From an uncultured Clostridia bacterium (lineage in GTDB: Bacteria; Bacillota; Clostridia; Oscillospirales; Ruminococcaceae): DNA of 64,000 nt. The notes under the pieces were generated by a model. It ran no database searches. It was not told where the DNA came from and saw only the letters and a list, made by a program, of their open reading frames with translations. The stretch is from NCBI GenBank assembly GCA_947624675.1, contig CANQLI010000002.1:124001-188000 (forward strand), written 5' to 3'. The position numbers and the translations under genes are program-made. Positions 1 to 64,000 of this stretch are shown piece after piece. Numbering within the stretch: position 1 is the stretch's first letter; each line of letters opens with the position of its first letter.

Positions 1-10
1 TCTTTTTCAT
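1..10 (-). CDS. Start of a gene running off the window (partial)
   Basis: Only the first codons are inside the window: ATG at 10-8 followed by two AAG/AAA-type lysine codons (M-K-K). A good ribosome site, GGGAGG on the minus strand at about 20-25, lies 9 bases upstream, which is why I believe the start. It follows RNase J on the same strand with about 30 bases between them, so it is probably cotranscribed. Nothing can be said about its function. Confidence 0.4.
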
Positions 11-39
11 ATTTTTGCGCCTCCCGTTGACAAAATTTA

Positions 40-1995
40 CTAAACCTCCATTATAATCGGAAGTATCATAGGACTTCTTTTAGTTTTCTGATAGATGTAA
101 TTTGAAAGAGAATCCTTCATCTTGCCTTTCATTGTGCTCCATTCATATACCGAATGGTCAAGACATTCCTTAAGCGAATCGTACAACAGTTCTTTTGCCC
201 CGTCTAAAAGCTCCTCGGCTTCTCTGACATAAACAAAACCTCTTGATACTATATCCGGTCCGGCAAGGACTGTTCGATTTTTCCTGTCAATAGTTGCAAC
301 AGCAATAATAAGACCGTCCTGTGCAAGGTGCTTTCTGTCTCTCAGAACGATAACGCCGACATCTCCTACTCCAAGTCCGTCTACCAATACCTTTCCAGCA
401 GTTACTGAACCTGTTATCGACATATCAACTCCGTCTGTTTCAATAACGCTTCCAAGATCTGCTATTATTATGTTCTCATATTCTATTCCTGTCTCATGCG
501 CTGTCTGTGCGTGTCTCGCAAGATGCTTATATTCACCGTGAACAGGTATGAAATACTTAGGCTTTACAAGAGAAAGCAAAAGCTTTTGCTCCTCCTGACA
601 GGCGTGTCCCGAAACATGAACATCATACATTGACTCGTATATGACATCAGCCCCAAGCTTCATAAGGCTGTTGACAACATTTGTAACTCCCTTTTCGTTT
701 CCGGGTATAGGATTTGCGGAGATTATGATAAAATCCATAGGAGTTATGGTGACCTGTCTGTGCTCATTTCTTGCCATTCTGGTAAGCGCAGACATCGGCT
801 CACCCTGACTTCCCGTAGTAATTATAACAAGCTTTTCGGGCGGATAATTATTTATCTCATCAATGTCAATAAGAATGTTGTCCGGGCACTTAAGATACCC
901 GAGCTCTCTTCCCTTTTGCATAACATTTACCATACTTCTTCCGGACACGGCAACTTTTCTGTCATCCTTGACAGCACGGTCGATTATCTGCTGGACCCGA
1001 TGTATATTGGAAGCAAAAGTAGCAATTATTATCCTCTTATTGTCAGCTCGCGCAAAAAGCTTAGAAAAGCTTTCGCCAACCGTTCTCTCGCTCATCGTAA
1101 AGCCCGGACGCTCTGAATTCGTAGAGTCCGCCATAAGTGCAAGCACGCCCCTGTTACCAAGCTCAGCGAAACGCGCAAGGTCGATCGTTCCACCTTCTAT
1201 CGGCGTAAAATCGACTTTAAAATCTCCCGTATGGACAAGAATTCCCGCAGGAGTAAAGATCGCCATTCCCACAGCATCGGGAATAGAATGGTTCACCCTG
1301 ATAAATTCAACAGCCATACAGCCGAATTTAACAGTGTCCCCGGGATTTACGACCGAAAGCTTTGTCTTTCCAAGAAGTCCGGCTTCCTTAAGCTTTCCTT
1401 CTACAAGTCCGATAGTAAGCCTTGTTCCGTAGACCGGCACATCCACTTTATTAAGAAAATATGGAAGTCCTCCTATGTGATCCTCATGTCCATGTGTGAG
1501 AACTATTCCTCTTATCCTGTCCGCATTCTTTTCAAGATATGTGTAATCAGGAAGTACAAGATCGACACCGAGCATTTCGCTGTCAGGAAACGCAAGTCCG
1601 CAGTCAATAACAAAGATGTCGTTTGAACACTCTATGACCGTCATATTCTTTCCGATCTCATTAAGCCCGCCCAAAGGTATTATCTTAAGCGGAGTAGAAC
1701 GCCTAATTTCTTTATTTTTAGGTGTTCTCGTTGTCTGAGCTGTCTGCGTCCTTTGCTTAGGCTGTGTCTTAGTCACCTGAGTTGAAGCTGTTTTCCTTGT
1801 TTTAGTTACGGTCCTTCGGTCAGTCTTAACCACAGCAGAAGACTCTTTTATCCTTGAAACATCTCTTTTGGGCACACTTATAGTAAAAAGATTGGTAAGC
1901 TCACCGGCGTTATTTCCGTTCTCCGGCATATGCTTGCTAACCCTTTGTCGACTGCCCTTAGTAGTACGAGCATTGGTGTTATTCAGTTTTTTCAT
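40..1995 (-). CDS. rnj: Ribonuclease J with a long basic N-terminal extension
   Basis: A metallo-beta-lactamase/beta-CASP RNase with 5'-3' exonuclease and endonuclease activity, central to mRNA turnover in Firmicutes. The zinc motif HGHEDH lies near residue 170, followed by NHSIPDA, HTGDFK and the beta-CASP motifs (TTGSQGEP, HVSGHA, PVHGEY). The ATG at 1995 is preferred over 2019 because GGAAAGGA lies upstream of it and nothing precedes the other. The roughly 100 residues before the catalytic core (which starts near LKIIPLGGLNEIG) are rich in Lys, Arg, Thr and Gln. Standard RNase J of about 555 residues lacks this extension. It could tether the enzyme to RNA or ribosomes; that is inference. 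The core is complete. Confidence 0.95.
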   Translation of the reverse strand: MKKLNNTNARTTKGSRQRVSKHMPENGNNAGELTNLFTISVPKRDVSRIKESSAVVKTDRRTVTKTRKTASTQVTKTQPKQRTQTAQTTRTPKNKEIRRSTPLKIIPLGGLNEIGKNMTVIECSNDIFVIDCGLAFPDSEMLGVDLVLPDYTYLEKNADRIRGIVLTHGHEDHIGGLPYFLNKVDVPVYGTRLTIGLVEGKLKEAGLLGKTKLSVVNPGDTVKFGCMAVEFIRVNHSIPDAVGMAIFTPAGILVHTGDFKVDFTPIEGGTIDLARFAELGNRGVLALMADSTNSERPGFTMSERTVGESFSKLFARADNKRIIIATFASNIHRVQQIIDRAVKDDRKVAVSGRSMVNVMQKGRELGYLKCPDNILIDIDEINNYPPEKLVIITTGSQGEPMSALTRMARNEHRQVTITPMDFIIISANPIPGNEKGVTNVVNSLMKLGADVIYESMYDVHVSGHACQEEQKLLLSLVKPKYFIPVHGEYKHLARHAQTAHETGIEYENIIIADLGSVIETDGVDMSITGSVTAGKVLVDGLGVGDVGVIVLRDRKHLAQDGLIIAVATIDRKNRTVLAGPDIVSRGFVYVREAEELLDGAKELLYDSLKECLDHSVYEWSTMKGKMKDSLSNYIYQKTKRSPMILPIIMEV

Positions 1996-2173
1996 ATAAT
2001 GGATTGTTCCTTTCCTCATTTTTTTATATTTTTAGTTACGATTTTTGCCGAACAATCGCAACATATCCGCACTCTGGCGAAATCAATCTTTTAGTAAGCT
2101 CCAAAGCATATAAAGCAGTAATGGTTGAACTACTTTGAAGAATTTTGTTTTCCGAACACAAACATTACCTATT

Positions 2174-2201
2174 ATTATACCACTTTATTCTTCTTTGTCA
2201 A
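2174..2201 (-). promoter_or_regulatory. Sigma-A promoter of rnj
   Basis: TTGACA (2196-2201) and TATAAT (2174-2179) on the minus strand, 16 bases apart. The -35 box lies within the last codons of the upstream gene. It predicts a leader of about 170 bases before the rnj start at 1995. Confidence 0.75.
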
Positions 2202-3333
2202 GATTTATTCTGTCGATATACCCCTCTATCTCATCACAAAGAGCGCCTGCCGCTTCAAACGAAAACGCATCGGCATACAAAAGCAATCCTCTTCCCTCTT
2301 TAGATGTCTTTACTGTTGCTCTGCTGTCTGAATTTGCTGTTCTACCGTTTTTATCAAGTATCCCCTTACTTTTCATATAATTTATTTTTTCTTCTGCTCC
2401 TGCACCGGTATATACATATCTCTCGGTAAGATATACGGGCTTTACCTTGTTTACAGCTTCATATAAGCTTTCTTTATTTTCAAAAAGGCGCTTGACAACA
2501 AGTGTCAAAAGCAAGAAGCTGTCATATATAAATCGGTTTTCAAAACTTATATCCTTTAGGCATTTGTCCTCTACAATATCACAGTAGTTACGATTATCAT
2601 TCAGTCTGTCCCTTAGAAATGAATAATCATTTGTAAGCTTTACCCTTTCGCTTTTGCTGAGCAAATAGTCAAGAACCAGCATCATCAGAGTTTCATGGTA
2701 GACATATCCGGAAAGACTAGAATATGCCGTAACTTTATCGCATCTTAATGAAAAATTGAATACTATCTCCTCGCCATATATATCATTTTTGCTTCTTATG
2801 ATCTCGTCAAACAGTTTTGCAACAAGTAAAGATGAGGTATTTACTGTAACATTTAATCCCTTAAACCCGGTAAGATGATTTACTATCTTATCCTTATATA
2901 ATTTAACAATGTGATCCGCACTATTTATAGTTTTGATATTTAAAGCTTTAAGATTTTTTAAATCCGGAGAATTAAAATGTTTTGTGATGTCATTTAAAAA
3001 ACTATCGTCTAAACCTGAACCATTAACACCCCTGGCTCTTACGCTAACTGAAGCAGAAGAAAAAATATGCAAATAACATCCGGCTGATAATGCTTCTGCA
3101 CAAAATGAAGATAAAAATTCTTCACCGTATGTCAGATAATACACATTTATCCCAAGCTGTGACAAGGTATTTAATATAATACCGCTGTAAAGTGCGGCAT
3201 CGTCTGAGCCTGAGTAACTTAAAACCAAACTGTCTCCATCATCCAAACAAGCGCCAAACGAAAGTGCAAACCTTTCCGCACTGTTTAAAGAATCAAGGCG
3301 TGCGCTTCCATCGTAAAAATTAAATCTTTTCAA
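2185..3333 (-). CDS. Degenerate phosphohexomutase-like protein, probable pseudoenzyme
   Basis: The order of segments resembles the alpha-D-phosphohexomutase family (GlmM, ManB). The N-terminus KRFNFYDGSARLD sits where YFGTDGIRG is expected, SSASVSVRARGVNGSGL where the TASHNP...NG loop is expected, and NFSLRCDKVTAYSSLSG where the DGDADR metal loop is expected. The phosphoserine loop and all three metal aspartates are lost, so catalysis looks impossible. The TTG start at 3333 is preferred: AGAGGA precedes it by 8 bases and it matches the family's start. An in-frame ATG at 3414 has no ribosome site. Length 382 residues is close to the enzymes, so it is a whole, diverged protein rather than a fragment. 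A regulatory or structural role is possible. The family call is moderate confidence. Confidence 0.6.
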   Translation of the reverse strand: MKRFNFYDGSARLDSLNSAERFALSFGACLDDGDSLVLSYSGSDDAALYSGIILNTLSQLGINVYYLTYGEEFLSSFCAEALSAGCYLHIFSSASVSVRARGVNGSGLDDSFLNDITKHFNSPDLKNLKALNIKTINSADHIVKLYKDKIVNHLTGFKGLNVTVNTSSLLVAKLFDEIIRSKNDIYGEEIVFNFSLRCDKVTAYSSLSGYVYHETLMMLVLDYLLSKSERVKLTNDYSFLRDRLNDNRNYCDIVEDKCLKDISFENRFIYDSFLLLTLVVKRLFENKESLYEAVNKVKPVYLTERYVYTGAGAEEKINYMKSKGILDKNGRTANSDSRATVKTSKEGRGLLLYADAFSFEAAGALCDEIEGYIDRINLDKEE

Positions 3334-3493
3334 AACGATAATCCTCTTTCCATTTTTATGTAACTTAAAGCTTTTAAGCGGAATCAGATAAAAATTTCCG
3401 CTCACTTTATACATCAAAAACAATTATAGGAAAAAACAGTGCGGTTATTCAGAAGCGCTTTTTATATGTTTAATAAAAAATATGTGAAAAGTA

Positions 3494-3522
3494 TGGAAAT
3501 TTCTAAAAAAATGTGGTATTAT
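3494..3522 (+). promoter_or_regulatory. Probable promoter of the nadB-nadC cluster
   Basis: TGGAAA (3494-3499) and TATTAT (3517-3522) with a 17-base spacer. A second, weaker pair (TTGTTT 3566, TTATAA 3589) would start transcription almost on the ribosome site, so I prefer the upstream one. Confidence 0.45.
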
Positions 3523-3533
3523 TAAATTGATTT

Positions 3534-3554
3534 GTAAATTGAGTGTAAATTTAC
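3534..3554 (+). promoter_or_regulatory. Inverted repeat, possible operator for NAD synthesis genes
   Basis: GTAAATT (3534-3540) and AATTTAC (3548-3554) form a perfect 7-base inverted repeat with a 7-base spacer. It lies just downstream of the predicted start of transcription for nadB. NAD synthesis in Firmicutes is commonly repressed by NiaR-type regulators; linking this site to one is a guess from position only. Confidence 0.35.
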
Positions 3555-3620
3555 TTACTGTCAAATTGTTTGTGCTTTTATTTTAAAATTATAAATTTAG
3601 AAAGGCTGTGTCACAAAGCA

Positions 3621-5135
3621 ATGAACAATTACGATGTTATAGTTGCAGGAAGCGGAGTTGCGGGACTGTATGCAGCGATAAATCTTTCAAAAAATCTTCG
3701 CATACTTCTGGTTTCAAAAGCGGAGCTTTCTCTTTGTAACTCTTCGCTTGCACAAGGAGGTATTGCGGGGGTATACAAATCGCCAAACGATTCTCCTGAA
3801 TATCACAAGCATGATACATTTGTCGCCGGAGGCTTTGAAAACAATCCTAAAACAACAAGTATTCTGGTCAATGAGGCTCATATTGATATTGACCGGATAA
3901 TAAAGCTCGGGGTTGAATTTGACAAGACCGAAAACGGAGATTATCACCGCACTCTTGAGGGCGGTCACGGTATGCACAGGATATTTCACCGCAAGGATTC
4001 AACAGGCGACGAGATAACAACAAAGCTGCGGAATTATGTTTTATCTCTTGAAAATGTTACGGTATATCAGAATGCGCTTATATGTGACGCAAAAAAAACT
4101 CCTACCGGTTTTTCATTTCTCATTTTAAAAGACGGAGAATACGAGACATATAACTCTCATTTCGCTGTCTTTGCAACAGGCGGAATAGGAAGAGTTTATG
4201 AATATACTACAAATTCCGCGATAGCAACAGGTGACGGCATCACCTTTGCCTACAATATGGGTGCAAAGATAACTCAGTTAAGCAGTATTCAGTTTCATCC
4301 TACGGCATTCAAAAACAATAATACAAGAGAGTGCTTTCTTATTTCTGAAGCCGTCAGGGGCGAGGGCGCATATTTAAAAAACTGCTTCGGCGAAAGATTT
4401 ATGCACAAATACGATGACAGATTGGAGCTTGCTCCAAGAGATGTTGTTTCTCATTCGATAATTTTTGAAGAACAGAGTACAGGATCGGATAAATTTTACC
4501 TTGATATAACTCACAAGGAACCTGAGTTCATTAAAGCACGCTTTCCTATGATATATAAAAAGCTTTTGGACGCTGGTTATGATATGACCTGTGATCTTAT
4601 TCCGATATACCCTTGTCAGCACTATCTTATGGGCGGTATCGCGGTAGATGAAAAAAGTGAGACTACCGTCAACAATCTTTTTGCGTGCGGAGAATGTTCA
4701 AATACCGGGGTCCACGGCAACAACAGACTGGCATCAAATTCTCTTCTTGAAGCTCTTGTGTTTTCGAGAAGAGCTGCCGCCGTTATAAACGACAGAGCTA
4801 AGGGAATGAAAAGACCGTTTTCCGCTTATCAGTTTGAAAAAAATGAAAACGCACCGCATATCCCGGGAGGTATGAGAACAGATATACGGCGCATTATGCA
4901 ATCGGCTTATTTTGTAATGCCGAATATAAAGAAGCTTTTTGACGGATTTGACGACATAATAAGACTTAAGGAAATACTTGACACGGGTGTTTTTAAGATA
5001 GATAAGGATTATGTTGAGGCAAGAAGCTTAGCAACAGTAGCATATATTATTTTAGAGGAAGCAAACAAAACTGCCACCGAAAGCCTTGAGCTTAAAAGCT
5101 GGAACTGGGTAGAGGGCGAGCTTAACAATTACTAG
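3621..5135 (+). CDS. nadB: L-aspartate oxidase
   Basis: Flavoenzyme that oxidises L-aspartate to iminoaspartate, the first step of de novo NAD synthesis. The FAD-binding GSGVAGLYAA is at residues 10-19. EGGHGMHRIFHRKDSTGDEI, SSIQFHPT and the C-terminal NNRLASNSLLEALVF are family hallmarks. The start at 3621 gives the usual N-terminus (MNNYDVIVAGSG). AGAAAGG lies about 15 bases upstream, rather far. The length of 504 residues is normal, although the C-terminal helical part is a little short. It is followed after 11 bases by a permease and then nadC. Quinolinate synthase (nadA) is not next to it or anywhere in the window. Confidence 0.93.
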   Translation: MNNYDVIVAGSGVAGLYAAINLSKNLRILLVSKAELSLCNSSLAQGGIAGVYKSPNDSPEYHKHDTFVAGGFENNPKTTSILVNEAHIDIDRIIKLGVEFDKTENGDYHRTLEGGHGMHRIFHRKDSTGDEITTKLRNYVLSLENVTVYQNALICDAKKTPTGFSFLILKDGEYETYNSHFAVFATGGIGRVYEYTTNSAIATGDGITFAYNMGAKITQLSSIQFHPTAFKNNNTRECFLISEAVRGEGAYLKNCFGERFMHKYDDRLELAPRDVVSHSIIFEEQSTGSDKFYLDITHKEPEFIKARFPMIYKKLLDAGYDMTCDLIPIYPCQHYLMGGIAVDEKSETTVNNLFACGECSNTGVHGNNRLASNSLLEALVFSRRAAAVINDRAKGMKRPFSAYQFEKNENAPHIPGGMRTDIRRIMQSAYFVMPNIKKLFDGFDDIIRLKEILDTGVFKIDKDYVEARSLATVAYIILEEANKTATESLELKSWNWVEGELNNY

Positions 5136-5146
5136 GTGATAAAGAT

Positions 5147-6331
5147 ATGAAGCTTACAAACAAGACAAAAAGACTTGTAAAATTTGGCATATTGATAGTT
5201 TGTGTTATACTGCTGATAAAATATTCAACAGAAATAGGAAAGCTTATTGCAATAATTTTCGATGCTGTCTTTCCTCTTGTTCTGGGACTGATTATAGCGT
5301 TTGCACTAAACATTTTAATGAAAGGTCTTGAGCGGATATATTTTCCAAAAGCAAAAAACGGATTTTTGATAAAAAGCCGAAGACCTGTTTGTCTGACAGC
5401 TTCCATTTTGTTATTAGCATTGATAGTTTTTGCCGCTGTATATCTTATAATACCTGAGCTGATCAGTGCGTTTACGATTTTGGGAGAAGAAATACCGTCA
5501 ACACTTGAAAGCATCAGTAAATGGGCTGATAAAAATCTTGAAAACACTTTCTTTTCTGATTTTCTTAACACATCAAACACAAACTGGAATGAGTTGTTCC
5601 CCCGGATAACATCGTTTATAACGAGCGGTGCAACCGGACTTTTAGACAGTGCGTTTTCGATAGCTTCTACCACAATTTCAGGAATAACCACAACTGTTGT
5701 TGCCGTTATTTTTGCGATATATCTTCTTGCTAACAAGGAAAACCTTATCCGACAGCTCAGAAAGCTTTTGATTGCATACAACCCGTATCGCGGTGAAAAA
5801 CTAGGTCACTATCTTTCAATAGCAAACAAGACTTTTTCAAGCTTTGTTATAGGACAGTTTACAGATGCGATACTACTTGGTGTCATCATCGGTATAGGAA
5901 TGGCGATTTTCAGACTTCCTCACGCCCTGCTGACAGGAGTTATCGTAGGGATCACGGCGTGGATACCTATATTTGGTGCATGGATAGGAGTTATTATAGG
6001 CTCGTTTTTGATTTTTACAGTAAGTCCTATAAAAGCGATAATTTTCATTGTAATGTTCGTAGTTGTACAGATACTTGAAGAAAACCTTATCTACACCCGT
6101 GTAGTAGGCTCATCTGTCGGACTCCCTTCAATATGGGTGCTCGCTGCCGTTACGGTGGGCGGAAGTCTTTTCGGAGTATTCGGTATGATCTTCTCGGTAC
6201 CTCTTGCCGCAACGATATACAAAATAGTAAGAGAAAAAGTAAACGAACGAATTGATGAAAAGAAATCTGATGAAGAGCCCATCAGAATAAAAGAAAGTGA
6301 AGACAATACAGAAAGGAATGTTATACAATGA
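5147..6331 (+). CDS. AI-2E family transporter
   Basis: Polytopic membrane protein of 394 residues with the family's arrangement. There are N-terminal membrane segments (LVKFGILIVCVILLI and a pair around residues 35-50 and 80-105), then an extracellular stretch, then a C-terminal cluster with GQFTDAILLGVIIGIGMAI and TAWIPIFGAWIGVIIG. These conserved Gly/Pro segments are typical of the AI-2E/PerM/YtvI group. Substrates in this family are mostly unknown; some members export AI-2, others act as Na+/H+ antiporters. It sits between nadB and nadC, and its last codons overlap the nadC start (ATGA), so it is cotranscribed with NAD synthesis. A link to NAD precursors is speculative. Confidence 0.85.
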   Translation: MKLTNKTKRLVKFGILIVCVILLIKYSTEIGKLIAIIFDAVFPLVLGLIIAFALNILMKGLERIYFPKAKNGFLIKSRRPVCLTASILLLALIVFAAVYLIIPELISAFTILGEEIPSTLESISKWADKNLENTFFSDFLNTSNTNWNELFPRITSFITSGATGLLDSAFSIASTTISGITTTVVAVIFAIYLLANKENLIRQLRKLLIAYNPYRGEKLGHYLSIANKTFSSFVIGQFTDAILLGVIIGIGMAIFRLPHALLTGVIVGITAWIPIFGAWIGVIIGSFLIFTVSPIKAIIFIVMFVVVQILEENLIYTRVVGSSVGLPSIWVLAAVTVGGSLFGVFGMIFSVPLAATIYKIVREKVNERIDEKKSDEEPIRIKESEDNTERNVIQ

Positions 6332-7173
6332 AACCGTTAAAGCTTGAGATTGACAGCATAATAATCAGAGCTTTGAAAGAGGACATAAACTATATTGACA
6401 TCACGACCGACAACCTTATTGATGACAGTATTGTAAAGACGGCTAACTTTGTTTCAAAGGATGACGGTGTAGTTTGCGGAGCAGAAATTGCAATGCGTGT
6501 TTTCGAGCTTCTTGACGATAAAGTAAGCTACGAAATTTTTTACGACGATGGAAAAAAGATAAAAAAGGGCGATGTAATAGCGTCTGTCACAGGCTCTGCC
6601 AAAACGCTTTTAAAGGGTGAACGAACAGCTCTTAATCTTATTACTCACCTTTCCGGAATTGCAACGACTACAAACAGATATGTAGAGCTTATAAAGGGTA
6701 CAAACGCGTCTATTGCGGACACAAGAAAAACGCTTCCCGGACTGCGCTGTCTGCAAAAATATGCCGTTACGGTGGGCGGTGGAAAAAATCATCGCTACAA
6801 CCTTTCGGACTGCGCTATGCTGAAGGACACACACCTTGACGCATACGGAAGCATTACAAATGCAGTTACAGAACTAAGAAAGCACATAGGACACACCGTA
6901 AAAATTGAGGTAGAAACCACAAACCTCAGTGAAGTTAAAGAAGCACTTTCTGTCGGCGCAGAGCTGATTATGCTCGACAATATGACCTGTGATGAAATGT
7001 CAAAGGCCGTAAAACTTGTGAACGAAAAAGCAAAACTTGAAGCCTCCGGAAATGTAAATGAAAGCACAGTAAGGAAAATCGCCGAAACCGGAGTCGATAT
7101 AATATCGATCGGTGCGTTGACACATTCGGTAAAGTGCTTTGATATATCTATGAAGATAAAGAGCTGTGAATAG
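6328..7173 (+). CDS. nadC: Nicotinate-nucleotide pyrophosphorylase (quinolinate phosphoribosyltransferase)
   Basis: Converts quinolinate and PRPP to nicotinate mononucleotide, the third step of de novo NAD synthesis. Family motifs are intact: GERTALNLITHLSGIAT, DTRKTLPGLR, KYAVTVGGGKNHRYNLSD and KIEVETTNLSE, with the C-terminal VDIISIGALTHS barrel strand. The 281-residue length is normal. It overlaps the upstream permease by 4 bases and has AAAGGA before its ATG. With nadB it gives two of the three pathway enzymes. Confidence 0.95.
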   Translation: MKPLKLEIDSIIIRALKEDINYIDITTDNLIDDSIVKTANFVSKDDGVVCGAEIAMRVFELLDDKVSYEIFYDDGKKIKKGDVIASVTGSAKTLLKGERTALNLITHLSGIATTTNRYVELIKGTNASIADTRKTLPGLRCLQKYAVTVGGGKNHRYNLSDCAMLKDTHLDAYGSITNAVTELRKHIGHTVKIEVETTNLSEVKEALSVGAELIMLDNMTCDEMSKAVKLVNEKAKLEASGNVNESTVRKIAETGVDIISIGALTHSVKCFDISMKIKSCE

Positions 7174-7225
7174 TTTGTGTTGTGGTTTTCACATCACAAA
7201 AACTTTTGAATGAGGATAAACAATT

Positions 7226-7819
7226 ATGTTGAAAAAAATACTCGTTTTGCTGTGTATAGTCGCAACTGCTGCGTCACTTTGCGCCTGTGAAGAAATTTTT
7301 TATTCTACGCCGGTTATAAAGCTTGAGAAATCAAGTGAAATTGCCGAAGTAATTATGCCCGATCTTCATGGAAAAACTTTAGCTGAAGCGAATAAAAATG
7401 CTTTGACATATAAGATTAAAGCAATAGAAAAATATTCAAAAGATGTTTCAAAGGGACAAATTTTTGAACAGAGTATAAAACCCGGAGATGAAGTTTCCCC
7501 TGGTGCTATTGTAGAAGTGTATGTATCAAAGGGCGCTAAATATACACAGATACCATATGTTTCAGACTTTGAGTATCAGGTAGCTAAAACAGTACTTGAA
7601 TCGTTAGGCTTTGAAGTAAAGGTGGTATATGAAGGAAAAAAGGGGTCTTGCGATGATTCAATAATCTCTGTGTCCCCAAATGAAGGTGAAAATGTTATTT
7701 ACGGTTCAGTTATTACAATAAGGGCAAATGCTCTTGAACCCGATAAGAGAAAAACCGTTACAACAGAACCCGTCGTAAGGAACGGCACACTTCCTATCAC
7801 AAGTAAAACCACCTACTGA
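7226..7819 (+). CDS. Lipoprotein with two PASTA domains
   Basis: The N-terminus MLKKILVLLCIVATAASLCACEE is a lipoprotein signal with lipobox L-C-A-C. Two PASTA repeats follow: roughly residues 45-112 (MPDLHGKTLAEANKNA to VEVYVSKG) and 115-175 (IPYVSDFEYQVAKTVLESLG to VITIRAN). PASTA domains usually bind uncrosslinked peptidoglycan or muropeptides and sit on Ser/Thr kinases or penicillin-binding proteins. Here they stand alone on a lipid anchor, with a short Thr-rich tail. It follows nadC after 52 bases. A cell-wall sensing or scaffolding role is inferred from the domain only. Confidence 0.8.
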   Translation: MLKKILVLLCIVATAASLCACEEIFYSTPVIKLEKSSEIAEVIMPDLHGKTLAEANKNALTYKIKAIEKYSKDVSKGQIFEQSIKPGDEVSPGAIVEVYVSKGAKYTQIPYVSDFEYQVAKTVLESLGFEVKVVYEGKKGSCDDSIISVSPNEGENVIYGSVITIRANALEPDKRKTVTTEPVVRNGTLPITSKTTY

Positions 7820-7825
7820 TAATAA

Positions 7826-7854
7826 TTGACAACCTTATCCTCGTATGATATAAT
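7826..7854 (+). promoter_or_regulatory. Sigma-A promoter of the DHHW lipoprotein gene
   Basis: TTGACA (7826-7831) and TATAAT (7849-7854) separated by exactly 17 bases; the gene begins 43 bases further on, after AAGGAG. Confidence 0.85.
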
Positions 7855-7896
7855 TTATATAAAGATTAGAATATAAAACAACAAGGAGACAAATAT

Positions 7897-8997
7897 ATGA
7901 AAAAATTATTATCATTTGTTATAGCAGCGTTGACTGCACTCGCTTTTGCCGGCTGCGGAGGTGAGAATTCCTCAATCGATAATAACACCTCTTCAACTGA
8001 TTCAGCAAGCGTTGATGTTACAAATGGATCTGTAAAAGAACCGTCAGAATCAACGAAGCCGGAGGAAACGACCGATAAGAAAGAAGTAGAAGCTAACGGT
8101 GAATATGTTTCAAACGGCGTGCTTATCAACGGAGATGGAGACAATATAAGAGCCATAGAGCTTTACGGTGGAAGCTTTGATATAGGCTCAACATATGCTG
8201 CTACAATAAATAAATACAAGGAATCTCTCGGAGATATGGTCAATGTCTATAATATGTGTATTCCGACAGCCTTTGCGTACTATCTTCCGACAAAGCTTGA
8301 AAACGAATATGCAAGTCAATATGACAATATAAGAAATATTCAGAGTCAGCTAAAAAATGTCATAGATGTTGACATTTACGACACACTTTCCGAACATTCC
8401 GACGAATATATATACTTTAGAACCGATCACCACTGGCAGCCTATCGGAGCTTATTATGCAGCGCAGGTATTTGCCGAGAGAGCCGGAATAACACAATTTC
8501 CTGATATCTCCACATATCAAAAGGTCGTGTACGAGGGCTTTTTAGGCTCTCTGGAAGGTTATGCACAAAGCAATGAGCTTGCTGCACACCCCGATGTATT
8601 CACATACTATAAGCCTGCGAATCTCAAAAGTCTTACCACGACATACTATGATACAAGCTTTTCAAATCCTGTTGAAAGCAGTCTGTTCTTTGATGACTTT
8701 GAGATGAAAAATGCTTACAGTACATTTTTGGGTGATGACAGAGAGATAGCAAAAATTGATACAAATGTACAAAACGGAAGAACTCTTGTTGTATTTAAGG
8801 ACAGCTTCGGAAATGCGCTTATCCCGTTTTTCACTCAAAGCTTTGAACACATATATGTCTGCGATATAAGATATTTTGACTTAAATTCTATAAGCTTTTG
8901 TAAAAATGTAGGAGCAACTGATGTTTTGTTTGCTACCTGTATGTTCACCTGCACAGGCGGAAACTCAAATCTGTTATCAGATTTAATGAATCAGTGA
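7897..8997 (+). CDS. DHHW-type lipoprotein, possible SGNH-like esterase or O-acyltransferase
   Basis: A lipoprotein signal (MKKLLSFVIAALTALAFAGC) is followed by a Ser/Thr/Glu-rich linker to about residue 65. The folded part contains FRTDHHWQPIGAYYAAQVFAE and, near the C-terminus, VVFKDSFGNALIPFF. The DHHW signature and the DSF motif recall AlgX/AlgJ-like proteins that acetylate exported polysaccharides. In gut Firmicutes, DHHW proteins often accompany an MBOAT acyltransferase. No MBOAT gene is present in this window, so this copy is an orphan with its own strong promoter. Substrate unknown. Confidence 0.75.
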   Translation: MKKLLSFVIAALTALAFAGCGGENSSIDNNTSSTDSASVDVTNGSVKEPSESTKPEETTDKKEVEANGEYVSNGVLINGDGDNIRAIELYGGSFDIGSTYAATINKYKESLGDMVNVYNMCIPTAFAYYLPTKLENEYASQYDNIRNIQSQLKNVIDVDIYDTLSEHSDEYIYFRTDHHWQPIGAYYAAQVFAERAGITQFPDISTYQKVVYEGFLGSLEGYAQSNELAAHPDVFTYYKPANLKSLTTTYYDTSFSNPVESSLFFDDFEMKNAYSTFLGDDREIAKIDTNVQNGRTLVVFKDSFGNALIPFFTQSFEHIYVCDIRYFDLNSISFCKNVGATDVLFATCMFTCTGGNSNLLSDLMNQ

Positions 8998-9115
8998 TCT
9001 TTATACTGAATTAAATGTTTTTACTAACTGATATTTTGTTTTGTTAACATTACTTAATAATTTAATTTGATTTACTTTTTAATATGTATGAAATGCTGAA
9101 AACAATAATAAAGGC

Positions 9116-9143
9116 TTGAATTTTAATGAAAAGTGTATATAAT
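9116..9143 (+). promoter_or_regulatory. Promoter of the intergenic small RNA
   Basis: TTGAAT (9116-9121) and TATAAT (9138-9143), 16 bases apart, in a gap with no reading frame between two plus-strand genes. Transcription would begin near 9150. Confidence 0.6.
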
Positions 9144-9149
9144 TAGATA

Positions 9150-9290
9150 TGTAACAAGACATAAATGCGGCATCATAAAAGCTTTTTTGCGTTTATTCTT
9201 CATAACTTCATATTCCCCCCTAGTTAAATATATAAGTTAGATGCCGCGTGTCTGTGCCTGGTTCAAATATTGGAACCGGGCTTTTCTTTT
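9150..9290 (+). ncRNA. Candidate small RNA with a C-rich apical loop
   Basis: The 340-base gap 8998-9338 has no credible protein gene but has a promoter, nested stems and a terminator. AGACA (9157-9161) pairs with TGTCT (9249-9253), and TGCGGCATC (9166-9174) pairs with GATGCCGCG (9240-9248). Inside, TAACTT (9203-9208) pairs with AAGTTA (9234-9239), and ATATT (9210-9214) can pair with AATAT (9227-9231). This leaves six consecutive C (9215-9220) in the apical loop. A G+C-rich terminator hairpin with a T-rich tail closes it. C-rich loops in Gram-positive small RNAs often pair with Shine-Dalgarno sequences. I do not recognise a known family; 6S-like is possible but not supported. Confidence 0.55.
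9256..9290 (+). terminator. Intrinsic terminator of the candidate small RNA
   Basis: CCTGGTTC and GAACCGGG form an 8-pair stem (one G-T) around an 8-base loop, followed by CTTTTCTTTT. There is no coding gene ending just upstream (the previous stop is at 8997), which favours a separate transcript. Confidence 0.7.
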
Positions 9291-9338
9291 ACAGTTTTTA
9301 CTAAAAGGTGCTTTGACAAATAAACAGGAGATAATAAA

Positions 9339-9818
9339 ATGGCTGAAAAAACAAATGTAATGCGTATTCTTGACAAAGCAAAAATTGAATATAAAACCTA
9401 TGATTATACAAACAGCGGCGCAATATCCGGAAAAGATGTCGCCGTTTCGATGGGACAGGATCCGTCGAAGGTTTTCAAGACACTTGTAACTCAGGCAAAA
9501 AGCAAACAGTATTATGTATTTATGATACCTGTTTTAAAGGAGCTTGACCTGAAAAAGGCGGCAAAAGCTGTCGGCGAAAAAGCTCTTAGTATGATACCGC
9601 AAAAAGATCTCTTATCAGTAACCGGCTACATTCACGGAGGATGCTCACCGATCGGAATGAAAAAGAGCTTCAAGACCTGTATAGATGTGTCGGCACAGAG
9701 CATCGACACCATTATTTTCAGCGCCGGAAAAATCGGAAGACAAGTAGAAACATCTCCAAACAGTCTAAAGAATTTCATCAACGCTAAGTATTTTGATCTT
9801 ATAAAATCTGATAATTGA
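9339..9818 (+). CDS. ybaK: YbaK/EbsC-type aminoacyl-tRNA deacylase
   Basis: 159 residues of the YbaK/prolyl-tRNA editing domain: the N-terminal KTYDYTNSGAISGKDVAVSMG, then VFKTLVTQAKSKQYYVFMIPV, the catalytic-lysine region LDLKKAAKAVGEK and the GGCSPIGMKK motif. Members hydrolyse Cys-tRNA(Pro) made in error by prolyl-tRNA synthetase. The ATG at 9339 follows AGGAG. It is a single gene between the small RNA and rubrerythrin. The deacylase assignment is firm at family level; Cys-tRNA(Pro) is the usual but not proven substrate. Confidence 0.9.
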   Translation: MAEKTNVMRILDKAKIEYKTYDYTNSGAISGKDVAVSMGQDPSKVFKTLVTQAKSKQYYVFMIPVLKELDLKKAAKAVGEKALSMIPQKDLLSVTGYIHGGCSPIGMKKSFKTCIDVSAQSIDTIIFSAGKIGRQVETSPNSLKNFINAKYFDLIKSDN

Positions 9819-9875
9819 ATAATTTGATAGAAAAGGAAAATCATAGACTATATATCTGTTAAAGGAGAAATAGCT

Positions 9876-10418
9876 ATGGAAAACTTAAAGGGTACAAAAA
9901 CAGAAGCAAATCTTATGGCTGCGTTTGCAGGAGAAAGTCAGGCCAGGAACAAATACACATACTATGCCAGTCAAGCAAAAAAGGACGGTTATGAGCAGAT
10001 CGGAGCAATATTTGAAGAAACCGCCCGCAACGAAATGGCTCATGCAAAAATATGGTTTAAGCTTTTGCATAACGAAGAGATACCATCTACTGCGGAAAAT
10101 CTTGCCGACGCAGCAGCCGGAGAAAACTATGAGTGGACCGATATGTATTCGGGATTTGCAAAGGATGCTAAAGAAGAAGGCTTTGACAGGATAGCTACCC
10201 TGTTTGAAATGGTTGGAGCAATAGAAAAGGAACACGAGGAAAGATTCAAAAAGCTTCTCGCAAACATTGAGGGCGGACTTGTCTTTTCAAAAGAAGGTGG
10301 AACTATCTGGATATGCCGAAACTGCGGGCACATCGTTATCGGAGAGAAGGCTCCGGAAATCTGTCCGGTATGCTCACACCCTAAAGCGTATTTTGAACTG
10401 AAAGCAAATAACTATTAA
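9876..10418 (+). CDS. rbr: Rubrerythrin
   Basis: Non-haem diiron peroxidase of anaerobes. The ferritin-like domain holds [27 protein letters not shown] and EKEHEERF, giving the usual Glu/His ligands. The C-terminal rubredoxin module has CRNC (near residue 148) and [13 protein letters not shown]. Length 180 is typical of the classical domain order (diiron then rubredoxin). The strong ribosome site AAAGGAG precedes the ATG. It reduces hydrogen peroxide using electrons passed through rubredoxin. A second rubrerythrin with reversed domain order lies at 43173. Confidence 0.95.
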
Positions 10419-10423
10419 GAAAC

Positions 10424-10482
10424 AAACCCCAAAGCGGTCAACTGCACATAAAGTACAGTAATTTTACCGCCTTGGGGTTTTA
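10424..10482. terminator. Bidirectional terminator between rbr and the sensor kinase
   Basis: AAACCCCAAAGCGGT at 10424-10438 pairs with ACCGCCTTGGGGTTT at 10466-10480, with a smaller nested stem inside. It is flanked by A- and T-tracts, so it can stop both converging genes. Confidence 0.8.
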
Positions 10483-10502
10483 ATATTCAAGAAGGATAAA
10501 TC

Positions 10503-12599
10503 CTATTCACAAAGCTTTCTAATCAATTCCTCAATATTTACAGGTTTAGTTATGAAATCATTCATACCGCTGGCGAACGCTTTATCCCTTTCCTCGGCAA
10601 AAGAATTTGCGGTACAGGCAAAAATGCGCACCGTTTTTGCATCTTCCCTGTCAAGCGCACGAATGGCTTTTGCGGTTTCAAAACCGTCCATCTCCGGCAT
10701 AAGCAGATCCATAAGAATAACGCCGAAAGTATTCGGATCCGACTCGTTAAACATCTGAAGGGCTATACTTCCGTTTACAGCCAGTTCGACTTCAAAGCCG
10801 TTGCTTTTTAAAAGCTCAACTATTATCTCACCGTTAAGCTCATTATCCTCAGCGACCAAAACCCGAGGACGATTATTTTCCAAAATAACCGAATGTTCTT
10901 CAGCTTTTAACGGTTTTTCAGCAGGCTTTGCGACAAATGTGAAAGTAAAGGAGCTTCCCTTACCCTTCTGACTTACACAGGTCAGATCTCCTCCCATAAG
11001 CAAAGCCAACCTGCGGCTTATTGAAAGTCCGAGTCCTGTACCCTGATTACCTTTGGATACCGTTTCGAGCTCCTGAGCAAAAACATCAAATATGTGCTTT
11101 TGAAATTCCTCGCTCATTCCCCTTCCCGTATCCGATACGGTAACAGATGTAAGTACCTCATTTTTGTTTGTAAGCTCTTGTTTTAGCGAGAGATTGACAA
11201 TGCCGCCCTTGTGCGTAAATTTTCTTGCATTGTCGAGTAAATTCAGCAAAACCTGCTGAATTCGCACCTCATCACCCATAACATACGGATAAGTCAGCTC
11301 ATAGTCGACATTATATTGAAGCTTTTTTTCAGCCATAGCGTTTCGCTCAATAGAACCTACCGTTTCTATAACAAGCTCAAGCTCAACAGGCTTCAAGACC
11401 AATTCAAGCTTTTGCTCTTCAAGCTTAGATGTGTCTAAAATATCGTTTACAAGCGACAAAAGATATTTAGCCGTGACCGATGATTGCTTGATATATTCTT
11501 CCATTTTCTCCTTATCCTCAAGCTTTTGAGACATAAGGTAATTAAGTCCTATAAGTCCGTTTAACGGCGTTCTGATCTCATGGCTCATAGTAGACAAAAA
11601 CCTACCTTTTGCCTTAGCGTCGGCCTTACTTTCCGCAAATCGGATACGCTGCCGTGAAAGCAATAAGATAAGTGTAAGGATTATCAGAAGTGACACAGCC
11701 AGTATTAAAACCGAATAACGGTATCTGCTCAGAAAATCAGAAAAAGTATATTCATATTGATTTTCCATAACTCCCTGTATCGTAAAGTTTCCGATCTCGT
11801 CATCAGTAATTTCAGCTATTGATTTATCAAGAATATCAATAAGAGTTTGTCCGTCCTCCTGCGATGGTCCTTCCTGACCGTCAAACGAAACGACAGCGGA
11901 AAAGCACAGCTGATCGTCTAAACCGACAACAGGTATAACATTTAATTTTTCATATTTTGGCTTTGTAAGCCAGTATTCAACAACATACTGATTCTGTATC
12001 ATAAGGTCGGCGTCGCCGGAATTAACAGCGTCAAAGCAGTCGGATATTGAATCATAGTCCTTAATCTCAAAATTAGGAAATGTCTTTGCGAGAACTTTTT
12101 TGAGCGTCTGCGAACCGGTAGAAACAGCGACAGACCAATCCGCGTCATATCTGAACTCAAGATTTTCTCTGGCAACAACGACCTTCCGGCTGGAAAAATA
12201 AGGATTGCTTATGAGTATTCCACGGGCCTTCTTGTTTTCATCATTATATTCGACACTTGTAACAAGGTCGAATCCCTCACCCAAAAGATAATCATATGTA
12301 ACATCTCCGTCAGGAAGCGGTACAAGATCAAATTTCATTCCGCAAAGCTCGCTGACGCGTTCAAATATGTAATGGGATATTCCGGCCTCCTCCCCGTTCT
12401 CATTTAAAAAAGATACCGGTACACGATCCCGTACATATCCCACCTTAAGTGATTTATGAGACGATATAAAACTTTTCTCTTGCGTAGTAAATGACAATTC
12501 ATCCTGCTTTTCATCAGCGTTGACATAAGCCGTAGCGGCAGTAAACGACACCAGAAAAGCTATGGCAAAGGCAGTGAAAAAATTAAACAATCTGCGCAT
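10503..12599 (-). CDS. Hybrid sensor histidine kinase with an extracellular solute-binding domain
   Basis: In order: signal peptide (1-28), a periplasmic-binding-protein type 3 domain (about 50-275; YVRDRVPVSFLNENGEEAGI, DLVTSVEYNDE, SGDADLMIQNQYVVEYW), one membrane segment (296-314), HisKA with the phospho-His in MSHEIRTP (His340), an ATPase (NLLDNARKF, DTGRGMSEEF, GTGLGLSISRRL) and a receiver domain from about 575 (VAEDNELNGEII, LMDLLMPEMDGF, KPVNIEEL). It resembles EvgS/BvgS-like kinases that bind small molecules such as amino acids. No response regulator or output gene is adjacent, so the phosphorelay partner is elsewhere. It lies downstream of the trp operon but has its own promoter. Confidence 0.92.
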   Translation of the reverse strand: MRRLFNFFTAFAIAFLVSFTAATAYVNADEKQDELSFTTQEKSFISSHKSLKVGYVRDRVPVSFLNENGEEAGISHYIFERVSELCGMKFDLVPLPDGDVTYDYLLGEGFDLVTSVEYNDENKKARGILISNPYFSSRKVVVARENLEFRYDADWSVAVSTGSQTLKKVLAKTFPNFEIKDYDSISDCFDAVNSGDADLMIQNQYVVEYWLTKPKYEKLNVIPVVGLDDQLCFSAVVSFDGQEGPSQEDGQTLIDILDKSIAEITDDEIGNFTIQGVMENQYEYTFSDFLSRYRYSVLILAVSLLIILTLILLLSRQRIRFAESKADAKAKGRFLSTMSHEIRTPLNGLIGLNYLMSQKLEDKEKMEEYIKQSSVTAKYLLSLVNDILDTSKLEEQKLELVLKPVELELVIETVGSIERNAMAEKKLQYNVDYELTYPYVMGDEVRIQQVLLNLLDNARKFTHKGGIVNLSLKQELTNKNEVLTSVTVSDTGRGMSEEFQKHIFDVFAQELETVSKGNQGTGLGLSISRRLALLMGGDLTCVSQKGKGSSFTFTFVAKPAEKPLKAEEHSVILENNRPRVLVAEDNELNGEIIVELLKSNGFEVELAVNGSIALQMFNESDPNTFGVILMDLLMPEMDGFETAKAIRALDREDAKTVRIFACTANSFAEERDKAFASGMNDFITKPVNIEELIRKLCE

Positions 12600-12665
12600 C
12601 TGATTAACTTCCTCTCTTTATAGGAATACTGTATAAATATAAATCATATCTGCCGTATAGTTCAT

Positions 12666-12694
12666 ATTATACTTCCAAATATTAAGTTTGTCAA
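12666..12694 (-). promoter_or_regulatory. Sigma-A promoter of the hybrid kinase
   Basis: TTGACA (12689-12694) and TATAAT (12666-12671) on the minus strand with a 17-base spacer. The leader is about 60 bases. Confidence 0.85.
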
Positions 12695-12751
12695 TGAAAA
12701 CACAGAATCCTGTTTTAAGGAACAAATTAGAGATACATATATAGTCGCAGA

Positions 12752-12864
12752 TTTATGAATAAATTATGAATATTGTAAACATTTTGTTACGAAACATGAT
12801 TTATTTTATGAAGAATGTACGTTTGCGTACATTTTTTTCGTTTTTTACGCTATTAGTGGGAGGG
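12752..12864 (+). repeat. 113-bp dispersed repeat, copy 1
   Basis: First of three gap-free copies (others at 35072 and 55213; about 85% identical by hand count). Conserved parts: TGTAA-N8-TTAC(A) at 12775-12792, the 8-pair palindrome AATGTACG-TTTG-CGTACATT at 12814-12833, and CGCTATTAGT near 12848. A 16-base segment of fixed length but variable sequence separates the last two. An open frame from ATG 12808 begins MKNVRLRTFF and runs 31 codons. The copy ends 18 bases from the trpA stop codon and faces it. The plus-strand palindrome is followed by seven T, as in an intrinsic terminator. Confidence 0.85.
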
Positions 12865-12882
12865 GTAAAAATAAAAAACTAT

Positions 12883-13671
12883 TTACCTCATAGCGTCCTT
12901 TAAGCTTTTGACAAACTCACCTACCTTGTCAGCCGCATTACTTCCGTACTTTTCGATTATCTTTACTATTGCGCTGCCGACTATGACACCGTCGCAGTAG
13001 GTGGACATTTTCTTAGCCTGTTCGGGAGATGATATGCCGAATCCAACACAAGCCGGACAAGAAACGCTTTTGTTTATAAGCGAGAAAAACTCATCAAAAT
13101 CCGTGTCAAATTTACTTCTTGTACCTGTAACGCCCAATGATGATACGCAGTATAAAAATCCGTGTGAATTACTAGCTATCTCTGAAACTCTGTCGTGAGA
13201 TGTAGGCGCAACAAGATTTATGTTGTACACCCCATATTTTTCCGCCGTCTCAAGTATCTCGTCCTTTTCTTCATACGGCATATCTGGAACGATAACACCG
13301 TCTATCTGATAATCGCGACAGTTTCTGAAGAATTTCTCCGTACCGTATACAAAAATCGTGTTTAAGTACATCATCAGTAGCAGCGGCTTATCGGTCTTTT
13401 CTCTTAAGCATTTTACAAGCGTAAATATCTTATCGAGCGTAGTTCCTGCATTTAAAGAGCGCAACGATGCTTTCTGGATAGTAACGCCCTCAGCTATCGG
13501 ATCGGAAAACGGAACGCCAAGCTCTACGATGTCAGCGCCGTTTTCAAACATTGAAATCACATATTTCTCAGTTGACACAAGGTCAGGATCACCGGCTGTA
13601 ACAAAAGTAATAAGAGCCTTATCACTGTTTTTCTTAAGCGTATCAAAGCACAGATCTATCCTATTGTTCAT
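12883..13671 (-). CDS. trpA: Tryptophan synthase alpha chain
   Basis: Splits indole-3-glycerol phosphate to indole and glyceraldehyde-3-phosphate and passes indole to TrpB. The catalytic Glu and Asp lie in [42 protein letters not shown] and [11 protein letters not shown] are conserved barrel motifs. 262 residues is normal. Its start overlaps the end of trpB by 11 bases, giving translational coupling. It is the last gene of the operon; a 113-bp repeat begins 18 bases beyond its stop. Confidence 0.96.
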
Positions 13672-14851
13672 CTATCTCAACCTCCCTGTATTTTGCAACA
13701 GAGTAAACATCCTTGTCTCCTCTGCCCGAAAGATTTATAACGAGTATCTTGTCCTTATCCATCTGAGGCGCTATCTTCATAGCCGCCGCAACAGCGTGAG
13801 CTGACTCAATAGCCGGGATAATACCTTCGGTTTTTGAAAGGTACTCAAAGGCTGAAACTGCTTCCTCGTCGGTAATATCAACATACTCAGCTCTTCCGGT
13901 TTTGTAAAGATAAGCGTGCTCAGGACCGATACCCGGATAATCAAGACCCGCAGAAATAGAATAGACCGGGTCTATCTGACCGTACTCGTTTTGCAAAAAC
14001 AACGACTTCATACCGTGAAAAATTCCGATACTTCCCTTTGTTATAGTAGCTGCGTGCTTGTCTGTATCAACACCTTTTCCTGCTGCTTCCGCTCCGACCA
14101 ATCGAACACTTTCATCTTTTATAAAGTCATAAAACGCCCCCATTGCATTTGAACCGCCGCCTACACAAGCAACGACACAATCGGGTAGTCTGCCCTCAGC
14201 TTTTTTGATCTGCTCTCTTATTTCCTCGGAAATAATTTTCTGAAAATCCCTTACCATTTCAGGGTACGGATGCGGTCCCATAACCGAACCAATACAGTAA
14301 AAGGTCGTGTCTATATTTGAGCACCAATCCCTCATAGCCTCGTTTATTGCATCCTTAAGCGTTGCGGTACCGCTGTCAACACCGGTGACCTTAGCGCCGA
14401 GGAGGTTCATTCTGTAAACATTAAGAGACTGACGGCGCATATCTTCACTTCCCATATACACCTCGCACTCAAGATCCATCAGCGCACAAACAGTTGCAGT
14501 TGCAACACCGTGCTGTCCGGCGCCCGTTTCGGCGATTATCCTTTTCTTACCCATTTTCTTAGCGAGCAGTATCTGACCCAACACATTATTTATCTTGTGA
14601 GCGCCGGTGTGGTTGAGATCCTCTCTCTTGATATATATTTTAGCACCGCCTAAGTCTTTTGTCATACGCTCCGCATAGTAAAGCATAGACGGACGGTTTG
14701 CGTAGGTTTCATAAAGATTTTTTAGCTCTGCTTTAAAGTCCTCATCGTCCTTGTACTTTTCATATGCCGCCAGAAGCTCATTTACGGCGTTCATTACCGT
14801 TTCCGGGACATATTGTCCGCCGAACTCTCCGTATCTTCCGATTTTACCCAT
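13661..14851 (-). CDS. trpB: Tryptophan synthase beta chain
   Basis: PLP enzyme joining indole and serine to make tryptophan. The PLP lysine is in [18 protein letters not shown], the Glu in [13 protein letters not shown], and the phosphate loop is [10 protein letters not shown] start it at ATG 14851 ([14 protein letters not shown]) because AAAGGA stands 8 bases ahead; the ATG at 14860 is fused to that ribosome site. It overlaps trpF by 8 bases and trpA by 11. Length 396, the usual TrpB1 type that pairs with TrpA. Confidence 0.96.
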
Positions 14852-15470
14852 TATTTTCATCCTTTCTCACTATACTGATTATTTCTTTTACCTTGTTAAA
14901 ATCCTTAAATCCTTCGGTTTCGACCGAGCTTGAAACATCGACTCCAAAAGGAGACAGATTGCTTATAACACTCTCCGCATTTTTAGAAGATATACCTCCT
15001 GCAATAAAAAACGGCTTTTTTATATCAGCGGACTTTATTACAGTCCAATCAGCAGTTTTACCCGTTCCGCCCCAGTATCCATCTTTATATGCGTCAATCA
15101 GAATTTTGTCGCAACAGAGATCCTGAGCAGCTTCAATATCCTCTTTTCCCCTGGCTCTTACAGCTTTGATGACCTCAAGACCAGTCTGTTCCCTGACCTT
15201 AGAAACTGTTTCGCTGTCCTCGTTTCCGTGAAGCTGTATCGCGTCCAGATACGGCGCGAATTTTAAAATGCTGACGACAGGTTCATTAACAAAAACACCT
15301 GTTTTTATTGCTTTACATCTTACCGCCTTGATAAGCCTTATAAATTCATCAAAGCCAACCGTTCTTTTAAAACCGGGCGAAAGAATAAATCCGATATAGT
15401 CCGGGCAAAGCGCATTTATTATTTCAATATCATCCAATCGCCTAAGTCCGCAAATTTTTATCTTAGTCAT
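14844..15470 (-). CDS. trpF: Phosphoribosylanthranilate isomerase
   Basis: Amadori isomerase giving CdRP from phosphoribosylanthranilate. [15 protein letters not shown] carries the catalytic cysteine. [36 protein letters not shown] (catalytic Asp) and GGISSKNAE complete the barrel. 208 residues is typical of a stand-alone enzyme. It overlaps trpC by 4 bases (ATGA) and trpB by 8, so the operon is tightly coupled. Confidence 0.95.
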
Positions 15471-16246
15471 ACGCCCTCCGTAAGGCTATCAAAAGTTGAT
15501 TTAATGTTTCCTGAGCGCATAAGCGTTTCACCAATCAAAACCGCATCTGCGCCCATTTGTCTTAACGCTTTCATATCCGCATTTGTTTTTATCCCGCTTT
15601 CAGAAACGATTATCTTATCCTCCGGTATTTTTTCAATAAGTCTTGCGGTGGTATCAAGAGACACCTCAAAGGTTTTAAGATTTCGATTATTTATACCGAT
15701 TATCTCCGGGTCGATAGAAAGCGCACGGTCAAGCTCATCTTCATTGTGAACCTCTATAAGCGCCTTCATACCAAGACTGTGCGCAAGGATTAAAAATTCA
15801 CTAAGCGATTTGTCATCAAGCGCCGCTGCGATTAAAAGCACGGCAGACGCTCCCAACACCCTTGCGTGAAATATCTGATAAGCGTCTATTATAAAGTCCT
15901 TTCTCAATACGGGAATTTTCACCCTTTTACTGATGTTTTCCAGATACTCATCAGAGCCTTTAAAATAATGTTCCTCTGTAAGACAGGATATTGCCGCTGC
16001 GCCCGAGCTCTCATATTCCAACGCAGTCCTTACAGGCTCAAAGCTTTTTGAAATTACCCCCTTTGAAGGAGAAGCCTTTTTGACCTCGCATATAAGTCTC
16101 AGTCTTTCACCTTTAAGAGCCTTTGAAAAATCATAAACTGGCTTATCACAGCTTTCCGCGAGTTTTTCAATGTCGCTTAATGACAACCTCTGCTTTTCTC
16201 TGTCAAGCTGCTCACGCCTGAAACAGATTATATCGTCAAGTATCAT
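15467..16246 (-). CDS. trpC: Indole-3-glycerol phosphate synthase
   Basis: Closes the indole ring from CdRP. Motifs: EVKKASPSKG (catalytic Lys), VLRKDFIIDAYQI, EVHNEDELDRAL, IGINNRNLKTFEV, VSESGIKT and AVLIGETLMRSG. It is 259 residues long and complete. It overlaps the genes on each side by 4 bases. Confidence 0.96.
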   Translation of the reverse strand: MILDDIICFRREQLDREKQRLSLSDIEKLAESCDKPVYDFSKALKGERLRLICEVKKASPSKGVISKSFEPVRTALEYESSGAAAISCLTEEHYFKGSDEYLENISKRVKIPVLRKDFIIDAYQIFHARVLGASAVLLIAAALDDKSLSEFLILAHSLGMKALIEVHNEDELDRALSIDPEIIGINNRNLKTFEVSLDTTARLIEKIPEDKIIVSESGIKTNADMKALRQMGADAVLIGETLMRSGNIKSTFDSLTEGV

Positions 16247-17889
16247 TGTACCTCATCCCTGTTAGTAAATCTTACAAGCTCATTGAGCTTAGCAAGCGCT
16301 TTTCCCGAATCTATAAGCTCACCGGCAAGCTTAATTCCTTCGCTCACTGATTTTGCCTTTCCACAGATATAAAGCGCACAGCCGGAATTCAGCAAAACTA
16401 TGTCTCTTTTTGCACCGCGCTCCTCGCCTTTCAGAATGCTGAGTGTAATCTCTGCGTTATCCTCAGGTTCTCCGCCAATCACCTCAGACTTACTTGCTCT
16501 TTTAAGCCCGAACTGCTCGGGAGTTATCTCGTAACTTTTAATATCGCCATTATCTATCTCTATAACGCTTGTAGAATCGGAAATTGAAATTTCATCAATA
16601 CGGTCGTTTCCGTAAACAACCATTCCTCTTTTTACTCCCACATTTATAAGGACCCTGGCAACAGTTTCCATAATGTCCTTTGAGTAAACTCCCATTACGA
16701 TATACTCCGGTGAAGCAGGATTTATAAGAGGACCTAAGATATTAAAAACAGTTCTTACAGCTATCTGTTTTCTGACCGCTCCGACATATTTCATAGCTGA
16801 ATGATAATTTTGAGCAAAGAAAAATGTCATTCCAACATTTTTTATAGTTTCCTTTGCAATATCCGGCGTGCTTTGAATTTTAACTCCCAATGCCTCAAGA
16901 CAATCCGCAGCGCCGCTCTTTGAGGAAGCGCCTCTGTTGCCGTGCTTAGCAACAGTCATTCCCGATGCGGCTATAACAAACGACGAGGTCGTCGATATAT
17001 TAAAGCTGTTTGAACGGTCGCCACCAGTGCCGACAATTTCAAGTGAGTTTTCGTATCCCGCTACGGTCGCAGCCTTTTGTCTTAAAACCTTAACAAACGC
17101 CGTTATCTCATCAGCCGTTTCTCCTTTTATAGCGAGAGCTGTCAGAAATGCCGCAGACTGTGCGTTTGCCGCCCTGTCGCTCATAATCACATTCATAGCC
17201 TCAAAAGCTTCATGCTCTGTGAGGTCTTCTCCGTCATACACCTTTTGAATGTACTTTTTAAGTTCTGTCCGCTCCTCGTCGGGAAGCTTTTTCTCGCTAT
17301 CGTTTTCGGTCTTTATTCCGACTACCTCATTTAAAAAATTTTCTATCATTTTCATACCTCCGTCAGTAAGTATTGATTCGGGGTGAAACTGCACCCCGTA
17401 TGTGTCAAATTCATTGTGCTTTATCGCCATAATCTCACCGTCAGGACCTTCTCCTATTACAGAAAGGCAATCCGGCAAGGTTTCCTTCTCAACTATAAGA
17501 GAATGATACCTCGCAACGGTAATTTCGTTTTTCATCCCCTTGAATATCGGCATATCGGCATTCACCTTTATCCTTGAAGCCTTTCCGTGGAGCTGTCTGT
17601 CGGCAACCACTATCCTTGCACCGAATGCCTCAGCTATCGCCTGATGTCCGAGGCACACTCCGAGAATAGGAACACTTTTTGCAAAATTCTTTATGACTTC
17701 TATTGATATACCTGCGTCCTTCGGAAATGCCGGACCGGGCGAAATTACTATCGCATCAGGTTTAAGCGACTCTATTTCTTCAATAGTAACCTCATCGTTT
17801 CTGAAAACCTTTATGTCACTGTGAAGCTGTCCTATATACTGGCAAAGATTATAGGTAAAGCTGTCATAATTGTCTATCATCACTATCAT
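16243..17889 (-). CDS. trpGD: Fused anthranilate synthase glutaminase / anthranilate phosphoribosyltransferase
   Basis: A two-domain protein. Residues 1-190 form the glutamine amidotransferase subunit (MIDNYDSFTYNL, the catalytic Cys in GVCLGHQAIAEAFG, and the His-Glu pair in YGVQFHPESILT). Residues about 205-548 form AnPRT (EIVGTGGDRSNSFNISTT, KHGNRGASSKSGAADCLE, FNILGPLINPA). It supplies ammonia to TrpE and then adds PRPP to anthranilate. The same fusion occurs in enteric bacteria and several clostridia. ATG 17889 has AAAGGA 10 bases upstream. It lies 19 bases downstream of trpE. Confidence 0.95.
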   Translation of the reverse strand: MIVMIDNYDSFTYNLCQYIGQLHSDIKVFRNDEVTIEEIESLKPDAIVISPGPAFPKDAGISIEVIKNFAKSVPILGVCLGHQAIAEAFGARIVVADRQLHGKASRIKVNADMPIFKGMKNEITVARYHSLIVEKETLPDCLSVIGEGPDGEIMAIKHNEFDTYGVQFHPESILTDGGMKMIENFLNEVVGIKTENDSEKKLPDEERTELKKYIQKVYDGEDLTEHEAFEAMNVIMSDRAANAQSAAFLTALAIKGETADEITAFVKVLRQKAATVAGYENSLEIVGTGGDRSNSFNISTTSSFVIAASGMTVAKHGNRGASSKSGAADCLEALGVKIQSTPDIAKETIKNVGMTFFFAQNYHSAMKYVGAVRKQIAVRTVFNILGPLINPASPEYIVMGVYSKDIMETVARVLINVGVKRGMVVYGNDRIDEISISDSTSVIEIDNGDIKSYEITPEQFGLKRASKSEVIGGEPEDNAEITLSILKGEERGAKRDIVLLNSGCALYICGKAKSVSEGIKLAGELIDSGKALAKLNELVRFTNRDEVQ

Positions 17890-17908
17890 TTTATCTCAGT
17901 CCTTTCAA

Positions 17909-19378
17909 TTACAGCTTTGCTGCTTCTTTTATAGCGTTTATAACGGCAAGTGCTTTGTTGCACGATTCCATATATTCGTTTTCGGGGACAGAGTCCAGCA
18001 CAACTCCGCCGCCTGCCTGGACATATGCCTTACCGTTTCTGAAAAGTACCGTGCGTATCGCTATACAGGTATCCAGACTTCCGTCAAAAGCGAGATAGCC
18101 TACCGTTCCGCCGTAAAGTCCGCGCTTTGTAGTTTCAAGCTCATCTATTATCTCCATAGCCCTTACCTTTGGAGCGCCCGAAAGCGTGCCTGCCGGAAGA
18201 ACTGCTGCAAGTGCGTCCATAGGCTTTTTGTCATCAGCCATTTCTCCGATACAGTCGGATACAAGGTGCATAACCTTTGAGTACCGCTCAATGTGCATAA
18301 AGTCGTGTACGCTCACGCTTCCAAACCTTGAAACCTTTCCTATGTCGTTTCTTCCGAGATCAACAAGCATCGTATGCTCCGCCCTTTCCTTAGGGTCTGC
18401 AAGAAGCATCTGCTCGTTTTTAAGATCCTCCTCATCGGTAAGCCCTCTTTTTATCGTTCCGGCTATCGGCTTTGTCGTAATCGTTTTACCCGAAACAGAA
18501 ACAAGCATTTCCGGTGACGCTCCCGCAAAGGCATAATCTCCGTGATCAAAGTAGAAAAGATACGGGCTAGGGTTCGTCGCTCTTAGCATTCTGTATACAT
18601 CAAAGCTGTCCGGCGGATCATCGACCTCAAAGCGCTGAGAGGGCACTACCTGAAATATATCCCCCATTTTGATATATTCCTTTGCCTTTTCAACATTTTG
18701 CATAAATCTTTCTTTTGTTATATTTGACTTAACGGTTATATCTCTTTCCTTATCATCCCTGCGATTTGTCGGAGAATAAGTCTTAAGCGCCATTATTATC
18801 TCGTCTTTTCTTTTGTCCAGATTATTGTACGCATTTTCAAAATCCTCGTCGGCGTGGATATTTAATATTATAACAGCTTTGTTGCTCAGGTGGTCATAAG
18901 CTACTACCTCATCGTACAAAAACAGGTTTGCGTCCGGCATATTAAGATCGTCCGGCGGCGGATTGACAAGAGTTTTCTCGACATACCTAACCATATCGTA
19001 TGCAAAGTAACCCATAAGTCCTCCCGTGAGCTTCGGTCGGTTTAAAAAGTGTGGAGATTTATATTTCTCAAGTATATCGGACAAAAATCCCACCGGGTCT
19101 GTACAGTCGCTTACCTGTTCGCCGTCGGGTGTTATCACCCTTGCCTTTTTGTCTTTTATAACGATCTCCATCTTAGGATTGATTCCGACAAACGAATACC
19201 TTCCCCACTGGTTTTTGTTATCAACGCTTTCCAAGAAAAAGCAGTTTTCGTATTTTTCTCTCAGCGCTCTGAACATCTCAATAGGTGTAAAGGAATCGAT
19301 CAATATCTCGTAAAAAAACGGTACTGTCTTATAGCTTTTAAAAAGCTTTTGAGCATCGCTCTTTTCCGGATAAAACAT
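17909..19378 (-). CDS. trpE: Anthranilate synthase component I
   Basis: Makes anthranilate from chorismate with TrpG-derived ammonia; the first step of the pathway. Chorismate-binding motifs are present: TKPIAGTIKRG, EHTMLVDLGRNDIG, PAGTLSGAPKVRAMEIIDE and GGTVGYLAFDG. The start at ATG 19378 (MFYPEKSDAQK) is set by AAGGAGG 8 bases upstream. A longer open frame runs back into the T-box leader and is not coding. 489 residues. Feedback inhibition by tryptophan is general in the family; transcription is set by the leader upstream. Confidence 0.96.
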   Translation of the reverse strand: MFYPEKSDAQKLFKSYKTVPFFYEILIDSFTPIEMFRALREKYENCFFLESVDNKNQWGRYSFVGINPKMEIVIKDKKARVITPDGEQVSDCTDPVGFLSDILEKYKSPHFLNRPKLTGGLMGYFAYDMVRYVEKTLVNPPPDDLNMPDANLFLYDEVVAYDHLSNKAVIILNIHADEDFENAYNNLDKRKDEIIMALKTYSPTNRRDDKERDITVKSNITKERFMQNVEKAKEYIKMGDIFQVVPSQRFEVDDPPDSFDVYRMLRATNPSPYLFYFDHGDYAFAGASPEMLVSVSGKTITTKPIAGTIKRGLTDEEDLKNEQMLLADPKERAEHTMLVDLGRNDIGKVSRFGSVSVHDFMHIERYSKVMHLVSDCIGEMADDKKPMDALAAVLPAGTLSGAPKVRAMEIIDELETTKRGLYGGTVGYLAFDGSLDTCIAIRTVLFRNGKAYVQAGGGVVLDSVPENEYMESCNKALAVINAIKEAAKL

Positions 19379-19398
19379 AACATTTACCTCCTTAGAAA

Positions 19399-19719
19399 TT
19401 TTTGCAATAAAAAAGCCTACCATCCGTAAAACCAAAGCGGTTTTGGGACGATAGACGAAAAATCCTCGTGGTGCCACCCAATTTCCCGATAAAAATATCG
19501 GCTCGGCAAGGTACGCAACAGCCTACGCTGTATCAATACCTCTTTTCTTTAACGCAGAAAACAAACGGCTAAGGATACTCTCAAAAAAATGATTTCACCA
19601 AGCTCCTCACAAATCCATTCGCACAAATTCGTATGTATCGGACTCACACCGCCGCCGACTCTCTGTGACACCGTAACAAGCGCTACTTACCTTTGCTCAT
19701 AGGATTTTATTTATTGACT
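19399..19719 (-). promoter_or_regulatory. Tryptophan T-box riboswitch controlling the trp operon
   Basis: Leader RNA of about 320 bases. Stem I shows AGAGAGTCGG and GTGTGAGTCCG-type motifs near 19640-19670 and a GAA-TGG specifier (TGG at 19615-19617), the Trp codon. The antiterminator T-box TGGCACCACGAGG is at 19464-19476. In the acceptor bulge TGGC, the variable C matches the G73 discriminator of bacterial tRNA-Trp. Uncharged tRNA-Trp would stabilise the antiterminator and let trpE through. The competing terminator is listed separately. Confidence 0.93.
19409..19456 (-). terminator. T-box terminator hairpin
   Basis: On the minus strand an 11-pair stem (19446-19456 with 19415-19425, several G-T pairs) extends through a second stem, AAAACC/GGTTTT, and is followed by TTTTTT (19409-19414). 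Its 5' side lies directly after the T-box sequence, so antiterminator and terminator compete. Confidence 0.85.
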
Positions 19720-19725
19720 AAAAAT

Positions 19726-19754
19726 ATTATATGACTATTTTTTCTATTTGTCAA
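19726..19754 (-). promoter_or_regulatory. Sigma-A promoter of the trp operon
   Basis: Perfect consensus TTGACA (19749-19754) and TATAAT (19726-19731) with a 17-base spacer, about 7 bases upstream of the T-box leader. Confidence 0.92.
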
Positions 19755-19784
19755 TAGTTTTTTTAAAAGAATTGAACAGATCAA

Positions 19785-19824
19785 ACAAAAAAGCTGTTAC
19801 ACCGTTTCCGGTACAACAGCTTTT
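19785..19824 (-). terminator. Terminator of the Cys-rich membrane protein gene
   Basis: AAAAGCTGTT and AACAGCTTTT arms (19815-19824 with 19789-19798) continue through GTACCG/CGGTGT to a GAAA tetraloop, with a T-run on the minus strand. It separates this gene from the trp promoter. Confidence 0.85.
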
Positions 19825-19835
19825 ACATCTGATCC

Positions 19836-20105
19836 TTACTCAGCTTCTTTTTCCTCTACCTGTTCCTCAACAGTAGGTGCTTCTGTTTCTTCCTTATCGG
19901 TATCCTCTTCCTGCTTTTCATCCTCACAGCACTCGTCGCAATCGTCATAACAATCGGAACAACAGCAATCGTCAAAGCACTCGTTAAATTCTTCCTCGTA
20001 GTCATACTTTTCCTTTTCGCTCTTTTTCTTCAAAAAAACAGCGATAGCAGCAGCTGCCGAACCGATCACTGCGATAAGACCGATAAGCTTAAAAAATTTA
20101 TCCAT
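19836..20105 (-). CDS. Small membrane-anchored acidic protein with a cysteine cluster
   Basis: 89 residues. One N-terminal membrane helix (LIGLIAVIGSAAAAIAVFL) is followed by Lys residues, then an acidic segment with eight cysteines packed as CFDDCCCSDCYDDCDECC, and a Glu/Thr-rich tail. The ATG at 20105 has GAGGAG 8 bases ahead; an earlier in-frame start lacks this. The positive-inside rule suggests the Cys cluster faces the cytoplasm. The cluster could bind metal or be redox active. I do not recognise a family. It lies 78 bases after rsmE on the same strand and has its own terminator. Confidence 0.75.
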   Translation of the reverse strand: MDKFFKLIGLIAVIGSAAAAIAVFLKKKSEKEKYDYEEEFNECFDDCCCSDCYDDCDECCEDEKQEEDTDKEETEAPTVEEQVEEKEAE

Positions 20106-20183
20106 TAGATACACTCCTCTTTAGCCATATGGCATATTATTTACTTAATTATAGCATATTAGTACAGGTTTTGCAAGTTTTTT

Positions 20184-20912
20184 TTAAATATTTCCGGTAA
20201 TACTCATAATTATGGAAATCGCACAAACCGGAGCAGTTTCGCACCGTAATATCCTCTTTCCGAGAGTAACGGCTATCGCTCCGTTATTTATGACCGCCTC
20301 TGCTTCCTCCTCATCAAATCCACCCTCACAGCCTACCAACAGGCTCATATTCTTAGCGCTCTTAAGTGAGGCTATATCACAAAGTCTCTCTCCTCCGCCT
20401 TCGTAACAAAACAGATTCAGCTCGAAATCTTTAGCCTGCTCGTAATACTCGTTAATATCTATTATCTCGCCTATCTCCGGAATTATTCCTCTACCCGACT
20501 GTTTAGCTGCCTCCTCGGAAATTTTTTTAAGCCTCATACGCTTTTTCTCAAATACCTTTTTATCAGGCCTTGAAACACAGCGCCTTGTTATAACGGGAAC
20601 AACTTTTACTGCGCCTAACTCAACTGCCTTTTGCACAATAAAATCAAGCTTATCTGATTTAGGCACAGCCTGAAACAGAACAAGGGAAATATCAGGCTCT
20701 GTCTGTGTTCTGTTTACAGACATAATTTCGGCTCTTACAGATGTGTCTGTTATGCTTTGTATTTTACATATGTAATCGGTATTATTACAGCAAAGAGTTA
20801 TCTCTTCTCCTATCTTCATTCTAAGACTTCTGCCTATATGTCTTGCGTCATCACCGATTATCAAAGCGTAATCGCTAAATATATTATCCTCTCTTATAAA
20901 AAATCTTGGCAA
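20184..20912 (-). CDS. rsmE: 16S rRNA m3U1498 methyltransferase
   Basis: SPOUT-family enzyme that methylates N3 of U1498 in the decoding region. It has the N-terminal PUA-like part (MPRFFI at the start, DARHIGRSLRMKIGEEI), then KSDKLDFIVQKAVELGA, SEEAAKQSGRG and the trefoil-knot motifs LLVGCEGGFDEEEAEA and LGKRILRCETAP. I choose the TTG at 20912 over the GTG at 20921: it gives the family's MPRFFI start and sits 10 bases after AGAGAGG, whereas the GTG is only 1 base away. 242 residues. Confidence 0.93.
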   Translation of the reverse strand: MPRFFIREDNIFSDYALIIGDDARHIGRSLRMKIGEEITLCCNNTDYICKIQSITDTSVRAEIMSVNRTQTEPDISLVLFQAVPKSDKLDFIVQKAVELGAVKVVPVITRRCVSRPDKKVFEKKRMRLKKISEEAAKQSGRGIIPEIGEIIDINEYYEQAKDFELNLFCYEGGGERLCDIASLKSAKNMSLLVGCEGGFDEEEAEAVINNGAIAVTLGKRILRCETAPVCAISIIMSITGNI

Positions 20913-20989
20913 TTTCTCCACACCTCTCTTTTCAGTAGCTATTCAAAATGCTGACACAAAGTTATCACAAATGAGTAATAAACTTATGC

Positions 20990-21058
20990 TTACAGAGGAC
21001 AAAGCTCCTCTGTAATATAAAGGCTTTTACCCCAAGCCTTTATATGCTTGATTTTCAT
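20990..21058 (-). CDS. Possible 22-residue peptide, alternative to the small RNA
   Basis: ATG at 21058 to TAA at 20990, preceded by GGGGAG at an ideal 9-base spacing. The peptide begins MKIKHIKAWGKSLY, with a basic first half and an acidic EE later. It lies about 75 bases upstream of rsmE on the same strand, so it could be an upstream or leader peptide. The same bases form the perfect hairpins of the plus-strand RNA candidate, which may be the true reason for their conservation. Confidence 0.25.
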   Translation of the reverse strand: MKIKHIKAWGKSLYITEELCPL

Positions 21059-21106
21059 ATCAAGCTTCTCCCCTATTTTTTGCGCTTTGGATTTTTCCAG
21101 ACGTAT

Positions 21107-21134
21107 CGACCGCTTTCTTAGCGGTCGTTTTTTT
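21107..21134 (+). terminator. Plus-strand intrinsic terminator with no coding gene upstream
   Basis: CGACCGC (21107-21113) and GCGGTCG (21121-21127) form 7 perfect pairs, followed by seven T (21128-21134). On the minus strand there is no T-run, so it serves a plus-strand transcript. Confidence 0.8.
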
Positions 21135-21136
21135 AT

Positions 21137-21994
21137 TCAGTAAAGCTCCATATTCCTTTTAAAGCCCTCGCCGTATATCTCATTCGCCGAGGTAACTATC
21201 ATAAAAGAATCCTCATCTGCATCAAGCACAGTCTCTTCAAGCTTCGGCAAAAGCTGTTTTGTTGTAGCACATAAAACTATTGATTTTCCCTGCTTTGAAT
21301 ATGCTCCTTTAGCGTCTATTATACTTGCTCCGACTTCAAGACTTTCAAAAATGCTTTTAACTACAATATCCTGCTTGTCGGTTATAATAAACGAAAGCCT
21401 TGCCTCATCGCTTCCGTAAAGCACGATGTCCATAACAATGCTTGTAACGACAAGCGACAGCATAGCGTAAAGCGCGACATCAAAATCTCCGTAAACAAAT
21501 CCCGAAAGAAGCGAGATCAATCCGTCTATCATAAAAAGAATAGTCCCAGACCGTATATGCTTGAACTTAAGTCTTAAAAGCCTTACCACTATGTCAGAGC
21601 CGCCCGTTGTCGCACCTGTTTTAAAAATCAGTGCAAGTCCGACCGCAAGCAGCGCTCCTCCCGCAAGTGACGCCAGTAATCTGTCGGTGGTCACAGGCTT
21701 TATAAATGCAGCTGCATCCGTTAAGGCAGAAGTGAGAATTATACATCCGCCGGTCGAAAGAGCAAACCTTTTCCCAAGCTTTATAAAGCCGATAATCATA
21801 AGTGGAATGTTTATCAACAGGATCACCGCTCCAACGCTTATGCCGGTAAGGTAATTTGTCATTATCGCGATTCCCGAGGCACCTCCGGGCGCAAGATTGT
21901 TTGGATTTAGAAACAGGCTTATCGCAACAGCGTAGCAAACAGATCCAAGTGCAACATATATGATGTTTTTATATATTCTACGCCTTTTAGACAC
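21137..21994 (-). CDS. yitT: YitT family membrane protein (DUF161 + DUF2179)
   Basis: 285 residues. About six membrane segments follow an N-terminal KNIIYVALGSVCYAVAISLFLNPNNLAPGGASGIA, which is the conserved YitT start. GATTGGSDIVVRLL lies in the middle, and the last 85 residues form the soluble DUF2179 domain (RLSFIITDKQDIVVKSI to MIVTSANEIYGEGF). The family is widespread in Firmicutes; transport substrate is unknown. It overlaps the downstream end of the C_GCAxxG_C_C gene by 8 bases, so the two are translated together. Confidence 0.9.
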   Translation of the reverse strand: MSKRRRIYKNIIYVALGSVCYAVAISLFLNPNNLAPGGASGIAIMTNYLTGISVGAVILLINIPLMIIGFIKLGKRFALSTGGCIILTSALTDAAAFIKPVTTDRLLASLAGGALLAVGLALIFKTGATTGGSDIVVRLLRLKFKHIRSGTILFMIDGLISLLSGFVYGDFDVALYAMLSLVVTSIVMDIVLYGSDEARLSFIITDKQDIVVKSIFESLEVGASIIDAKGAYSKQGKSIVLCATTKQLLPKLEETVLDADEDSFMIVTSANEIYGEGFKRNMELY

Positions 21995-22433
21995 TGTTAA
22001 AATCCTCCTCTAAGATCTTTGCCGCAAGATACACAAGCTCCGGGCAGGGTCTTTTTTTATAGTATTCGTCTGTTCTTATGCTGGGGACAAAGCCTGTGTC
22101 CTCACCTTTTTTCAATCCCAGCAGCTCTCTGCATATTATAGAGCCGGTATTCTTTTTAAAAAGCTCCGCAAATCTCTGTACCCTCTTATAATGCTCAGCT
22201 TTTTTCTCCGGATTCTTAGATGTGTAGCCGTATTTTGCCCCAAGTACCATAAGCGCTCCGCTTACCGTACCGCACACCTCTCTAAGTCTACCCATTCCGC
22301 CGCCGAACGACGACGATAACATCTGCGCTGTTTCGATATCTATATTAAGCTCGTCAGCAAATGCACAAAACACTGACTGCGAACAGCTAAAGCCGCTCAA
22401 AAAAAGTTCTTTTGCTTTATCCGCTCTTGACAA
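21987..22433 (-). CDS. C_GCAxxG_C_C family protein
   Basis: 148 residues with the signature of this redox-associated family: SGFSCSQSVFCAFADE, SSFGGGMGRLREVCGTVSGALMVLG and a third cysteine region SIICRELLG, then a later Cys in KRPCPELVYLAA. The usual GCA is GFSCSQ here. Conserved cysteines suggest metal or disulphide chemistry, often beside electron-transfer genes. The TTG at 22433 is preferred because GGGAGG is 9 bases upstream; a GTG at 22442 sits directly against that site. It is cotranscribed with yitT. Confidence 0.82.
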   Translation of the reverse strand: MSRADKAKELFLSGFSCSQSVFCAFADELNIDIETAQMLSSSFGGGMGRLREVCGTVSGALMVLGAKYGYTSKNPEKKAEHYKRVQRFAELFKKNTGSIICRELLGLKKGEDTGFVPSIRTDEYYKKRPCPELVYLAAKILEEDFNSV

Positions 22434-22522
22434 AAAAAACACCTCCCAAAAATAGCCGTAATACCTAAACCTCTATTTACAATAATTTTACCATATTTTA
22501 TTTTAAGGTTCAATAGTTAAGA

Positions 22523-22551
22523 TTGACTTATTTTTTATTTGATAGTATAAT
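22523..22551 (+). promoter_or_regulatory. Sigma-A promoter of the PP2C operon
   Basis: TTGACT (22523-22528) and TATAAT (22546-22551), 17 bases apart. The leader is about 88 bases. The following genes to metH are closely spaced, so this may drive much of 22.6-30.4 kb. Confidence 0.75.
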
Positions 22552-22645
22552 TGTCATATAGTGTTGTCAGTTTGTCATTTGTCAATATTTTATTGCTTTC
22601 GACATAAACTGCAATATACAACAAAATAAAATGTAAGGAAAATTT

Positions 22646-23398
22646 ATGAAATACTTCATAACAGGAACTACCGTATCAGGTAATCACAGAAGTCATAACG
22701 AGGACTGTATTTTGCTTGGTGAAAGCGTAATCACAAACGGAAGTAAAGAAGCATTTATCTTTCCTCCGTTCATATGTGCGGTCTGTGACGGTGTCGGCGG
22801 TGAAAATGCAGGTGAGGTAGCATCAAAAACCACTGCCGAGCTTTTGTCGTCAAGTGAATATCAAACAGTCTCGGAACTGAAAAGCTGTATTTTTGACATA
22901 CACGACAGACTTGTTTCTATCGGAAAACAAAAGTCCGAGCTTTTTAATATGCAGACTACCCTTTGCCTTGTCGCCATTGATAAATACAATACTCCCCACT
23001 GTTTAAATATCGGTGACAGCAGGGCATACTTTTATAAAAACGGAAATTTGAGCCGCATAACGACCGACCAGTCTCTGGCGCAGTATCTTACTGAAACCGG
23101 AAAGGCTGAGAAGTTCGGTATAGATCTTAGGTCATACAAAAATGTGATAATATCTTCAGTCGGAAACCCGAAGCAGTATCCTATGGTCGATTTATTTTCA
23201 TTAGGAGAAAGTATCAATGAAAACGATATGATAATAATATGCTCAGACGGTGTATCCGATCACATATCGGATGAAGATTTTCTGGATATAATATCCGGTG
23301 ACGAAAAAGCGCTTACAAAGCAACAGCTTATTATTGACAAAGCGCTTTCTAACGGATCAAGAGATAATTTATCGTTAGTGACTATACAGCTTGCATAA
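22646..23398 (+). CDS. PP2C-type serine/threonine protein phosphatase
   Basis: 250 residues with all metal-binding motifs: NHRSHNEDC, VCDGVGGENAGEVAS, LNIGDSRAYFY, IICSDGVSDHISDEDF and GSRDNLSLVT. It is a soluble Mn2+/Mg2+-dependent phosphatase. In Firmicutes the housekeeping PrpC/Stp phosphatase usually neighbours a PASTA-domain kinase. Here no kinase gene is in the window, so this may be a different, signal-specific enzyme. AAGGA precedes the ATG. The next gene begins 16 bases later. Confidence 0.9.
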   Translation: MKYFITGTTVSGNHRSHNEDCILLGESVITNGSKEAFIFPPFICAVCDGVGGENAGEVASKTTAELLSSSEYQTVSELKSCIFDIHDRLVSIGKQKSELFNMQTTLCLVAIDKYNTPHCLNIGDSRAYFYKNGNLSRITTDQSLAQYLTETGKAEKFGIDLRSYKNVIISSVGNPKQYPMVDLFSLGESINENDMIIICSDGVSDHISDEDFLDIISGDEKALTKQQLIIDKALSNGSRDNLSLVTIQLA

Positions 23399-23414
23399 AA
23401 GGATGATAAAGTAA

Positions 23415-24233
23415 ATGGACAATAAAAACTACACTATTTGTGATGCGCACGCACATATTTTCCCCGAGAGCATAGCGCTCAAAGCAGTGAAAAATATTGG
23501 AGATTTTTACTCTCTCAATATGTATTACCCTTCCGGCTCCTCTGAATCGCTAAAAAAAGGCGGAAGCAGAATAGGCGTATCGCATTATCTTGTGTGTTCT
23601 ACCGCAACGGTCGTGCATCAGGTAGAGAGCATAAACAGATTTATTATAAACGAGTGTGAAAAAAATCCTGAATTTGTCGGACTTGGAACGCTCCATCCCG
23701 ACTATGAGGACACTGAAAAAGAAGTCGATTTCCTATTATCCTCCGGAATAAAGGGAATAAAGCTCCACCCGGATTTTCAGCGTTTTGATATTGACGATAA
23801 AAAGGCGATGAAAATTTACGAGGTAATAGAAAACCGACTTCCGGTTTTGATCCATATGGGCGATCCAAGATACGATTATTCAAGACCATACCGTCTTGAA
23901 AATGTAATAAAAGCGTTTCCAAAGCTAAAAATAATAGCGGCACACCTTGGCGGTTATGAGCGATGGGAGGAAGCAAAAAGCTGTAAATACTCTGACAATG
24001 TGTATTTTGATACATCCTCTTCTCTTCCGTTTATATCGCGCTCATTCGCACGCGAACTTATTGAGTATTACGGAGAAGACAGAGTGTTTTTCGGAACGGA
24101 CTTTCCTATGTGGGATCATATATCCGAGCTTGAGCGGTTTCTCTCTCTTGGCTTTGATGAAAAAGTAAACAAAAAAATACTGTCGGAAAACTTTATGCGG
24201 TTTTTCGATTTAGATAAGGAGAAAACAATATGA
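23415..24233 (+). CDS. Amidohydrolase family 2 protein (TIM-barrel metal hydrolase)
   Basis: 272 residues: CDAHAHIFPE at the N-terminus (metal-binding HxH), IKLHPDFQRFDIDDKKAMKIYE, VLIHMGDPRYDYSRP, IIAAHLGG and FFGTDFPMWDH (catalytic Asp). This is the Amidohydro_2 fold shared by decarboxylases and hydrolases acting on small carboxylates. The substrate cannot be inferred. A paralogue with nearly identical motif order is at 62650. Its stop overlaps the start of the exchanger gene (ATGA). Confidence 0.85.
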   Translation: MDNKNYTICDAHAHIFPESIALKAVKNIGDFYSLNMYYPSGSSESLKKGGSRIGVSHYLVCSTATVVHQVESINRFIINECEKNPEFVGLGTLHPDYEDTEKEVDFLLSSGIKGIKLHPDFQRFDIDDKKAMKIYEVIENRLPVLIHMGDPRYDYSRPYRLENVIKAFPKLKIIAAHLGGYERWEEAKSCKYSDNVYFDTSSSLPFISRSFARELIEYYGEDRVFFGTDFPMWDHISELERFLSLGFDEKVNKKILSENFMRFFDLDKEKTI

Positions 24234-25300
24234 CTTTACCTATAAATCTGCCTGTCTCAATAATATTGTACATTATTTTGGCAGCAGCCGTTGTTTTGAT
24301 CTCAACAAAGCTTGCGGATTATGTAGACCTTATAGACAAAAAAACCGATATAGCCGGAGCATTTATAGGCGGAGTTGTGCTGGCGGCTGTAACAAGCCTT
24401 CCCGAGCTATTTACATCAATATCGGCGGTCGTTATTGTAAGACAGCCTGATCTCGTCATAGGAAATATATTGGGTAGCAATATTTTTAATGAAACGATAC
24501 TTGGAGTAATTCTTGTATTTTGTGCTAAAGCATTTTCAAAATCACAGGTGGGCACAAGCCATATTAAAACAACATTGTTTACGGTGTTTATCTTCTTTCT
24601 TATGATACTTTCGTCTGTTCTTGGAATAGATTACACTATACTTAACATAAGCGTGTATTCGGTAGTTATTATCGTAACATATGCGCTGTCTATCAAATTT
24701 ATGGCAACAGATAAGACCGACAGCGATGAAACGACAGACTCAAAGCTCACTATAATGCAGATAATTACAAGATTTATAATACTTGCGCTTGTTCTTGTAA
24801 GCTCTTCGGTGCTGCTTACACTGGTAACCGATTCTTTACAGGAAAACCTGAACAAAGCCGGAATAAACCTTGGAAAGACCGTTGCCGGAGCTCTGTTTTT
24901 AGGAGTTGCAACAAGTCTCCCGGAGCTGACGAGCGCAATAACGCTTGTAAAGAAGAAAAACTACAATGCAGCCGTCGGAGACCTTCTGGGAAGCGGAGTT
25001 TTCAACTTCTTTATCCTCTCAGTTGCTGATATTCTTTACAGCGGCGGTTCGGTTTACGGCAGCAACACATCTTTAGGACACAGGTTCGGTATTAAAAATA
25101 TATTCTCTCACATAAGTGACTTTGACAGCACCGGTATTCTCACGATATTCGGAACATTAGCAACTATCCTTGTAATGTCGGTTCTGCTGATACACATTCG
25201 TGCGAGCAAAAGGAAAAGCTCACCTGTGCTTATTTACAGGATTTTAGGATTCGGAGTACTCTGCTGTTATCTGCTTTTTATTGTATTATCCTCTATGTGA
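24230..25300 (+). CDS. Sodium/calcium exchanger-type membrane transporter (CaCA family)
   Basis: 356 residues with two inverted alpha repeats. The first is GGVVLAAVTSLPELFTS through GNILGSNIFNETIL; the second is LFLGVATSLPELTSA through GDLLGSGVFNFFIL. The T/S-S-L-P-E and G-S-N/G-x-F-N signatures line the ion path in YrbG/NCX-like exchangers. About ten membrane segments. The ion pair (Na+, H+, Ca2+ or other) is not determined by sequence. Overlaps the upstream amidohydrolase by 4 bases. Confidence 0.88.
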   Translation: MTLPINLPVSIILYIILAAAVVLISTKLADYVDLIDKKTDIAGAFIGGVVLAAVTSLPELFTSISAVVIVRQPDLVIGNILGSNIFNETILGVILVFCAKAFSKSQVGTSHIKTTLFTVFIFFLMILSSVLGIDYTILNISVYSVVIIVTYALSIKFMATDKTDSDETTDSKLTIMQIITRFIILALVLVSSSVLLTLVTDSLQENLNKAGINLGKTVAGALFLGVATSLPELTSAITLVKKKNYNAAVGDLLGSGVFNFFILSVADILYSGGSVYGSNTSLGHRFGIKNIFSHISDFDSTGILTIFGTLATILVMSVLLIHIRASKRKSSPVLIYRILGFGVLCCYLLFIVLSSM

Positions 25301-25359
25301 GCTTAACGGGTATTTAAATAAGTAATAACCAAATTTATAAATTTTTACGGAGAAATCAT

Positions 25360-27498
25360 ATGTCAAACAAGGTATACGAAAACAGAGAGCTTTCTTGGCT
25401 GAAATTTAATCAGCGTGTTTTAGAGGAGGCAAATGACAAGTCAACGCCACTTGGCGAAAGGCTTATGTTCTCATCTATATTTTCAAGCAATCTCGATGAA
25501 TTTTTTATGGTTCGTGTCGGATCGCTCCACGACAGTATGCTAATTGACGACAACGACCGCGACGGAAAAACCTTTATGAGACCTTCCGAACAATTAGATG
25601 CGATTTTTTCAAGGGTAAAGGAGCTTGTCGTTTTACACGGAAAGTCCTTTGAAAAAATAAGCGCAAAGCTAGAGTCAGCCGGTGTAAAGCGAATAAATCC
25701 CGAAAAGGCGTCAAAAGAGGATAAGGCTTTTGCGGATAAGTATTTCAAATACGAGATCAGTCCGTTTTTATCACCTCTTGTGGTAGATTCGCGTCATCCG
25801 TTCCCGTTTTTAAACGGAAAGAGCATCTATGCTGCCGCTCAGCTTACTTCAAGTGAAAATGAAAAGATCCTTGGAATAGTAGGAGCTTACGGAGTGTTTA
25901 ACAGAGTTATACTTTTCCCTTCCGATGAAAAATATACTATACGATATATGCTTACGGAAGACCTGATACTCCATAAAATGCACAAGCTGTTTGAGAATTA
26001 TGAAATTTCTGACAAGGCTCTTATCAGAGTAACACGAAATGCAGATATTGATGCAAACGAAGCGTTGTTTGACCACGAGCTTGATTTCAGAGCAAAAATG
26101 AGCGAGCTTATAAAAAAGCGTAAAAAGCTTTGCGCAGTCAGACTTCAGATGTCAAACAGCTTCAGCGACGATATGGTTAATATCCTTAGGAAAAAGCTTG
26201 ATATACACAAATCACAGATATTTGTCGAATCAGCTCCCCTTGATATGTCATTTGTATCGGATCTATTGGATATAATGAGAGAGAAATGCTCAAGTGAGCT
26301 GTTTTTCAAGCCGCACACCCCACAGCGTTCTATAATGATCGATGACCGGACACCTATGCTTAAACAGATCGAAAAGCGTGACATATTTCTTTCGTATCCA
26401 TACGAGAGCATAAAGCCGTTTATCAGACTTTTAAAAGAAGCGGCGCTTGATCCAACAGTAGCCTCGGTAAAGATAACTCTGTATCGTGTCGCAAAGAATT
26501 CACAGATAGTTGATGCCTTGATAGACGCGGCGGAAAACGGCAAGGATGTATTGGTTTTAGTAGAGCTGAGAGCAAGGTTTGACGAAGAAAATAATATCGG
26601 CTGGTCAAAGCGCCTTGAAAAATCAGGCGTAAAGGTAATTTACGGACCCGAGGATATGAAGGTGCATTCAAAGCTGCTTCTCATAACAAGAAGGTCCGGA
26701 AATCAGGTCAAATACACCGTTCAGGTAGGAACCGGAAATTACAATGAAAAAACCTCTGCGCTTTATACTGATGTATCCCTTATGACTTCTAACGAAGAGA
26801 TAGCAAAGGATGCGGCAGATGTTTTCAATGCACTTTCGACCGGCACTCTTGTCGAGGAATCAAAACATCTTCTGGTAGCTCCCCTTACTTTAAAGCAAAG
26901 AGTTCTAGAAATGATGGATGAGGAGATAATTAAAGCAATAAACGGTAAGCCGGCATATGTCGGAGCAAAGCTTAATTCTCTTACAGATAAACAGCTTATC
27001 AAAAAGCTTATAGAATGCTCCGAAGCTGGAGTTAAAGTAGAGCTTGTGATAAGAGGTATATGCTGTCTTATACCGGGGATAAAGGGTATCACCGATAACA
27101 TCACGGTAATTTCTATTGTTGGACGGTATCTTGAACACGCAAGATTTTACCTTTTCGGAGCATCTGACGAAAAAAAGGTATATATCTCTTCTGCGGATTT
27201 TATGACAAGAAACACTACGAAGCGTGTTGAGGTAGCCTGTCCGATATATGACCCTGAGATAAAAGCAAGAGTCATAGAAATGTTTGAGGTAATGTTAAAA
27301 GACAATGTTAAGGCCAGAGTTCTTGGTAAAGACGGTATTTACATAAAAAGAACATCAGATAACGGAGCTTTAAACTCTCAGGAGTACTTTTACAGTGAAG
27401 CAGTTATAAAAGCAGAAGCACAAAAAGAGGTCGAAGAAAGAAACAAAAACAGCGGCATATTAAATTGGATAAGAAATTTATTTAAAAGGCGATCATAA
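25360..27498 (+). CDS. ppk: Polyphosphate kinase 1
   Basis: 712 residues, full length, with the four PPK1 domains. The N-terminus has NRELSWLKFNQRVLEEA and FSSNLDEFFMVRVGSL. The phosphorylated histidine lies in DMKVHSKLLLITRR, and the second essential His in VGRYLEHARFYLF. VGTGNYNEKTSALYTD and SADFMTRNTTKRVEVACP follow. It reversibly makes polyphosphate from ATP. No exopolyphosphatase gene is adjacent. The stop and the next start overlap (TAATG), so it is cotranscribed with the MetH-activation gene. Confidence 0.96.
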   Translation: MSNKVYENRELSWLKFNQRVLEEANDKSTPLGERLMFSSIFSSNLDEFFMVRVGSLHDSMLIDDNDRDGKTFMRPSEQLDAIFSRVKELVVLHGKSFEKISAKLESAGVKRINPEKASKEDKAFADKYFKYEISPFLSPLVVDSRHPFPFLNGKSIYAAAQLTSSENEKILGIVGAYGVFNRVILFPSDEKYTIRYMLTEDLILHKMHKLFENYEISDKALIRVTRNADIDANEALFDHELDFRAKMSELIKKRKKLCAVRLQMSNSFSDDMVNILRKKLDIHKSQIFVESAPLDMSFVSDLLDIMREKCSSELFFKPHTPQRSIMIDDRTPMLKQIEKRDIFLSYPYESIKPFIRLLKEAALDPTVASVKITLYRVAKNSQIVDALIDAAENGKDVLVLVELRARFDEENNIGWSKRLEKSGVKVIYGPEDMKVHSKLLLITRRSGNQVKYTVQVGTGNYNEKTSALYTDVSLMTSNEEIAKDAADVFNALSTGTLVEESKHLLVAPLTLKQRVLEMMDEEIIKAINGKPAYVGAKLNSLTDKQLIKKLIECSEAGVKVELVIRGICCLIPGIKGITDNITVISIVGRYLEHARFYLFGASDEKKVYISSADFMTRNTTKRVEVACPIYDPEIKARVIEMFEVMLKDNVKARVLGKDGIYIKRTSDNGALNSQEYFYSEAVIKAEAQKEVEERNKNSGILNWIRNLFKRRS

Positions 27499-28091
27499 TG
27501 GAGCTTAACAGAATAGAAAGCATAAACAAGCGAGAAGCATTCAGATATATGGGTTTTAAGAACAATAAATCCCCTGACAAGCATTTTTTAGCACTTACAG
27601 ACGAGTGTGAAAAAATGGTGCTAGACTCAGCAAGACCAAAGCTGATATATAAAATATTCGATATTACATCAAGGTGTGACGATAAGGTAACGCTAAAAGA
27701 TACAAAGCTTGTGCTTGTCGGAAAAAATATCACCGAGCTTTTAAAGGAGTCCGAGCGATGCTGCGTGTTTGCTGCAACGCTTGGAGTTACGGTCGATGCA
27801 CTTATCCGCCGCCTTGAGATAAGCGATATAACACTTGGGTTTATTGCTGATAATCTTGCTTCCGCACTTATCGAACAGGTATGTGATAATGCACAGGATA
27901 CCATCAAAAAAAGCCTTGATAACGCTTTAATAACACCGCGCTTTTCCTGTGGATACGGAGATCTTCCGCTTTCGCTTCAGGTCGATTTTTTATCTGCACT
28001 TGACGCTCAGAATAAAATAGGATTGACAGTGACTGACACTATGATTATGGCACCGAGAAAGTCAGTTACTGCGGTATTCGGAATAAGGTAA
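27498..28091 (+). CDS. Stand-alone methionine synthase reactivation domain
   Basis: 197 residues resembling the C-terminal AdoMet-binding domain of cobalamin-dependent methionine synthase. RFSCGYGDLPLSLQ is the AdoMet-binding loop (RxSxGY in fused enzymes), and the tail LTVTDTMIMAPRKSVTAVFGI matches the fused domain's end. It would bind AdoMet to remethylate cob(II)alamin after accidental oxidation of MetH. It ends 10 bases before metH, which lacks this domain, so the two genes reconstruct one enzyme. Confidence 0.88.
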   Translation: MELNRIESINKREAFRYMGFKNNKSPDKHFLALTDECEKMVLDSARPKLIYKIFDITSRCDDKVTLKDTKLVLVGKNITELLKESERCCVFAATLGVTVDALIRRLEISDITLGFIADNLASALIEQVCDNAQDTIKKSLDNALITPRFSCGYGDLPLSLQVDFLSALDAQNKIGLTVTDTMIMAPRKSVTAVFGIR

Positions 28092-28101
28092 GGAAATTAT
28101 T

Positions 28102-30453
28102 ATGACATTAAGTGAACTATTAAATAACGAGTTTGTATATCTAGACGGCGGTTTGGGCACAATGCTGCAATCGCTTGGAATGAAAGCCGGAGAAAACCCC
28201 GTTTTATTAAATATAACTAATGAAGATATGGTAAAGAAAGTTATTTCAGGCTATGTAGCTGCTGGAAGCGACATAGTCTGTGCAAATACTTTCGGCTGCA
28301 ATTCATATAAACTTTCCGGCTCAGGCTATACTCCAAAGGACATAATCCCGAAAGCTATACAGCTTGCAAAGGAATGTGCCGGCAACAAAGCTCTTGTCGC
28401 GCTTGATGTTTCTCCGATAGGTATGCTTTGTGAGCCTAACGGTTCTATGACCTTTGAACAAGCGTACCAATATTATAAAGAACAGATAGTTTGTGCAAAA
28501 GATGCTGACATCATATACTTTGCGACACAGACAGACCTTTACGAGCTTAAAGCCGGTGTACTTGCCGCAAAAGAAAACAGCGATAAGCCTGTTATTTGCT
28601 CAATGTCCTTTGAAAAAAGCGGAAGGACATTTACGGGATGTGATCCTATATCTATGGTCACGACACTTAAGGGTCTTGGTGTTTCGGCTGTTGGACTTAA
28701 CTGTTCTCTCGGGCCGAGCGACCTTGCTGATGTGGTAAAAGAATTTTCGAGCTGTTCATCTCTTCCGATAATAGTTAAGCCAAATGCAGGTCTTCCCGAC
28801 CCTGTTACAAATAAATATTCAGTCTCAGCAGAAGAGTTTGCAAAACAAATGTCTGACCTTATACCGTTCGGCGTAAAGCTTGTCGGAGGCTGCTGCGGTA
28901 CTACTCCCGAACATATCAAAAAGCTAAAGGAATGCTTTGACAAAAATAAATATTGTAAGAACACACCTGTTATAACCAGCGCTGTATGCTCCGGCACAAA
29001 AACCGTCACTATTGACCGCCCGAGGATAATAGGAGAAAGGATAAATCCGACAGGAAAAAAGCGCTTTAAAGAGGCACTTATCAAAGGTGATATAGACTAT
29101 ATTCTCTCACAGGCTATTGAGCAAGCTTCTGCCGGAGCCGACATACTTGATGTAAATGTAGGCATACCAGAGATAGACGAAAAAGAAATGATGCCAAAGG
29201 TAATAAAGGCTATACAAAGCGTTACCGATCTTCCGCTACAGATCGACTCATCCGACCCCGAAGCATTGGAATCAGCCTTGCGTGTATACAACGGAAAACC
29301 CATCGTTAATTCGGTAAACGGAGAAGAGCGTTCGCTTGATTCGGTTCTGCCGATAGTAAAAAAATACGGTGCGGCTGTGGTCGGACTTACTCTTGATGAA
29401 AACGGGATACCAAAAAAAGCGGAAGACAGATTTGATATAGCGAAAAATATCCTAAAAAGAGCAGATAAACTAAACATTTCAAAAGAAAATGTATTTATCG
29501 ACTGCCTTACACTCACCGCATCTGCCGAACAGGAAGGCGTTACAGAAACATTAAAAGCGCTTCATAAGGTCAATCAGGAGCTTGGATTAAAAACAGTTCT
29601 CGGAGTCTCAAATATAAGCTTTGGTCTGCCTAACCGTCCGCTTATAAATCACACCTTTTTAACTATGGCTCTTGAAATGGGGCTTGACCTTCCTATAATA
29701 AATCCTAATATTAAAGAAATGACCGGCTCGGTCAGGGCATTTAATATGCTCAGCGGATACGACAAAAACGCAAAGAATTATATTGCCGAGTATTCTGACA
29801 CGGACACGGCAATCGTCAGTAGCGATACCGGCGAGATGACGATATTCAAAGCTGTTTTAAACGGACTTAAAAACGAAGCAAAAAGCATTACAGAAAATCT
29901 TCTTTTGAAAAAAGCACCACTAGACATAGTAAACGAAGATCTAATTCCTATTCTGGATAAAGCCGGAGAGGATTTTGAAAAGGGAAAAATATTTCTGCCT
30001 CAGCTTATTCTCGCTGCTTCTGGCGCACAGGCGTGCTTTGAAGTAATTAAAAATGCGCTGAGCGGCGATAAAACCAGCGTGTCCAAGGGAAGGATTATTC
30101 TCGCAACGGTAAAGGGCGACATACACGACATAGGAAAAAATATAGTAAAAGTTATTTTACAAAACTACGGGTATGATGTTATTGACCTCGGAAAGGATGT
30201 TCCTCCTGAGCTGATAGCTGAGACAGCAGTAAAGGAAAATATCCGACTTGTGGGTCTATCCGCACTGATGACTACCACCCTTCCGGCAATGGAAGAAACT
30301 ATTAAGCTTGTAAAGGAGAAAAAGCCTGATACAGTTGTATGGGTTGGCGGAGCGGTATTAACGCCTGATTACGCTGAAAAAATCGGCGCAGACTACTATA
30401 CCAAGGACGCCAAAGAATCAGTAGACCTTGCCAAAAAAATATTTTCCGACTGA
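28102..30453 (+). CDS. metH: Cobalamin-dependent methionine synthase, without reactivation domain
   Basis: 783 residues with three modules. The homocysteine-binding barrel (about 1-290) has GLNCSLGP and the zinc cysteines in VGGCCGTTPEH. The methyltetrahydrofolate (pterin) domain (about 310-570) has RIIGERINPTGKKRFKEAL, DVNVGIPEID and SNISFGLPNRPLINH. The cobalamin domain (about 590-783) carries the axial His in GDIHDIGKNIV and GLSALMTTTLPAMEETI. It transfers methyl from 5-methyl-THF to homocysteine. The fourth domain is supplied by the preceding gene. A strong terminator follows. Confidence 0.95.
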   Translation: MTLSELLNNEFVYLDGGLGTMLQSLGMKAGENPVLLNITNEDMVKKVISGYVAAGSDIVCANTFGCNSYKLSGSGYTPKDIIPKAIQLAKECAGNKALVALDVSPIGMLCEPNGSMTFEQAYQYYKEQIVCAKDADIIYFATQTDLYELKAGVLAAKENSDKPVICSMSFEKSGRTFTGCDPISMVTTLKGLGVSAVGLNCSLGPSDLADVVKEFSSCSSLPIIVKPNAGLPDPVTNKYSVSAEEFAKQMSDLIPFGVKLVGGCCGTTPEHIKKLKECFDKNKYCKNTPVITSAVCSGTKTVTIDRPRIIGERINPTGKKRFKEALIKGDIDYILSQAIEQASAGADILDVNVGIPEIDEKEMMPKVIKAIQSVTDLPLQIDSSDPEALESALRVYNGKPIVNSVNGEERSLDSVLPIVKKYGAAVVGLTLDENGIPKKAEDRFDIAKNILKRADKLNISKENVFIDCLTLTASAEQEGVTETLKALHKVNQELGLKTVLGVSNISFGLPNRPLINHTFLTMALEMGLDLPIINPNIKEMTGSVRAFNMLSGYDKNAKNYIAEYSDTDTAIVSSDTGEMTIFKAVLNGLKNEAKSITENLLLKKAPLDIVNEDLIPILDKAGEDFEKGKIFLPQLILAASGAQACFEVIKNALSGDKTSVSKGRIILATVKGDIHDIGKNIVKVILQNYGYDVIDLGKDVPPELIAETAVKENIRLVGLSALMTTTLPAMEETIKLVKEKKPDTVVWVGGAVLTPDYAEKIGADYYTKDAKESVDLAKKIFSD

Positions 30454-30476
30454 GCTTAGATATATATTTTTACAAT

Positions 30477-30514
30477 CAAACAGGACCGATGCGATAAAGC
30501 ATCGGTCCTGTTTT
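30477..30514. terminator. Terminator between metH and the dockerin protein gene
   Basis: CAGGACCGATGC (30481-30492) and GCATCGGTCCTG (30499-30510) form 12 perfect pairs with a 6-base loop, flanked by A/T tracts on both sides. It can serve both converging genes. Confidence 0.92.
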
Positions 30515-30539
30515 ACTTTTGATTATTCATCTTAAAAGC

Positions 30540-33500
30540 TTACCAGAGATTTTTCGTTCCCTTAACATGAGCGTTAATCATACCACAATCAGCAGTAGTA
30601 AGCAATGTGTCATAGTTTACATTCGCAACTATAAAATCATACTCGTCAAGCGTACTCGTCTGCCTTATATGAGCATTCACCCTACCTACATCGACTGTTG
30701 TGAGATTACCGTCACCGTTTATATCTCCGTAAAGCTTAAGTGTTGCATCAAGCTCCAATATCTCAGCGCCGGTTTTAACAGTATAGCTTCTCGGAGCACA
30801 GTTTTCCATTGAGAATGTGACCGTATAATGTCCCTCGTTAAGTGCGGGAACAGCATACTCCCCGTTTTCAAAAGTACCCGCATAAACTTCCTGACCACCA
30901 ACTGTAACAGAAATGCTGACAGGCTTGCTTATGTCAGAACCTGATATATTTACCGAGCCAACTATTGATGACTCAATAGATCCGGCAGGGATTATAACAT
31001 CTTCCTCTGTCAATTCAATGGTTCCGTCAGCGTCAGCAAACAATTTTTCGCAAACGCTACATTTATAATGCTCGATATAACCATCCTCATTTTCAGTCGG
31101 TGCCTTGTATTCGATGAGAGTAAGCTTGTGAGGCGCAAGGTCGGTAGCTATCGTTTCACGACTTATTTCTTCCTCACACACCGTACAGTAAACTACGGAA
31201 TCATATGCACCGTTTGTAGTACAGGTTGCCTCTACCTCGTTTTCGATAACAGGCTCATTCGGTGTGTGACCGAGTGCCTGAATAACGGTACTTTCGTTTC
31301 TGAGTCCACACACAGTACAGTGCTTTGATTTGCTACCATCAGTTGTACAAGTAGGCATAACATCAATTATGAAATCCTCTGTCCACTTGTGGTCCTCAAG
31401 GTCAAGTCCTTGTGTCTCTGTAAAGCCGCAAACCTCACACTCTCTCTGCTCGTTTGCAACACCTGAAGCACTCACTACTTCCTTCCATTCTCCAAAACTA
31501 TGTCCGTTTTTAGGAACATTAACAGTAGTGCGCTGTACCTCCGTCTCACAAACCGTACAATATACAACGAGGTCATATGAACCGTCAGACTCACAAGTAG
31601 CAGGCTTATCGTTTGTTTTCACCTCAACACCCGGAGTGTGCGGGATAGTATTGGTCATAATTGTTTTTCGACTGATCTCGTTGTCACAAGTCTTACAGTA
31701 TACAACCTCATCATACGAACCCTGGGCAGAACAGGTTGCCTTTACCTCGTTTTGTTTTACAGTATCGCCCTCAGTGTGACCGAGTGCCGAAAGAGTAACG
31801 CTTTCCTTTACAAGTCCGCATACCGTACATTTGATCGACTTGCTTCCTTCTGTTGTGCAGGTAGGCTGTACATCAGTAATATAGTCTGCCGACCAAGTGT
31901 GGTTTTCAAGGTCAGTTCCTTTTGTCTCCGTATATCCGCAAACCGTACATGATCTCTGTTGATTGGAAGCGCCTGTTGAGCTTAAAATTTCTTTCCAATC
32001 CCCGAACTGGTGATTGTATGCAGGATCAACTATCGTTTTGCGTTCAAGCTCCGTGCCGCAAACCGTACAGTTTACAACCTCGTCGTGTCTGCCCGGATCG
32101 TCACAGGTGGGTTTAACTATGCTGTTATGGTCTGTGAACTTTTCCCCAGGAGTATGTCCGAGTTCACTAACCGTGATATGCTCACGGCTCAGCTCGGTTC
32201 TACATACCTCACATGAGGTAACACTGTCATAAGAACCGCTTGATGTACAGGTTGGAGCAACTTCGTTTATCTTTACAGCTGCTCCGGCTTTATGCTCGGT
32301 TTTAGGAATTGTTGTGATTTCCTTTACCGCCTTACACTTCTTACAATGAATAGACTTACTTCCTTCCCTAGCACAGTTAGGTTCTCTATCCACAGTTGGA
32401 GTATCCTCCCAGTCGTGACTATCATTTCCGTTGTACTCAATCTCGGTGTATTTGCAGACTACACATTGGCGCTTTCTGCCGCTGCCGCCACACTCAGAAG
32501 AAGTAAATTCTTCCCATCCGCTAAGGAAAATGTGTCCGGAAGCTTTTGTTACAACCGTGTCCTTAAACATTTGAATACCGCACAGCTCACAAAATCCTAT
32601 TCTATCATATGAACCGTCAGTTGTACAGGTATTGTTTACCTCGTTTACAATTTTCACTTCACCGAGGCTGTGGCGCGGATTAACAATTACATTATATGTT
32701 GTGGTATTTCCGGCGAAATCTTCAGCGACAACCTTTCTGTTTGAAGTGTTAGTGCCTGTCGTAAGGGTAAATTTGCCATCAGCAGAGATTGGATCCACTC
32801 TTGAGCCGTTTACAAGAACCTGCTTAAGATTTTTGTCTGTAACAGTTACCGTCTGACTGTTGCAGTATGCTTTGCCGTCCTCGATACCGCTTATTACAGG
32901 AGCAGTTTCGTCTATAATGATTCCGCTTGAGCTTAGATACTCAATATTTCCTGCCTCATCGGTAAGCATTGCGTAAATGACATACTTACCCTCCTGAGTT
33001 ATCTGGAATGTATGACCGGAAGCTAGCTCCTTCCATTCAAGGTCTTTAAGCTCACTCTCGGTAATAACCTTATCGCTGATAAAGTATTTAATATCGACAT
33101 TTCCTACCTCAGAGTTGCTGTATGTTATCGAAACATCCTTAGCGGAATTAAAATATGTGTTAAAGGATATGTTTTCGCTAAAGCTTCCCCATACATTCTT
33201 ATCGCCGATTTTTATCTCACCGCCGATAGCATTACTGCTCTCAAAGTTAGCATAATACTGACGCTCACCGGTGCTTCCCTTTTTAATAGTAACTGTAGTA
33301 TTTGTATTGCCGGTAAGACCTGTTCCTCTCCAGCCAATAAACTTATATCCCGGTCTGGTAGGATTTTTAAGTGTTATATCGTTTGATTCAATATTATACT
33401 TTGTCGGATTATCTCCGCCTGATACAGTTCCGCCATTTAGTTCATAGCTTATAGTATACTCAATAGGCGTACCCTTTCCGTAAGCCTTAGTATCCCCTGT

Positions 33501-34817
33501 TACAGTTGTTGTGTCAGGGTCAAACTTTTGAGTGCATCCCTCATCGGTAAACCATCCGGCAAACTCATATCCCGTAGAAAGAGAAGGATCAACAGGCATC
33601 TTAGGGTAATCACCCTTGTTAGCGTATGCACCGCCATAAACCGTATCCTTATCAGGGAAATACAATGTTACTTTGAAAACCTTATCCTTATCCTTGGTTA
33701 AATCCGTTGCAAATACAGGATACTTATCATCATTAGCTATCTCAGCGCCGTCAGTCTTTATATTCTGTACCCATACTGTACCGTCGGTGTGAGCGTTCTG
33801 AAGAAGCCAAGTAACTTCGCCGTCATTAAACTGAAGCTCAGACATAGCCTCCGCTTTACCCTTTTCATCTTTTCCGTCGATTCCGCCATCTCGTCCTTCA
33901 TCGACAGAACCCTTGAGGTAATAACAATTTGTAATTGAAGAATCACTGTCAACACCTCCGGAAATTCCGCCGTCAACACGAGAGGTAGCGTTTACCTTTC
34001 CAACAGAATAGCAGTTTTTGATAGAGCCGTAGTTATATCCGGTAATTCCACCTATCGCGTTAGAACCGATAACAGTTCCCTCGTTTATACAATCAGATAT
34101 CTCACCGCCTGCGGAGTTAGTACCTGCAATACCACCGAGTGAAGTTGATCCTGAAACAGCGGCTTTGTTAATACAGCGAGTTATCTTTCCTTTAGTGGAG
34201 TTTACTCCAACAATTCCTCCTGCACCAAACAAACCAAATAACTCACCTACATATGTACAGTTATCAATTGTACCCGTATTATTATAAGCAAAACCACCGA
34301 TAAACCATCCTTTACCGAGGTCTCCATGAATAGTAAGGTTTTTGACTGTTCCTTTGTTTGTCATAAAGAAACCGTAATAATCACGACCTCCGACAGTGTT
34401 GTTTACAAATCCTTCTATCATGTGACCGTTGCCGTCAAATGTTCCCGAATACGCGTTTGAATCAGAACTTCCTCCTATGCTCTTCCATGGATTCTGATCT
34501 GAGCTTTGAAGATCAAAGTTAGCAGTAAGCTTAGCGCACGCATTCAGGTGCTTCTGTCCATTGCCATCGTCTCCATTGTTAAGCGTGCCGTTTACATATC
34601 CGGCAAACCACCACATATCCCCTGCGCTGTCAATTTCAAATGGACTTGTGCTTGAACCGTCACCCTTATCAGGCTTTGTCGCTGTAACAGACGGTGTCGA
34701 AGCTTTGTCAGCCGCCGCAACTGTTTTAGTCAGTGTCTGCGGCACTGAAACAAACAATGCGGTAACCAAAACAGCCGCAGCTGTCAGTCCGTTGGCAAGT
34801 CGTTTAAGTTTAGTCAT
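30540..34817 (-). CDS. Large secreted dockerin protein with GLUG, InlB-type and CxxC repeats
   Basis: 1425 residues, started at ATG 34817 (AAGGAGG 8 bases ahead). In order: signal peptide; four or five GLUG repeats (about 170-300; GGIVGVNSTKGKITRC, GGITGYNYGSIKNCYS); two InlB B-type repeats (about 385-530; GYEFAGWFTDEGC, GYKFIGWRGTG); Ig-like segments to 715; thirteen CxxC modules (about 715-1285); a carboxypeptidase-like beta domain; and a type I dockerin at the C-terminus (GDINGDGNLTTVDVGRVNAHI plus a decayed second half). It would be exported and docked to a cohesin scaffold. There is no catalytic domain, so adhesion or structure is likely. No cohesin gene is in the window. Confidence 0.88.
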   Translation of the reverse strand: MTKLKRLANGLTAAAVLVTALFVSVPQTLTKTVAAADKASTPSVTATKPDKGDGSSTSPFEIDSAGDMWWFAGYVNGTLNNGDDGNGQKHLNACAKLTANFDLQSSDQNPWKSIGGSSDSNAYSGTFDGNGHMIEGFVNNTVGGRDYYGFFMTNKGTVKNLTIHGDLGKGWFIGGFAYNNTGTIDNCTYVGELFGLFGAGGIVGVNSTKGKITRCINKAAVSGSTSLGGIAGTNSAGGEISDCINEGTVIGSNAIGGITGYNYGSIKNCYSVGKVNATSRVDGGISGGVDSDSSITNCYYLKGSVDEGRDGGIDGKDEKGKAEAMSELQFNDGEVTWLLQNAHTDGTVWVQNIKTDGAEIANDDKYPVFATDLTKDKDKVFKVTLYFPDKDTVYGGAYANKGDYPKMPVDPSLSTGYEFAGWFTDEGCTQKFDPDTTTVTGDTKAYGKGTPIEYTISYELNGGTVSGGDNPTKYNIESNDITLKNPTRPGYKFIGWRGTGLTGNTNTTVTIKKGSTGERQYYANFESSNAIGGEIKIGDKNVWGSFSENISFNTYFNSAKDVSITYSNSEVGNVDIKYFISDKVITESELKDLEWKELASGHTFQITQEGKYVIYAMLTDEAGNIEYLSSSGIIIDETAPVISGIEDGKAYCNSQTVTVTDKNLKQVLVNGSRVDPISADGKFTLTTGTNTSNRKVVAEDFAGNTTTYNVIVNPRHSLGEVKIVNEVNNTCTTDGSYDRIGFCELCGIQMFKDTVVTKASGHIFLSGWEEFTSSECGGSGRKRQCVVCKYTEIEYNGNDSHDWEDTPTVDREPNCAREGSKSIHCKKCKAVKEITTIPKTEHKAGAAVKINEVAPTCTSSGSYDSVTSCEVCRTELSREHITVSELGHTPGEKFTDHNSIVKPTCDDPGRHDEVVNCTVCGTELERKTIVDPAYNHQFGDWKEILSSTGASNQQRSCTVCGYTETKGTDLENHTWSADYITDVQPTCTTEGSKSIKCTVCGLVKESVTLSALGHTEGDTVKQNEVKATCSAQGSYDEVVYCKTCDNEISRKTIMTNTIPHTPGVEVKTNDKPATCESDGSYDLVVYCTVCETEVQRTTVNVPKNGHSFGEWKEVVSASGVANEQRECEVCGFTETQGLDLEDHKWTEDFIIDVMPTCTTDGSKSKHCTVCGLRNESTVIQALGHTPNEPVIENEVEATCTTNGAYDSVVYCTVCEEEISRETIATDLAPHKLTLIEYKAPTENEDGYIEHYKCSVCEKLFADADGTIELTEEDVIIPAGSIESSIVGSVNISGSDISKPVSISVTVGGQEVYAGTFENGEYAVPALNEGHYTVTFSMENCAPRSYTVKTGAEILELDATLKLYGDINGDGNLTTVDVGRVNAHIRQTSTLDEYDFIVANVNYDTLLTTADCGMINAHVKGTKNLW

Positions 34818-34924
34818 AAGCATTTCCTCCTTTAAAATTATTCATCCGCTTATCGCACTTATGAGATATGAATCGATTAGTGAATTCACGGACAACAGAA
34901 AAACCGCTTAGGTTTTCTAATTAA

Positions 34925-34953
34925 ATTATAAAGTAAAAAAGAGTTTATGTCAA
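34925..34953 (-). promoter_or_regulatory. Sigma-A promoter of the dockerin protein gene
   Basis: Perfect TTGACA (34948-34953) and TATAAT (34925-34930) with a 17-base spacer, giving a leader of about 100 bases. In the rest of the gap up to 35203 I see only the pil terminator and repeat copy 2. Confidence 0.9.
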
Positions 34954-35040
34954 TCGTTTTGTCGTATAATATTTGTTATTTTATTAAATTTTAACAAAAT
35001 TTCTTAGATTAAAATTTTAATTATATAAATTTTGGATTAT

Positions 35041-35072
35041 AAAAAAAACAGAACCTGCCTAACAGATTCTGT
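35041..35072 (-). terminator. Terminator of the pilus operon
   Basis: On the minus strand ACAGAATCTG (35063-35072) pairs with CAGGTTCTGT (35048-35057; one G-T) around a 5-base loop, followed by a run of T (35041-35047). It lies beyond repeat copy 2, so the repeat is inside the pil transcript. Confidence 0.85.
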
Positions 35073-35184
35073 TTGTGAATAAATTATGAATATTGTAAAC
35101 TTTTTGTTACAAAACATAAGTTTTTTTATGAAGAATGTACGTTTGCGTACATTTTTTCCAAAAAAAGCGCTATTAGTGAGAGGC
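35072..35184 (+). repeat. 113-bp dispersed repeat, copy 2
   Basis: Same length as copies 1 and 3, with no gaps. The palindrome AATGTACG-TTTG-CGTACATT is intact at 35134-35153. The variable block here is CCAAAAAAAG. The open frame from ATG 35128 reads MKNVRLRTFFPKKALLVRG and stops after 27 codons. The copy ends 19 bases from the pilT stop codon and faces it. A strong minus-strand terminator lies immediately on its far side. Confidence 0.85.
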
Positions 35185-35203
35185 GAAATAAAAAAGGAAA
35201 AAA

Positions 35204-36253
35204 TCACCTGATAAATTCAGAAAGGTCGCTTTTATCTGGAGATACCGCAAAGGCGTTTTCCCTGGAAATTTTACCCTCTGCCACAAGACGGGCGAGGTCG
35301 GCGTTTAATGTGTGCATACCGAAATTAGCGCCCGACTGCATAACCGTCTGAAGCTGATGACACTTGTTTTCACGGATAAGGTTACAAGCGGCATCTGTTC
35401 CGATAAGTATCTCTGTCGCGGCTATCCTTCCCTTTCCGTCGAGGGTGGGGATAAGTGACTGAGTAATAACGCCCTTCAAAACGCTTCCTAGCTGAGTTCT
35501 TATCTGATTCTGTTTTTCCGGCGGACAGGAGTCAATTATTCTGTCGATAGTCTGAGCCGCACCGATAGTGTGGAGCGTGCTCATAACGAGGTGTCCGGTT
35601 TCCGCTGCGGTAACAGCAGCTGAGATAGTCTCATAGTCACGCATCTCGCCGACAAGAATAATATCAGGGTCCTCACGAAGCGCCGATCTTAACGCTGCCG
35701 AAAAGCTTTTGACATCCCTGCCGACCTCTCTCTGATGAATGGTAGACTTATCGAGTGTGTACATATACTCGATAGGGTCTTCAATGGTCAGGATGTGTTC
35801 GGGGCGGGTGTGATTTATATGGTCGATCATCGCCGCAAGAGTAGTGGACTTACCGCTTCCTGTAGGACCTGTAACAAGTATAAGACCTCTCGGCTCATCA
35901 GCAAGCGAAGTGAGAACACTCGGAAGGTTGAGTGCCGACAAGGTAGGTATCTTGTCATTTAAAAGTCTTATGGTAGCGGCAAGCTTTCCTTTAAATCTAA
36001 AAACATTTACCCTCTGGCGGCATAAATCCGGTGTTTCAAACGCAAAATCAAGATCGTTTCCCGACTCCAGCTCATTAAGCTGCTCATCGCTCAACAGCGA
36101 CACAATCATTTCTCTTGCGTCCTTACTTGTTATAGTGTGACCGCAGTCGTAAAGAGTTCCGTGGATTCTCCAAGTTGTCGGAATGGAAGCCGAGAGATGA
36201 ATATCGCTCACGCCCTTTGTTCTTGCCTCCATTACAAGCTCATTTATGTTCAT
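35204..36253 (-). CDS. pilT: Type IV pilus retraction ATPase PilT
   Basis: 349 residues. Walker A is VTGPTGSGKSTTLAAM, followed by the Asp-box TIEDPIEYMY, Walker B DPDIILVGEMRDYETI and the His-box ETGHLVMSTLHTIGA. The short N-terminal PAS-like part (DIHLSASIPTTWRIHGTL) and the lack of cysteine motifs distinguish it from PilB. It powers pilus retraction, giving twitching or adhesion force. It is the last gene of the pil operon, 18 bases after pilB. Confidence 0.94.
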   Translation of the reverse strand: MNINELVMEARTKGVSDIHLSASIPTTWRIHGTLYDCGHTITSKDAREMIVSLLSDEQLNELESGNDLDFAFETPDLCRQRVNVFRFKGKLAATIRLLNDKIPTLSALNLPSVLTSLADEPRGLILVTGPTGSGKSTTLAAMIDHINHTRPEHILTIEDPIEYMYTLDKSTIHQREVGRDVKSFSAALRSALREDPDIILVGEMRDYETISAAVTAAETGHLVMSTLHTIGAAQTIDRIIDSCPPEKQNQIRTQLGSVLKGVITQSLIPTLDGKGRIAATEILIGTDAACNLIRENKCHQLQTVMQSGANFGMHTLNADLARLVAEGKISRENAFAVSPDKSDLSEFIR

Positions 36254-36271
36254 AATAAGTTCTCACTTTCA

Positions 36272-37948
36272 TCAATCTGAATAATATGTTACCTTTAAAA
36301 CCTCTTCGGGAGTTGTTATTCCCTTTCTTACAAGGTCTATTGCGCTTTCACCGAGCATCTTCATTCCCTGTACCTTCTTACAGTATTCGATCATATCCTC
36401 GGTCTCCGCTCCGTTTGCGATCATTCTTTTAAGCTCCTTGTCAACAAGAACCATTTCATGAATGGAAACTCTTCCCTTATAGCCGGTATTGTTACAGAGG
36501 TTACAGCCTCTTCCCTTTCTGATTTTCGGAATATCGTCTCCTATTACAGCCTTCTCCTCGGCGGTCGGTTCACATTCATAAGCACAGTTTTCACAGACCT
36601 TTCTGACAAGCCTCTGTGCAACTATCCCGACAAGTGAGTTTGCAACAAGATACGGAGCAAGTCCCATATCCTCAAGACGCACGATAGTAGAGACCGCATC
36701 ATTCGTATGAAGTGTTGACAAAACGAGGTGTCCGGTTATAGCGGCACGAACGGAAATAGAAGCTGTCTCAGCGTCACGCGTCTCACCGAGCATTATAACA
36801 TCGGGGTCCTGACGCAAAAGGGCTCTTAATCCTATCTCAAAGGTAAGTCCCGCGGCAGTGTTTACAGACATCTGATTTATTTTGGGAAGCGCTTTTTCAA
36901 CAGGATCTTCAATAGTCGAAATGTTGACCTGTTTCTGAGCTATTCTGTCAAGAATCATATAAAGAGTGGTAGTTTTACCGCTTCCGGTAGGTCCTGTAAT
37001 ATAGATTATACCGTTTGGTGCGGCAAGCATCTTTAGAATCTTTTCATAAGCGTCCGGCTCCATTCCGAAATGTCCGGCTTTATCTACAACAGTGTTCGAC
37101 GAAAGAAAACGAAGAACCGCCTTTTCACCGTGGACGGTCGGAATTACCGACACTCTGACTGAAATGTCATAGCCCTCAACGACCGCACGAAAGTTTCCAT
37201 CCTGAGGGATTCGCCGCTCGGCAATGTCAAGGTTCGACATAATCTTGATTCTTGCGATAATCGATGCGTGTAAAGATTTTGAGAGCGTGACATAGTCAAT
37301 TATCATTCCGTCGACTCTCATTCTCACCTGTGTAAACTCTTCAAAGGGTTCTATGTGAATATCCGAAACATTAGTTGTATAGCCCCTTGCAAGAAGACTG
37401 TTTATAAGATTTATTACCGGGACATCATCGTCCTCATCAGTCGCATCAAGAGTAGGTATCTCAATGTCCGCCGCAGATATGTTAGCCTTTTTAGCTGCGA
37501 TCTTTGCTCCTACCTCAGAATAGTTGTGCTCGATAGCGCTGTCTATCTGAGCGTGCTCAGCCAGAACTATCCTTAGCGGCATTCCTGCAATCTGTTTTAA
37601 ATCCTCCTGTGCATAAAAATTAAGAGGATCGCTCATAACAACTGTCATTCTGCCGTCAGTTATATCAGCCGCCAGTGCATTATACTTTACGGCAAGCTGC
37701 TTTGGTATCTTAGCTGTTACATCGGTATCTACACGAAGATCAGCTATGTTTATAAGCTCGATATCAAGCTTCTTTCCCAAAGCCTCAAGGACCTGACGCT
37801 CTGTTACAAAGCCAAGCTCCTTTAAAAGGTCGCCTAAACGCTTTCCCTTTCCGGCCTCAGTCTTTTGATAGTCTAAAGCTTCCTTTATGTTATCCTCAGT
37901 GATGTACCCGTACTCCTTAAGCACCTCACCTATCGGTATGTTTTTCAA
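36272..37948 (-). CDS. pilB: Type IV pilus assembly ATPase PilB with MshEN domains
   Basis: 558 residues. The N-terminus has two MshEN-like segments (PIGEVLKEYGYITEDNIKEAL; KRLGDLLKELGFVTERQVLEAL). Such segments bind cyclic di-GMP in MshE and some PilB proteins, but the first lacks the R-L-G arginine. The ATPase core has ITGPTGSGKTTTLYM, STIEDPVE, DPDVIMLGETRDAETA and TGHLVLSTLHTNDA. A tetracysteine zinc site (CENCAYEC and CNLC) completes it. It drives pilus extension. Located between the pseudopilin genes and pilT. Confidence 0.94.
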   Translation of the reverse strand: MKNIPIGEVLKEYGYITEDNIKEALDYQKTEAGKGKRLGDLLKELGFVTERQVLEALGKKLDIELINIADLRVDTDVTAKIPKQLAVKYNALAADITDGRMTVVMSDPLNFYAQEDLKQIAGMPLRIVLAEHAQIDSAIEHNYSEVGAKIAAKKANISAADIEIPTLDATDEDDDVPVINLINSLLARGYTTNVSDIHIEPFEEFTQVRMRVDGMIIDYVTLSKSLHASIIARIKIMSNLDIAERRIPQDGNFRAVVEGYDISVRVSVIPTVHGEKAVLRFLSSNTVVDKAGHFGMEPDAYEKILKMLAAPNGIIYITGPTGSGKTTTLYMILDRIAQKQVNISTIEDPVEKALPKINQMSVNTAAGLTFEIGLRALLRQDPDVIMLGETRDAETASISVRAAITGHLVLSTLHTNDAVSTIVRLEDMGLAPYLVANSLVGIVAQRLVRKVCENCAYECEPTAEEKAVIGDDIPKIRKGRGCNLCNNTGYKGRVSIHEMVLVDKELKRMIANGAETEDMIEYCKKVQGMKMLGESAIDLVRKGITTPEEVLKVTYYSD

Positions 37949-37985
37949 AATTCATTCACATCCCTTTTACAAAGAATATTTATCT

Positions 37986-38630
37986 TTACTGTGCAAGCGT
38001 GTAATTTATATAAAATTCTTTTTCAGTGTTCGTAAAAACCGACTTATCTTCAGGGTTAGTTTTTGTAAGCTCTGCCGTTATACAGTCACTATCCTTTATA
38101 TTTAAAAGCTCGATGGTATAATCACGCTTTACAACAAGCTCGCCCTCGCTTGAATACACCTCGACAGTAAGAGGTAAAATACTCACCGGGTTTTTACTAC
38201 CGGCATCAGATATTTTGATTTTATCACAATCAAAACTTACCTCAACATCAAAAGCGCCTGTGTCGCACACTTCATCAAACTTAAAATCTGCTCCGTCCTT
38301 AAGAGCTTTTCTGTTTATGGAAACAGGAACCTCATCACCCTTTTTTGCGATTTTTATACACTCGCTGTAGCTATCCTTAACATCTGCTACACTCTCATCA
38401 GCTTCTTTGTCCTTTACAAAGCCAATAGATGTCGCAAACGAAAGTCGGTTGTTCAAAACATCATATACACTGTCGCTGACCTGTGAAGCCTTAACCGTGT
38501 TAGCGTTTCTCGCATAGATATTTCCTCCCGAAACAACTATCGCGCTGGCTATTGCAACAAGTATAGCAAAAACCGCCAATGTAACTGTAACCTCTACCAG
38601 GGTAAATCCGTTTTTATTAAGCTTTTTCAC
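37986..38630 (-). CDS. Prepilin-like protein (type IV pilin methylation motif)
   Basis: 214 residues. The leader MKKLNKNG is cut before FTLVEVTVTLAVFAILVAIASAIVV, giving the classic +5 Glu and hydrophobic helix. I choose the GTG at 38630: it has GGAGG 11 bases ahead and yields a normal short leader, while the earlier TTG (38654) overlaps that site. The globular part has no recognisable domain. It is probably a minor pilin or a major pilin with a large head. Confidence 0.82.
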   Translation of the reverse strand: MKKLNKNGFTLVEVTVTLAVFAILVAIASAIVVSGGNIYARNANTVKASQVSDSVYDVLNNRLSFATSIGFVKDKEADESVADVKDSYSECIKIAKKGDEVPVSINRKALKDGADFKFDEVCDTGAFDVEVSFDCDKIKISDAGSKNPVSILPLTVEVYSSEGELVVKRDYTIELLNIKDSDCITAELTKTNPEDKSVFTNTEKEFYINYTLAQ

Positions 38631-38661
38631 AGCAAGGCTCACCTCCGTTATCAAAATTAAG

Positions 38662-38985
38662 TCACTTTATCCTATAATAATAAAAACTTCCGATTATGCT
38701 TTCCTCTCCGGAATCGGGAGCTGCCTCCACACGGTCAAGAACTAATTTAGGCAACTCTCCCGTATCTCCTTCGATTTTTATTTTTACATCCGTATCAGTA
38801 CCCTCGGAAGCATCCTGCATTTTTTCAACTACCTGTTCATATTCGCTTCTGACTTCACCTGCACGATTTATCATTTTAAGCGACATCGAAATTCCTGCAA
38901 AGGTCACCGCAACAGTCAGAGCCAGAATAGACATAGACACAACTACCTCAACGAGCGTCATACCCTTACGGTTTTTTCCTGTCAA
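38662..38985 (-). CDS. Small prepilin-like protein
   Basis: 107 residues. The leader MTGKNRKG is followed by MTLVEVVVSMSILALTVAVTFAGI with Glu at +5. The TTG at 38985 has AGGAGG 9 bases upstream; the GTG at 38994 touches the ribosome site and is rejected. The rest is a short helical and beta region. It lies between the PilX-like gene and the larger prepilin and is probably a minor pseudopilin that primes assembly. Confidence 0.8.
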   Translation of the reverse strand: MTGKNRKGMTLVEVVVSMSILALTVAVTFAGISMSLKMINRAGEVRSEYEQVVEKMQDASEGTDTDVKIKIEGDTGELPKLVLDRVEAAPDSGEESIIGSFYYYRIK

Positions 38986-39008
38986 ATAAAACACCCTCCT
39001 TCGTAATG

Positions 39009-39485
39009 CTAGTCAATATAGACAATGTTTCCCCATGTAGGAGTGTCTTTACTGTCGGTAAGTACATTTCTTTGAACCCTTGCGACCAGTGTACAGGCTT
39101 GTGGCGAAGATTCGCTTGATCCGGTAATAGTCAATACGACATCGCTTGTCTTTGTTATCTTGACTGTTGCATACTCGCCGTCTTTATCAGAAGAAAGCGA
39201 AAGCTCTATACTTTTTCCGTTTGCGCCGTTAGAAAGATCCTTCACCTTTTTATATACCTCACTTGCGGCACCGTCAGACGGTTTTGCGCTTATGAAGGAA
39301 TACACCGTTTCGATTGCGCTTTTGGCGTTATAATAGCTTTGCGTCATATCAAGTGTATCGCTTTTTACATTGTTATAATAATAGCTTGAAAGGGTTATGA
39401 GTCCCGCCGCCAAAACAGCCAGGATTGATGACGCAAAAACGACCCACATAAGAGCCGCTCCCTTTTTATTACACCCTTTCTTCAT
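39009..39485 (-). CDS. PilX/GspK-like pilin-family membrane protein
   Basis: 158 residues. MKKGCNKKG is followed by AALMWVVFASSILAVLAAGLITLSS, a pilin-like helix without the +5 Glu, as is usual for PilX/GspK tip proteins. The following YYNAKSAIETVYSFIS matches the PilX-type start of the head domain. ATG 39485 is preferred over GTG 39494 on spacing from AAAGGG. The absence of Glu5 suggests a position at the pilus tip. Confidence 0.72.
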   Translation of the reverse strand: MKKGCNKKGAALMWVVFASSILAVLAAGLITLSSYYYNNVKSDTLDMTQSYYNAKSAIETVYSFISAKPSDGAASEVYKKVKDLSNGANGKSIELSLSSDKDGEYATVKITKTSDVVLTITGSSESSPQACTLVARVQRNVLTDSKDTPTWGNIVYID

Positions 39486-39518
39486 TTTATTCACCGCCCT
39501 TTAAGCAATACCTTTTAC

Positions 39519-40202
39519 CTAAGATGCCTTAAGTGTTGTTTCCTCTTCCACGCTCTGTTCACTCTCAGCTTCCGGCGAATACACAAAGGATACAATTGAG
39601 AAGTTCATCTCCATTTCCTCCTGTTTTTCGTTATTCACCTGCATAGTAAATGTCAGATCCTTCATATACATTGATTTCTGATTCGCTACAAGTTCTATCA
39701 GCTTTACAAGCTGTGGATATGTTCCTGATGTGGTAAGCTGTGTGGTAACGCTCTTTATATTATCAATTTGCTGAGAATTAGAGTCATTACTTTCGCTCTG
39801 TGTCTGCTGCTGTGTTTCAGTCGTCTGCTGATCAGTCAACAACGCATCCGTAACGCTTTGTGCCTCGGAAACGCTGAGCGATATGACCTCAAGTCCGCTT
39901 TTACTTATCAAAGAGCTTATCACATAATCTATGTTGCTTGCTTTAATGTCGCTTTGAAAGCTCTTTGAAATTTCCGAAATATCCGATAAAAGCTGTTTGT
40001 TCTGGTCTTCATAAAACTGAGCCTGCTGTGTTTCTAAAACAAGCGCATCATAATCCGAGACCTTTGCGAAAAGGTCAGATTCCTTTTTATCATTGTCCTC
40101 CATCATCGGGAATATCAGATACTTTAAGCCGACAACCAACACCAAAACTGCCAGCAAGGCATACAAAACTATTATCTGTCTTTGTGTCACGCCCTTAAGC
40201 AT
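39519..40202 (-). CDS. pilO: PilO-like inner-membrane alignment protein
   Basis: 227 residues: a short cytoplasmic start, one membrane helix (IIVLYALLAVLVLVVGLKYLIF), a coiled coil (about 35-85), a Gln/Thr/Ser-rich insert (TDQQTTETQQQTQSESNDS) and a ferredoxin-like C-terminal region. Sequence similarity to PilO is low. The topology, size and place directly after the pilN-like gene (overlapping by one base) make the case. Confidence 0.75.
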   Translation of the reverse strand: MLKGVTQRQIIVLYALLAVLVLVVGLKYLIFPMMEDNDKKESDLFAKVSDYDALVLETQQAQFYEDQNKQLLSDISEISKSFQSDIKASNIDYVISSLISKSGLEVISLSVSEAQSVTDALLTDQQTTETQQQTQSESNDSNSQQIDNIKSVTTQLTTSGTYPQLVKLIELVANQKSMYMKDLTFTMQVNNEKQEEMEMNFSIVSFVYSPEAESEQSVEEETTLKAS

Positions 40203-40813
40203 TACTCAGCCGCCTCACTTTCTTCTTCGGTCGTAATAAAGGTACACATAACATTAAACGAGTAATCCTCGTCTCCGATCTTTGAATACCCCGTATAAGT
40301 AACAGTTTCAAAAAACTCAAGGTTTTCTATATTCTTTACAATACCCGATATATCGTTGTAGTTTCCAGTTTTAAGCTTGAATGTAAACGATATTCCGTCA
40401 TTTGAATAGTCCATAAGTTCAACATCAGCCTTTCCATTGCAGGCTGAACGCACATTGGCAAGAAGCTTTGAGCTAAGATAACTGTACTTCTCAGCCTGAC
40501 GCTTTGAAGCGTCCTCGGCGTTTTTAAGTATCTCGAGGTCCGCTGTAAGCTTCCTATTACTCTTCTCAAGTTCTATTACATCATTTGCCGATGCCTCAAG
40601 ACCGGCTATCTTATTCTCATAATCAGCTATATCGTTATCGAGCGACATACCTTTAAAAAGGTTTACAAGCACCAGCGCTGCCATAATCAAAACTATTACA
40701 GCACCCGGGATAACATACATTATCGTCTTCATACGCTTTTCGTGCGCCACCGGGTCAAAAGAATATCTCGAAAGAAGATCTATTTTAGTCTTTTTTGCAC
40801 CTAACAATGCCAT
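40202..40813 (-). CDS. pilN: PilN-like inner-membrane alignment protein
   Basis: 203 residues. The N-terminus DLLSRYSFDPVAHEKR is cytoplasmic and would contact PilM. One membrane helix (VIPGAVIVLIMAALVLVNLF) is followed by a coiled coil (about 55-110) and a C-terminal beta region. This is the PilN plan, and the gene order PilM-PilN-PilO is the classical one. In other species the motif near the N-terminus inserts into PilM; here the short sequence is not obviously the same. Confidence 0.78.
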   Translation of the reverse strand: MALLGAKKTKIDLLSRYSFDPVAHEKRMKTIMYVIPGAVIVLIMAALVLVNLFKGMSLDNDIADYENKIAGLEASANDVIELEKSNRKLTADLEILKNAEDASKRQAEKYSYLSSKLLANVRSACNGKADVELMDYSNDGISFTFKLKTGNYNDISGIVKNIENLEFFETVTYTGYSKIGDEDYSFNVMCTFITTEEESEAAE

Positions 40814-40833
40814 AACTTATTATTCCTCTCTGA

Positions 40834-41715
40834 CTAACTTAAATTTCCTATAACCGTGAACAGTCTGCTGAACATTTTACCGTCTGTTATCGTACAAGAA
40901 CCCGGCTTTTCCAGTTCTTTAAAGCTTACGCCGAGTGCTGATGACATCTGTTGTGAGACCTCCGATATATTTTCAGGTATATCCCCTGTAAAATAAACAT
41001 CGGTAATATCAAAACCTGTTTTTTGTGATTTATTAAACTGGATAAGCGAAGAAAATATCCTGTACAGTTCATCTGATGAATCCTCAGACCCGACCTCTTC
41101 CAAAAGTCTTGATCTTGATGAGTAGTTATAGTCTCCGTTTACAAAAAGTGTATTTGAAAGATTGTTTCCGTCAAGATTCGCAACGACATATGTACTTCTC
41201 GATAGCTCCTTATAAAGTGAAGCGGCATCTATCACCGAGGACAAAGCCGTGTTTATAGATTCAAGCTTGATTCCTGCCGTTTCAAAAAGGTTTATATATC
41301 CCTCTATAAAATCCCTCTCGACCGCACACGAGAGTATATCCATTCCGCCGTCCTTGACCTTCTGATTCAAAATCCTGTAATCGTACAAAAGCTTATCGTA
41401 ATTTTCTACCTCTGAATACTCATCCTTTATTATCTCTAAAAGCTTCTTGTCGTTAGCGACCGGGACCCTAAACCTTTTTGACAATACAGAAGTAGAATCA
41501 ACTATTAGCCGTACACTTTTTGAAAGCTCAGGATTATCTGCCCAGACATTTTTTATAGCATCGGAAAGAATATCCTCATTCATTATCATTCCGTTTATCA
41601 AAAGCCCCTCCTGTATCGGCGCTTTCACACAGCTTTTTACATTTACCGAGCCTTTAGTTCCGCTTCCCTGTACCGCATTTATATAATTATTTGATATTAA
41701 AACCGAAACCGCCAT
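40834..41715 (-). CDS. pilM: PilM-like actin-fold protein
   Basis: 293 residues with an FtsA/PilM-type layout: an N-terminal MAVSVLISNNYINAVQ where ATPases have the phosphate loop, VRLIVDSTSVLSKRFRVP, then STYVVANLDGNNLSNTLFVNGD as the second phosphate loop. The nucleotide loops look weak, so ATP binding is uncertain. It should form the cytoplasmic ring component that binds PilN. Confidence 0.75.
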   Translation of the reverse strand: MAVSVLISNNYINAVQGSGTKGSVNVKSCVKAPIQEGLLINGMIMNEDILSDAIKNVWADNPELSKSVRLIVDSTSVLSKRFRVPVANDKKLLEIIKDEYSEVENYDKLLYDYRILNQKVKDGGMDILSCAVERDFIEGYINLFETAGIKLESINTALSSVIDAASLYKELSRSTYVVANLDGNNLSNTLFVNGDYNYSSRSRLLEEVGSEDSSDELYRIFSSLIQFNKSQKTGFDITDVYFTGDIPENISEVSQQMSSALGVSFKELEKPGSCTITDGKMFSRLFTVIGNLS

Positions 41716-41796
41716 AACAATACCTCTTTAAAGTTTATTCATATCACCGTTAAATATTTAACCGTTTATCCGATGATATTTATATTCTTAATATCA

Positions 41797-42996
41797 TCAG
41801 TAGTTTCCTGCCTGCTCAACCTGACTGTACATCGAGAACATAGGCATAAGAACAGACAGCATTATTATTACAACGAAAAATGCCAATATAACTATCATTA
41901 TAGGCTCTATCATTGTCATAAGCTTCTTTACAGCCATATTCGAGTCATAATCATAGGCGTCAGCAATAGACACTAACAGAGAATCAAGCTGTCCCGTTTC
42001 CTCTCCGACGGCTATCGTATCAGCCAGCTTTCTGTCAAATCCGTCTACCGTCATAAGCGAGCTTGAGAGCGGGTTTCCTGCTCTTACCGATCTTATGACA
42101 TCTTCAAACTGTGATGTGAGATACCTGTTTCCTATCGTATCTTTTGAAATTTGAAGCGCGTTTATTATGGAAAGTCCGCTTGAGTAAAGAGAAGCCAGCG
42201 TTCTTGAAAACCTTGCGGTATATATTATCTTTAAGAGCTTTCCGATAACCGGCGCTTTAAGCTTAAGCTTATCCTTTTGATACTTTACCGCCTCAATCTG
42301 AAAAACAAAGTACAGAATTACACACACGACGGCGACTACTATCGCTATCTGTATAAAATTATTTGTAAGGGCATTAGATATACCCATTACGACCTTTGTT
42401 ATTGCCGGAAGCTCCATTCCCTCAAAAACATCGGCAAACATCGGTACGACAAATGTCATAAGTCCTACCGCAACCAAAACAGTCAATATACCGAGTATCA
42501 TAGGATATGTAAGCGCGCCCTTTACACTTTTTGTGAGCCTATGGTCCTTTTCGTAATGATCAGCCATCTTTAACATCGTTTCGTCAAGGCGTCCCGACGC
42601 TTCTCCTGCCTTTACCATATTTATGAGCATCGGCGGAAAAGTCCTTCCTAAAAGCTCCATAGCGTCAGACAGAGCTATTCCCCTCTTGATAGATGTTGAT
42701 ACTTCCGTAAACGCATACTTTAGCTTCGGCGAAAGATCCCTATTCGTAATTATATTCATCGCACGGACAAGTGATACTCCGGCGCCAAGCATACTCGAGA
42801 TCTCTCGGCAAAATGTCGATATTTCTTCTGCCTTAAGCTTTTTGTTCCTGTTTTTATCTACCTTTTCCGTAAAGCTTGAAAGATAAAGGCCCATATCCTT
42901 AAGAGCCTTTTTAAGCGCATCCGGACTTGCGGCATTTAAAGCACCTTTTTTTACCTTTCCTGCTATATCCTTTGCAGTATATTTGTAAAGCGGCAT
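41797..42996 (-). CDS. pilC: Type IV pilus platform protein PilC (GspF family)
   Basis: 399 residues with two GspF domains. The first is around 60-190 (ISTFCREISSMLGAGVSLVRAM, GEASGRLDETMLKMADHYEK) and the second around 260-390 (FSRTLASLYSSGLSIINALQ, GEETGQLDSLLVSIADAYDY). Three membrane helices are evident: about 165-190, 218-240 and 365-390. It is the membrane platform that couples PilB and PilT to the pilus. First gene of the operon. Confidence 0.93.
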   Translation of the reverse strand: MPLYKYTAKDIAGKVKKGALNAASPDALKKALKDMGLYLSSFTEKVDKNRNKKLKAEEISTFCREISSMLGAGVSLVRAMNIITNRDLSPKLKYAFTEVSTSIKRGIALSDAMELLGRTFPPMLINMVKAGEASGRLDETMLKMADHYEKDHRLTKSVKGALTYPMILGILTVLVAVGLMTFVVPMFADVFEGMELPAITKVVMGISNALTNNFIQIAIVVAVVCVILYFVFQIEAVKYQKDKLKLKAPVIGKLLKIIYTARFSRTLASLYSSGLSIINALQISKDTIGNRYLTSQFEDVIRSVRAGNPLSSSLMTVDGFDRKLADTIAVGEETGQLDSLLVSIADAYDYDSNMAVKKLMTMIEPIMIVILAFFVVIIMLSVLMPMFSMYSQVEQAGNY

Positions 42997-43048
42997 AACA
43001 TTCTCCTTACAGCTATTAAACCTACATTATCCTGACCTATACAAATAA

Positions 43049-43077
43049 ATTATATCATACTTTACCGTCAAATGCAA
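43049..43077 (-). promoter_or_regulatory. Sigma-A promoter of the type IV pilus operon
   Basis: TTGCAT (43072-43077) and TATAAT (43049-43054), 17 bases apart, about 50 bases upstream of pilC. I see no riboswitch in the short leader. Confidence 0.75.
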
Positions 43078-43172
43078 CAAAATTTAATGCTTTTTGTCGA
43101 TCACTTTTTAAAAAAAGGTCAAAGGCATTACCCTTTGACCTAATTTATCAATAAACTTATAACTATTATTGT

Positions 43173-43718
43173 CTACTTAAAATATCTGTCGTATAATCCC
43201 TTAAAGCCGCATCCGTGTCTTGCCTCGTCCTTTGACATTTCGTGTACTGTGTCGTGTACAGCGTCATATCCAAGCTCCTTAGCACGCTTAGCTAACTTCA
43301 GCTTACCTTCACAGGCACCGTTTTCAGCCATATATCTCATTTCGAGATTCTTTTTGGTTGAATCGGTAACTACCTCTCCGAGAAGCTCAGCAAACTTTGC
43401 TGCGTGTTCAGCTTCTTCCCATGCAGCCTTTTCATAATAAAGACCTACTTCCGGATAGCCCTCTCTGTATGCAACCCTCGCCATCGCAAGATACATACCG
43501 ACCTCTGTGCATTCGCCGTTGAAGTTATCCTTAAGTCCCTGTACTACCTCTTCGTCAAGACCCTTAGCTGAACCTACTTTATGCTCGTCAGCCCATGTTA
43601 TATCGCTTGACTCGCTCTTTGTAAACTTTTCTCCCGGTACATTACACTGCGGACACTTCTCCGGAGGAGTGTCTCCCTCATAAACATATCCGCATACCGG
43701 ACAAACCCATTTAGCCAT
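43173..43718 (-). CDS. Reverse rubrerythrin (N-terminal rubredoxin), probable NADH-dependent peroxidase
   Basis: 181 residues. The rubredoxin module comes first ([26 protein letters not shown]), then a diiron domain ([67 protein letters not shown]). This reversed order is found in oxygen- and peroxide-inducible rubrerythrins of clostridia. It reduces peroxide with electrons from rubredoxin oxidoreductases. AGGAGG precedes the ATG. A palindrome stands upstream. Confidence 0.93.
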
Positions 43719-43772
43719 AATATTTACCTCCTTAGAAAAATTGACCTCTATAAGAGAACTTTCATTCCCGTT

Positions 43773-43800
43773 AGAATAATACCATATTATGGATTATTCT
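43773..43800 (-). promoter_or_regulatory. Inverted repeat upstream of the reverse rubrerythrin gene
   Basis: AGAATAAT (43773-43780) and ATTATTCT (43793-43800) are perfect inverted repeats. They enclose CCATA-T-TATGG, a second palindrome. The site is about 55-80 bases before the start codon, where an operator would be expected. The core does not match the PerR consensus (TTATAATNATTATAA) exactly. Confidence 0.4.
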
Positions 43801-43847
43801 TCTATTGCATTTGCAACTTTTTTGTCTTCAATACCTTTACTCTTTAA

Positions 43848-43886
43848 TAAAATAAAGGCACGCATAAGTAATTAACTTACGCGCGC
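43848..43886 (-). terminator. Terminator of the HU and H1-like gene pair
   Basis: On the minus strand GCGCGCGTAAGT (43875-43886) pairs with ACTTATGCGTGC (43858-43869), 12 pairs including two G-T, followed by CTTTATTTTA. Confidence 0.8.
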
Positions 43887-43918
43887 TTTTCTCAATCGTA
43901 TAAGGATTTAAGGGTCAA

Positions 43919-44266
43919 TTAAAGATCGATCTTTCCTGCTACCTTTGCGTTTACAACATAGTATGCAGCATTGTCTTCAGGCTTTACATATACATCGATA
44001 GACTTAACAGCAGTCTTATTCTCAGCCTTGTAAGCAGCCTCACAAGCAGCAACTACATCCTTAGCGATGATCTGCTTTCCGTAAAACTCAACGACAACGT
44101 TTGTCTTAACTGAAGCTTCCTTCTTAGCAGGAGCCTTTTTTGCCGCAGGCTTTTTAGCAGCAGCCTTTTTGGCGGGAGCTTTTTTTGCTACCGCAGTCTT
44201 AGCCGGTGCTTTTGGAGCCTGTGCTTCGATTGCCATTTTTTCCTCTGTCTTCTTTGTTGTAGCCAT
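43919..44266 (-). CDS. H1-like basic-tail protein (DUF6465-type C-terminus)
   Basis: 115 residues. Residues about 14-50 are a run of Lys-Ala-Pro repeats (KKAPAKKAAAKKPAAKK), resembling eukaryotic histone H1 tails and bacterial Hc1/AlgP tails. Residues 55-115 form a small domain (VVVEFYGKQIIAKDVVAACEAAYKAE...YYVVNAKVAG) that I associate with DUF6465. It starts 28 bases after HU on the same strand and shares its promoter and terminator. A role in DNA or RNA binding alongside HU is inferred. Confidence 0.78.
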   Translation of the reverse strand: MATTKKTEEKMAIEAQAPKAPAKTAVAKKAPAKKAAAKKPAAKKAPAKKEASVKTNVVVEFYGKQIIAKDVVAACEAAYKAENKTAVKSIDVYVKPEDNAAYYVVNAKVAGKIDL

Positions 44267-44294
44267 AATAAACCACCCTTTCTAAACGCAATGC

Positions 44295-44570
44295 TTATTC
44301 AGCAACTGCGTCCTTAAGACCTTTTCCCGCTTTAAAAGTTGGAACCTTTTTAGCAGGTACATTAATAGTTTCCTTTGTTCTCGGATTGATAGCAGTCTTT
44401 GCTGCTCTGTCCTTAACTTCAAATGTTCCAAATCCAACGAGAGAAATCTTCTCGCCTTTCTTGAGTGACTCTGTTACTGTATCGATAACAACCTTAAGAG
44501 CCTTTTCTGCGTCCTTCTTAGAGTAATCGCCATTAGCTGCGATCGCTTCAATGAGTTCTGTTTTAGTCAT
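44295..44570 (-). CDS. hup: HU family DNA-binding protein
   Basis: 91 residues: MTKTELIEAIAANGDYSKKDAEKAL, GFGTFEVKDRAAKTAINPRTKE and FKAGKGLKDAV, a textbook HU. It bends and compacts DNA as a dimer. I start at ATG 44570, which has GGAGG 8 bases ahead; the upstream codon at 44585 does not. Cotranscribed with the H1-like gene. Confidence 0.96.
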   Translation of the reverse strand: MTKTELIEAIAANGDYSKKDAEKALKVVIDTVTESLKKGEKISLVGFGTFEVKDRAAKTAINPRTKETINVPAKKVPTFKAGKGLKDAVAE

Positions 44571-44608
44571 AACCAAATCCTCCATCTTCTTAAAAATTTT
44601 ATGCTTTC

Positions 44609-44637
44609 AGTATACTCCCAAGCCCCCGAAAAGTCAA
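44609..44637 (-). promoter_or_regulatory. Sigma-A promoter of hup
   Basis: TTGACT (44632-44637) and TATACT (44609-44614) with a 17-base spacer containing GGGGG. The leader is about 35 bases. Confidence 0.85.
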
Positions 44638-44763
44638 GGTTTATAATACTAAATCAACCTTTTTTACATAGTTTTCCCTCGTAAAAACGACATTATTATG
44701 CAAAAGACACAAAAACTTCCGTTAAACCAGTATAACAAACTAAGCTTTTTCCTTTTATAATGT

Positions 44764-46074
44764 CTATTTCTCACACTTTAACACAAGCGATGTATATGCG
44801 GGAAGGCGTGTCCCGCCGCCAAAATCAAACCTCTCGCCGGTCAAAAGATTTATCGCTTCGCCGCATCCGACATCAAAGTGAGCAACATACTCCGACTCGT
44901 CGGCATTTATACACGCAAGTATTCTCTCGCTATCTGTTTTTCTCTCGACTATACATTGTTTATTTGTCAGCACCGGCACCGATAAGCTACCGTAATTTAA
45001 CGCTTCAGACTTCTTCTTTATCTCAGCAAGCTTTGCTATATGCTCGCTAAGGGAGTTAAATTCCGGCTTTTCATAGGATGCCCTCAGAGCCGGGTCGCCA
45101 TCCTTTTTCTCGGCTTTAGCTCCCCATTCGCTTCCGTAATAGATACAAGGTATTCCCGGCATTGTGAACAGCATCGTATATAAAAGCGGGAGATGGCGCT
45201 CATTTGTAAGTGTACTTGCGATCCTAGAGACATCGTGATTGTCAGCAAAGCACAAAAGATGCATTCCTCTGTACCTGCACCAGTTCTCCGGTCCGAACTG
45301 ATTTTTAAGTGAATGGCATATCTCAAACATATTCATACTGTTAAAGCTTGAATACAGTCCCTTATAGCATTCGTAATTAGTCGCACTGTGGAGCATTGAA
45401 TCATTTACGATCTGTGTATAATCGCCGTGAATCATCTCCCCTATAAGCACAAAATCCTTCTTAATGCTGTCGCAAAAACCTCTTAAGCGGCGAAGAAAAT
45501 CCCTGTCGATCATATAGGCAACATCAAGTCTCAAGCCGTCTATATCAAACTCCTCGACCCACATTTTTACACAGTCAAAAATATGGGTTATTACCTCTTC
45601 GTTTCTTAAATTCAGCTTTACAAGGTCGTAGTGACCCTCCCAGCCCTCATACCATAAGCCGTCCGAATAGGGTGAATTTCCGTTAAAATCTATGTTGAAC
45701 CAATAACGATAAGGCGAGCTCTCTCTGTTTTTAAGCACATCCTGAAATGCCCAGAATCCTCTTCCGACATGGTTAAAAACCCCGTCAAGAACAACTCTTA
45801 TTCCCTCATTATGAAGCTTATTACATACCTCTTTAAAGTCGTCGTTTGTGCCTAAGCGGGTATCTATTTTTCTATAATCTCTCGTATTGTATCCGTGGTT
45901 ATCAGATTCAAAAACAGGTGAAAAGTATATGGCGTCTGCGCCAAGTTTTTTTATATGAGGTATCCATTCCGAAACCTTTTTGATCCTGTTTTTCGCCACG
46001 CCGTCATTTTCAAACGGAGCACCGCAAAATCCCAGAGGATAAATCTGATAAAACACGCTTTCATATGCCCACAT
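44764..46074 (-). CDS. GH13 alpha-amylase family enzyme, cytoplasmic
   Basis: 436 residues without signal peptide, so it acts inside the cell on imported maltodextrins. The four GH13 regions are intact: GVFNHVG; GLRLDVAYM (nucleophile Asp); IGEMIHGDY (acid/base Glu); and FADNHDVSR (transition-state Asp). The start MWAYESVFYQIYPLGFCG and the small C-terminal beta domain resemble neopullulanase/cyclomaltodextrinase or alpha-glucosidase relatives, but without their N-terminal dimer domain. The exact specificity is open. Single gene with its own promoter. Confidence 0.88.
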   Translation of the reverse strand: MWAYESVFYQIYPLGFCGAPFENDGVAKNRIKKVSEWIPHIKKLGADAIYFSPVFESDNHGYNTRDYRKIDTRLGTNDDFKEVCNKLHNEGIRVVLDGVFNHVGRGFWAFQDVLKNRESSPYRYWFNIDFNGNSPYSDGLWYEGWEGHYDLVKLNLRNEEVITHIFDCVKMWVEEFDIDGLRLDVAYMIDRDFLRRLRGFCDSIKKDFVLIGEMIHGDYTQIVNDSMLHSATNYECYKGLYSSFNSMNMFEICHSLKNQFGPENWCRYRGMHLLCFADNHDVSRIASTLTNERHLPLLYTMLFTMPGIPCIYYGSEWGAKAEKKDGDPALRASYEKPEFNSLSEHIAKLAEIKKKSEALNYGSLSVPVLTNKQCIVERKTDSERILACINADESEYVAHFDVGCGEAINLLTGERFDFGGGTRLPAYTSLVLKCEK

Positions 46075-46127
46075 TTTGATCTCTCCTTATTATGTTAAGT
46101 ATCTTTTGTAAAAACATTATCTTATAA

Positions 46128-46156
46128 AGTATACACGCTTATAAGGTTTATGTCAA
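46128..46156 (-). promoter_or_regulatory. Sigma-A promoter of the GH13 gene
   Basis: TTGACA (46151-46156) and TATACT (46128-46133), 17 bases apart, on the minus strand. A divergent promoter begins 10 bases away. Confidence 0.88.
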
Positions 46157-46165
46157 GCAAAATAA

Positions 46166-46194
46166 TTGACTTTTAAGCGGTTTGGAGCTATAAT
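46166..46194 (+). promoter_or_regulatory. Sigma-A promoter of the zinc-ribbon protein gene
   Basis: TTGACT (46166-46171) and TATAAT (46189-46194), 17 bases apart. Transcription from about 46201 would leave the ATG at 46209 without a ribosome site, supporting the start at 46233. Confidence 0.82.
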
Positions 46195-46232
46195 AAAATC
46201 GTAGAATTATGGCGAAAGACCGGTGGATAACT

Positions 46233-47900
46233 ATGGCGAAGAAAAAAAAGATCATTTGCGCTAACTGTAAGGAAGAGCTGCTTTCAAATACTAAGATTTG
46301 TCCGTTTTGTGATAATCCTGTTGTGGAGCAAGCCAAGGACAAGCCTAAAAAGAAGAAAAAACGCGCCCTTAGTGTGATAGTTGTGCTTATATGGGTAATA
46401 CTCATTTCTGTGATAATCGCCCTTGGACTTTGGCTTACATACAGATTTGCTTTTACCTCCTTTGACTGTAAAGAAATTTTATCCGTACACTTCGACGGAA
46501 GCAACCGTCACGGTATAGGGTATGTTACTTTTGACGAACAGCTAGACCTTTTTACCGCTACCGAGAACGGAGAAGACGGAACACCAAAGCTTAGCGATGT
46601 GTATGACACCGATACCGAGCGTGCGTCAGAGCTTCAGAAACTTTTAAGATCTTCTATTTATGTTGCCGATGACCCAAGAGACGAAACCTACAAAACAACG
46701 GTAGATGGGATAATTCACACCGGCACTACTCTGTCAAAAAAAGATGATATAAAAAATGGCGATGTTATCAAAGTCAAAGTAAGCTATGATCTATGGGGAC
46801 TCTTAAAGAAGGGTGTAAGGCTTGAAAACACAGAGTTCACTATAAAGGTCACCGGTCTTAGCGACTCGGCTACACTTAATCCTTTTGCAGACATAAAATA
46901 CATTTTTACAGGCGTTGAAAATTACGGAAAAGTGTCGCTTGATCTTTCAAAATGCCCAGACATAATACTTGACAGCTTTGATTTTTCCGTTTCACCGAAC
47001 GAGAATCTTTGTGAAGGGGACGAGATAACAGTTACCGCAAAATACAAGGGCGACACCTATGACGATACATCGGGCACAATAAGCTACGGCGGTCGCTTCT
47101 ACTCGGTAAGCAAGGAATCGTCCATAAGCGTTACTGTCGGAAAGCTGAGCGCTACAAATACACTTGATCCTTTTGAAAATGTCGAGGTGATATATGACGG
47201 AATTGATCCGTTTTTGTCTGTCGCAGGTTTTGACACAAGCAAGTCCTTAAGAGCGATAAACACTTATTTTGATTTTGTTGCGGATCAAAGCGAAAACCTA
47301 AAATCAGGTCAGGTAATAAATGTCAAAGCCGTTTATAAAACGGTAAACGGAAGGCAGTATACCGACAGCGATCTGCAAAGCGCGGGATATATACTGCTCA
47401 AAACAGAGAGGACCTATACTGTTCCCGACAGCGTCTCTAAATATGCAACAAAGTCGACAGGCTTTGATCAAAAGAAAATTGAAGAAAGCATCTCGGCTTA
47501 TCTTTCTCCTTTTATGACCGGTAAAAACAAAATCAAGCTTATAAACTGTTATCTTGGTATAAGAAAGGATGCTTCAAAAGATATTCCGTATAACAAATAC
47601 TATGAGGTATATCAGATCACTACCGAAAACAACACATTATATATGGTGTTTGCAGCTGAAAAGATTTACACTACCTCAGACGGTGGACTGTATTTCAATC
47701 TTCTCTACACCGAAGAAACTAATCCGGATAAGGATGCTCTTCTCGACAAATATATACGGTGTGACAAAACCGATTACACTATAAGCAAAATCAATCTACC
47801 GGCTTCACCTGTCAACAACTTTAACATCACCACGACTACGACTACTAAAAAGCCAAAGGCTACGGATGATAAGAAGGAGACTTCAAGTACCTCGGAATAA
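46233..47900 (+). CDS. Zinc-ribbon membrane protein with repeated extracytoplasmic domains
   Basis: 555 residues. A zinc ribbon (CANCKEELLSNTKICPFC) in the cytoplasm and a Lys-rich stretch precede one membrane helix (LSVIVVLIWVILISVIIALGLWL). The extracytoplasmic part carries at least two related modules, about 110 residues each. Both show LxPFxxxxxxFxGxxxxxxVxxD-type openings (LNPFADIKYIFTGVENYG; LDPFENVEVIYDGIDPF) and end in a GD/Q-x-I-x-V-x-A-x-Y strand. A Thr-rich tail closes it. Similar zinc-ribbon plus membrane proteins are common in gut Firmicutes with unknown role. I do not recognise a function. Confidence 0.8.
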   Translation: MAKKKKIICANCKEELLSNTKICPFCDNPVVEQAKDKPKKKKKRALSVIVVLIWVILISVIIALGLWLTYRFAFTSFDCKEILSVHFDGSNRHGIGYVTFDEQLDLFTATENGEDGTPKLSDVYDTDTERASELQKLLRSSIYVADDPRDETYKTTVDGIIHTGTTLSKKDDIKNGDVIKVKVSYDLWGLLKKGVRLENTEFTIKVTGLSDSATLNPFADIKYIFTGVENYGKVSLDLSKCPDIILDSFDFSVSPNENLCEGDEITVTAKYKGDTYDDTSGTISYGGRFYSVSKESSISVTVGKLSATNTLDPFENVEVIYDGIDPFLSVAGFDTSKSLRAINTYFDFVADQSENLKSGQVINVKAVYKTVNGRQYTDSDLQSAGYILLKTERTYTVPDSVSKYATKSTGFDQKKIEESISAYLSPFMTGKNKIKLINCYLGIRKDASKDIPYNKYYEVYQITTENNTLYMVFAAEKIYTTSDGGLYFNLLYTEETNPDKDALLDKYIRCDKTDYTISKINLPASPVNNFNITTTTTTKKPKATDDKKETSSTSE

Positions 47901-47906
47901 TAATTC

Positions 47907-47950
47907 AATTAAAAAGCGGCGAGAAAGCACTCTCTCGCCGCTTTTTAATT
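47907..47950. terminator. Bidirectional terminator
   Basis: An 18-pair perfect stem, AATT-AAAAAGCGGCGAGA with its complement (47907-47924 and 47933-47950), with an 8-base loop. It overlaps the last codons of the M23 gene and can stop both converging transcripts. Confidence 0.9.
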
Positions 47951-48634
47951 CTCGTTTACATACATCACCGGGTCTATCCACTCATCATTCAGCTTCATCG
48001 CGAAATGCAGGTGTGCTCCTAACTTACTCTCTATCTCCGCAGTTTCGCCGACTGTACCTATTTTCTGTCCCGTTACCGTTTCGTCGCCTACTGAAATATC
48101 AAGGTCTTTATTTAATCCGAAATAATAACTGAACACTCCGTTTTTATGATCTATCACAACGCAGGTTCCCCAGAGTGTGTCGTCATAAATATCATTGACC
48201 ACGCCCTCTCCGGCTGATAATACGGGAGTTCCGTTCTCCGCCTTAATATCCACACCGTCATGTGTCAGCCAATAACCAAGTGTTTCACTTTTTACCAATT
48301 CCCCGTTTGAGAATCCATTGGTAAGCTCCCCTTCAACCGGCATATCAAATCCCATATTGTTTGCCGGTTCGGTCGCCGGCGGCTCCTCACTTGTAGGCTC
48401 TGTCACACTCTCCGTTTCCTTTTCGGTGACGCCCTCCTTGGCTATATCCGCTGCGACATTATTTACATTTTGTCCTGTCAGTATCTGACTGTTAAGAAGC
48501 TTTGTCATTGTTTTCTGATATGACCAATAGCTTATAAGACCTATAAGCAGAAACGCTGCTAAAACTATCAGTACGGTTCTTCTTGCTTTAAGTGCGTTGA
48601 TTATGCCCGTGAATTTTCCCGTGCTTTTTTTCAT
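47945..48634 (-). CDS. M23 family peptidase-domain membrane protein, possibly SpoIIQ
   Basis: 229 residues. A short cytoplasmic start and one membrane helix (TVLIVLAAFLLIGLISYWSY) are followed by a Thr/Glu-rich linker and a LytM domain. The zinc motifs are HDGVD (HxxxD) and HLHF (HxH), so the metal site is intact. SpoIIQ has this same layout and is degenerate in Bacillus but metal-binding in clostridia. Location directly downstream of sigK favours a sporulation role; that remains inference, and a vegetative cell-wall hydrolase is the alternative. Confidence 0.8.
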   Translation of the reverse strand: MKKSTGKFTGIINALKARRTVLIVLAAFLLIGLISYWSYQKTMTKLLNSQILTGQNVNNVAADIAKEGVTEKETESVTEPTSEEPPATEPANNMGFDMPVEGELTNGFSNGELVKSETLGYWLTHDGVDIKAENGTPVLSAGEGVVNDIYDDTLWGTCVVIDHKNGVFSYYFGLNKDLDISVGDETVTGQKIGTVGETAEIESKLGAHLHFAMKLNDEWIDPVMYVNEN

Positions 48635-48686
48635 TTAAAAACATCCCTTCGAATTATTTTCCTCAAGGATAGTTTTAACAGTTTTT

Positions 48687-49385
48687 TTAATTGTATTCAT
48701 CATTTTTATCAAATTTTTCTTTAAGCTTCATAAGCGCCTTTTTTTCGATTCTGGAAACATAGCTTCTTGATATGTTGAACCTTTTTGCTACCTCCCTCTG
48801 AGTAAGCGGAGTTTTTCCGAACAGTCCATAGCGCAGTATTATTATCTCCTTTTCCCTTTCATCAAGCGCTTTTTCTATATAAGAATAAAGCTGTTTTGAA
48901 CTAATCGAAAGATCTATCCTGTCGATTATGTTATCGTCTCCGGCTATTATGTCGATAAGAGTAAGTGTGTTCCCATCCTTATCGGTATCTATCGGGTCCT
49001 CAAAATAAACTTCTGTCGAGCTTTTTTTCAGTGAACGAAAGTGCATAAGTATCTCATTTTCTACACATTTGCTTGCATATGTCGCAAATCTCGTACCCTT
49101 GTGATGATCATAAGTTACGACCGCCTTCATAAGACCTATCGTTCCTATCGAAATAAGGTCCTCATTATCGGTAGTTGTTGACGAATACTTTTTCACTATA
49201 TGTGCCACAAGCCTTAAGTTGTGTTCAATTATCTTGATCCTTGCATCCTTATCTCCCTTTGAAGCAAGCTCAAAGCATTCGCGCTCCTCCTTTGCATTCA
49301 GCGGCTTTGGAAACGCTGTATTTTTGTCAAGGTGAAGCGCAAAAATCAGGATATTTGAAAAAATAAATTGTAAAAAAGAAAGCAT
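48687..49385 (-). CDS. sigK: Pro-sigma-K, late mother-cell sporulation sigma factor
   Basis: 232 residues. The first 20 or so (MLSFLQFIFSNILIFALHL) form the hydrophobic pro-sequence removed by SpoIVFB in Bacillus. The core has ERECFELASKGDKDARIKII, NEDLISIGTIGLMKAV (region 2), a region 3 linker, and the -35 helix-turn-helix LTQREVAKRFNISRSYVSRIEKKAL. The gene is continuous, with no skin element. ATG 49385 is preferred because GGGGGA stands 7 bases ahead. That site lies inside a large hairpin. Confidence 0.93.
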   Translation of the reverse strand: MLSFLQFIFSNILIFALHLDKNTAFPKPLNAKEERECFELASKGDKDARIKIIEHNLRLVAHIVKKYSSTTTDNEDLISIGTIGLMKAVVTYDHHKGTRFATYASKCVENEILMHFRSLKKSSTEVYFEDPIDTDKDGNTLTLIDIIAGDDNIIDRIDLSISSKQLYSYIEKALDEREKEIIILRYGLFGKTPLTQREVAKRFNISRSYVSRIEKKALMKLKEKFDKNDEYN

Positions 49386-49434
49386 AAAAAAGTCCCCCAT
49401 TATATTCTTACAATATAAGAATATGATAGAGGAC
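49386..49434 (-). terminator. Hairpin overlapping the sigK ribosome site, terminator-like
   Basis: On the minus strand the arms 49416-49434 and 49392-49410 pair over 19 positions with one mismatch and a few G-T pairs, around a 5-base loop. TTTTTT follows directly. It can end the dtd transcript, and its 3' arm contains the GGGGGA ribosome site of sigK. Confidence 0.8.
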
Positions 49435-49451
49435 ATTTTGTTGATACTAAT

Positions 49452-49889
49452 TCATTCTAAAATAACGGTAAACGGTCCGTCATTTACTAGCGACACCTTC
49501 ATATCCGCTCCGAAAATTCCCGTACTCACCTTTCTTCCAGTCTTTTGTTTACAAAGCGACACGAAATACTCATAAAGCTCGTTTGCTCTTTCCGGCTTTT
49601 CAGCATCGGCAAACCCCGGTCTGTTGCCCTTTCTGCAATCCGCATACAGCGTGAACTGTGATACAATCAAAAGCTCTCCGGACACATCGTTTAAAGACAG
49701 GTTTATCTTGTCATTTTCATCAGAAAATATCCTGAGATTAACGAGCTTATTTGAAAGCCTCTCACAGTCAGACTCGGTATCCCCCGTTTTTGCTCCCAAC
49801 AGGACCAGATATCCTTTACCTATTTCTCCGACCGTCTTTCCATCCACATCAACAGATGCTGACAAAACTCTTTGAACCACAAGTCTCAC
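49452..49889 (-). CDS. dtd: D-aminoacyl-tRNA deacylase
   Basis: 145 residues: [56 protein letters not shown] (the SQFTL motif) and [16 protein letters not shown] (NDGPVT-type motif). It removes D-amino acids from tRNA. The GTG at 49889 is the real start: GGAGG is 10 bases ahead, and the sequence then matches family members from residue 1. Upstream ATG is rejected. It ends before the terminator-like hairpin. Confidence 0.95.
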
Positions 49890-49993
49890 TTTATGTTTTC
49901 CTCCGTTTTTTATTATTGTAACACATACCTTAAAATAATGCAAACACTTATACTCACGAAGGTAAAAAAGTTTTTTCTTATTATTTAAAACCG

Positions 49994-50022
49994 TTGAAGT
50001 TTTGTGAAATATATGGTAAAAT
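49994..50022 (+). promoter_or_regulatory. Sigma-A promoter of the DUF6106-like/acpS/nnr operon
   Basis: TTGAAG (49994-49999) and TAAAAT (50017-50022) with a 17-base spacer, 36 bases before the first gene. The next genes follow within 5 bases or overlap. Confidence 0.7.
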
Positions 50023-50057
50023 ATATATTATAAAACAGTTATTTTAGGAGTGGAAAA

Positions 50058-50561
50058 ATGGAGAATTTTAAAGAGCAGCTCGTCACAAAGGGTAAAGACC
50101 CTTCGGATACAAAAAAAAGACTTCTTGTTACGGCGGCGGGAGTTGTAGTCGCTTCGGCAGTAGTTTTCCTATCAATGAATTTTTTGAACAATATTCTTGT
50201 CGGACTCGTTTTAGCAGCCGTAATATTATGGGGCACATATTACATTTTAAGCGGCTTTTACACTGAATATGAATATATCTTTACAAACGGAGAGATGGAT
50301 ATAGACAAAATAATGGGACAGCGCAAAAGAAAACGACTCATTACCGCCGAAATAAAAAGTGCAACTGCTTTTGGTAAGGCTGTTGACGCACCGGATTCAA
50401 ACCGCACAGTCGTTGATGTAAGCGACCGTTCCTGCGACGACAACTATTTTATGGATTTTCGGCATAAGGACCTAGGAGAAACCCGTCTTATCTTCTCTCC
50501 GAATGAGGATATGCTTGAGCTTATAAAGCGGTATATTCCAAGAACAGCTCAAAGGAGCTGA
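50058..50561 (+). CDS. Conserved two-helix membrane protein (DUF6106-like)
   Basis: 167 residues. The N-terminal part is cytoplasmic and charged. Two adjacent membrane helices (LLVTAAGVVVASAVVFLSM and NILVGLVLAAVILWGTYYIL) follow, then a soluble beta-rich C-terminus beginning YEYIFTNGEMDIDKIMGQRKRK. The pattern resembles DUF6106 and PH-like bacterial proteins. AGGAG precedes the ATG. It is followed by acpS after 5 bases. Function unknown. Confidence 0.7.
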   Translation: MENFKEQLVTKGKDPSDTKKRLLVTAAGVVVASAVVFLSMNFLNNILVGLVLAAVILWGTYYILSGFYTEYEYIFTNGEMDIDKIMGQRKRKRLITAEIKSATAFGKAVDAPDSNRTVVDVSDRSCDDNYFMDFRHKDLGETRLIFSPNEDMLELIKRYIPRTAQRS

Positions 50562-50566
50562 CGCTT

Positions 50567-50932
50567 ATGTATAGAATAGGAACAGACATAATTGATATAA
50601 GCAGAATAGAAAAAAGCCTGTCAAATGAAAATTTCAAAATAAGAGTGTTCTCTAAAAACGAGATAAGTATGATTGACAAGAAAAAAAATCCATACGAGTC
50701 TTATTCGGGAAATTGGGCTGCTAAGGAAGCGTTTTCAAAAGCCCTCGGCACGGGAGTAAGAGGCTTTTCACTTACAGAAGTAGAGGTTTTGAGGAACGAA
50801 CTCGGAAAGCCGTATATAAAACTTTCCGGGAATGCAAAAGCTGCATCAGACGGCTTTAATTTTGATGTCAGCATAAGTCATACAAGTACGCTTGCAACAG
50901 CGACAGTCATAGCTTACAAAGAGGATAAATAA
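50567..50932 (+). CDS. acpS: Holo-[acyl-carrier-protein] synthase
   Basis: 121 residues: GTDIIDISRIEKSL and NWAAKEAFSKALGTGVRGFSLTEVEV are the two Mg/CoA-binding signatures, followed by GKPYIKLSGNAK and VSISHTSTLATATVI. It transfers phosphopantetheine from CoA to acyl carrier protein. It overlaps the following nnr gene by one base. The acpS-nnr pairing is common in Firmicutes. Confidence 0.95.
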   Translation: MYRIGTDIIDISRIEKSLSNENFKIRVFSKNEISMIDKKKNPYESYSGNWAAKEAFSKALGTGVRGFSLTEVEVLRNELGKPYIKLSGNAKAASDGFNFDVSISHTSTLATATVIAYKEDK

Positions 50933-52449
50933 TGAAAATACTGACAAAAGAACAAATGCTTAAATCAGAAGAGCGATCAGCCGAGCTGGGTGTTTCATTA
51001 AAACAGCTTATGGACAATGCCGGCTTTGCGCTTTTTGAGCAGATAAAAAACTATGCGTATCAAAATATGATAACCGACTGCCTTGTTATTGTCGGCAGCG
51101 GAAACAATGGCGGAGACGGTCTGGTCGCCGCTAATTTACTTAACAGCTCGGGTATTTCTCCAACTATACTTCTGACAGGTGAAGTTTGCTCAACTCTCGC
51201 AAAAGAGGCTTTTAATGCACTTGATAAAAATATACTTGTTTTGCATATGAACGGCTGCAATTATATAAAAACTGTTTCAGAAGCTGAGATAATAGTTGAC
51301 TGTGTTTTTGGCACAGGATTTCACGGAGAATTCTCTGAAGAAATTCTGTCGCTTTTCTCAGCCGTTAGTTGCTCCTCGGCTTATAAGATCGCCTGTGATC
51401 TTCCGAGCGGTGTCGACTGTTCAAACGGTTTTGCCGCAAAAGGAACTGTCAGATTTCATAAGACCGTAAGTTTTCACGCCGCAAAGCTTGGCTGTCTTAT
51501 TTCTCCCGCAAGAGAATTTTGCGGGGAAATAACGGTATGTGATATAGGAATTCCAAGCGCAGCCGATAGCTTTTTTAACATAAGCCTTTTTGATGACAAG
51601 GCTGCTAAAGGCGCACTTCCCTTCCGTCCTGAAAATTCGCACAAGGGTACATTCGGGCGTGTATCACTTATAGTAGGAAGCGACAAGTACACGGGCGCCG
51701 CCGCACTATCAGCAGGTGCCGCTCTACGCTGCGGGGTCGGTCTAACTCAGGTTATAACAACCAAAAAGGTTGCAAAAGCTATCTCTCCGTCTATCCCCGA
51801 GGTTGTTTTTTTACCGCTTGAAGCAAGTATAGACGGAACGATCTCAGCGCATAATGCGCACAGGATACTTAAAGAATGTGAGAAGTCTTCGTGCGTACTT
51901 ATCGGCTGTGGACTTGGAAATACGGAGAATACGGCTGAGCTTGTATGTGAAATAGTAAAAAACGCAAAAGGAACTTTAATTATTGATGCCGACGGAATAA
52001 ACTCAATTTGCAGGAATATAGATATACTAAAGAACACTAAGGCAAAAGTAATTCTTACTCCTCATCCGGCGGAGCTGTCAAGGCTTGTCGGAAAAAGTCT
52101 TGAGGATACCGTCAGGGACAGGATTGGTGAAACTGTCAGATTCTGCAACGAGTTTGGCGTAACAGTAATCTCTAAATCCCGTGAATCATTTGTTTATGAC
52201 GGAGAAAGCGCCTATATTATAACAAGGGGAAATTCCGCTTTGTCAAAAGGCGGAAGCGGCGATACTCTGGCCGGAATAATTGCTTCACTAGCGGCACAGG
52301 GAGTAAAGCCCATTTTAGCTTCGGCACTTGGAGCATATCTCCTCGGAAGATGCGCAGAAGAGCTTTCAACAGACTTATCAAAACGCGGGATTACCGCAAG
52401 TGACATCCTGCGGACTTTGCCGGGTGTTCTCTCAAAAATCGAGGACTGA
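50932..52449 (+). CDS. nnr: Bifunctional NAD(P)H-hydrate repair enzyme (epimerase + dehydratase)
   Basis: 505 residues. The N-terminal YjeF epimerase domain (about 1-215) has GNNGGDGLVAANLL and VDCVFGTGFHGEFS. The C-terminal ribokinase-like dehydratase domain (about 225-500) has GSDKYTGAAALSAGAALRCG, IGCGLGNTENT, LTPHPAELSRLVGK and the nucleotide loop KGGSGDTLAGIIASL. It epimerises and dehydrates damaged NAD(P)H hydrate back to NAD(P)H. It is complete and overlaps acpS. Confidence 0.95.
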   Translation: MKILTKEQMLKSEERSAELGVSLKQLMDNAGFALFEQIKNYAYQNMITDCLVIVGSGNNGGDGLVAANLLNSSGISPTILLTGEVCSTLAKEAFNALDKNILVLHMNGCNYIKTVSEAEIIVDCVFGTGFHGEFSEEILSLFSAVSCSSAYKIACDLPSGVDCSNGFAAKGTVRFHKTVSFHAAKLGCLISPAREFCGEITVCDIGIPSAADSFFNISLFDDKAAKGALPFRPENSHKGTFGRVSLIVGSDKYTGAAALSAGAALRCGVGLTQVITTKKVAKAISPSIPEVVFLPLEASIDGTISAHNAHRILKECEKSSCVLIGCGLGNTENTAELVCEIVKNAKGTLIIDADGINSICRNIDILKNTKAKVILTPHPAELSRLVGKSLEDTVRDRIGETVRFCNEFGVTVISKSRESFVYDGESAYIITRGNSALSKGGSGDTLAGIIASLAAQGVKPILASALGAYLLGRCAEELSTDLSKRGITASDILRTLPGVLSKIED

Positions 52450-52463
52450 CCGGAGATGATTTA

Positions 52464-52958
52464 ATGTTAAAAAAAACCCTGAAATTTATTCTTTGCGCTT
52501 CACTTTTCATACCAACGCTCGGATGTTCGAGCACAGAAAAGGTTGAACTCAAAGCACCGTACTCCTGTAAAGTGGAGATTAAAACCGACAGTGATAAATA
52601 CTTGGGAAGCCTTGACCGTGATCAGGCGAAGTGGACTTTTTCCTATACAGAGCCTAATGAGGTCAGCGGTCTTGTCATCACCTATGAGGGTGACAAATAT
52701 GATGTAAAGCTCGGTGATATCTCATTTTCAGACGACCGTGATTCACTTCCGGACAGCGCGATTAGTACAATGATAATATCCGCTCTGGATTCTGCAACTC
52801 TCTCTGCCGATGTTAAGTATTCAACTAAGAATGACACAGTGATTGCCAAAGGCTCAGCAGGAGAAATGGACTACGAAATAACATTCAAAGATGACATACC
52901 TGAAAAGCTAGAGATAGGAGATATTGAGGTAAAATTCAAGGATTTCAAGTTAGAATAA
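52464..52958 (+). CDS. Small lipoprotein of unknown function
   Basis: 164 residues. The signal MLKKTLKFILCASLFIPTLGC ends in lipobox L-G-C. The mature part is rich in Asp, Lys and Ser, with alternating beta-strand-like segments (APYSCKVEIKTDSD, QAKWTFSYTEPNEVSGLVITYEG). It reads as an all-beta extracellular domain. It lies 15 bases after nnr with a weak ribosome site and shares its transcript. I do not recognise the family. Confidence 0.65.
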   Translation: MLKKTLKFILCASLFIPTLGCSSTEKVELKAPYSCKVEIKTDSDKYLGSLDRDQAKWTFSYTEPNEVSGLVITYEGDKYDVKLGDISFSDDRDSLPDSAISTMIISALDSATLSADVKYSTKNDTVIAKGSAGEMDYEITFKDDIPEKLEIGDIEVKFKDFKLE

Positions 52959-52972
52959 AGCTATATAACAAA

Positions 52973-53001
52973 AAAACCGACCGGATATACCGATCGGTTT
53001 T
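52973..53001. terminator. Bidirectional terminator
   Basis: AAAACCGACCGG (52973-52984) and CCGATCGGTTTT (52990-53001) pair with one mismatch. A- and T-tracts flank the stem, so it can stop the lipoprotein transcript and the converging surface-protein transcript. Confidence 0.75.
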
Positions 53002-53016
53002 AATATTATTAAGAAA

Positions 53017-54945
53017 TTACTTTCTCTTTCTTGTGATCACATAACCTGCTGCTACAAGTACAGCCATAGATGCTGTAACCGCAATTCCTGCGCCTGTGCC
53101 CGGGTTAGCGTCAGTAGAGGAGTTTCCGCTTCCGCTACCATTGTTGTTTCCGCCGTCAGATGGAGTATTAATATCACCTGCGTCGCCGCCTGAAGGAGTA
53201 TCAGATGGATTATCTGTTGCTATCGGCTCAAGAGATGCAATAGCTTCCTTGATAGCCGCTGTAGCTGCGTCGATCTCGTCCTGAGTTACTTCTTCGCCGT
53301 TCTCAAACTTAGCCTTAACAGCCTTACCAGCTTCAACTGCTGCCATCATCTTGTCATAAGAAGCTGCTGTGTACTCGTCCTTGTTGATAGCCTCTGCCTC
53401 TGCAATAGCAGAATCAAGTGCTGCCCATACAAGTCCGCCTGCATTTGTCATTGCCTCAGAAACTGCTTCAAGTGAAGAATCAACCGCCGCCTGAGCTGCA
53501 AATACATCTGCATCGCTTACCGTAAACTCAACTTCCAAAGCGTATTTAGGCATAGCTACTGTGGAAGCACCATGAAGTGCGCCGATTGCATCAAGCTGTC
53601 CGTCATCTTTAACAACACTTTTATCGCCACTGATATATGCACTATGTGTACCATTATCGTTTAAAGTAACGCTTTCAATACCCGTGCCGAAATCAGTGAA
53701 TTTCTTATCGCTGTATGTGTCAACAATGTTAACTTCCGTAAAATCATAAGTTTTATCACTACCGTCATAAGGCGATCTTGTAGTATAACCCTTTATCGGA
53801 ACATTTCTGTCCGGAACTCCTGCCTCATATGATTCCTTAGAATCATAGAAGTTTGCTACTGTTGGTGTAGCCTTAAGCGAATAATCAGAAGGAAGTGCTT
53901 TACCGTCATTTGCAACTGCTTCCTTACCTGAAGCGATAGCAGCCTCAAGAGCAGCAATGTTCTCTTCTAACTTAGCGATTTTCTCTTCAACAGTAGCCTC
54001 AGCCTCTGTTGTCTCTTCACCGGCAGCTTCAGTAACTTCCTCTGTCGGCTCTTCAGCAGCGGCTACCGCCTCGTCTGTAGCCTCTTCAGTTACCGCTTCG
54101 GTAGCTTCCTCTGTCGGCTCTTCAGCTGATCCGCCTTCAGCAGTCTTCTTAAGCTCTTCAAGCTCAGTCTGAAGTGTAGGAAGGAATGCCTCAGCCTCAG
54201 CTACAGCAGACTTAAGTGCACTTGCATCTACTTTAAAGGCTTTATTCGATACCTGACCGTTAAAATAACCTACATTTGATGTAAGTGAGAGCATATTAAA
54301 TCCTGCACCTTCATCATCACTGTCGCTATCAAAATCATGATTAACAATAGCAGCCTTATATGTTCCGTTTCCTGTAATAACAGCGTCCTTAAGCTCTGAC
54401 TCCTGGAAGTATTGGATAACTCCCTCAGGAATATTGTTTGTGTCAGGAACATCAACTACATTACCGTCAGCATCCATATAGATGTTAGGCGCTCCGCCCG
54501 GCTGAATAACTCCAACTGTTTGGTCAGCACCTCTCTTTGAAGTGATCTTCTTACCGTCTGAAGTAGACGCAACCTGTGCAGCATGAACATAATAATGTGC
54601 CCACGGAGTATATGTATATGTGAGCTTATACTTGTTGTTAGCATCTCCATCTACATATGTTCCGGCGGAATCAAGTGTAACATCTACATCACTGTAAAGT
54701 CCTCTGAAAGTATACGACCCTCCCATCTGAACGCTAATTCCTACTGTCGGTCTGTCAGGCAGAGCCGATACACAGGAAAAGACATCGTTCGCAGAAAGGT
54801 CAATTCCGTTTTTACGATACTCTGGCGCTTCAGAAAAAGGTTTAGCAGTCTCTGTAACATCAGCACTTGCGTATGTAGCAGTGAGCATTGTTGTGGCAAC
54901 TGCAAGGCAAGCTGTGCAAGCTAGAATTCTCTTGCTTAACTTCAT
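53017..54945 (-). CDS. Wall-anchored surface protein with NPGTG sorting signal
   Basis: 642 residues. A signal peptide (KRILACTACLAVATTMLTATYASA) is followed by a beta-rich N-terminal half. A Glu/Ala/Thr-rich coiled segment (EEATEAVTEEATDEAVAAAE and more, about 270-350) and a second beta region follow. A helical FIVAR-like segment lies near 515-590 (DSAIAEAEAINKDEYTAAS, DAATAAIKEAIASL). The end is DANPGTGAGIAVTASMAVLVAAGYVITRKRK: sorting motif, membrane helix and basic tail. ATG 54945 has AAGGAGG ahead. No sortase gene is in the window. Confidence 0.85.
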   Translation of the reverse strand: MKLSKRILACTACLAVATTMLTATYASADVTETAKPFSEAPEYRKNGIDLSANDVFSCVSALPDRPTVGISVQMGGSYTFRGLYSDVDVTLDSAGTYVDGDANNKYKLTYTYTPWAHYYVHAAQVASTSDGKKITSKRGADQTVGVIQPGGAPNIYMDADGNVVDVPDTNNIPEGVIQYFQESELKDAVITGNGTYKAAIVNHDFDSDSDDEGAGFNMLSLTSNVGYFNGQVSNKAFKVDASALKSAVAEAEAFLPTLQTELEELKKTAEGGSAEEPTEEATEAVTEEATDEAVAAAEEPTEEVTEAAGEETTEAEATVEEKIAKLEENIAALEAAIASGKEAVANDGKALPSDYSLKATPTVANFYDSKESYEAGVPDRNVPIKGYTTRSPYDGSDKTYDFTEVNIVDTYSDKKFTDFGTGIESVTLNDNGTHSAYISGDKSVVKDDGQLDAIGALHGASTVAMPKYALEVEFTVSDADVFAAQAAVDSSLEAVSEAMTNAGGLVWAALDSAIAEAEAINKDEYTAASYDKMMAAVEAGKAVKAKFENGEEVTQDEIDAATAAIKEAIASLEPIATDNPSDTPSGGDAGDINTPSDGGNNNGSGSGNSSTDANPGTGAGIAVTASMAVLVAAGYVITRKRK

Positions 54946-55041
54946 TATTTTTTCCTCCTTAAAGAAAATGTAAAATACTAACATAAATGAAATATTTTCC
55001 TCAAATGAGCATACCTACCCCATTTATATTATTGCTCTTTC

Positions 55042-55070
55042 ATTTTAACACATTAGTGTCCCGTTTGCAA
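55042..55070 (-). promoter_or_regulatory. Sigma-A promoter of the NPGTG surface-protein gene
   Basis: TTGCAA (55065-55070) and TAAAAT (55042-55047), 17 bases apart, giving a leader of about 90 bases. In the gap 54946-55381 I see only this promoter and repeat copy 3. Confidence 0.75.
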
Positions 55071-55212
55071 TATCCAAATTCACAAAAATGTCTTTTGATT
55101 TATGTGAATTTTGCACAAAATTATCATATAAAGTAAGTTTCTCTGCCTATCGTTATCATTTCCCTACACATAGACCAAAATGCCATGAAAATATGCCGGT
55201 GATAGTTGCAGC

Positions 55213-55325
55213 TTTGTGAACGAATTATGAATATTGTAAACATTTTGTTACAAAATATAGTTTATTTTATGAAAAATGTACGTTTGCGTACATTTTTTCC
55301 TGATTTTGCGCTATTAGTAGAGGGT
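55213..55325 (+). repeat. 113-bp dispersed repeat, copy 3
   Basis: Gap-free relative to copies 1 and 2. The palindrome AATGTACG-TTTG-CGTACATT is at 55275-55294. The variable block here is CCTGATTTTG. The frame from ATG 55269 begins MKNVRLRTFF and stays open well beyond the repeat into the antisense of the next gene. The copy ends 57 bases from that minus-strand gene's stop codon, again facing it. Unlike copies 1 and 2 it has no obvious terminator on its far side. Confidence 0.85.
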
Positions 55326-55381
55326 GATAAAAAATTGAAAAAACAAGAATTACTAAAGAGTTATAAAAATAATCAAAATTA

Positions 55382-55681
55382 TCAATTATTCTTCTTTGAT
55401 TTTCCAATGATAAGAACAACGACAGATGCTAGTACGAATACCACCATTACACCGCCGCCTATATAGAAGCTAAGCGGTATCTCCTTTTCATCTGCCTGTG
55501 AAAGCGGGTCGGAATCATCTCTTCCGTTTGCTGCTGTTGTCTGTGCAGTCTCGGAAGAAGTTGTGACTTCGCTCTGAGTATTCGCCTTGGTCACAGGCTC
55601 AGTTTCATCCGCAAATGAGCAGACTGCCGATGACGCCGCTATTACAGCTGCACAAAGAAATGATAAAATATATTTTTTCAT
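55382..55681 (-). CDS. Small secreted, membrane-anchored protein
   Basis: 99 residues: a signal peptide (KKYILSFLCAAVIAASSAVCSFA), a Thr/Ser/Glu/Gln-rich low-complexity stalk, and a C-terminal helix (YIGGGVMVVFVLASVVVLIIG) ending in Lys. There is no folded domain. It begins 3 bases after the larger protein at 55685 and shares that gene's STQ-rich-stalk-plus-helix plan, so they probably work together at the membrane. Family not recognised. Confidence 0.65.
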   Translation of the reverse strand: MKKYILSFLCAAVIAASSAVCSFADETEPVTKANTQSEVTTSSETAQTTAANGRDDSDPLSQADEKEIPLSFYIGGGVMVVFVLASVVVLIIGKSKKNN

Positions 55682-55684
55682 ATT

Positions 55685-56599
55685 CTAACCTCTCTTTTCT
55701 ATGTCTCTTGGTGCGCGGGATTTTTTCTCTAAATTCTTTTTGATTTTCTTTTCTGACGCTTCAGTTTCATTTGAATTTTCGCTTGCATTTTGTTTTGTAT
55801 GTCTTTTTCTTGTGAGTATGACCGCAGCAGTAATAAAGCCGATCCCTAACAGCAGGAATATAACAACAAGTATCCATACTATTCTTACTCCGAGTATGTC
55901 GGCACTGAGCAGATTAAACAGAAACGGCATTCTTTTGCTCATTATGCTTTCGCTGTTGTTATTATTCTGATTTGACTGAGTGCTTATCGTTACCGTTTCA
56001 GTTGAACTTTCTGTTGTTGCCGTCTCGACATCTTCTATAATAAAATCCGACACCTTGCCTTCTCCGGGTATGTAACAGCCTTTATCTGCGGCTTTTATCT
56101 CTCCGTCCTTTTTAAGTGTTTTTCCGTTTTTATCAAGGTAAGCAACGCCGTTTATCTTTGCGGTTCCCTGCCAAAGATTAAGCTTTATATTCGTCATTTC
56201 TCCGAGCTCTGACACATCGAACTTGATATTGTAAACTCCCTCTCCGGACGGTTCGATAGGGTTGTTTACAACACCGTATCCAGTATCTATCATAGCCCAG
56301 CTGTTTGTCGCCAGCGTCAAAAAGTAGTAGTCATTTGAGTCTGTCATATCGTTTACTACCATCTTAAGTGCAAAGCCCTGTTCATCATTATACTTTTCAA
56401 GCTCAAAGCTTATAACGACCGATGCTATATCAAGAGAAAAATCATAGCTTAGATCGTCATTGTAAATTACCGCGGGCTCAGAATCAAATCCCGTATAACT
56501 TGTGTTAAGTGACGGGAGATCCTCGGCATTTGAATATATCGGCACTGACGACAAGACCAGCATCGACAGCAAAACAGATATGGCTCTTTTTAAAGTCAT
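55685..56599 (-). CDS. Secreted beta-sandwich protein with C-terminal membrane anchor
   Basis: 304 residues. A signal peptide is followed by a beta-rich domain (about 30-185; VVISFELEKYNDEQGFALKMVV, YYFLTLATNSWAMIDTGYG, INGVAYLDKNGKTLK) that resembles a carbohydrate-binding or adhesin fold. A Thr/Ser/Asn-rich linker, one helix (VRIVWILVVIFLLLGIGFITAAVIL) and a Lys/Arg-rich cytoplasmic tail follow. I cannot name the domain; a carbohydrate-binding module is only a suggestion. Cotranscribed with the small protein downstream. Confidence 0.65.
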   Translation of the reverse strand: MTLKRAISVLLSMLVLSSVPIYSNAEDLPSLNTSYTGFDSEPAVIYNDDLSYDFSLDIASVVISFELEKYNDEQGFALKMVVNDMTDSNDYYFLTLATNSWAMIDTGYGVVNNPIEPSGEGVYNIKFDVSELGEMTNIKLNLWQGTAKINGVAYLDKNGKTLKKDGEIKAADKGCYIPGEGKVSDFIIEDVETATTESSTETVTISTQSNQNNNNSESIMSKRMPFLFNLLSADILGVRIVWILVVIFLLLGIGFITAAVILTRKRHTKQNASENSNETEASEKKIKKNLEKKSRAPRDIEKRG

Positions 56600-56629
56600 T
56601 TAAACTTCCTCCGTAAATAATATAAACTG

Positions 56630-56658
56630 ATTTTATCACATAAAAGCTTTAATTTCAA
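56630..56658 (-). promoter_or_regulatory. Sigma-A promoter of the surface-protein pair
   Basis: TTGAAA (56653-56658) and TAAAAT (56630-56635) with a 17-base spacer, about 30 bases before the start codon at 56599. Confidence 0.7.
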
Positions 56659-56666
56659 CTATTTTT

Positions 56667-57455
56667 CTAAAATACCATTTTATCAGAGAGAGAATCTAAT
56701 GCATTCTTTGAATACAGCTTCATAAGACCTTCGACCGTCATACTTTTTCTCTCCTCTCCCTTAATATCCATTAGCAACTGTCCTTGTGATAAAACAATAG
56801 TTTTATTACCGTATTTCAATGCGCCTTCTATGTTATGAGTTATCATAAGAGTTGTTATTTTATCCTTTTTAACTATCTCATCGGTTATCTCCATAACCTT
56901 TTTTGCCGTGACCGGGTCAAGCGCCGCAGTATGCTCATCTAAAAGCAGGAGCTTAGGTGTCACGATAGTTGCCATCAAAAGGGTAAGCGCCTGTCTCTGT
57001 CCCCCGGAAAGAAGTCCTACGGGAGTTTTCATTCTGTCCTCAAGTCCGAGTCCGAGCGCATTGAGTTTTTCTCTAAAAAGCTCAATATCCCGCTTACTTA
57101 TCCCGATATTAAGAGTACGCTTTTTGCCCCTTGAATAAGCAAGACCGAGATTTTCCTCAATAGTCATATTCGGCGCGGTTCCTTTTAAAGGATCCTGAAA
57201 AAGCCTTCCGATAAACCTGGCTCTTTTATGCTCCTTAAACCTTGTTATATCCTTTCCGTCCAGCAGAATTTTTCCTTCGTTGAGCATCAAACTTCCCGAG
57301 ATCGCATTCATAAGAGTGGATTTTCCCGCACCGTTTGAACCTATAACAGTTATAAAGTCGCCGTCAGCTATCTCACAACTGAAATCCTTAAGGGCTATTT
57401 TTTCATTGACAGTTTTTGCATTAAAGACAACGCTTGCGTGTTCTATTTTAAGCAA
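56667..57455 (-). CDS. ABC transporter ATPase (TrpZ-type)
   Basis: 262 residues: Walker A GSNGAGKSTLM, signature LSGGQRQALTLLMA, Walker B LLLLDEHTAALDP and the His switch MITHN. The DEHTAALD form is typical of the ATPases that pair with PF04392 binding proteins. It powers import by the permease encoded just upstream (2-base gap). Substrate is discussed under the binding protein. Confidence 0.9.
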   Translation of the reverse strand: MLKIEHASVVFNAKTVNEKIALKDFSCEIADGDFITVIGSNGAGKSTLMNAISGSLMLNEGKILLDGKDITRFKEHKRARFIGRLFQDPLKGTAPNMTIEENLGLAYSRGKKRTLNIGISKRDIELFREKLNALGLGLEDRMKTPVGLLSGGQRQALTLLMATIVTPKLLLLDEHTAALDPVTAKKVMEITDEIVKKDKITTLMITHNIEGALKYGNKTIVLSQGQLLMDIKGEERKSMTVEGLMKLYSKNALDSLSDKMVF

Positions 57456-57457
57456 TA

Positions 57458-58432
57458 CTACTCGCCCCTTTCCTTTATCCGCTTAAGAAAGCCGGAAATA
57501 CTCTTTTTTACAATCGGAAGAGCGATCGCTATAACAACTATTACTGCTGACAAAAGCTTTGTGTATTTCGTGTCGATACCGAGACTCATAGCGAACGCCA
57601 GTATAAATCTATACGAGATCGCTCCGAAAACCGCTGCCGCAAGACCGGAAAATATAGTGTGTCTCGAAAAGAAAATTTCGCCTATTATTATGGAAGCAAG
57701 ACCCACAACGAGCATTCCGGTTCCGGAGTTTGTGTCACCCGTCTTTGATATTTGCGCATTCATCGCACCCGCAAACGACACCAAAGCGTTTGCAATCATA
57801 AAGCCCACTATCTTCATAGTGTCAGAATTTATTGAAGATGCTCTTACCATAAATTCATTGTCACCCGTCGCTCTAAGGCTCATTCCGATCTGTGTTTTTA
57901 AAAACCAGAACATAATCAAAAACACGGCAAGCATTACAGCTCCGGAGAGAATAATATCAGTATAATCCTTAAACACATTTTCAAGCAGTGTAAATATCGT
58001 GCTGTTTTTCCATAGAGAGCGGCTCGGTGCACCCAAAATCAGAAGATTTATCGAAAGAAGCGCAGTCATCGTAATTATTCCGCCGAGAATCGGCTGTACC
58101 TTGAATTTCGTTATCAGAACCCCGGTAACGCCGCCGGCGATAGCTCCCGACAGTATAGATGCAAAAATAGCCAGAACAGGATGACCGTTATATGTAAGCA
58201 GCGCAGAAACTGACGCTCCTAAAGCAAAGGTCCCGTCCACCGAAAGGTCAGGTATGTCAAGTATCCTAAAGGAAATAAATATACCCATCGCCAAAAGAGA
58301 AAAGACAAATCCCACCTCAAGAGTGTCTATTATCTGACTTTGATAGAGCTGCGTGTTTATTAAAAATAAAGCCACCGCCAGCACCAACACTTTAGGTATC
58401 CAAGAAATAATTATTTTATTGTTTGTTTTCAT
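57458..58432 (-). CDS. ABC transporter permease (TrpY-type)
   Basis: 324 residues with about nine membrane helices and a branched-chain-permease-like core: ISFRILDIPDLSVDGTFALGASVSALL, GAIAGGVTGVLITKFKVQPILGGIITMTAL and LRATGDNEFMVRASSINSDTMKIVGFMIANALVSFAGAM. This matches the permeases that accompany PF04392 binding proteins. It follows the binding protein with a 12-pair hairpin between them. Confidence 0.9.
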   Translation of the reverse strand: MKTNNKIIISWIPKVLVLAVALFLINTQLYQSQIIDTLEVGFVFSLLAMGIFISFRILDIPDLSVDGTFALGASVSALLTYNGHPVLAIFASILSGAIAGGVTGVLITKFKVQPILGGIITMTALLSINLLILGAPSRSLWKNSTIFTLLENVFKDYTDIILSGAVMLAVFLIMFWFLKTQIGMSLRATGDNEFMVRASSINSDTMKIVGFMIANALVSFAGAMNAQISKTGDTNSGTGMLVVGLASIIIGEIFFSRHTIFSGLAAAVFGAISYRFILAFAMSLGIDTKYTKLLSAVIVVIAIALPIVKKSISGFLKRIKERGE

Positions 58433-58461
58433 AATTTTCTCCGTGATTTTCTTGTAAAATA

Positions 58462-58497
58462 AATATCAGAGTGAAAATAAACATCCACTCTGATATT
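58462..58497 (-). terminator. Inverted repeat between binding-protein and permease genes
   Basis: AATATCAGAGTG and CACTCTGATATT pair perfectly over 12 bases around a 12-base loop, followed by TTATTTTAC on the minus strand. It could partly end the transcript after the binding protein, or protect its 3' end, giving more binding protein than permease. Confidence 0.65.
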
Positions 58498-58526
58498 ATA
58501 CATCATTTAATACTGTTTTGCAACAT

Positions 58527-59549
58527 TTATTCAACTATAATAGTTTTTTCGCCGTTTAATATCTCATCAGGAACCTTTACTCCGATAGCGTCAGCCGTAG
58601 ACTTGTTTATATAGGTGCTGAGGTCCTCGTTGAACACTTTTACCGCAATATCTCCTGCCTTTTCACCCTTTAATATCCTGTCTACCATATTAGCGGTTTC
58701 TTTTCCGAGATCGGTATACTCAATTCCGACTGTTGCAAATCCGCCGTCCTTTACCATTGAATCCGCTCCGACATACATCGGCTTTTTAGCATCAATAGCA
58801 ATTTTTGCGACAGTTCCCATTGAGCCCGCAACAGTGTTGTCGTTCGGTGAAAATACAGCATCACACTTTGAGAAAAGTGTTGTTGCCGCTTCGGACAGTT
58901 CAGTAGCAGTAGTAGCGGAAGCTTCAACGACCTCAATATCCTTGCCCTCGCAATATGTCTTTACTTCTTTAAGACAAGCCACCGAGTTCTGTTCTCCTGT
59001 ATTGTAAAGATAACCGAGCTTCTTTATATCTGGCGTTATCTTCAAAGCTGTGTCAAGTATACGGGTTATATCAAGCTTATCGGATGTTCCTGTCAGATTT
59101 TCATCTCCTGAATTATCCCAGTCCTTTACAAGTCCCGTTGATACCGGGTCTGTAACCGCAGAGAAAACGACCGGTATCTCGTCAGAATATGCGGCAGCCG
59201 CAGTTGCACAAGGAGTGGTTATAGCCACGATAACATCAACTCCGTCAGCCTTAAACTTATCCAGTATCTGGGTCACCATAGAAGTGTCGTTATTAGCCTG
59301 TTGAAGGTCGATAGTGCAGTTATCCCCGTCCTTATAGCCAAGCTCTTCAAGCTGCTTTACTACTGCATCTCTGATGGTATTAAGAGACATATGCTCCATA
59401 ATCTGAACAACGCCGATCTTATAATTCTTAGCCGCCTCACCTGTTGATTTGTTACTATCCGACGACTCTCCTGTCTTTCCGCAGCCAGCCATAATACCCA
59501 CCGCTAATGCACAGGCGGATACAGCCGCAAGAATTCTTTTTAGCTTCAT
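58527..59549 (-). CDS. ABC substrate-binding lipoprotein (PF04392; TrpX-type)
   Basis: 340 residues. Lipoprotein signal MKLKRILAAVSACALAVGIMAGC. The two-lobed domain contains IGVVQIMEHMSLNTIRDAVV, ITTPCATAAAAYSDEIPVVFSAVTDPVSTGLV and FSPNDNTVAGSMGTVAKIA, typical of ABC_sub_bind proteins. Known members (TrpX of Streptococcus) import tryptophan and related compounds. Tryptophan is plausible in a genome with a trp T-box, but no T-box lies upstream of this operon, so the substrate is unproven. First gene of a three-gene operon with a perfect promoter. Confidence 0.88.
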   Translation of the reverse strand: MKLKRILAAVSACALAVGIMAGCGKTGESSDSNKSTGEAAKNYKIGVVQIMEHMSLNTIRDAVVKQLEELGYKDGDNCTIDLQQANNDTSMVTQILDKFKADGVDVIVAITTPCATAAAAYSDEIPVVFSAVTDPVSTGLVKDWDNSGDENLTGTSDKLDITRILDTALKITPDIKKLGYLYNTGEQNSVACLKEVKTYCEGKDIEVVEASATTATELSEAATTLFSKCDAVFSPNDNTVAGSMGTVAKIAIDAKKPMYVGADSMVKDGGFATVGIEYTDLGKETANMVDRILKGEKAGDIAVKVFNEDLSTYINKSTADAIGVKVPDEILNGEKTIIVE

Positions 59550-59591
59550 TTAATATCCATCCTTTCGTGAAAACAATAAATTTGCACTAAA

Positions 59592-59620
59592 AGTATAGCA
59601 CATAAGTAAAAATCTGTCAA
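59592..59620 (-). promoter_or_regulatory. Sigma-A promoter of the ABC importer operon
   Basis: TTGACA (59615-59620) and TATACT (59592-59597), 17 bases apart, giving a 40-base leader. There is no room for a T-box or similar riboswitch. Confidence 0.88.
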
Positions 59621-59650
59621 ATCAAATTAACAGCGTTCTTACATCATATA

Positions 59651-60523
59651 TCAAAACACAGCATTTACAACAAAGCCCGCAGCTATCGCAGTGATGTACA
59701 GTATTCCCAAGACAGCAAAATTCTGTTTCATATGGCGCTTATTTGTCTTAAACAACACTATAAGTCCCATTCCCGCACCCGTACACAGTCCCGCAACGCA
59801 CGAGCCGAACGAAAGAACTCCGTTAAGATGAAGCTCAGTTAAAATAACACTGGCTGCACAGTTGGGAATAAATCCTACAAGAGCAGCGACAAGCGGCTGT
59901 AATACTGAGTCGGAAATCAAAATGCTTTTAAGAAAGTCCTCTCCTAAGAGTTCTATTACTGATCCGAGAACTATGTTTATTATGAGCACAAACAGAAAAA
60001 TACTGACTGTGTGCTTTATAGCCGGAATAAGAACCGAGTGGCTGTGCCCGTCATCATCGTGGTCGTGACAGCCGCAGTTTTCACAAAGCTCTTCAAACGG
60101 CTTTTCTCCTGTACTTCTTGAAGTCAGTCTTAATACAATATCAACTGTGATTCCCGCTAAAACCGCCGTTATGAGCTTTACAAGAATAAGTCTCCACAAA
60201 ACTCCTATCTTATCCGGGTTTGCAATAATTATCGGGATCGCTTCATCGCTTGTCGCAATGTACACAGCAACAATAGTCCCGAGCGTTATGACACGACCTG
60301 AGAACAGGTTTGTAGCAGCGACAGAAATCCCACACTGAGGAACTGTCCCGAGCAACGCTCCGCCCACAGGTCCGAAAAAGCCTAACCGCTTAAAAAATCT
60401 CTCAAAGCCTTTTGAATTCCGATGCTCCATATATTCTATAAGAAGATATACTCCGAACAAAAACGGGAGCATTTTTAAAGCGTCCAGAAAAGCGTCAGAT
60501 AAAACGCCGATTATTTTTTCCAA
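59651..60523 (-). CDS. Ten-helix putative heavy-metal or manganese exporter (ArsP_2-like)
   Basis: 290 residues with two related halves: GGALLGTVPQCGISVAATNLF and ALVGFIPNCAASVILTELHL, each a G-x-x-P-x-C-x-x-S/A motif in a membrane helix. Between them is a cytoplasmic-loop insert CENCGCHDHDDDGHSH that looks metal-binding. The pattern matches the putative 10TM heavy-metal exporter family (arsenic or manganese). The start is TTG at 60523, 11 bases after AAAGGA. It directly follows a cation diffusion facilitator gene, so metal export is the likely theme. Confidence 0.78.
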   Translation of the reverse strand: MEKIIGVLSDAFLDALKMLPFLFGVYLLIEYMEHRNSKGFERFFKRLGFFGPVGGALLGTVPQCGISVAATNLFSGRVITLGTIVAVYIATSDEAIPIIIANPDKIGVLWRLILVKLITAVLAGITVDIVLRLTSRSTGEKPFEELCENCGCHDHDDDGHSHSVLIPAIKHTVSIFLFVLIINIVLGSVIELLGEDFLKSILISDSVLQPLVAALVGFIPNCAASVILTELHLNGVLSFGSCVAGLCTGAGMGLIVLFKTNKRHMKQNFAVLGILYITAIAAGFVVNAVF

Positions 60524-60531
60524 TCTATTAT

Positions 60532-61434
60532 CTATCCTTTCAGATCATTACCCTTATACGGATTTACATGAACCATACAATGCTTTACTTCGGGAAGATT
60601 TTTCTCGATCTTATCGTGCACTGCCTGTGCCACCATATGTGCCGACGACAGAGGAACACTTCCGTTTACGGAGATTTCCACATCAACATATATCTTTGTG
60701 CCAAAAAGTCTTGTTTTCAGCTCATCGATATTTTTTACTCCTTCGCACCCTATTATAAGCTTTCTTATCCGCCGGGTCGTTTCCTTATCTGCTGCTCTGT
60801 CGGTAAGCTTTGAAACCGCGTCCTTGTAAATGTCAAACGCAGCTTTTATAATGAGCAGGCATATAACCAATGACGCTATCGGGTCAAGTATCCTTACCCC
60901 CAATATTGCACCGAGTATTCCTGCAAAGCTTCCGACCGATGACAACGCATCGCTCCGGTGATGCCACGCATCAGCCATAAGCGCGTCGCTGTTTATTTTC
61001 TTTGCATACTTTCTTGTATACCAGAACATCCATTCCTTTACGGCTATCGACAAAGCCGCCGCAAACAAAGCAAGCTTCCCCGGGATCATAAGGCTTTGAT
61101 AATCGCCCTTTAATACAACCGACACTCCGCTTACTCCTATGCCGAGACCCGTTACCGCAAGAACAGATGCCAATATCAGAGCCGCTATGCTCTCAAGTCG
61201 CTCGTGTCCGTATTGATGATCCTCATCGTTTGCCTTCGCAGATAGCTTTACCCCTATGATAACTATAAAAGTTGAAAACACATCGCTCGCAGAATGGACT
61301 GCGTCTGAGATAAGCGCTGCGCTATGTGAAAAGACACCTACAAAAAGCTTTGTCAACGACAGAAAAATGTTTACCAGTATGCTTATAACGGACACCCTAT
61401 AAGCAGTTTTTGAAAATTCGTTATCTCCCCTCAT
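60532..61434 (-). CDS. Cation diffusion facilitator (CDF) family transporter
   Basis: 300 residues. Six membrane helices with the metal sites SDAVHSASDVFSTF (S-D-x-x-H-S-x-x-D) and DAWHHRSDALSSVGSF (H-x-x-x-D), and a C-terminal cytoplasmic domain (VDVEISVNGSVPLSSAHMVAQAVHDKI, HCMVHVNPYKG). It exports divalent metals such as Mn2+, Fe2+ or Zn2+ by proton exchange. ATG 61434 (GGGG six bases ahead) is preferred over a longer frame that overlaps the GtrA gene. Confidence 0.9.
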   Translation of the reverse strand: MRGDNEFSKTAYRVSVISILVNIFLSLTKLFVGVFSHSAALISDAVHSASDVFSTFIVIIGVKLSAKANDEDHQYGHERLESIAALILASVLAVTGLGIGVSGVSVVLKGDYQSLMIPGKLALFAAALSIAVKEWMFWYTRKYAKKINSDALMADAWHHRSDALSSVGSFAGILGAILGVRILDPIASLVICLLIIKAAFDIYKDAVSKLTDRAADKETTRRIRKLIIGCEGVKNIDELKTRLFGTKIYVDVEISVNGSVPLSSAHMVAQAVHDKIEKNLPEVKHCMVHVNPYKGNDLKG

Positions 61435-61450
61435 AATAAACCCCGAAAAA

Positions 61451-61963
61451 CTAATCTTTTTTCTTAAATACAAAAACCTTGCTTATAATATAATTTAAAA
61501 TCAATACAACTACATTAGCTATTATCTTTACCGCCCAGTAGTTAAGCTTTAAAAGTCCGTTTCCTATCCACATCATAAGCGTTTCTACAATAAGAGTAAA
61601 TACTCTTCCGCCGTAAAATGAAACGCCTTCTTTTAAAATATCCTTACCTTTTTTATCCGAGCCAAATACCCAGACGCGATTTGTTGCAAAAGCAAAGGTT
61701 ACCGCACATATCCAAGAAAACACGGTGCTTATAACAGACACATACTCTCTGTTAAGACCAAAGCGTTCTAAAAGAACCTTTGCTATACCGGCTGTGACAA
61801 AGCTCACCGCTGTTGTCAGCACCCCGAAAAAAAGATACAAAAGCACCGATTTGTTTTTCTTATAAAATCCTTCAAAAACATTCAAACCGGGAAGCGACAT
61901 TATCGTATCAAATATATCCTTCTTACCGTCCGGTGCTTTATCTGTTTTTTTCTCTTCTATCAT
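61451..61963 (-). CDS. GtrA-like membrane protein
   Basis: 170 residues with four membrane helices: LLYLFFGVLTTAVSFVTAGIA, VISTVFSWICAVTFAFATNRVWVFGS, the third near GGRVFTLIVETLMMWIG and the last INLVLNYIISKVFVFKKK-like (ANVVVLILNYIISKVFVF). The F-x-x-N-R-x-W-V-F motif is the GtrA hallmark. Members flip polyprenyl-linked sugars or carry cell-surface polysaccharide. ATG 61963 lies just beyond the pyrE stop and is preferred over the overlapping TTG. Confidence 0.85.
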   Translation of the reverse strand: MIEEKKTDKAPDGKKDIFDTIMSLPGLNVFEGFYKKNKSVLLYLFFGVLTTAVSFVTAGIAKVLLERFGLNREYVSVISTVFSWICAVTFAFATNRVWVFGSDKKGKDILKEGVSFYGGRVFTLIVETLMMWIGNGLLKLNYWAVKIIANVVVLILNYIISKVFVFKKKD

Positions 61964-61964
61964 T

Positions 61965-62618
61965 CTATGCACCGTAAATATTTCTGTACTCAATCATTTT
62001 ATCAAGATACTCTTTTCCCTCGACAATCCCCGACTCGATCGCCGCTATTATGTCGTTTATCGTAACGATTGAATAAACCTTTATTCCGAACTCCTCATAC
62101 GCATTATCAACTGCGCTCTTTTCGCTGTCAAGTCCCTTTTCCATTCTGTCAACGGTGATGACCATTCCCGTGATATTGACATCAGCAGCTCCCTTTAGTT
62201 TCGGAAGACTTTCTCTCAGCGCCTTTCCGCTTGTCATAACATCCTCAATTATAACGACCTTCTCGCCGTCGGTGAGGCTTTTTCCTACAAACATTCCGCC
62301 CTCGCCGTGATCCTTTACTTCCTTTCTGTCAAAGGTGTAGTTCACTTCAATTCCGAACTTGTTATACAAAGCGACAGACGCCGATACAGCCAAGGGAATA
62401 CCTTTGTACGCCGGACCGTAAAGGGTGTCGGCTTCGATACCGTTTTCCCTTATGCACTGAGCATAAAATTCTCCGAGCCTCGCAAGCTGTGCGCCGGTCT
62501 TATAATTTCCCGTATTTATGAAGTACGGCGCTTTTCTTCCGCTTTTCAGTGTGAACTCACCGAATGTGAGCACTCCGCAGTCTACCATAAATTTGATGAA
62601 TTCTTCTTTGTAGGTCAT
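61965..62618 (-). CDS. pyrE: Orotate phosphoribosyltransferase
   Basis: 217 residues. It adds PRPP to orotate to form OMP in pyrimidine synthesis. FTLKSGRKAPYFINTG, TLYGPAYKGIPLAVSASVALY, FDRKEVKDHGEGGMFVG and the PRPP loop VVIIEDVMTSGKALRE are intact. The rest of the pyrimidine genes are not in the window. Its stop lies one base before the GtrA start, so translation is coupled. Confidence 0.95.
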   Translation of the reverse strand: MTYKEEFIKFMVDCGVLTFGEFTLKSGRKAPYFINTGNYKTGAQLARLGEFYAQCIRENGIEADTLYGPAYKGIPLAVSASVALYNKFGIEVNYTFDRKEVKDHGEGGMFVGKSLTDGEKVVIIEDVMTSGKALRESLPKLKGAADVNITGMVITVDRMEKGLDSEKSAVDNAYEEFGIKVYSIVTINDIIAAIESGIVEGKEYLDKMIEYRNIYGA

Positions 62619-62649
62619 TTTTGATTCCTCCGTTTTAAGTGTTTTTAGC

Positions 62650-63444
62650 TTATATTCCTAGAAGCTTTTCGGCGTTTTTATGAAAAATCTTTTCCTTATC
62701 CTCTTTGCTTATCCTTAGCCGGTTTATCATATCGGTCTCAGCCTTTCCCGAACACCATGGACAGTCGGTCGCAAATAAAATCCTGTCAGCTCCGTGCTTA
62801 AGTATTATTTCTTCTATCATACTGTCGGGACAGCGGTCTGCAACGAAGCTCGTATCAAAGTATAAGCTTCCCTCAGCTCCCGCAAGGTACTTTAACACAT
62901 CCTCAGCCAGCTCGTTTCCTCCCATATGAGCCAAAACCATCTTAAGCTCCGGCACCGCCTCGTGCGCTTTTCTTGATGCTTCCGGTCTTGCGTGAATGTA
63001 GTCAGGAGAAACACAGTCCCATCCCGCGTGAAACATAACTATCAGGTCAAGATCCGCACATTTTTTATATATAGGAAACATTTTTTTATCGTCGATCTCA
63101 AAGCCCTGATAATCAGGGTGAAGCTTTACGCCTTTAAGTCCAAGCTCTTTGATACGCCCAAGCTCCGATTCCCAATCCTCAGCCATAAAATGTACAGAAC
63201 CAAACGGTATTATCCTGTCGCTTTTAATTGAAGCAGCCCAGTTGTTTATAACCGTCTGCTGTGTAGGCTTTGTAGCTATCGTAAGAACAACGCCTTTGTC
63301 TATTTCCCATTCGTCAAACCGTGATATGAGCGATCTTACAGTGCCGTCCGTCAGAGCCTTTTGATTTGCAAGTCCCTCAAGTTTTGTTATCGCCCTATTA
63401 GCAATGCTGTCTGTAAATGCGTGTGTGTGAAAATCTATCTTCAT
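62650..63444 (-). CDS. Amidohydrolase family 2 protein (paralogue of the one at 23415)
   Basis: 264 residues: MKIDFHTHAFTDS (HxH), GVKLHPDYQGFEIDDKKMFPIYK, LIVMFHAGWDCVSPDY, MVLAHMGGNELAEDVLKYL and ILFATDCPWCSGKAETD (catalytic Asp). ATG 63444 gives the family start; ATG 63453 is also possible, but its AAGGA lies only 3 bases away. Upstream codons run into the membrane-protein gene. It lies between that gene and pyrE. Substrate not deducible. Confidence 0.83.
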   Translation of the reverse strand: MKIDFHTHAFTDSIANRAITKLEGLANQKALTDGTVRSLISRFDEWEIDKGVVLTIATKPTQQTVINNWAASIKSDRIIPFGSVHFMAEDWESELGRIKELGLKGVKLHPDYQGFEIDDKKMFPIYKKCADLDLIVMFHAGWDCVSPDYIHARPEASRKAHEAVPELKMVLAHMGGNELAEDVLKYLAGAEGSLYFDTSFVADRCPDSMIEEIILKHGADRILFATDCPWCSGKAETDMINRLRISKEDKEKIFHKNAEKLLGI

Positions 63445-63449
63445 ATCAG

Positions 63450-63968
63450 TCATCTGTCCTTTTTGTGCGGATGTTTTAAATGAAAAAAACTCACCGCACC
63501 TAAAATTATTATAAAAGCTACTGAAAATCCCATAAGAAGCCATCGAAAATGCACCATATCCAGAAAATCAAAATAGCTTTCTATTGTTTCTCCTATCTGT
63601 TTACTCACAAAGCTTTCGTTTCCAGAACCATATGCGTACACGGTATATACCCACTTAACATTCAAAAGCAGGAATATACATGATACAGTCAATATAAGTG
63701 TGCTTACCATTAAATTTGCCGCACCTGTCCTTCTCATTGACACCCAACAAAGCAACAGTGTGATAAGAGCCATTATCAGCAGCGCAAAGAAAACGCTTGA
63801 AAGGATCGCCGCAGCGTGTTTTACCGCCGTTTCGTTCCCTACGACCGACCTCGCAGTTATCAAGCTGATAACTATAAGTACCGAAAAGCCCACCGACAAG
63901 AACATTATAAACAGCCGATAGCTAAGTTCTACCGCGCTCATTTTTTCTTTTACTTTTACATCCGTCAT
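63450..63968 (-). CDS. Four-helix membrane protein of unknown function
   Basis: 172 residues with four membrane helices: LFIMFLSVGFSVLIVISLI, AAAILSSVFFALLIMALITLLL, LMVSTLILTVSCIFLLLNVKWVYT and FRWLLMGFSVAFIIILGAVSFF. The region between helices 3 and 4 is extracytoplasmic. AGGGA five bases ahead of the ATG supports the start. The gene is followed at once by the amidohydrolase. I do not recognise a family. Confidence 0.7.
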   Translation of the reverse strand: MTDVKVKEKMSAVELSYRLFIMFLSVGFSVLIVISLITARSVVGNETAVKHAAAILSSVFFALLIMALITLLLCWVSMRRTGAANLMVSTLILTVSCIFLLLNVKWVYTVYAYGSGNESFVSKQIGETIESYFDFLDMVHFRWLLMGFSVAFIIILGAVSFFHLKHPHKKDR

Positions 63969-64000
63969 ATTTATCCCTGACCGTTGTCAAAATACCTGTC

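Follow-up and report, generated by a model that had tools for sequence, protein, structure and literature searches.

A dispersed 115-bp intergenic repeat of a Ruminococcaceae genome resembles the leader of phage-type packaging genes and may derive from the control module of a gene-transfer-agent-like regulon

What is a short, gap-free repeat doing three times between the genes of a single stretch of 64,000 nucleotides (the window) of a Ruminococcaceae genome? A preliminary description, made from the letters of the window, had placed the copies at 12752, 35072 and 55213, and we confirm them there, all read on the + strand. Its hand-counted identity of ~85% compares with the 88% and 87% that copies 1 and 2 share with copy 3 (over 106 and 111 bases, respectively), while the palindrome AATGTACG-TTTG-CGTACATT and CGCTATTAGT are present in each of the three. 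The distances to the neighbouring stop codons, given as 18, 19 and 57 bases, measure ~19, 20 and 57, and the terminator noticed beyond copy 2 corresponds to a terminator-like hairpin on the minus strand at 35074-35046. The features of the three copies are the following.

12752..12866, + strand: copy 1 of the module, flanked by trpA and a hybrid histidine kinase gene
12774..12790, + strand: copy 1, direct repeat TGTAAA-N5-TGTTAC, exact to the WalR-type box consensus (PMC4168254)
12802..12807, + strand: copy 1, TATTTT, predicted -10-like hexamer, from conservation over 64 copies
12814..12833, + strand: copy 1, P1 hairpin AATGTACG-TTTG-CGTACATT, then a T run; scored terminator-like
12850..12857, + strand: copy 1, conserved 3′ motif CTATTAGT (compare TATTAGTGA in other genera)
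35046..35074, minus strand: intrinsic-terminator-like hairpin adjoining copy 2
35072..35186, + strand: copy 2 of the module, past the end of a T2SSE/pilT-like gene
35094..35110, + strand: copy 2, direct repeat TGTAAA-N5-TGTTAC, from the box search
35122..35127, + strand: copy 2, place of the -10-like hexamer, reading TTTTTT (the sole copy of 64 without A at -11)
35134..35153, + strand: copy 2, P1 hairpin
55213..55327, + strand: copy 3 of the module, found by core match and model
55235..55251, + strand: copy 3, direct repeat TGTAAA-N5-TGTTAC, from the box search
55263..55268, + strand: copy 3, TATTTT, predicted -10-like hexamer
55275..55294, + strand: copy 3, P1 hairpin, scored terminator-like on the + strand
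55311..55318, + strand: copy 3, conserved 3′ motif CTATTAGT

Two other elements of the window may be mentioned here. The minus-strand gene row at 35204-43718, which starts at the T2SSE/PilT-like ATPase and was called the pil operon in the preliminary description, may encode a machinery for DNA uptake, in a genome that also has a GTA-like cluster (see below). A T-box leader (Rfam RF00230) lies at 19441-19709 (minus strand), upstream of the series of minus-strand genes whose last member is trpA.

The repeat belongs to a large family. With up to three mismatches allowed, a 25-base core has 64 matches in the genome of 2.08 Mb, split 36 to 28 between the strands, and the reversed-pattern control has 0, which bears out the earlier judgement that the repeat is not there by chance. 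A profile search of this genome with a model (R1) built from 77 copies, 64 of this genome and 13 of the related genome G001, recovered the same 64 copies, none extra and all full length. Lone fragments of the module were sought at up to three mismatches and none was found: every match to the 3′ part (45 of 45) and to the 5′ part (43 of 43) falls inside a full copy. A longer unit with conserved flanks was rejected, flanks being alike only in L082/L084/L085, in L011/L077 and in the near-duplicate L092/L093, besides a few short matches. The last two (G000:C18 and C21) are near-identical duplicated regions with one copy each, due to either an assembly duplicate or a recent duplication. The preliminary description recognised no named family, and no Rfam family matches the module at the gathering score, whether in the window (searched at gathering scores), in five loci (at E up to 5) or in 20 loci (at E up to 1); snoR31, which overlaps the module in L192, scores 34.4 bits against a cut-off of 60. 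A search of the literature on interspersed repeats in Ruminococcaceae and Oscillospiraceae returned nothing relevant.

Over the 64 copies, the conserved span runs from about -63 to +57, counted from the first A of AATGTACG. The 5′ side of the module carries the half-sites TKAAC, TGAAY, TAAAY and TWAM, spaced 11, 9 and 11, after which come, from 5′ to 3′, the -10-like TATTTT (-12 to -7), the P1 hairpin AATGTACG-TTTG-CGTACATT with its T run, CGCTRTTAGTRRAGG and an A-rich stretch. In the hexamer, T-12 and T-7 occur in 64 of 64 copies and A-11 in 63. A second palindrome of the preliminary description, TGTAA-N8-TTACA, does not hold family-wide: GTTAC is missing at that place in 20 of the 64 copies, and direct half-sites fit better. 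TGTWAH-N5-TGTWAH, the published consensus of the WalR box (PMC4168254), is exact in 38 of the 64 copies and found with one mismatch in 17 more, being exact in two of 22 copies elsewhere; we regard it as a predicted WalR-type site. The window holds a fourth exact WalR-type box (TGTAAATTGAGTGTAAA) at 3533-3549 (+), outside any copy and closely upstream of a gene for an FAD-binding protein.

The + orientation proposed for a promoter is poorly backed by the promoter scan. On the + strand, a sigma-70 pair was found in one of the three window copies, not at the proposed TATTTT, and on the minus strand, the pair GTAACA-16-CATAAT in all three, which matches at 9 of 12 positions and in one region comes close to the level of shuffles. 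A -10 element within TATTAG was rejected: its A is G in 33 and T in two of the 64 copies of this genome. As RNA, the window copies fold moderately better than shuffles (z of -1.9, -3.2 and -1.9). The arms of P1 co-vary to some extent, with TTGCAC/GTGCAA, TTGTAC/GTACAA and TTGCAT/ATGCAA found beside wobble or mismatched intermediates, although the covariation in this genome, G001 and the third species, G011, rests on essentially one base pair, and formal counts on 30 ancestral-type copies were not significant. A second hairpin, P2, was rejected as a covarying structure (at best 111 of 2000 swaps, with L141, which has no P1, dropped), and a second test likewise gave no support. A terminator-like form of this second hairpin is clear in L076 and, by eye, was not seen in most copies of this genome, where the dominating derived copies have a 3′ arm that is A-rich, not U-rich.

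The copies are intergenic (between ORFs of at least 70 aa) apart from three: L073 overlaps an 83-aa ORF, and two are entered at the edge over 16-19 bases by a neighbouring ORF. That they stand beyond a minus-strand operon is true of the three window copies but not of the family, since the strands of the left and right neighbours are mixed over the 64 copies (-/- 24, -/+ 15, +/- 13, +/+ 11; the remaining copy has no gene on its left). In 38 of the 64, the gene on the right is convergent, directed back at the module, and 36 of these genes end within 110 bases; in the other 26 it points away, and 12 of these genes start within 110 bases. A tie between copy sequence and neighbour orientation was sought in 63 copies and rejected: one edge column reached a family-wise P of 0.038, and a pair-wise P of 0.0008 was lost on correction. 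Most of the neighbours are, to the eye, unrelated household genes, and some look like recombination genes (recJ, pcrA, ruvC, dnaA, rarA and priA). One copy (L020; G000:C10:24444) lies just past a gene that looks like a sensor kinase by eye, ~2 kb from an OmpR-type response regulator at C10:26344, and the corresponding site in G001 has no module.

Along the chromosome, the copies are spaced too evenly. The 47 gaps on the 12 contigs with at least two copies have a mean of 25.6 kb and a CV of 0.63, against 0.96 for uniform random placement (P 0.0004), a null that ignores the copies' need for intergenic DNA; none of the 47 is below 5 kb, against 8.1 expected (P 0.0002), the smallest being 5.3 kb. 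A few close pairs could be hidden by assembly gaps at repeats, but the module is only ~115 bp long. The ten gaps in G001, a small number, gave no signal of over-even spacing (P 0.19 and 0.40).

The preliminary description had proposed to look for further copies in relatives, and they exist: beside the 64 in this genome, there are 18 in G001 and up to 10 in G011. BLASTN over 61 genomes returned 13 copies in G001 and one weak match in each of four more genomes. Model R1 found 18 in G001, five in G011 and a weak one in G002, with none in the other genomes (37 of 41), while model R2, built from 30 ancestral-type copies, found 18 in G001, 10 in G011 (five of them weak) and one weak match each in G002, G006, G008, G010 and G017, with none in the remaining 32 of 40. 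A search of viral, plasmid and phage collections for the repeat of this genome's type gave one chance match and nothing else.

By flank alignment, at least 13 copies occupy sites common to this genome and G001, nine by both flanks (L028, L069, L071, L073, L080, L081, L083, L088 and L089) and four by one flank at the expected distance (L011, L065, L072 and L076). Nine other copies have both flanks on one G001 stretch and no module there, G001 having been searched for the module over the whole genome. Seven of these empty sites have 10-184 nt between the flanks (L010, L017, L020, L022, L024, L067 and L079) and two have longer DNA (L007, 750 nt; L029, 452 nt); L013, L019 and L023, with flanks on one G001 stretch but 1.1-10.7 kb apart there, were not counted as empty. 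The count is not a rate, because about a quarter of G001 was fetched for the flank comparison. Some of the differences at G001 sites are larger than the module, and therefore other intergenic DNA has changed as well. The module of L024 directly adjoins the T run in the terminator of the neighbouring gene.

The suggestion that the repeat is a mobile element therefore stands in part. The nine empty sites speak for it; the sites shared with G001, and the want of target duplications, terminal inverted repeats and a matching Y1 transposase, speak against it. Specific forms of such an element were considered and rejected. A MITE with terminal inverted repeats finds none in the 64 copies (ends -80..-50 and +44..+80), and no target site duplication was detected (the best 4-base offset gave 4 of 64 against 0.44 expected, as the best of thousands of offsets). 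A REP or IS200-IS605 derivative meets one Y1 gene in this genome and none in G001, the two genomes searched, and the flanks of that gene are unlike the module; the gene is a single Y1 (IS200-type) transposase gene at L167 (G000:C24:359-715).

P1 identity is 73.8 for shared-site pairs and 73.3 for non-orthologous pairs (15 pairs involving 11 copies of this genome, with L141 of G011, whose P1 is broken, left out), whereas shared-site copies within this genome are 93% identical. Because orthologous pairs are no more alike and a species' own copies are this similar, P1 has been homogenised in each species, whether by conversion or through selection for a single partner. In the same comparison, a slight vertical signal survives in the 3′ part (72.3 versus 66.5).

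The weak matches in relatives led to TTGCAC...GTGCAA plus TATTAGTGA, the ancestral-type module. The pattern TGCACN{4,8}GTGCAN{10,32}TATWAGTGA has 25 matches, which lie in 15 of the 396 genomes of the family and represent 10 of 126 genera; 24 of the 25 are 44-45 nt long, and the reversed control has 0. The absence of the pattern elsewhere says little, because the copies of this genome do not match it either. We sought a downstream ORF at all 25 places, and at six the next 350 nt hold no ORF of 60 aa or more. TerS-like proteins are encoded downstream in L179, L186 and L187 (by PHROGs) and, by eye, in L185 (split over two frames) and L184 (a fragment at a contig end), while L191 is the terS copy of G011. 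At other places the downstream gene is one for a holin (L188), for a replication-initiation protein (L189), for a protein whose primosomal matches are weaker (L193), for small members of phage families that lack an assigned function (L192 and L201) or, by eye, for a CHAP-type endolysin without a PHROG match (L190); L178 appears to be a chance match.

Over 163-336 aa in the fetched loci, the TerL of this genome shares 56-61% identity with the TerL encoded downstream of the module in six other genera (L176, L179, L185, L186, L187 and L195); of these, L176 is a weak R2 match (E 0.019), and the TerL of L195 begins ~1 kb on. Of the 80 IMG/VR loci with the best matches to this TerL, 43 have at least 750 nt of upstream sequence, and the module precedes TerL in 13 of these 43 by a relaxed test and in two by a strict one, against 1, 1 and 0 of 43 in the controls; in 30 of the 43, the relaxed test did not find it. 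L282 from IMG/VR has the same leader as L186. In that collection, at least 590 of 600 candidate stretches encode a TerL relative, the best 80 (L228-L307) with 52-62% identity, and many of the TerL loci are short contigs that may be domesticated clusters filed as viruses.

Expansion may have happened more than once. G082, of another genus, has 10 exact ancestral-module places (L182 and L194-L202), most without a clear phage gene adjoining and several with a common upstream stretch by eye, perhaps an independent expansion. G371 has one pattern match (up to three substitutions, 400 kb), at terS, in a scan that is blind to this genome's copy type and that a diverged family would escape. L099 and L102 are single hairpin-pattern matches in Lachnospiraceae and Lentimicrobiaceae MAGs.

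In the clade under study, the module stands before phage-type genes at three loci. The copy at C3:43124 and its counterparts precede genes for a TerS-like protein, TerL, portal, a 284-aa protein and the major head protein in this genome, G001 and G011, and the locus of this head cluster is the same in the three species, between ispD and an ABC-FtsX gene. Scanned on this genome, the families are Terminase_3 and phrog_2 (TerL), phrog_30703 (portal), phrog_16951 (284 aa) and phrog_3922 (major head protein), after a first gene of 117-120 aa; the genes of G001 and G011 were placed by tblastn and position. The copy at C4:108833 precedes an operon for a small TM protein and a Hol44-type holin, and the one at C1:32900 a CHAP-SH3 endolysin gene, both at sites common to G001 and G011. 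In this genome, the terS, holin and endolysin copies all have the module directed at the gene. A 3′ untranslated regulatory element, as the preliminary description had proposed, is not supported, and we rejected it on orientation and ancestral position: in relatives and other genera, the module stands before phage-type genes and points at them.

The TerS-like 120-aa protein of this genome has no Pfam or PHROG match, and its likeness to phage TerS comes from profile-profile comparison only, in which it aligns to the C-terminal half of the TerS of other genera (hhalign 94%, E 9e-8). The proteins of this genome, G001 and G011 are without the N-terminal part found in L179, L186 and L187, which we presume to be DNA-binding. 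Between this genome and G001, dN/dS is 0.05-0.14 for five phage genes (0.05-0.15 over all comparisons that could be computed) and 0.03-0.06 for three host neighbour genes; these ratios are rough because dS is near saturation, the phage genes being as saturated as the host neighbours. Internal stops are absent from the phage genes but for one, in portal at the G001 coordinates used. The cluster is under purifying selection. The five scanned genes that flank it, a subset of the ORFs in the 20 kb, are of host type. Head and packaging genes that several species keep at a single host locus and under purifying selection, and genes split over loci (the terS operon on C3, holin on C4 and endolysin on C1), are both marks of a gene transfer agent (GTA), and a GTA is probably what the tamed-phage gene set constitutes.

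GTA-like DNA packaging was reported in 2026 as widespread in gut Ruminococcaceae and Oscillospiraceae, with fragments of 4.6-8.9 kb packaged in these families and a possible TerS without an obvious DNA-binding domain (PMC12946183). FpGTA I and II of Faecalibacterium are like the present cluster in that TerS, TerL, portal, scaffolding protein and capsid are encoded in one operon and holin and endolysin at another locus, and in their Ruminococcaceae/Oscillospiraceae hosts (PMC12946183); from gene order and function rather than sequence alignment, we infer that the clusters are homologous. They differ in that no shared control element is described for FpGTA in the main text of that paper, where the words “promoter” and “motif” do not occur. 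Nor did we find in PMC12946183 a statement on how FpGTA-type packaging is switched on, for which the module is a candidate. A precedent is offered by CcGTA of Caulobacter, in which one activator, GafY, serves the GTA promoter and ~18 more promoters, and a palindrome at the GTA promoter is a putative antiterminator site (PMC11150451). CcGTA has ~20 sites and a known activator (PMC11150451), as opposed to 64 copies of one 115-bp module here.

The FpGTA-like gene order and split loci and the one-activator precedent of CcGTA are our reasons to read the module as a control region common to the genes of such a regulon. On balance, we favour an explanation in which a GTA-like, domesticated-phage regulon has a 5′ control module and the repeat is that module in dispersed form. 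Its four half-sites (TRAAC-type, 11/9/11 bp) belong to the type that WalR, PhoP and other response regulators of the OmpR family bind; the RNA is predicted to start at the P1 hairpin, after the -10-like TATTTT, and would then run into the RTTAGTRRAGG motif. The -10-like box and the fixed hairpin would give a structured leader, perhaps for antitermination. Ancestrally, the module would have stood before terS-terL-portal-capsid, holin and endolysin, so that packaging and lysis were co-expressed, and it would later have been copied into intergenic sites round the chromosome in this clade, most strongly in this genome. Uniformity of the P1 core per species is as expected if one trans-acting factor recognises all copies, gene conversion being the alternative. 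Promoter activity, RNA start and trans-acting factor are in all this predictions from sequence. Several results count against the GTA-regulon reading: 38 of the 64 copies face the 3′ end of a convergent gene, a placement that a promoter of protein genes would not need. The outcome of the promoter scan, the missing -11 A of copy 2, the rarity of the WalR-type box elsewhere, the TerL loci without the module, the unsupported P2, the thin P1 covariation, the moderate folding and a TerS matched by profile only weigh on the same side.

Three rival explanations share part of this evidence. The repeat could be a parasitic, non-autonomous interspersed element that sits near phage genes by accident, with its promoter-like part and hairpin as passengers. 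BOX, RUP and SPRITE of the pneumococcus are likewise small, structured, interspersed, species-restricted and mostly intergenic, SPRITE being terminator-like, and bcr1 of the Bacillus cereus group is a short repeat with 11 to 130 copies in one species group and mobile features (PMC3049150; PMC6542083). Species-specific presence, the nine module-less G001 sites with both flanks, the restriction to few species, intergenic position, subfamilies and diverse neighbours all fit. Yet the module accompanies terS in other genera, and in three species it occupies shared loci before the terS, holin and endolysin genes; moreover, it has neither inverted ends nor target duplications, fragments (at up to three mismatches) or a partner transposase (Y1 family only; this genome and G001). 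BOX and RUP do have terminal inverted repeats, with no phage-operon link described in PMC3049150, and bcr mobility is linked to repetition of a TTTAT motif (PMC6542083), whereas no target duplication was detected here. We consider a parasitic origin rather unlikely.

Short two-hairpin RNAs acting in trans, under an OmpR-type response regulator, would resemble the CiaR-dependent csRNAs of streptococci, with their OmpR-type regulator direct repeats, N5 spacing and intergenic DNA (PMC8186281). The direct half-sites adjoin the -10-like hexamer, a hairpin lies at the predicted start, the second hairpin is terminator-like in some copies (e.g., L076), and this genome, G001 and G011 encode 6, 4 and 6 OmpR-type DNA-binding domains, respectively. 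A small RNA family is very unlikely all the same: the 3′ arm is not U-rich in the dominant derived copies, the P2 pairing is unsupported, 64 near-identical copies would be redundant, and the ancestral place is before protein genes. The csRNAs, each with a terminator, number five in S. pneumoniae and 61 candidates in 14 streptococcal genomes (PMC8186281), as compared to 64 copies in one genome, mostly without a terminator. Highly improbable, finally, are pac/cos-like sites at which the particle's packaging or replication machinery enters the DNA, spread so that the whole chromosome gets packaged. The adjoining terS, the even spacing with no gap below 5.3 kb, the orientation mostly indifferent to genes and the uniform P1 within species would suit them; the presence of the module also before holin and endolysin genes, a TerS without its presumed DNA-binding N-terminal part and the ten G001 gaps with no spacing signal do not. 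FpGTA, moreover, is reported to package seemingly random fragments with relatively even coverage (PMC12946183).

Within the reading as a dispersed GTA control module, spread with later loss of close neighbours would explain both the empty sites and the spacing, as would a role in packaging. A bolder form of it, which we think quite unlikely, takes the 64 evenly spaced copies for a chromosome-wide working part of the GTA, with the genome laid out for packaging. Once the GTA was on, one factor at all copies would open or nick the DNA for the packaging motor, or would fire transcription chromosome-wide. The copies would then never lie closer than about one particle-load, the smallest gap being 5.3 kb and the fragments reported for Ruminococcus callidus 4.6 kb. 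As a candidate for a control module common to the terS, holin and endolysin genes, which it marks, the repeat may provide a handle for finding the regulon, its regulator and domesticated clusters in genomes, and its over-even dispersal in 64 copies raises a testable question on how GTAs shape the host chromosome.
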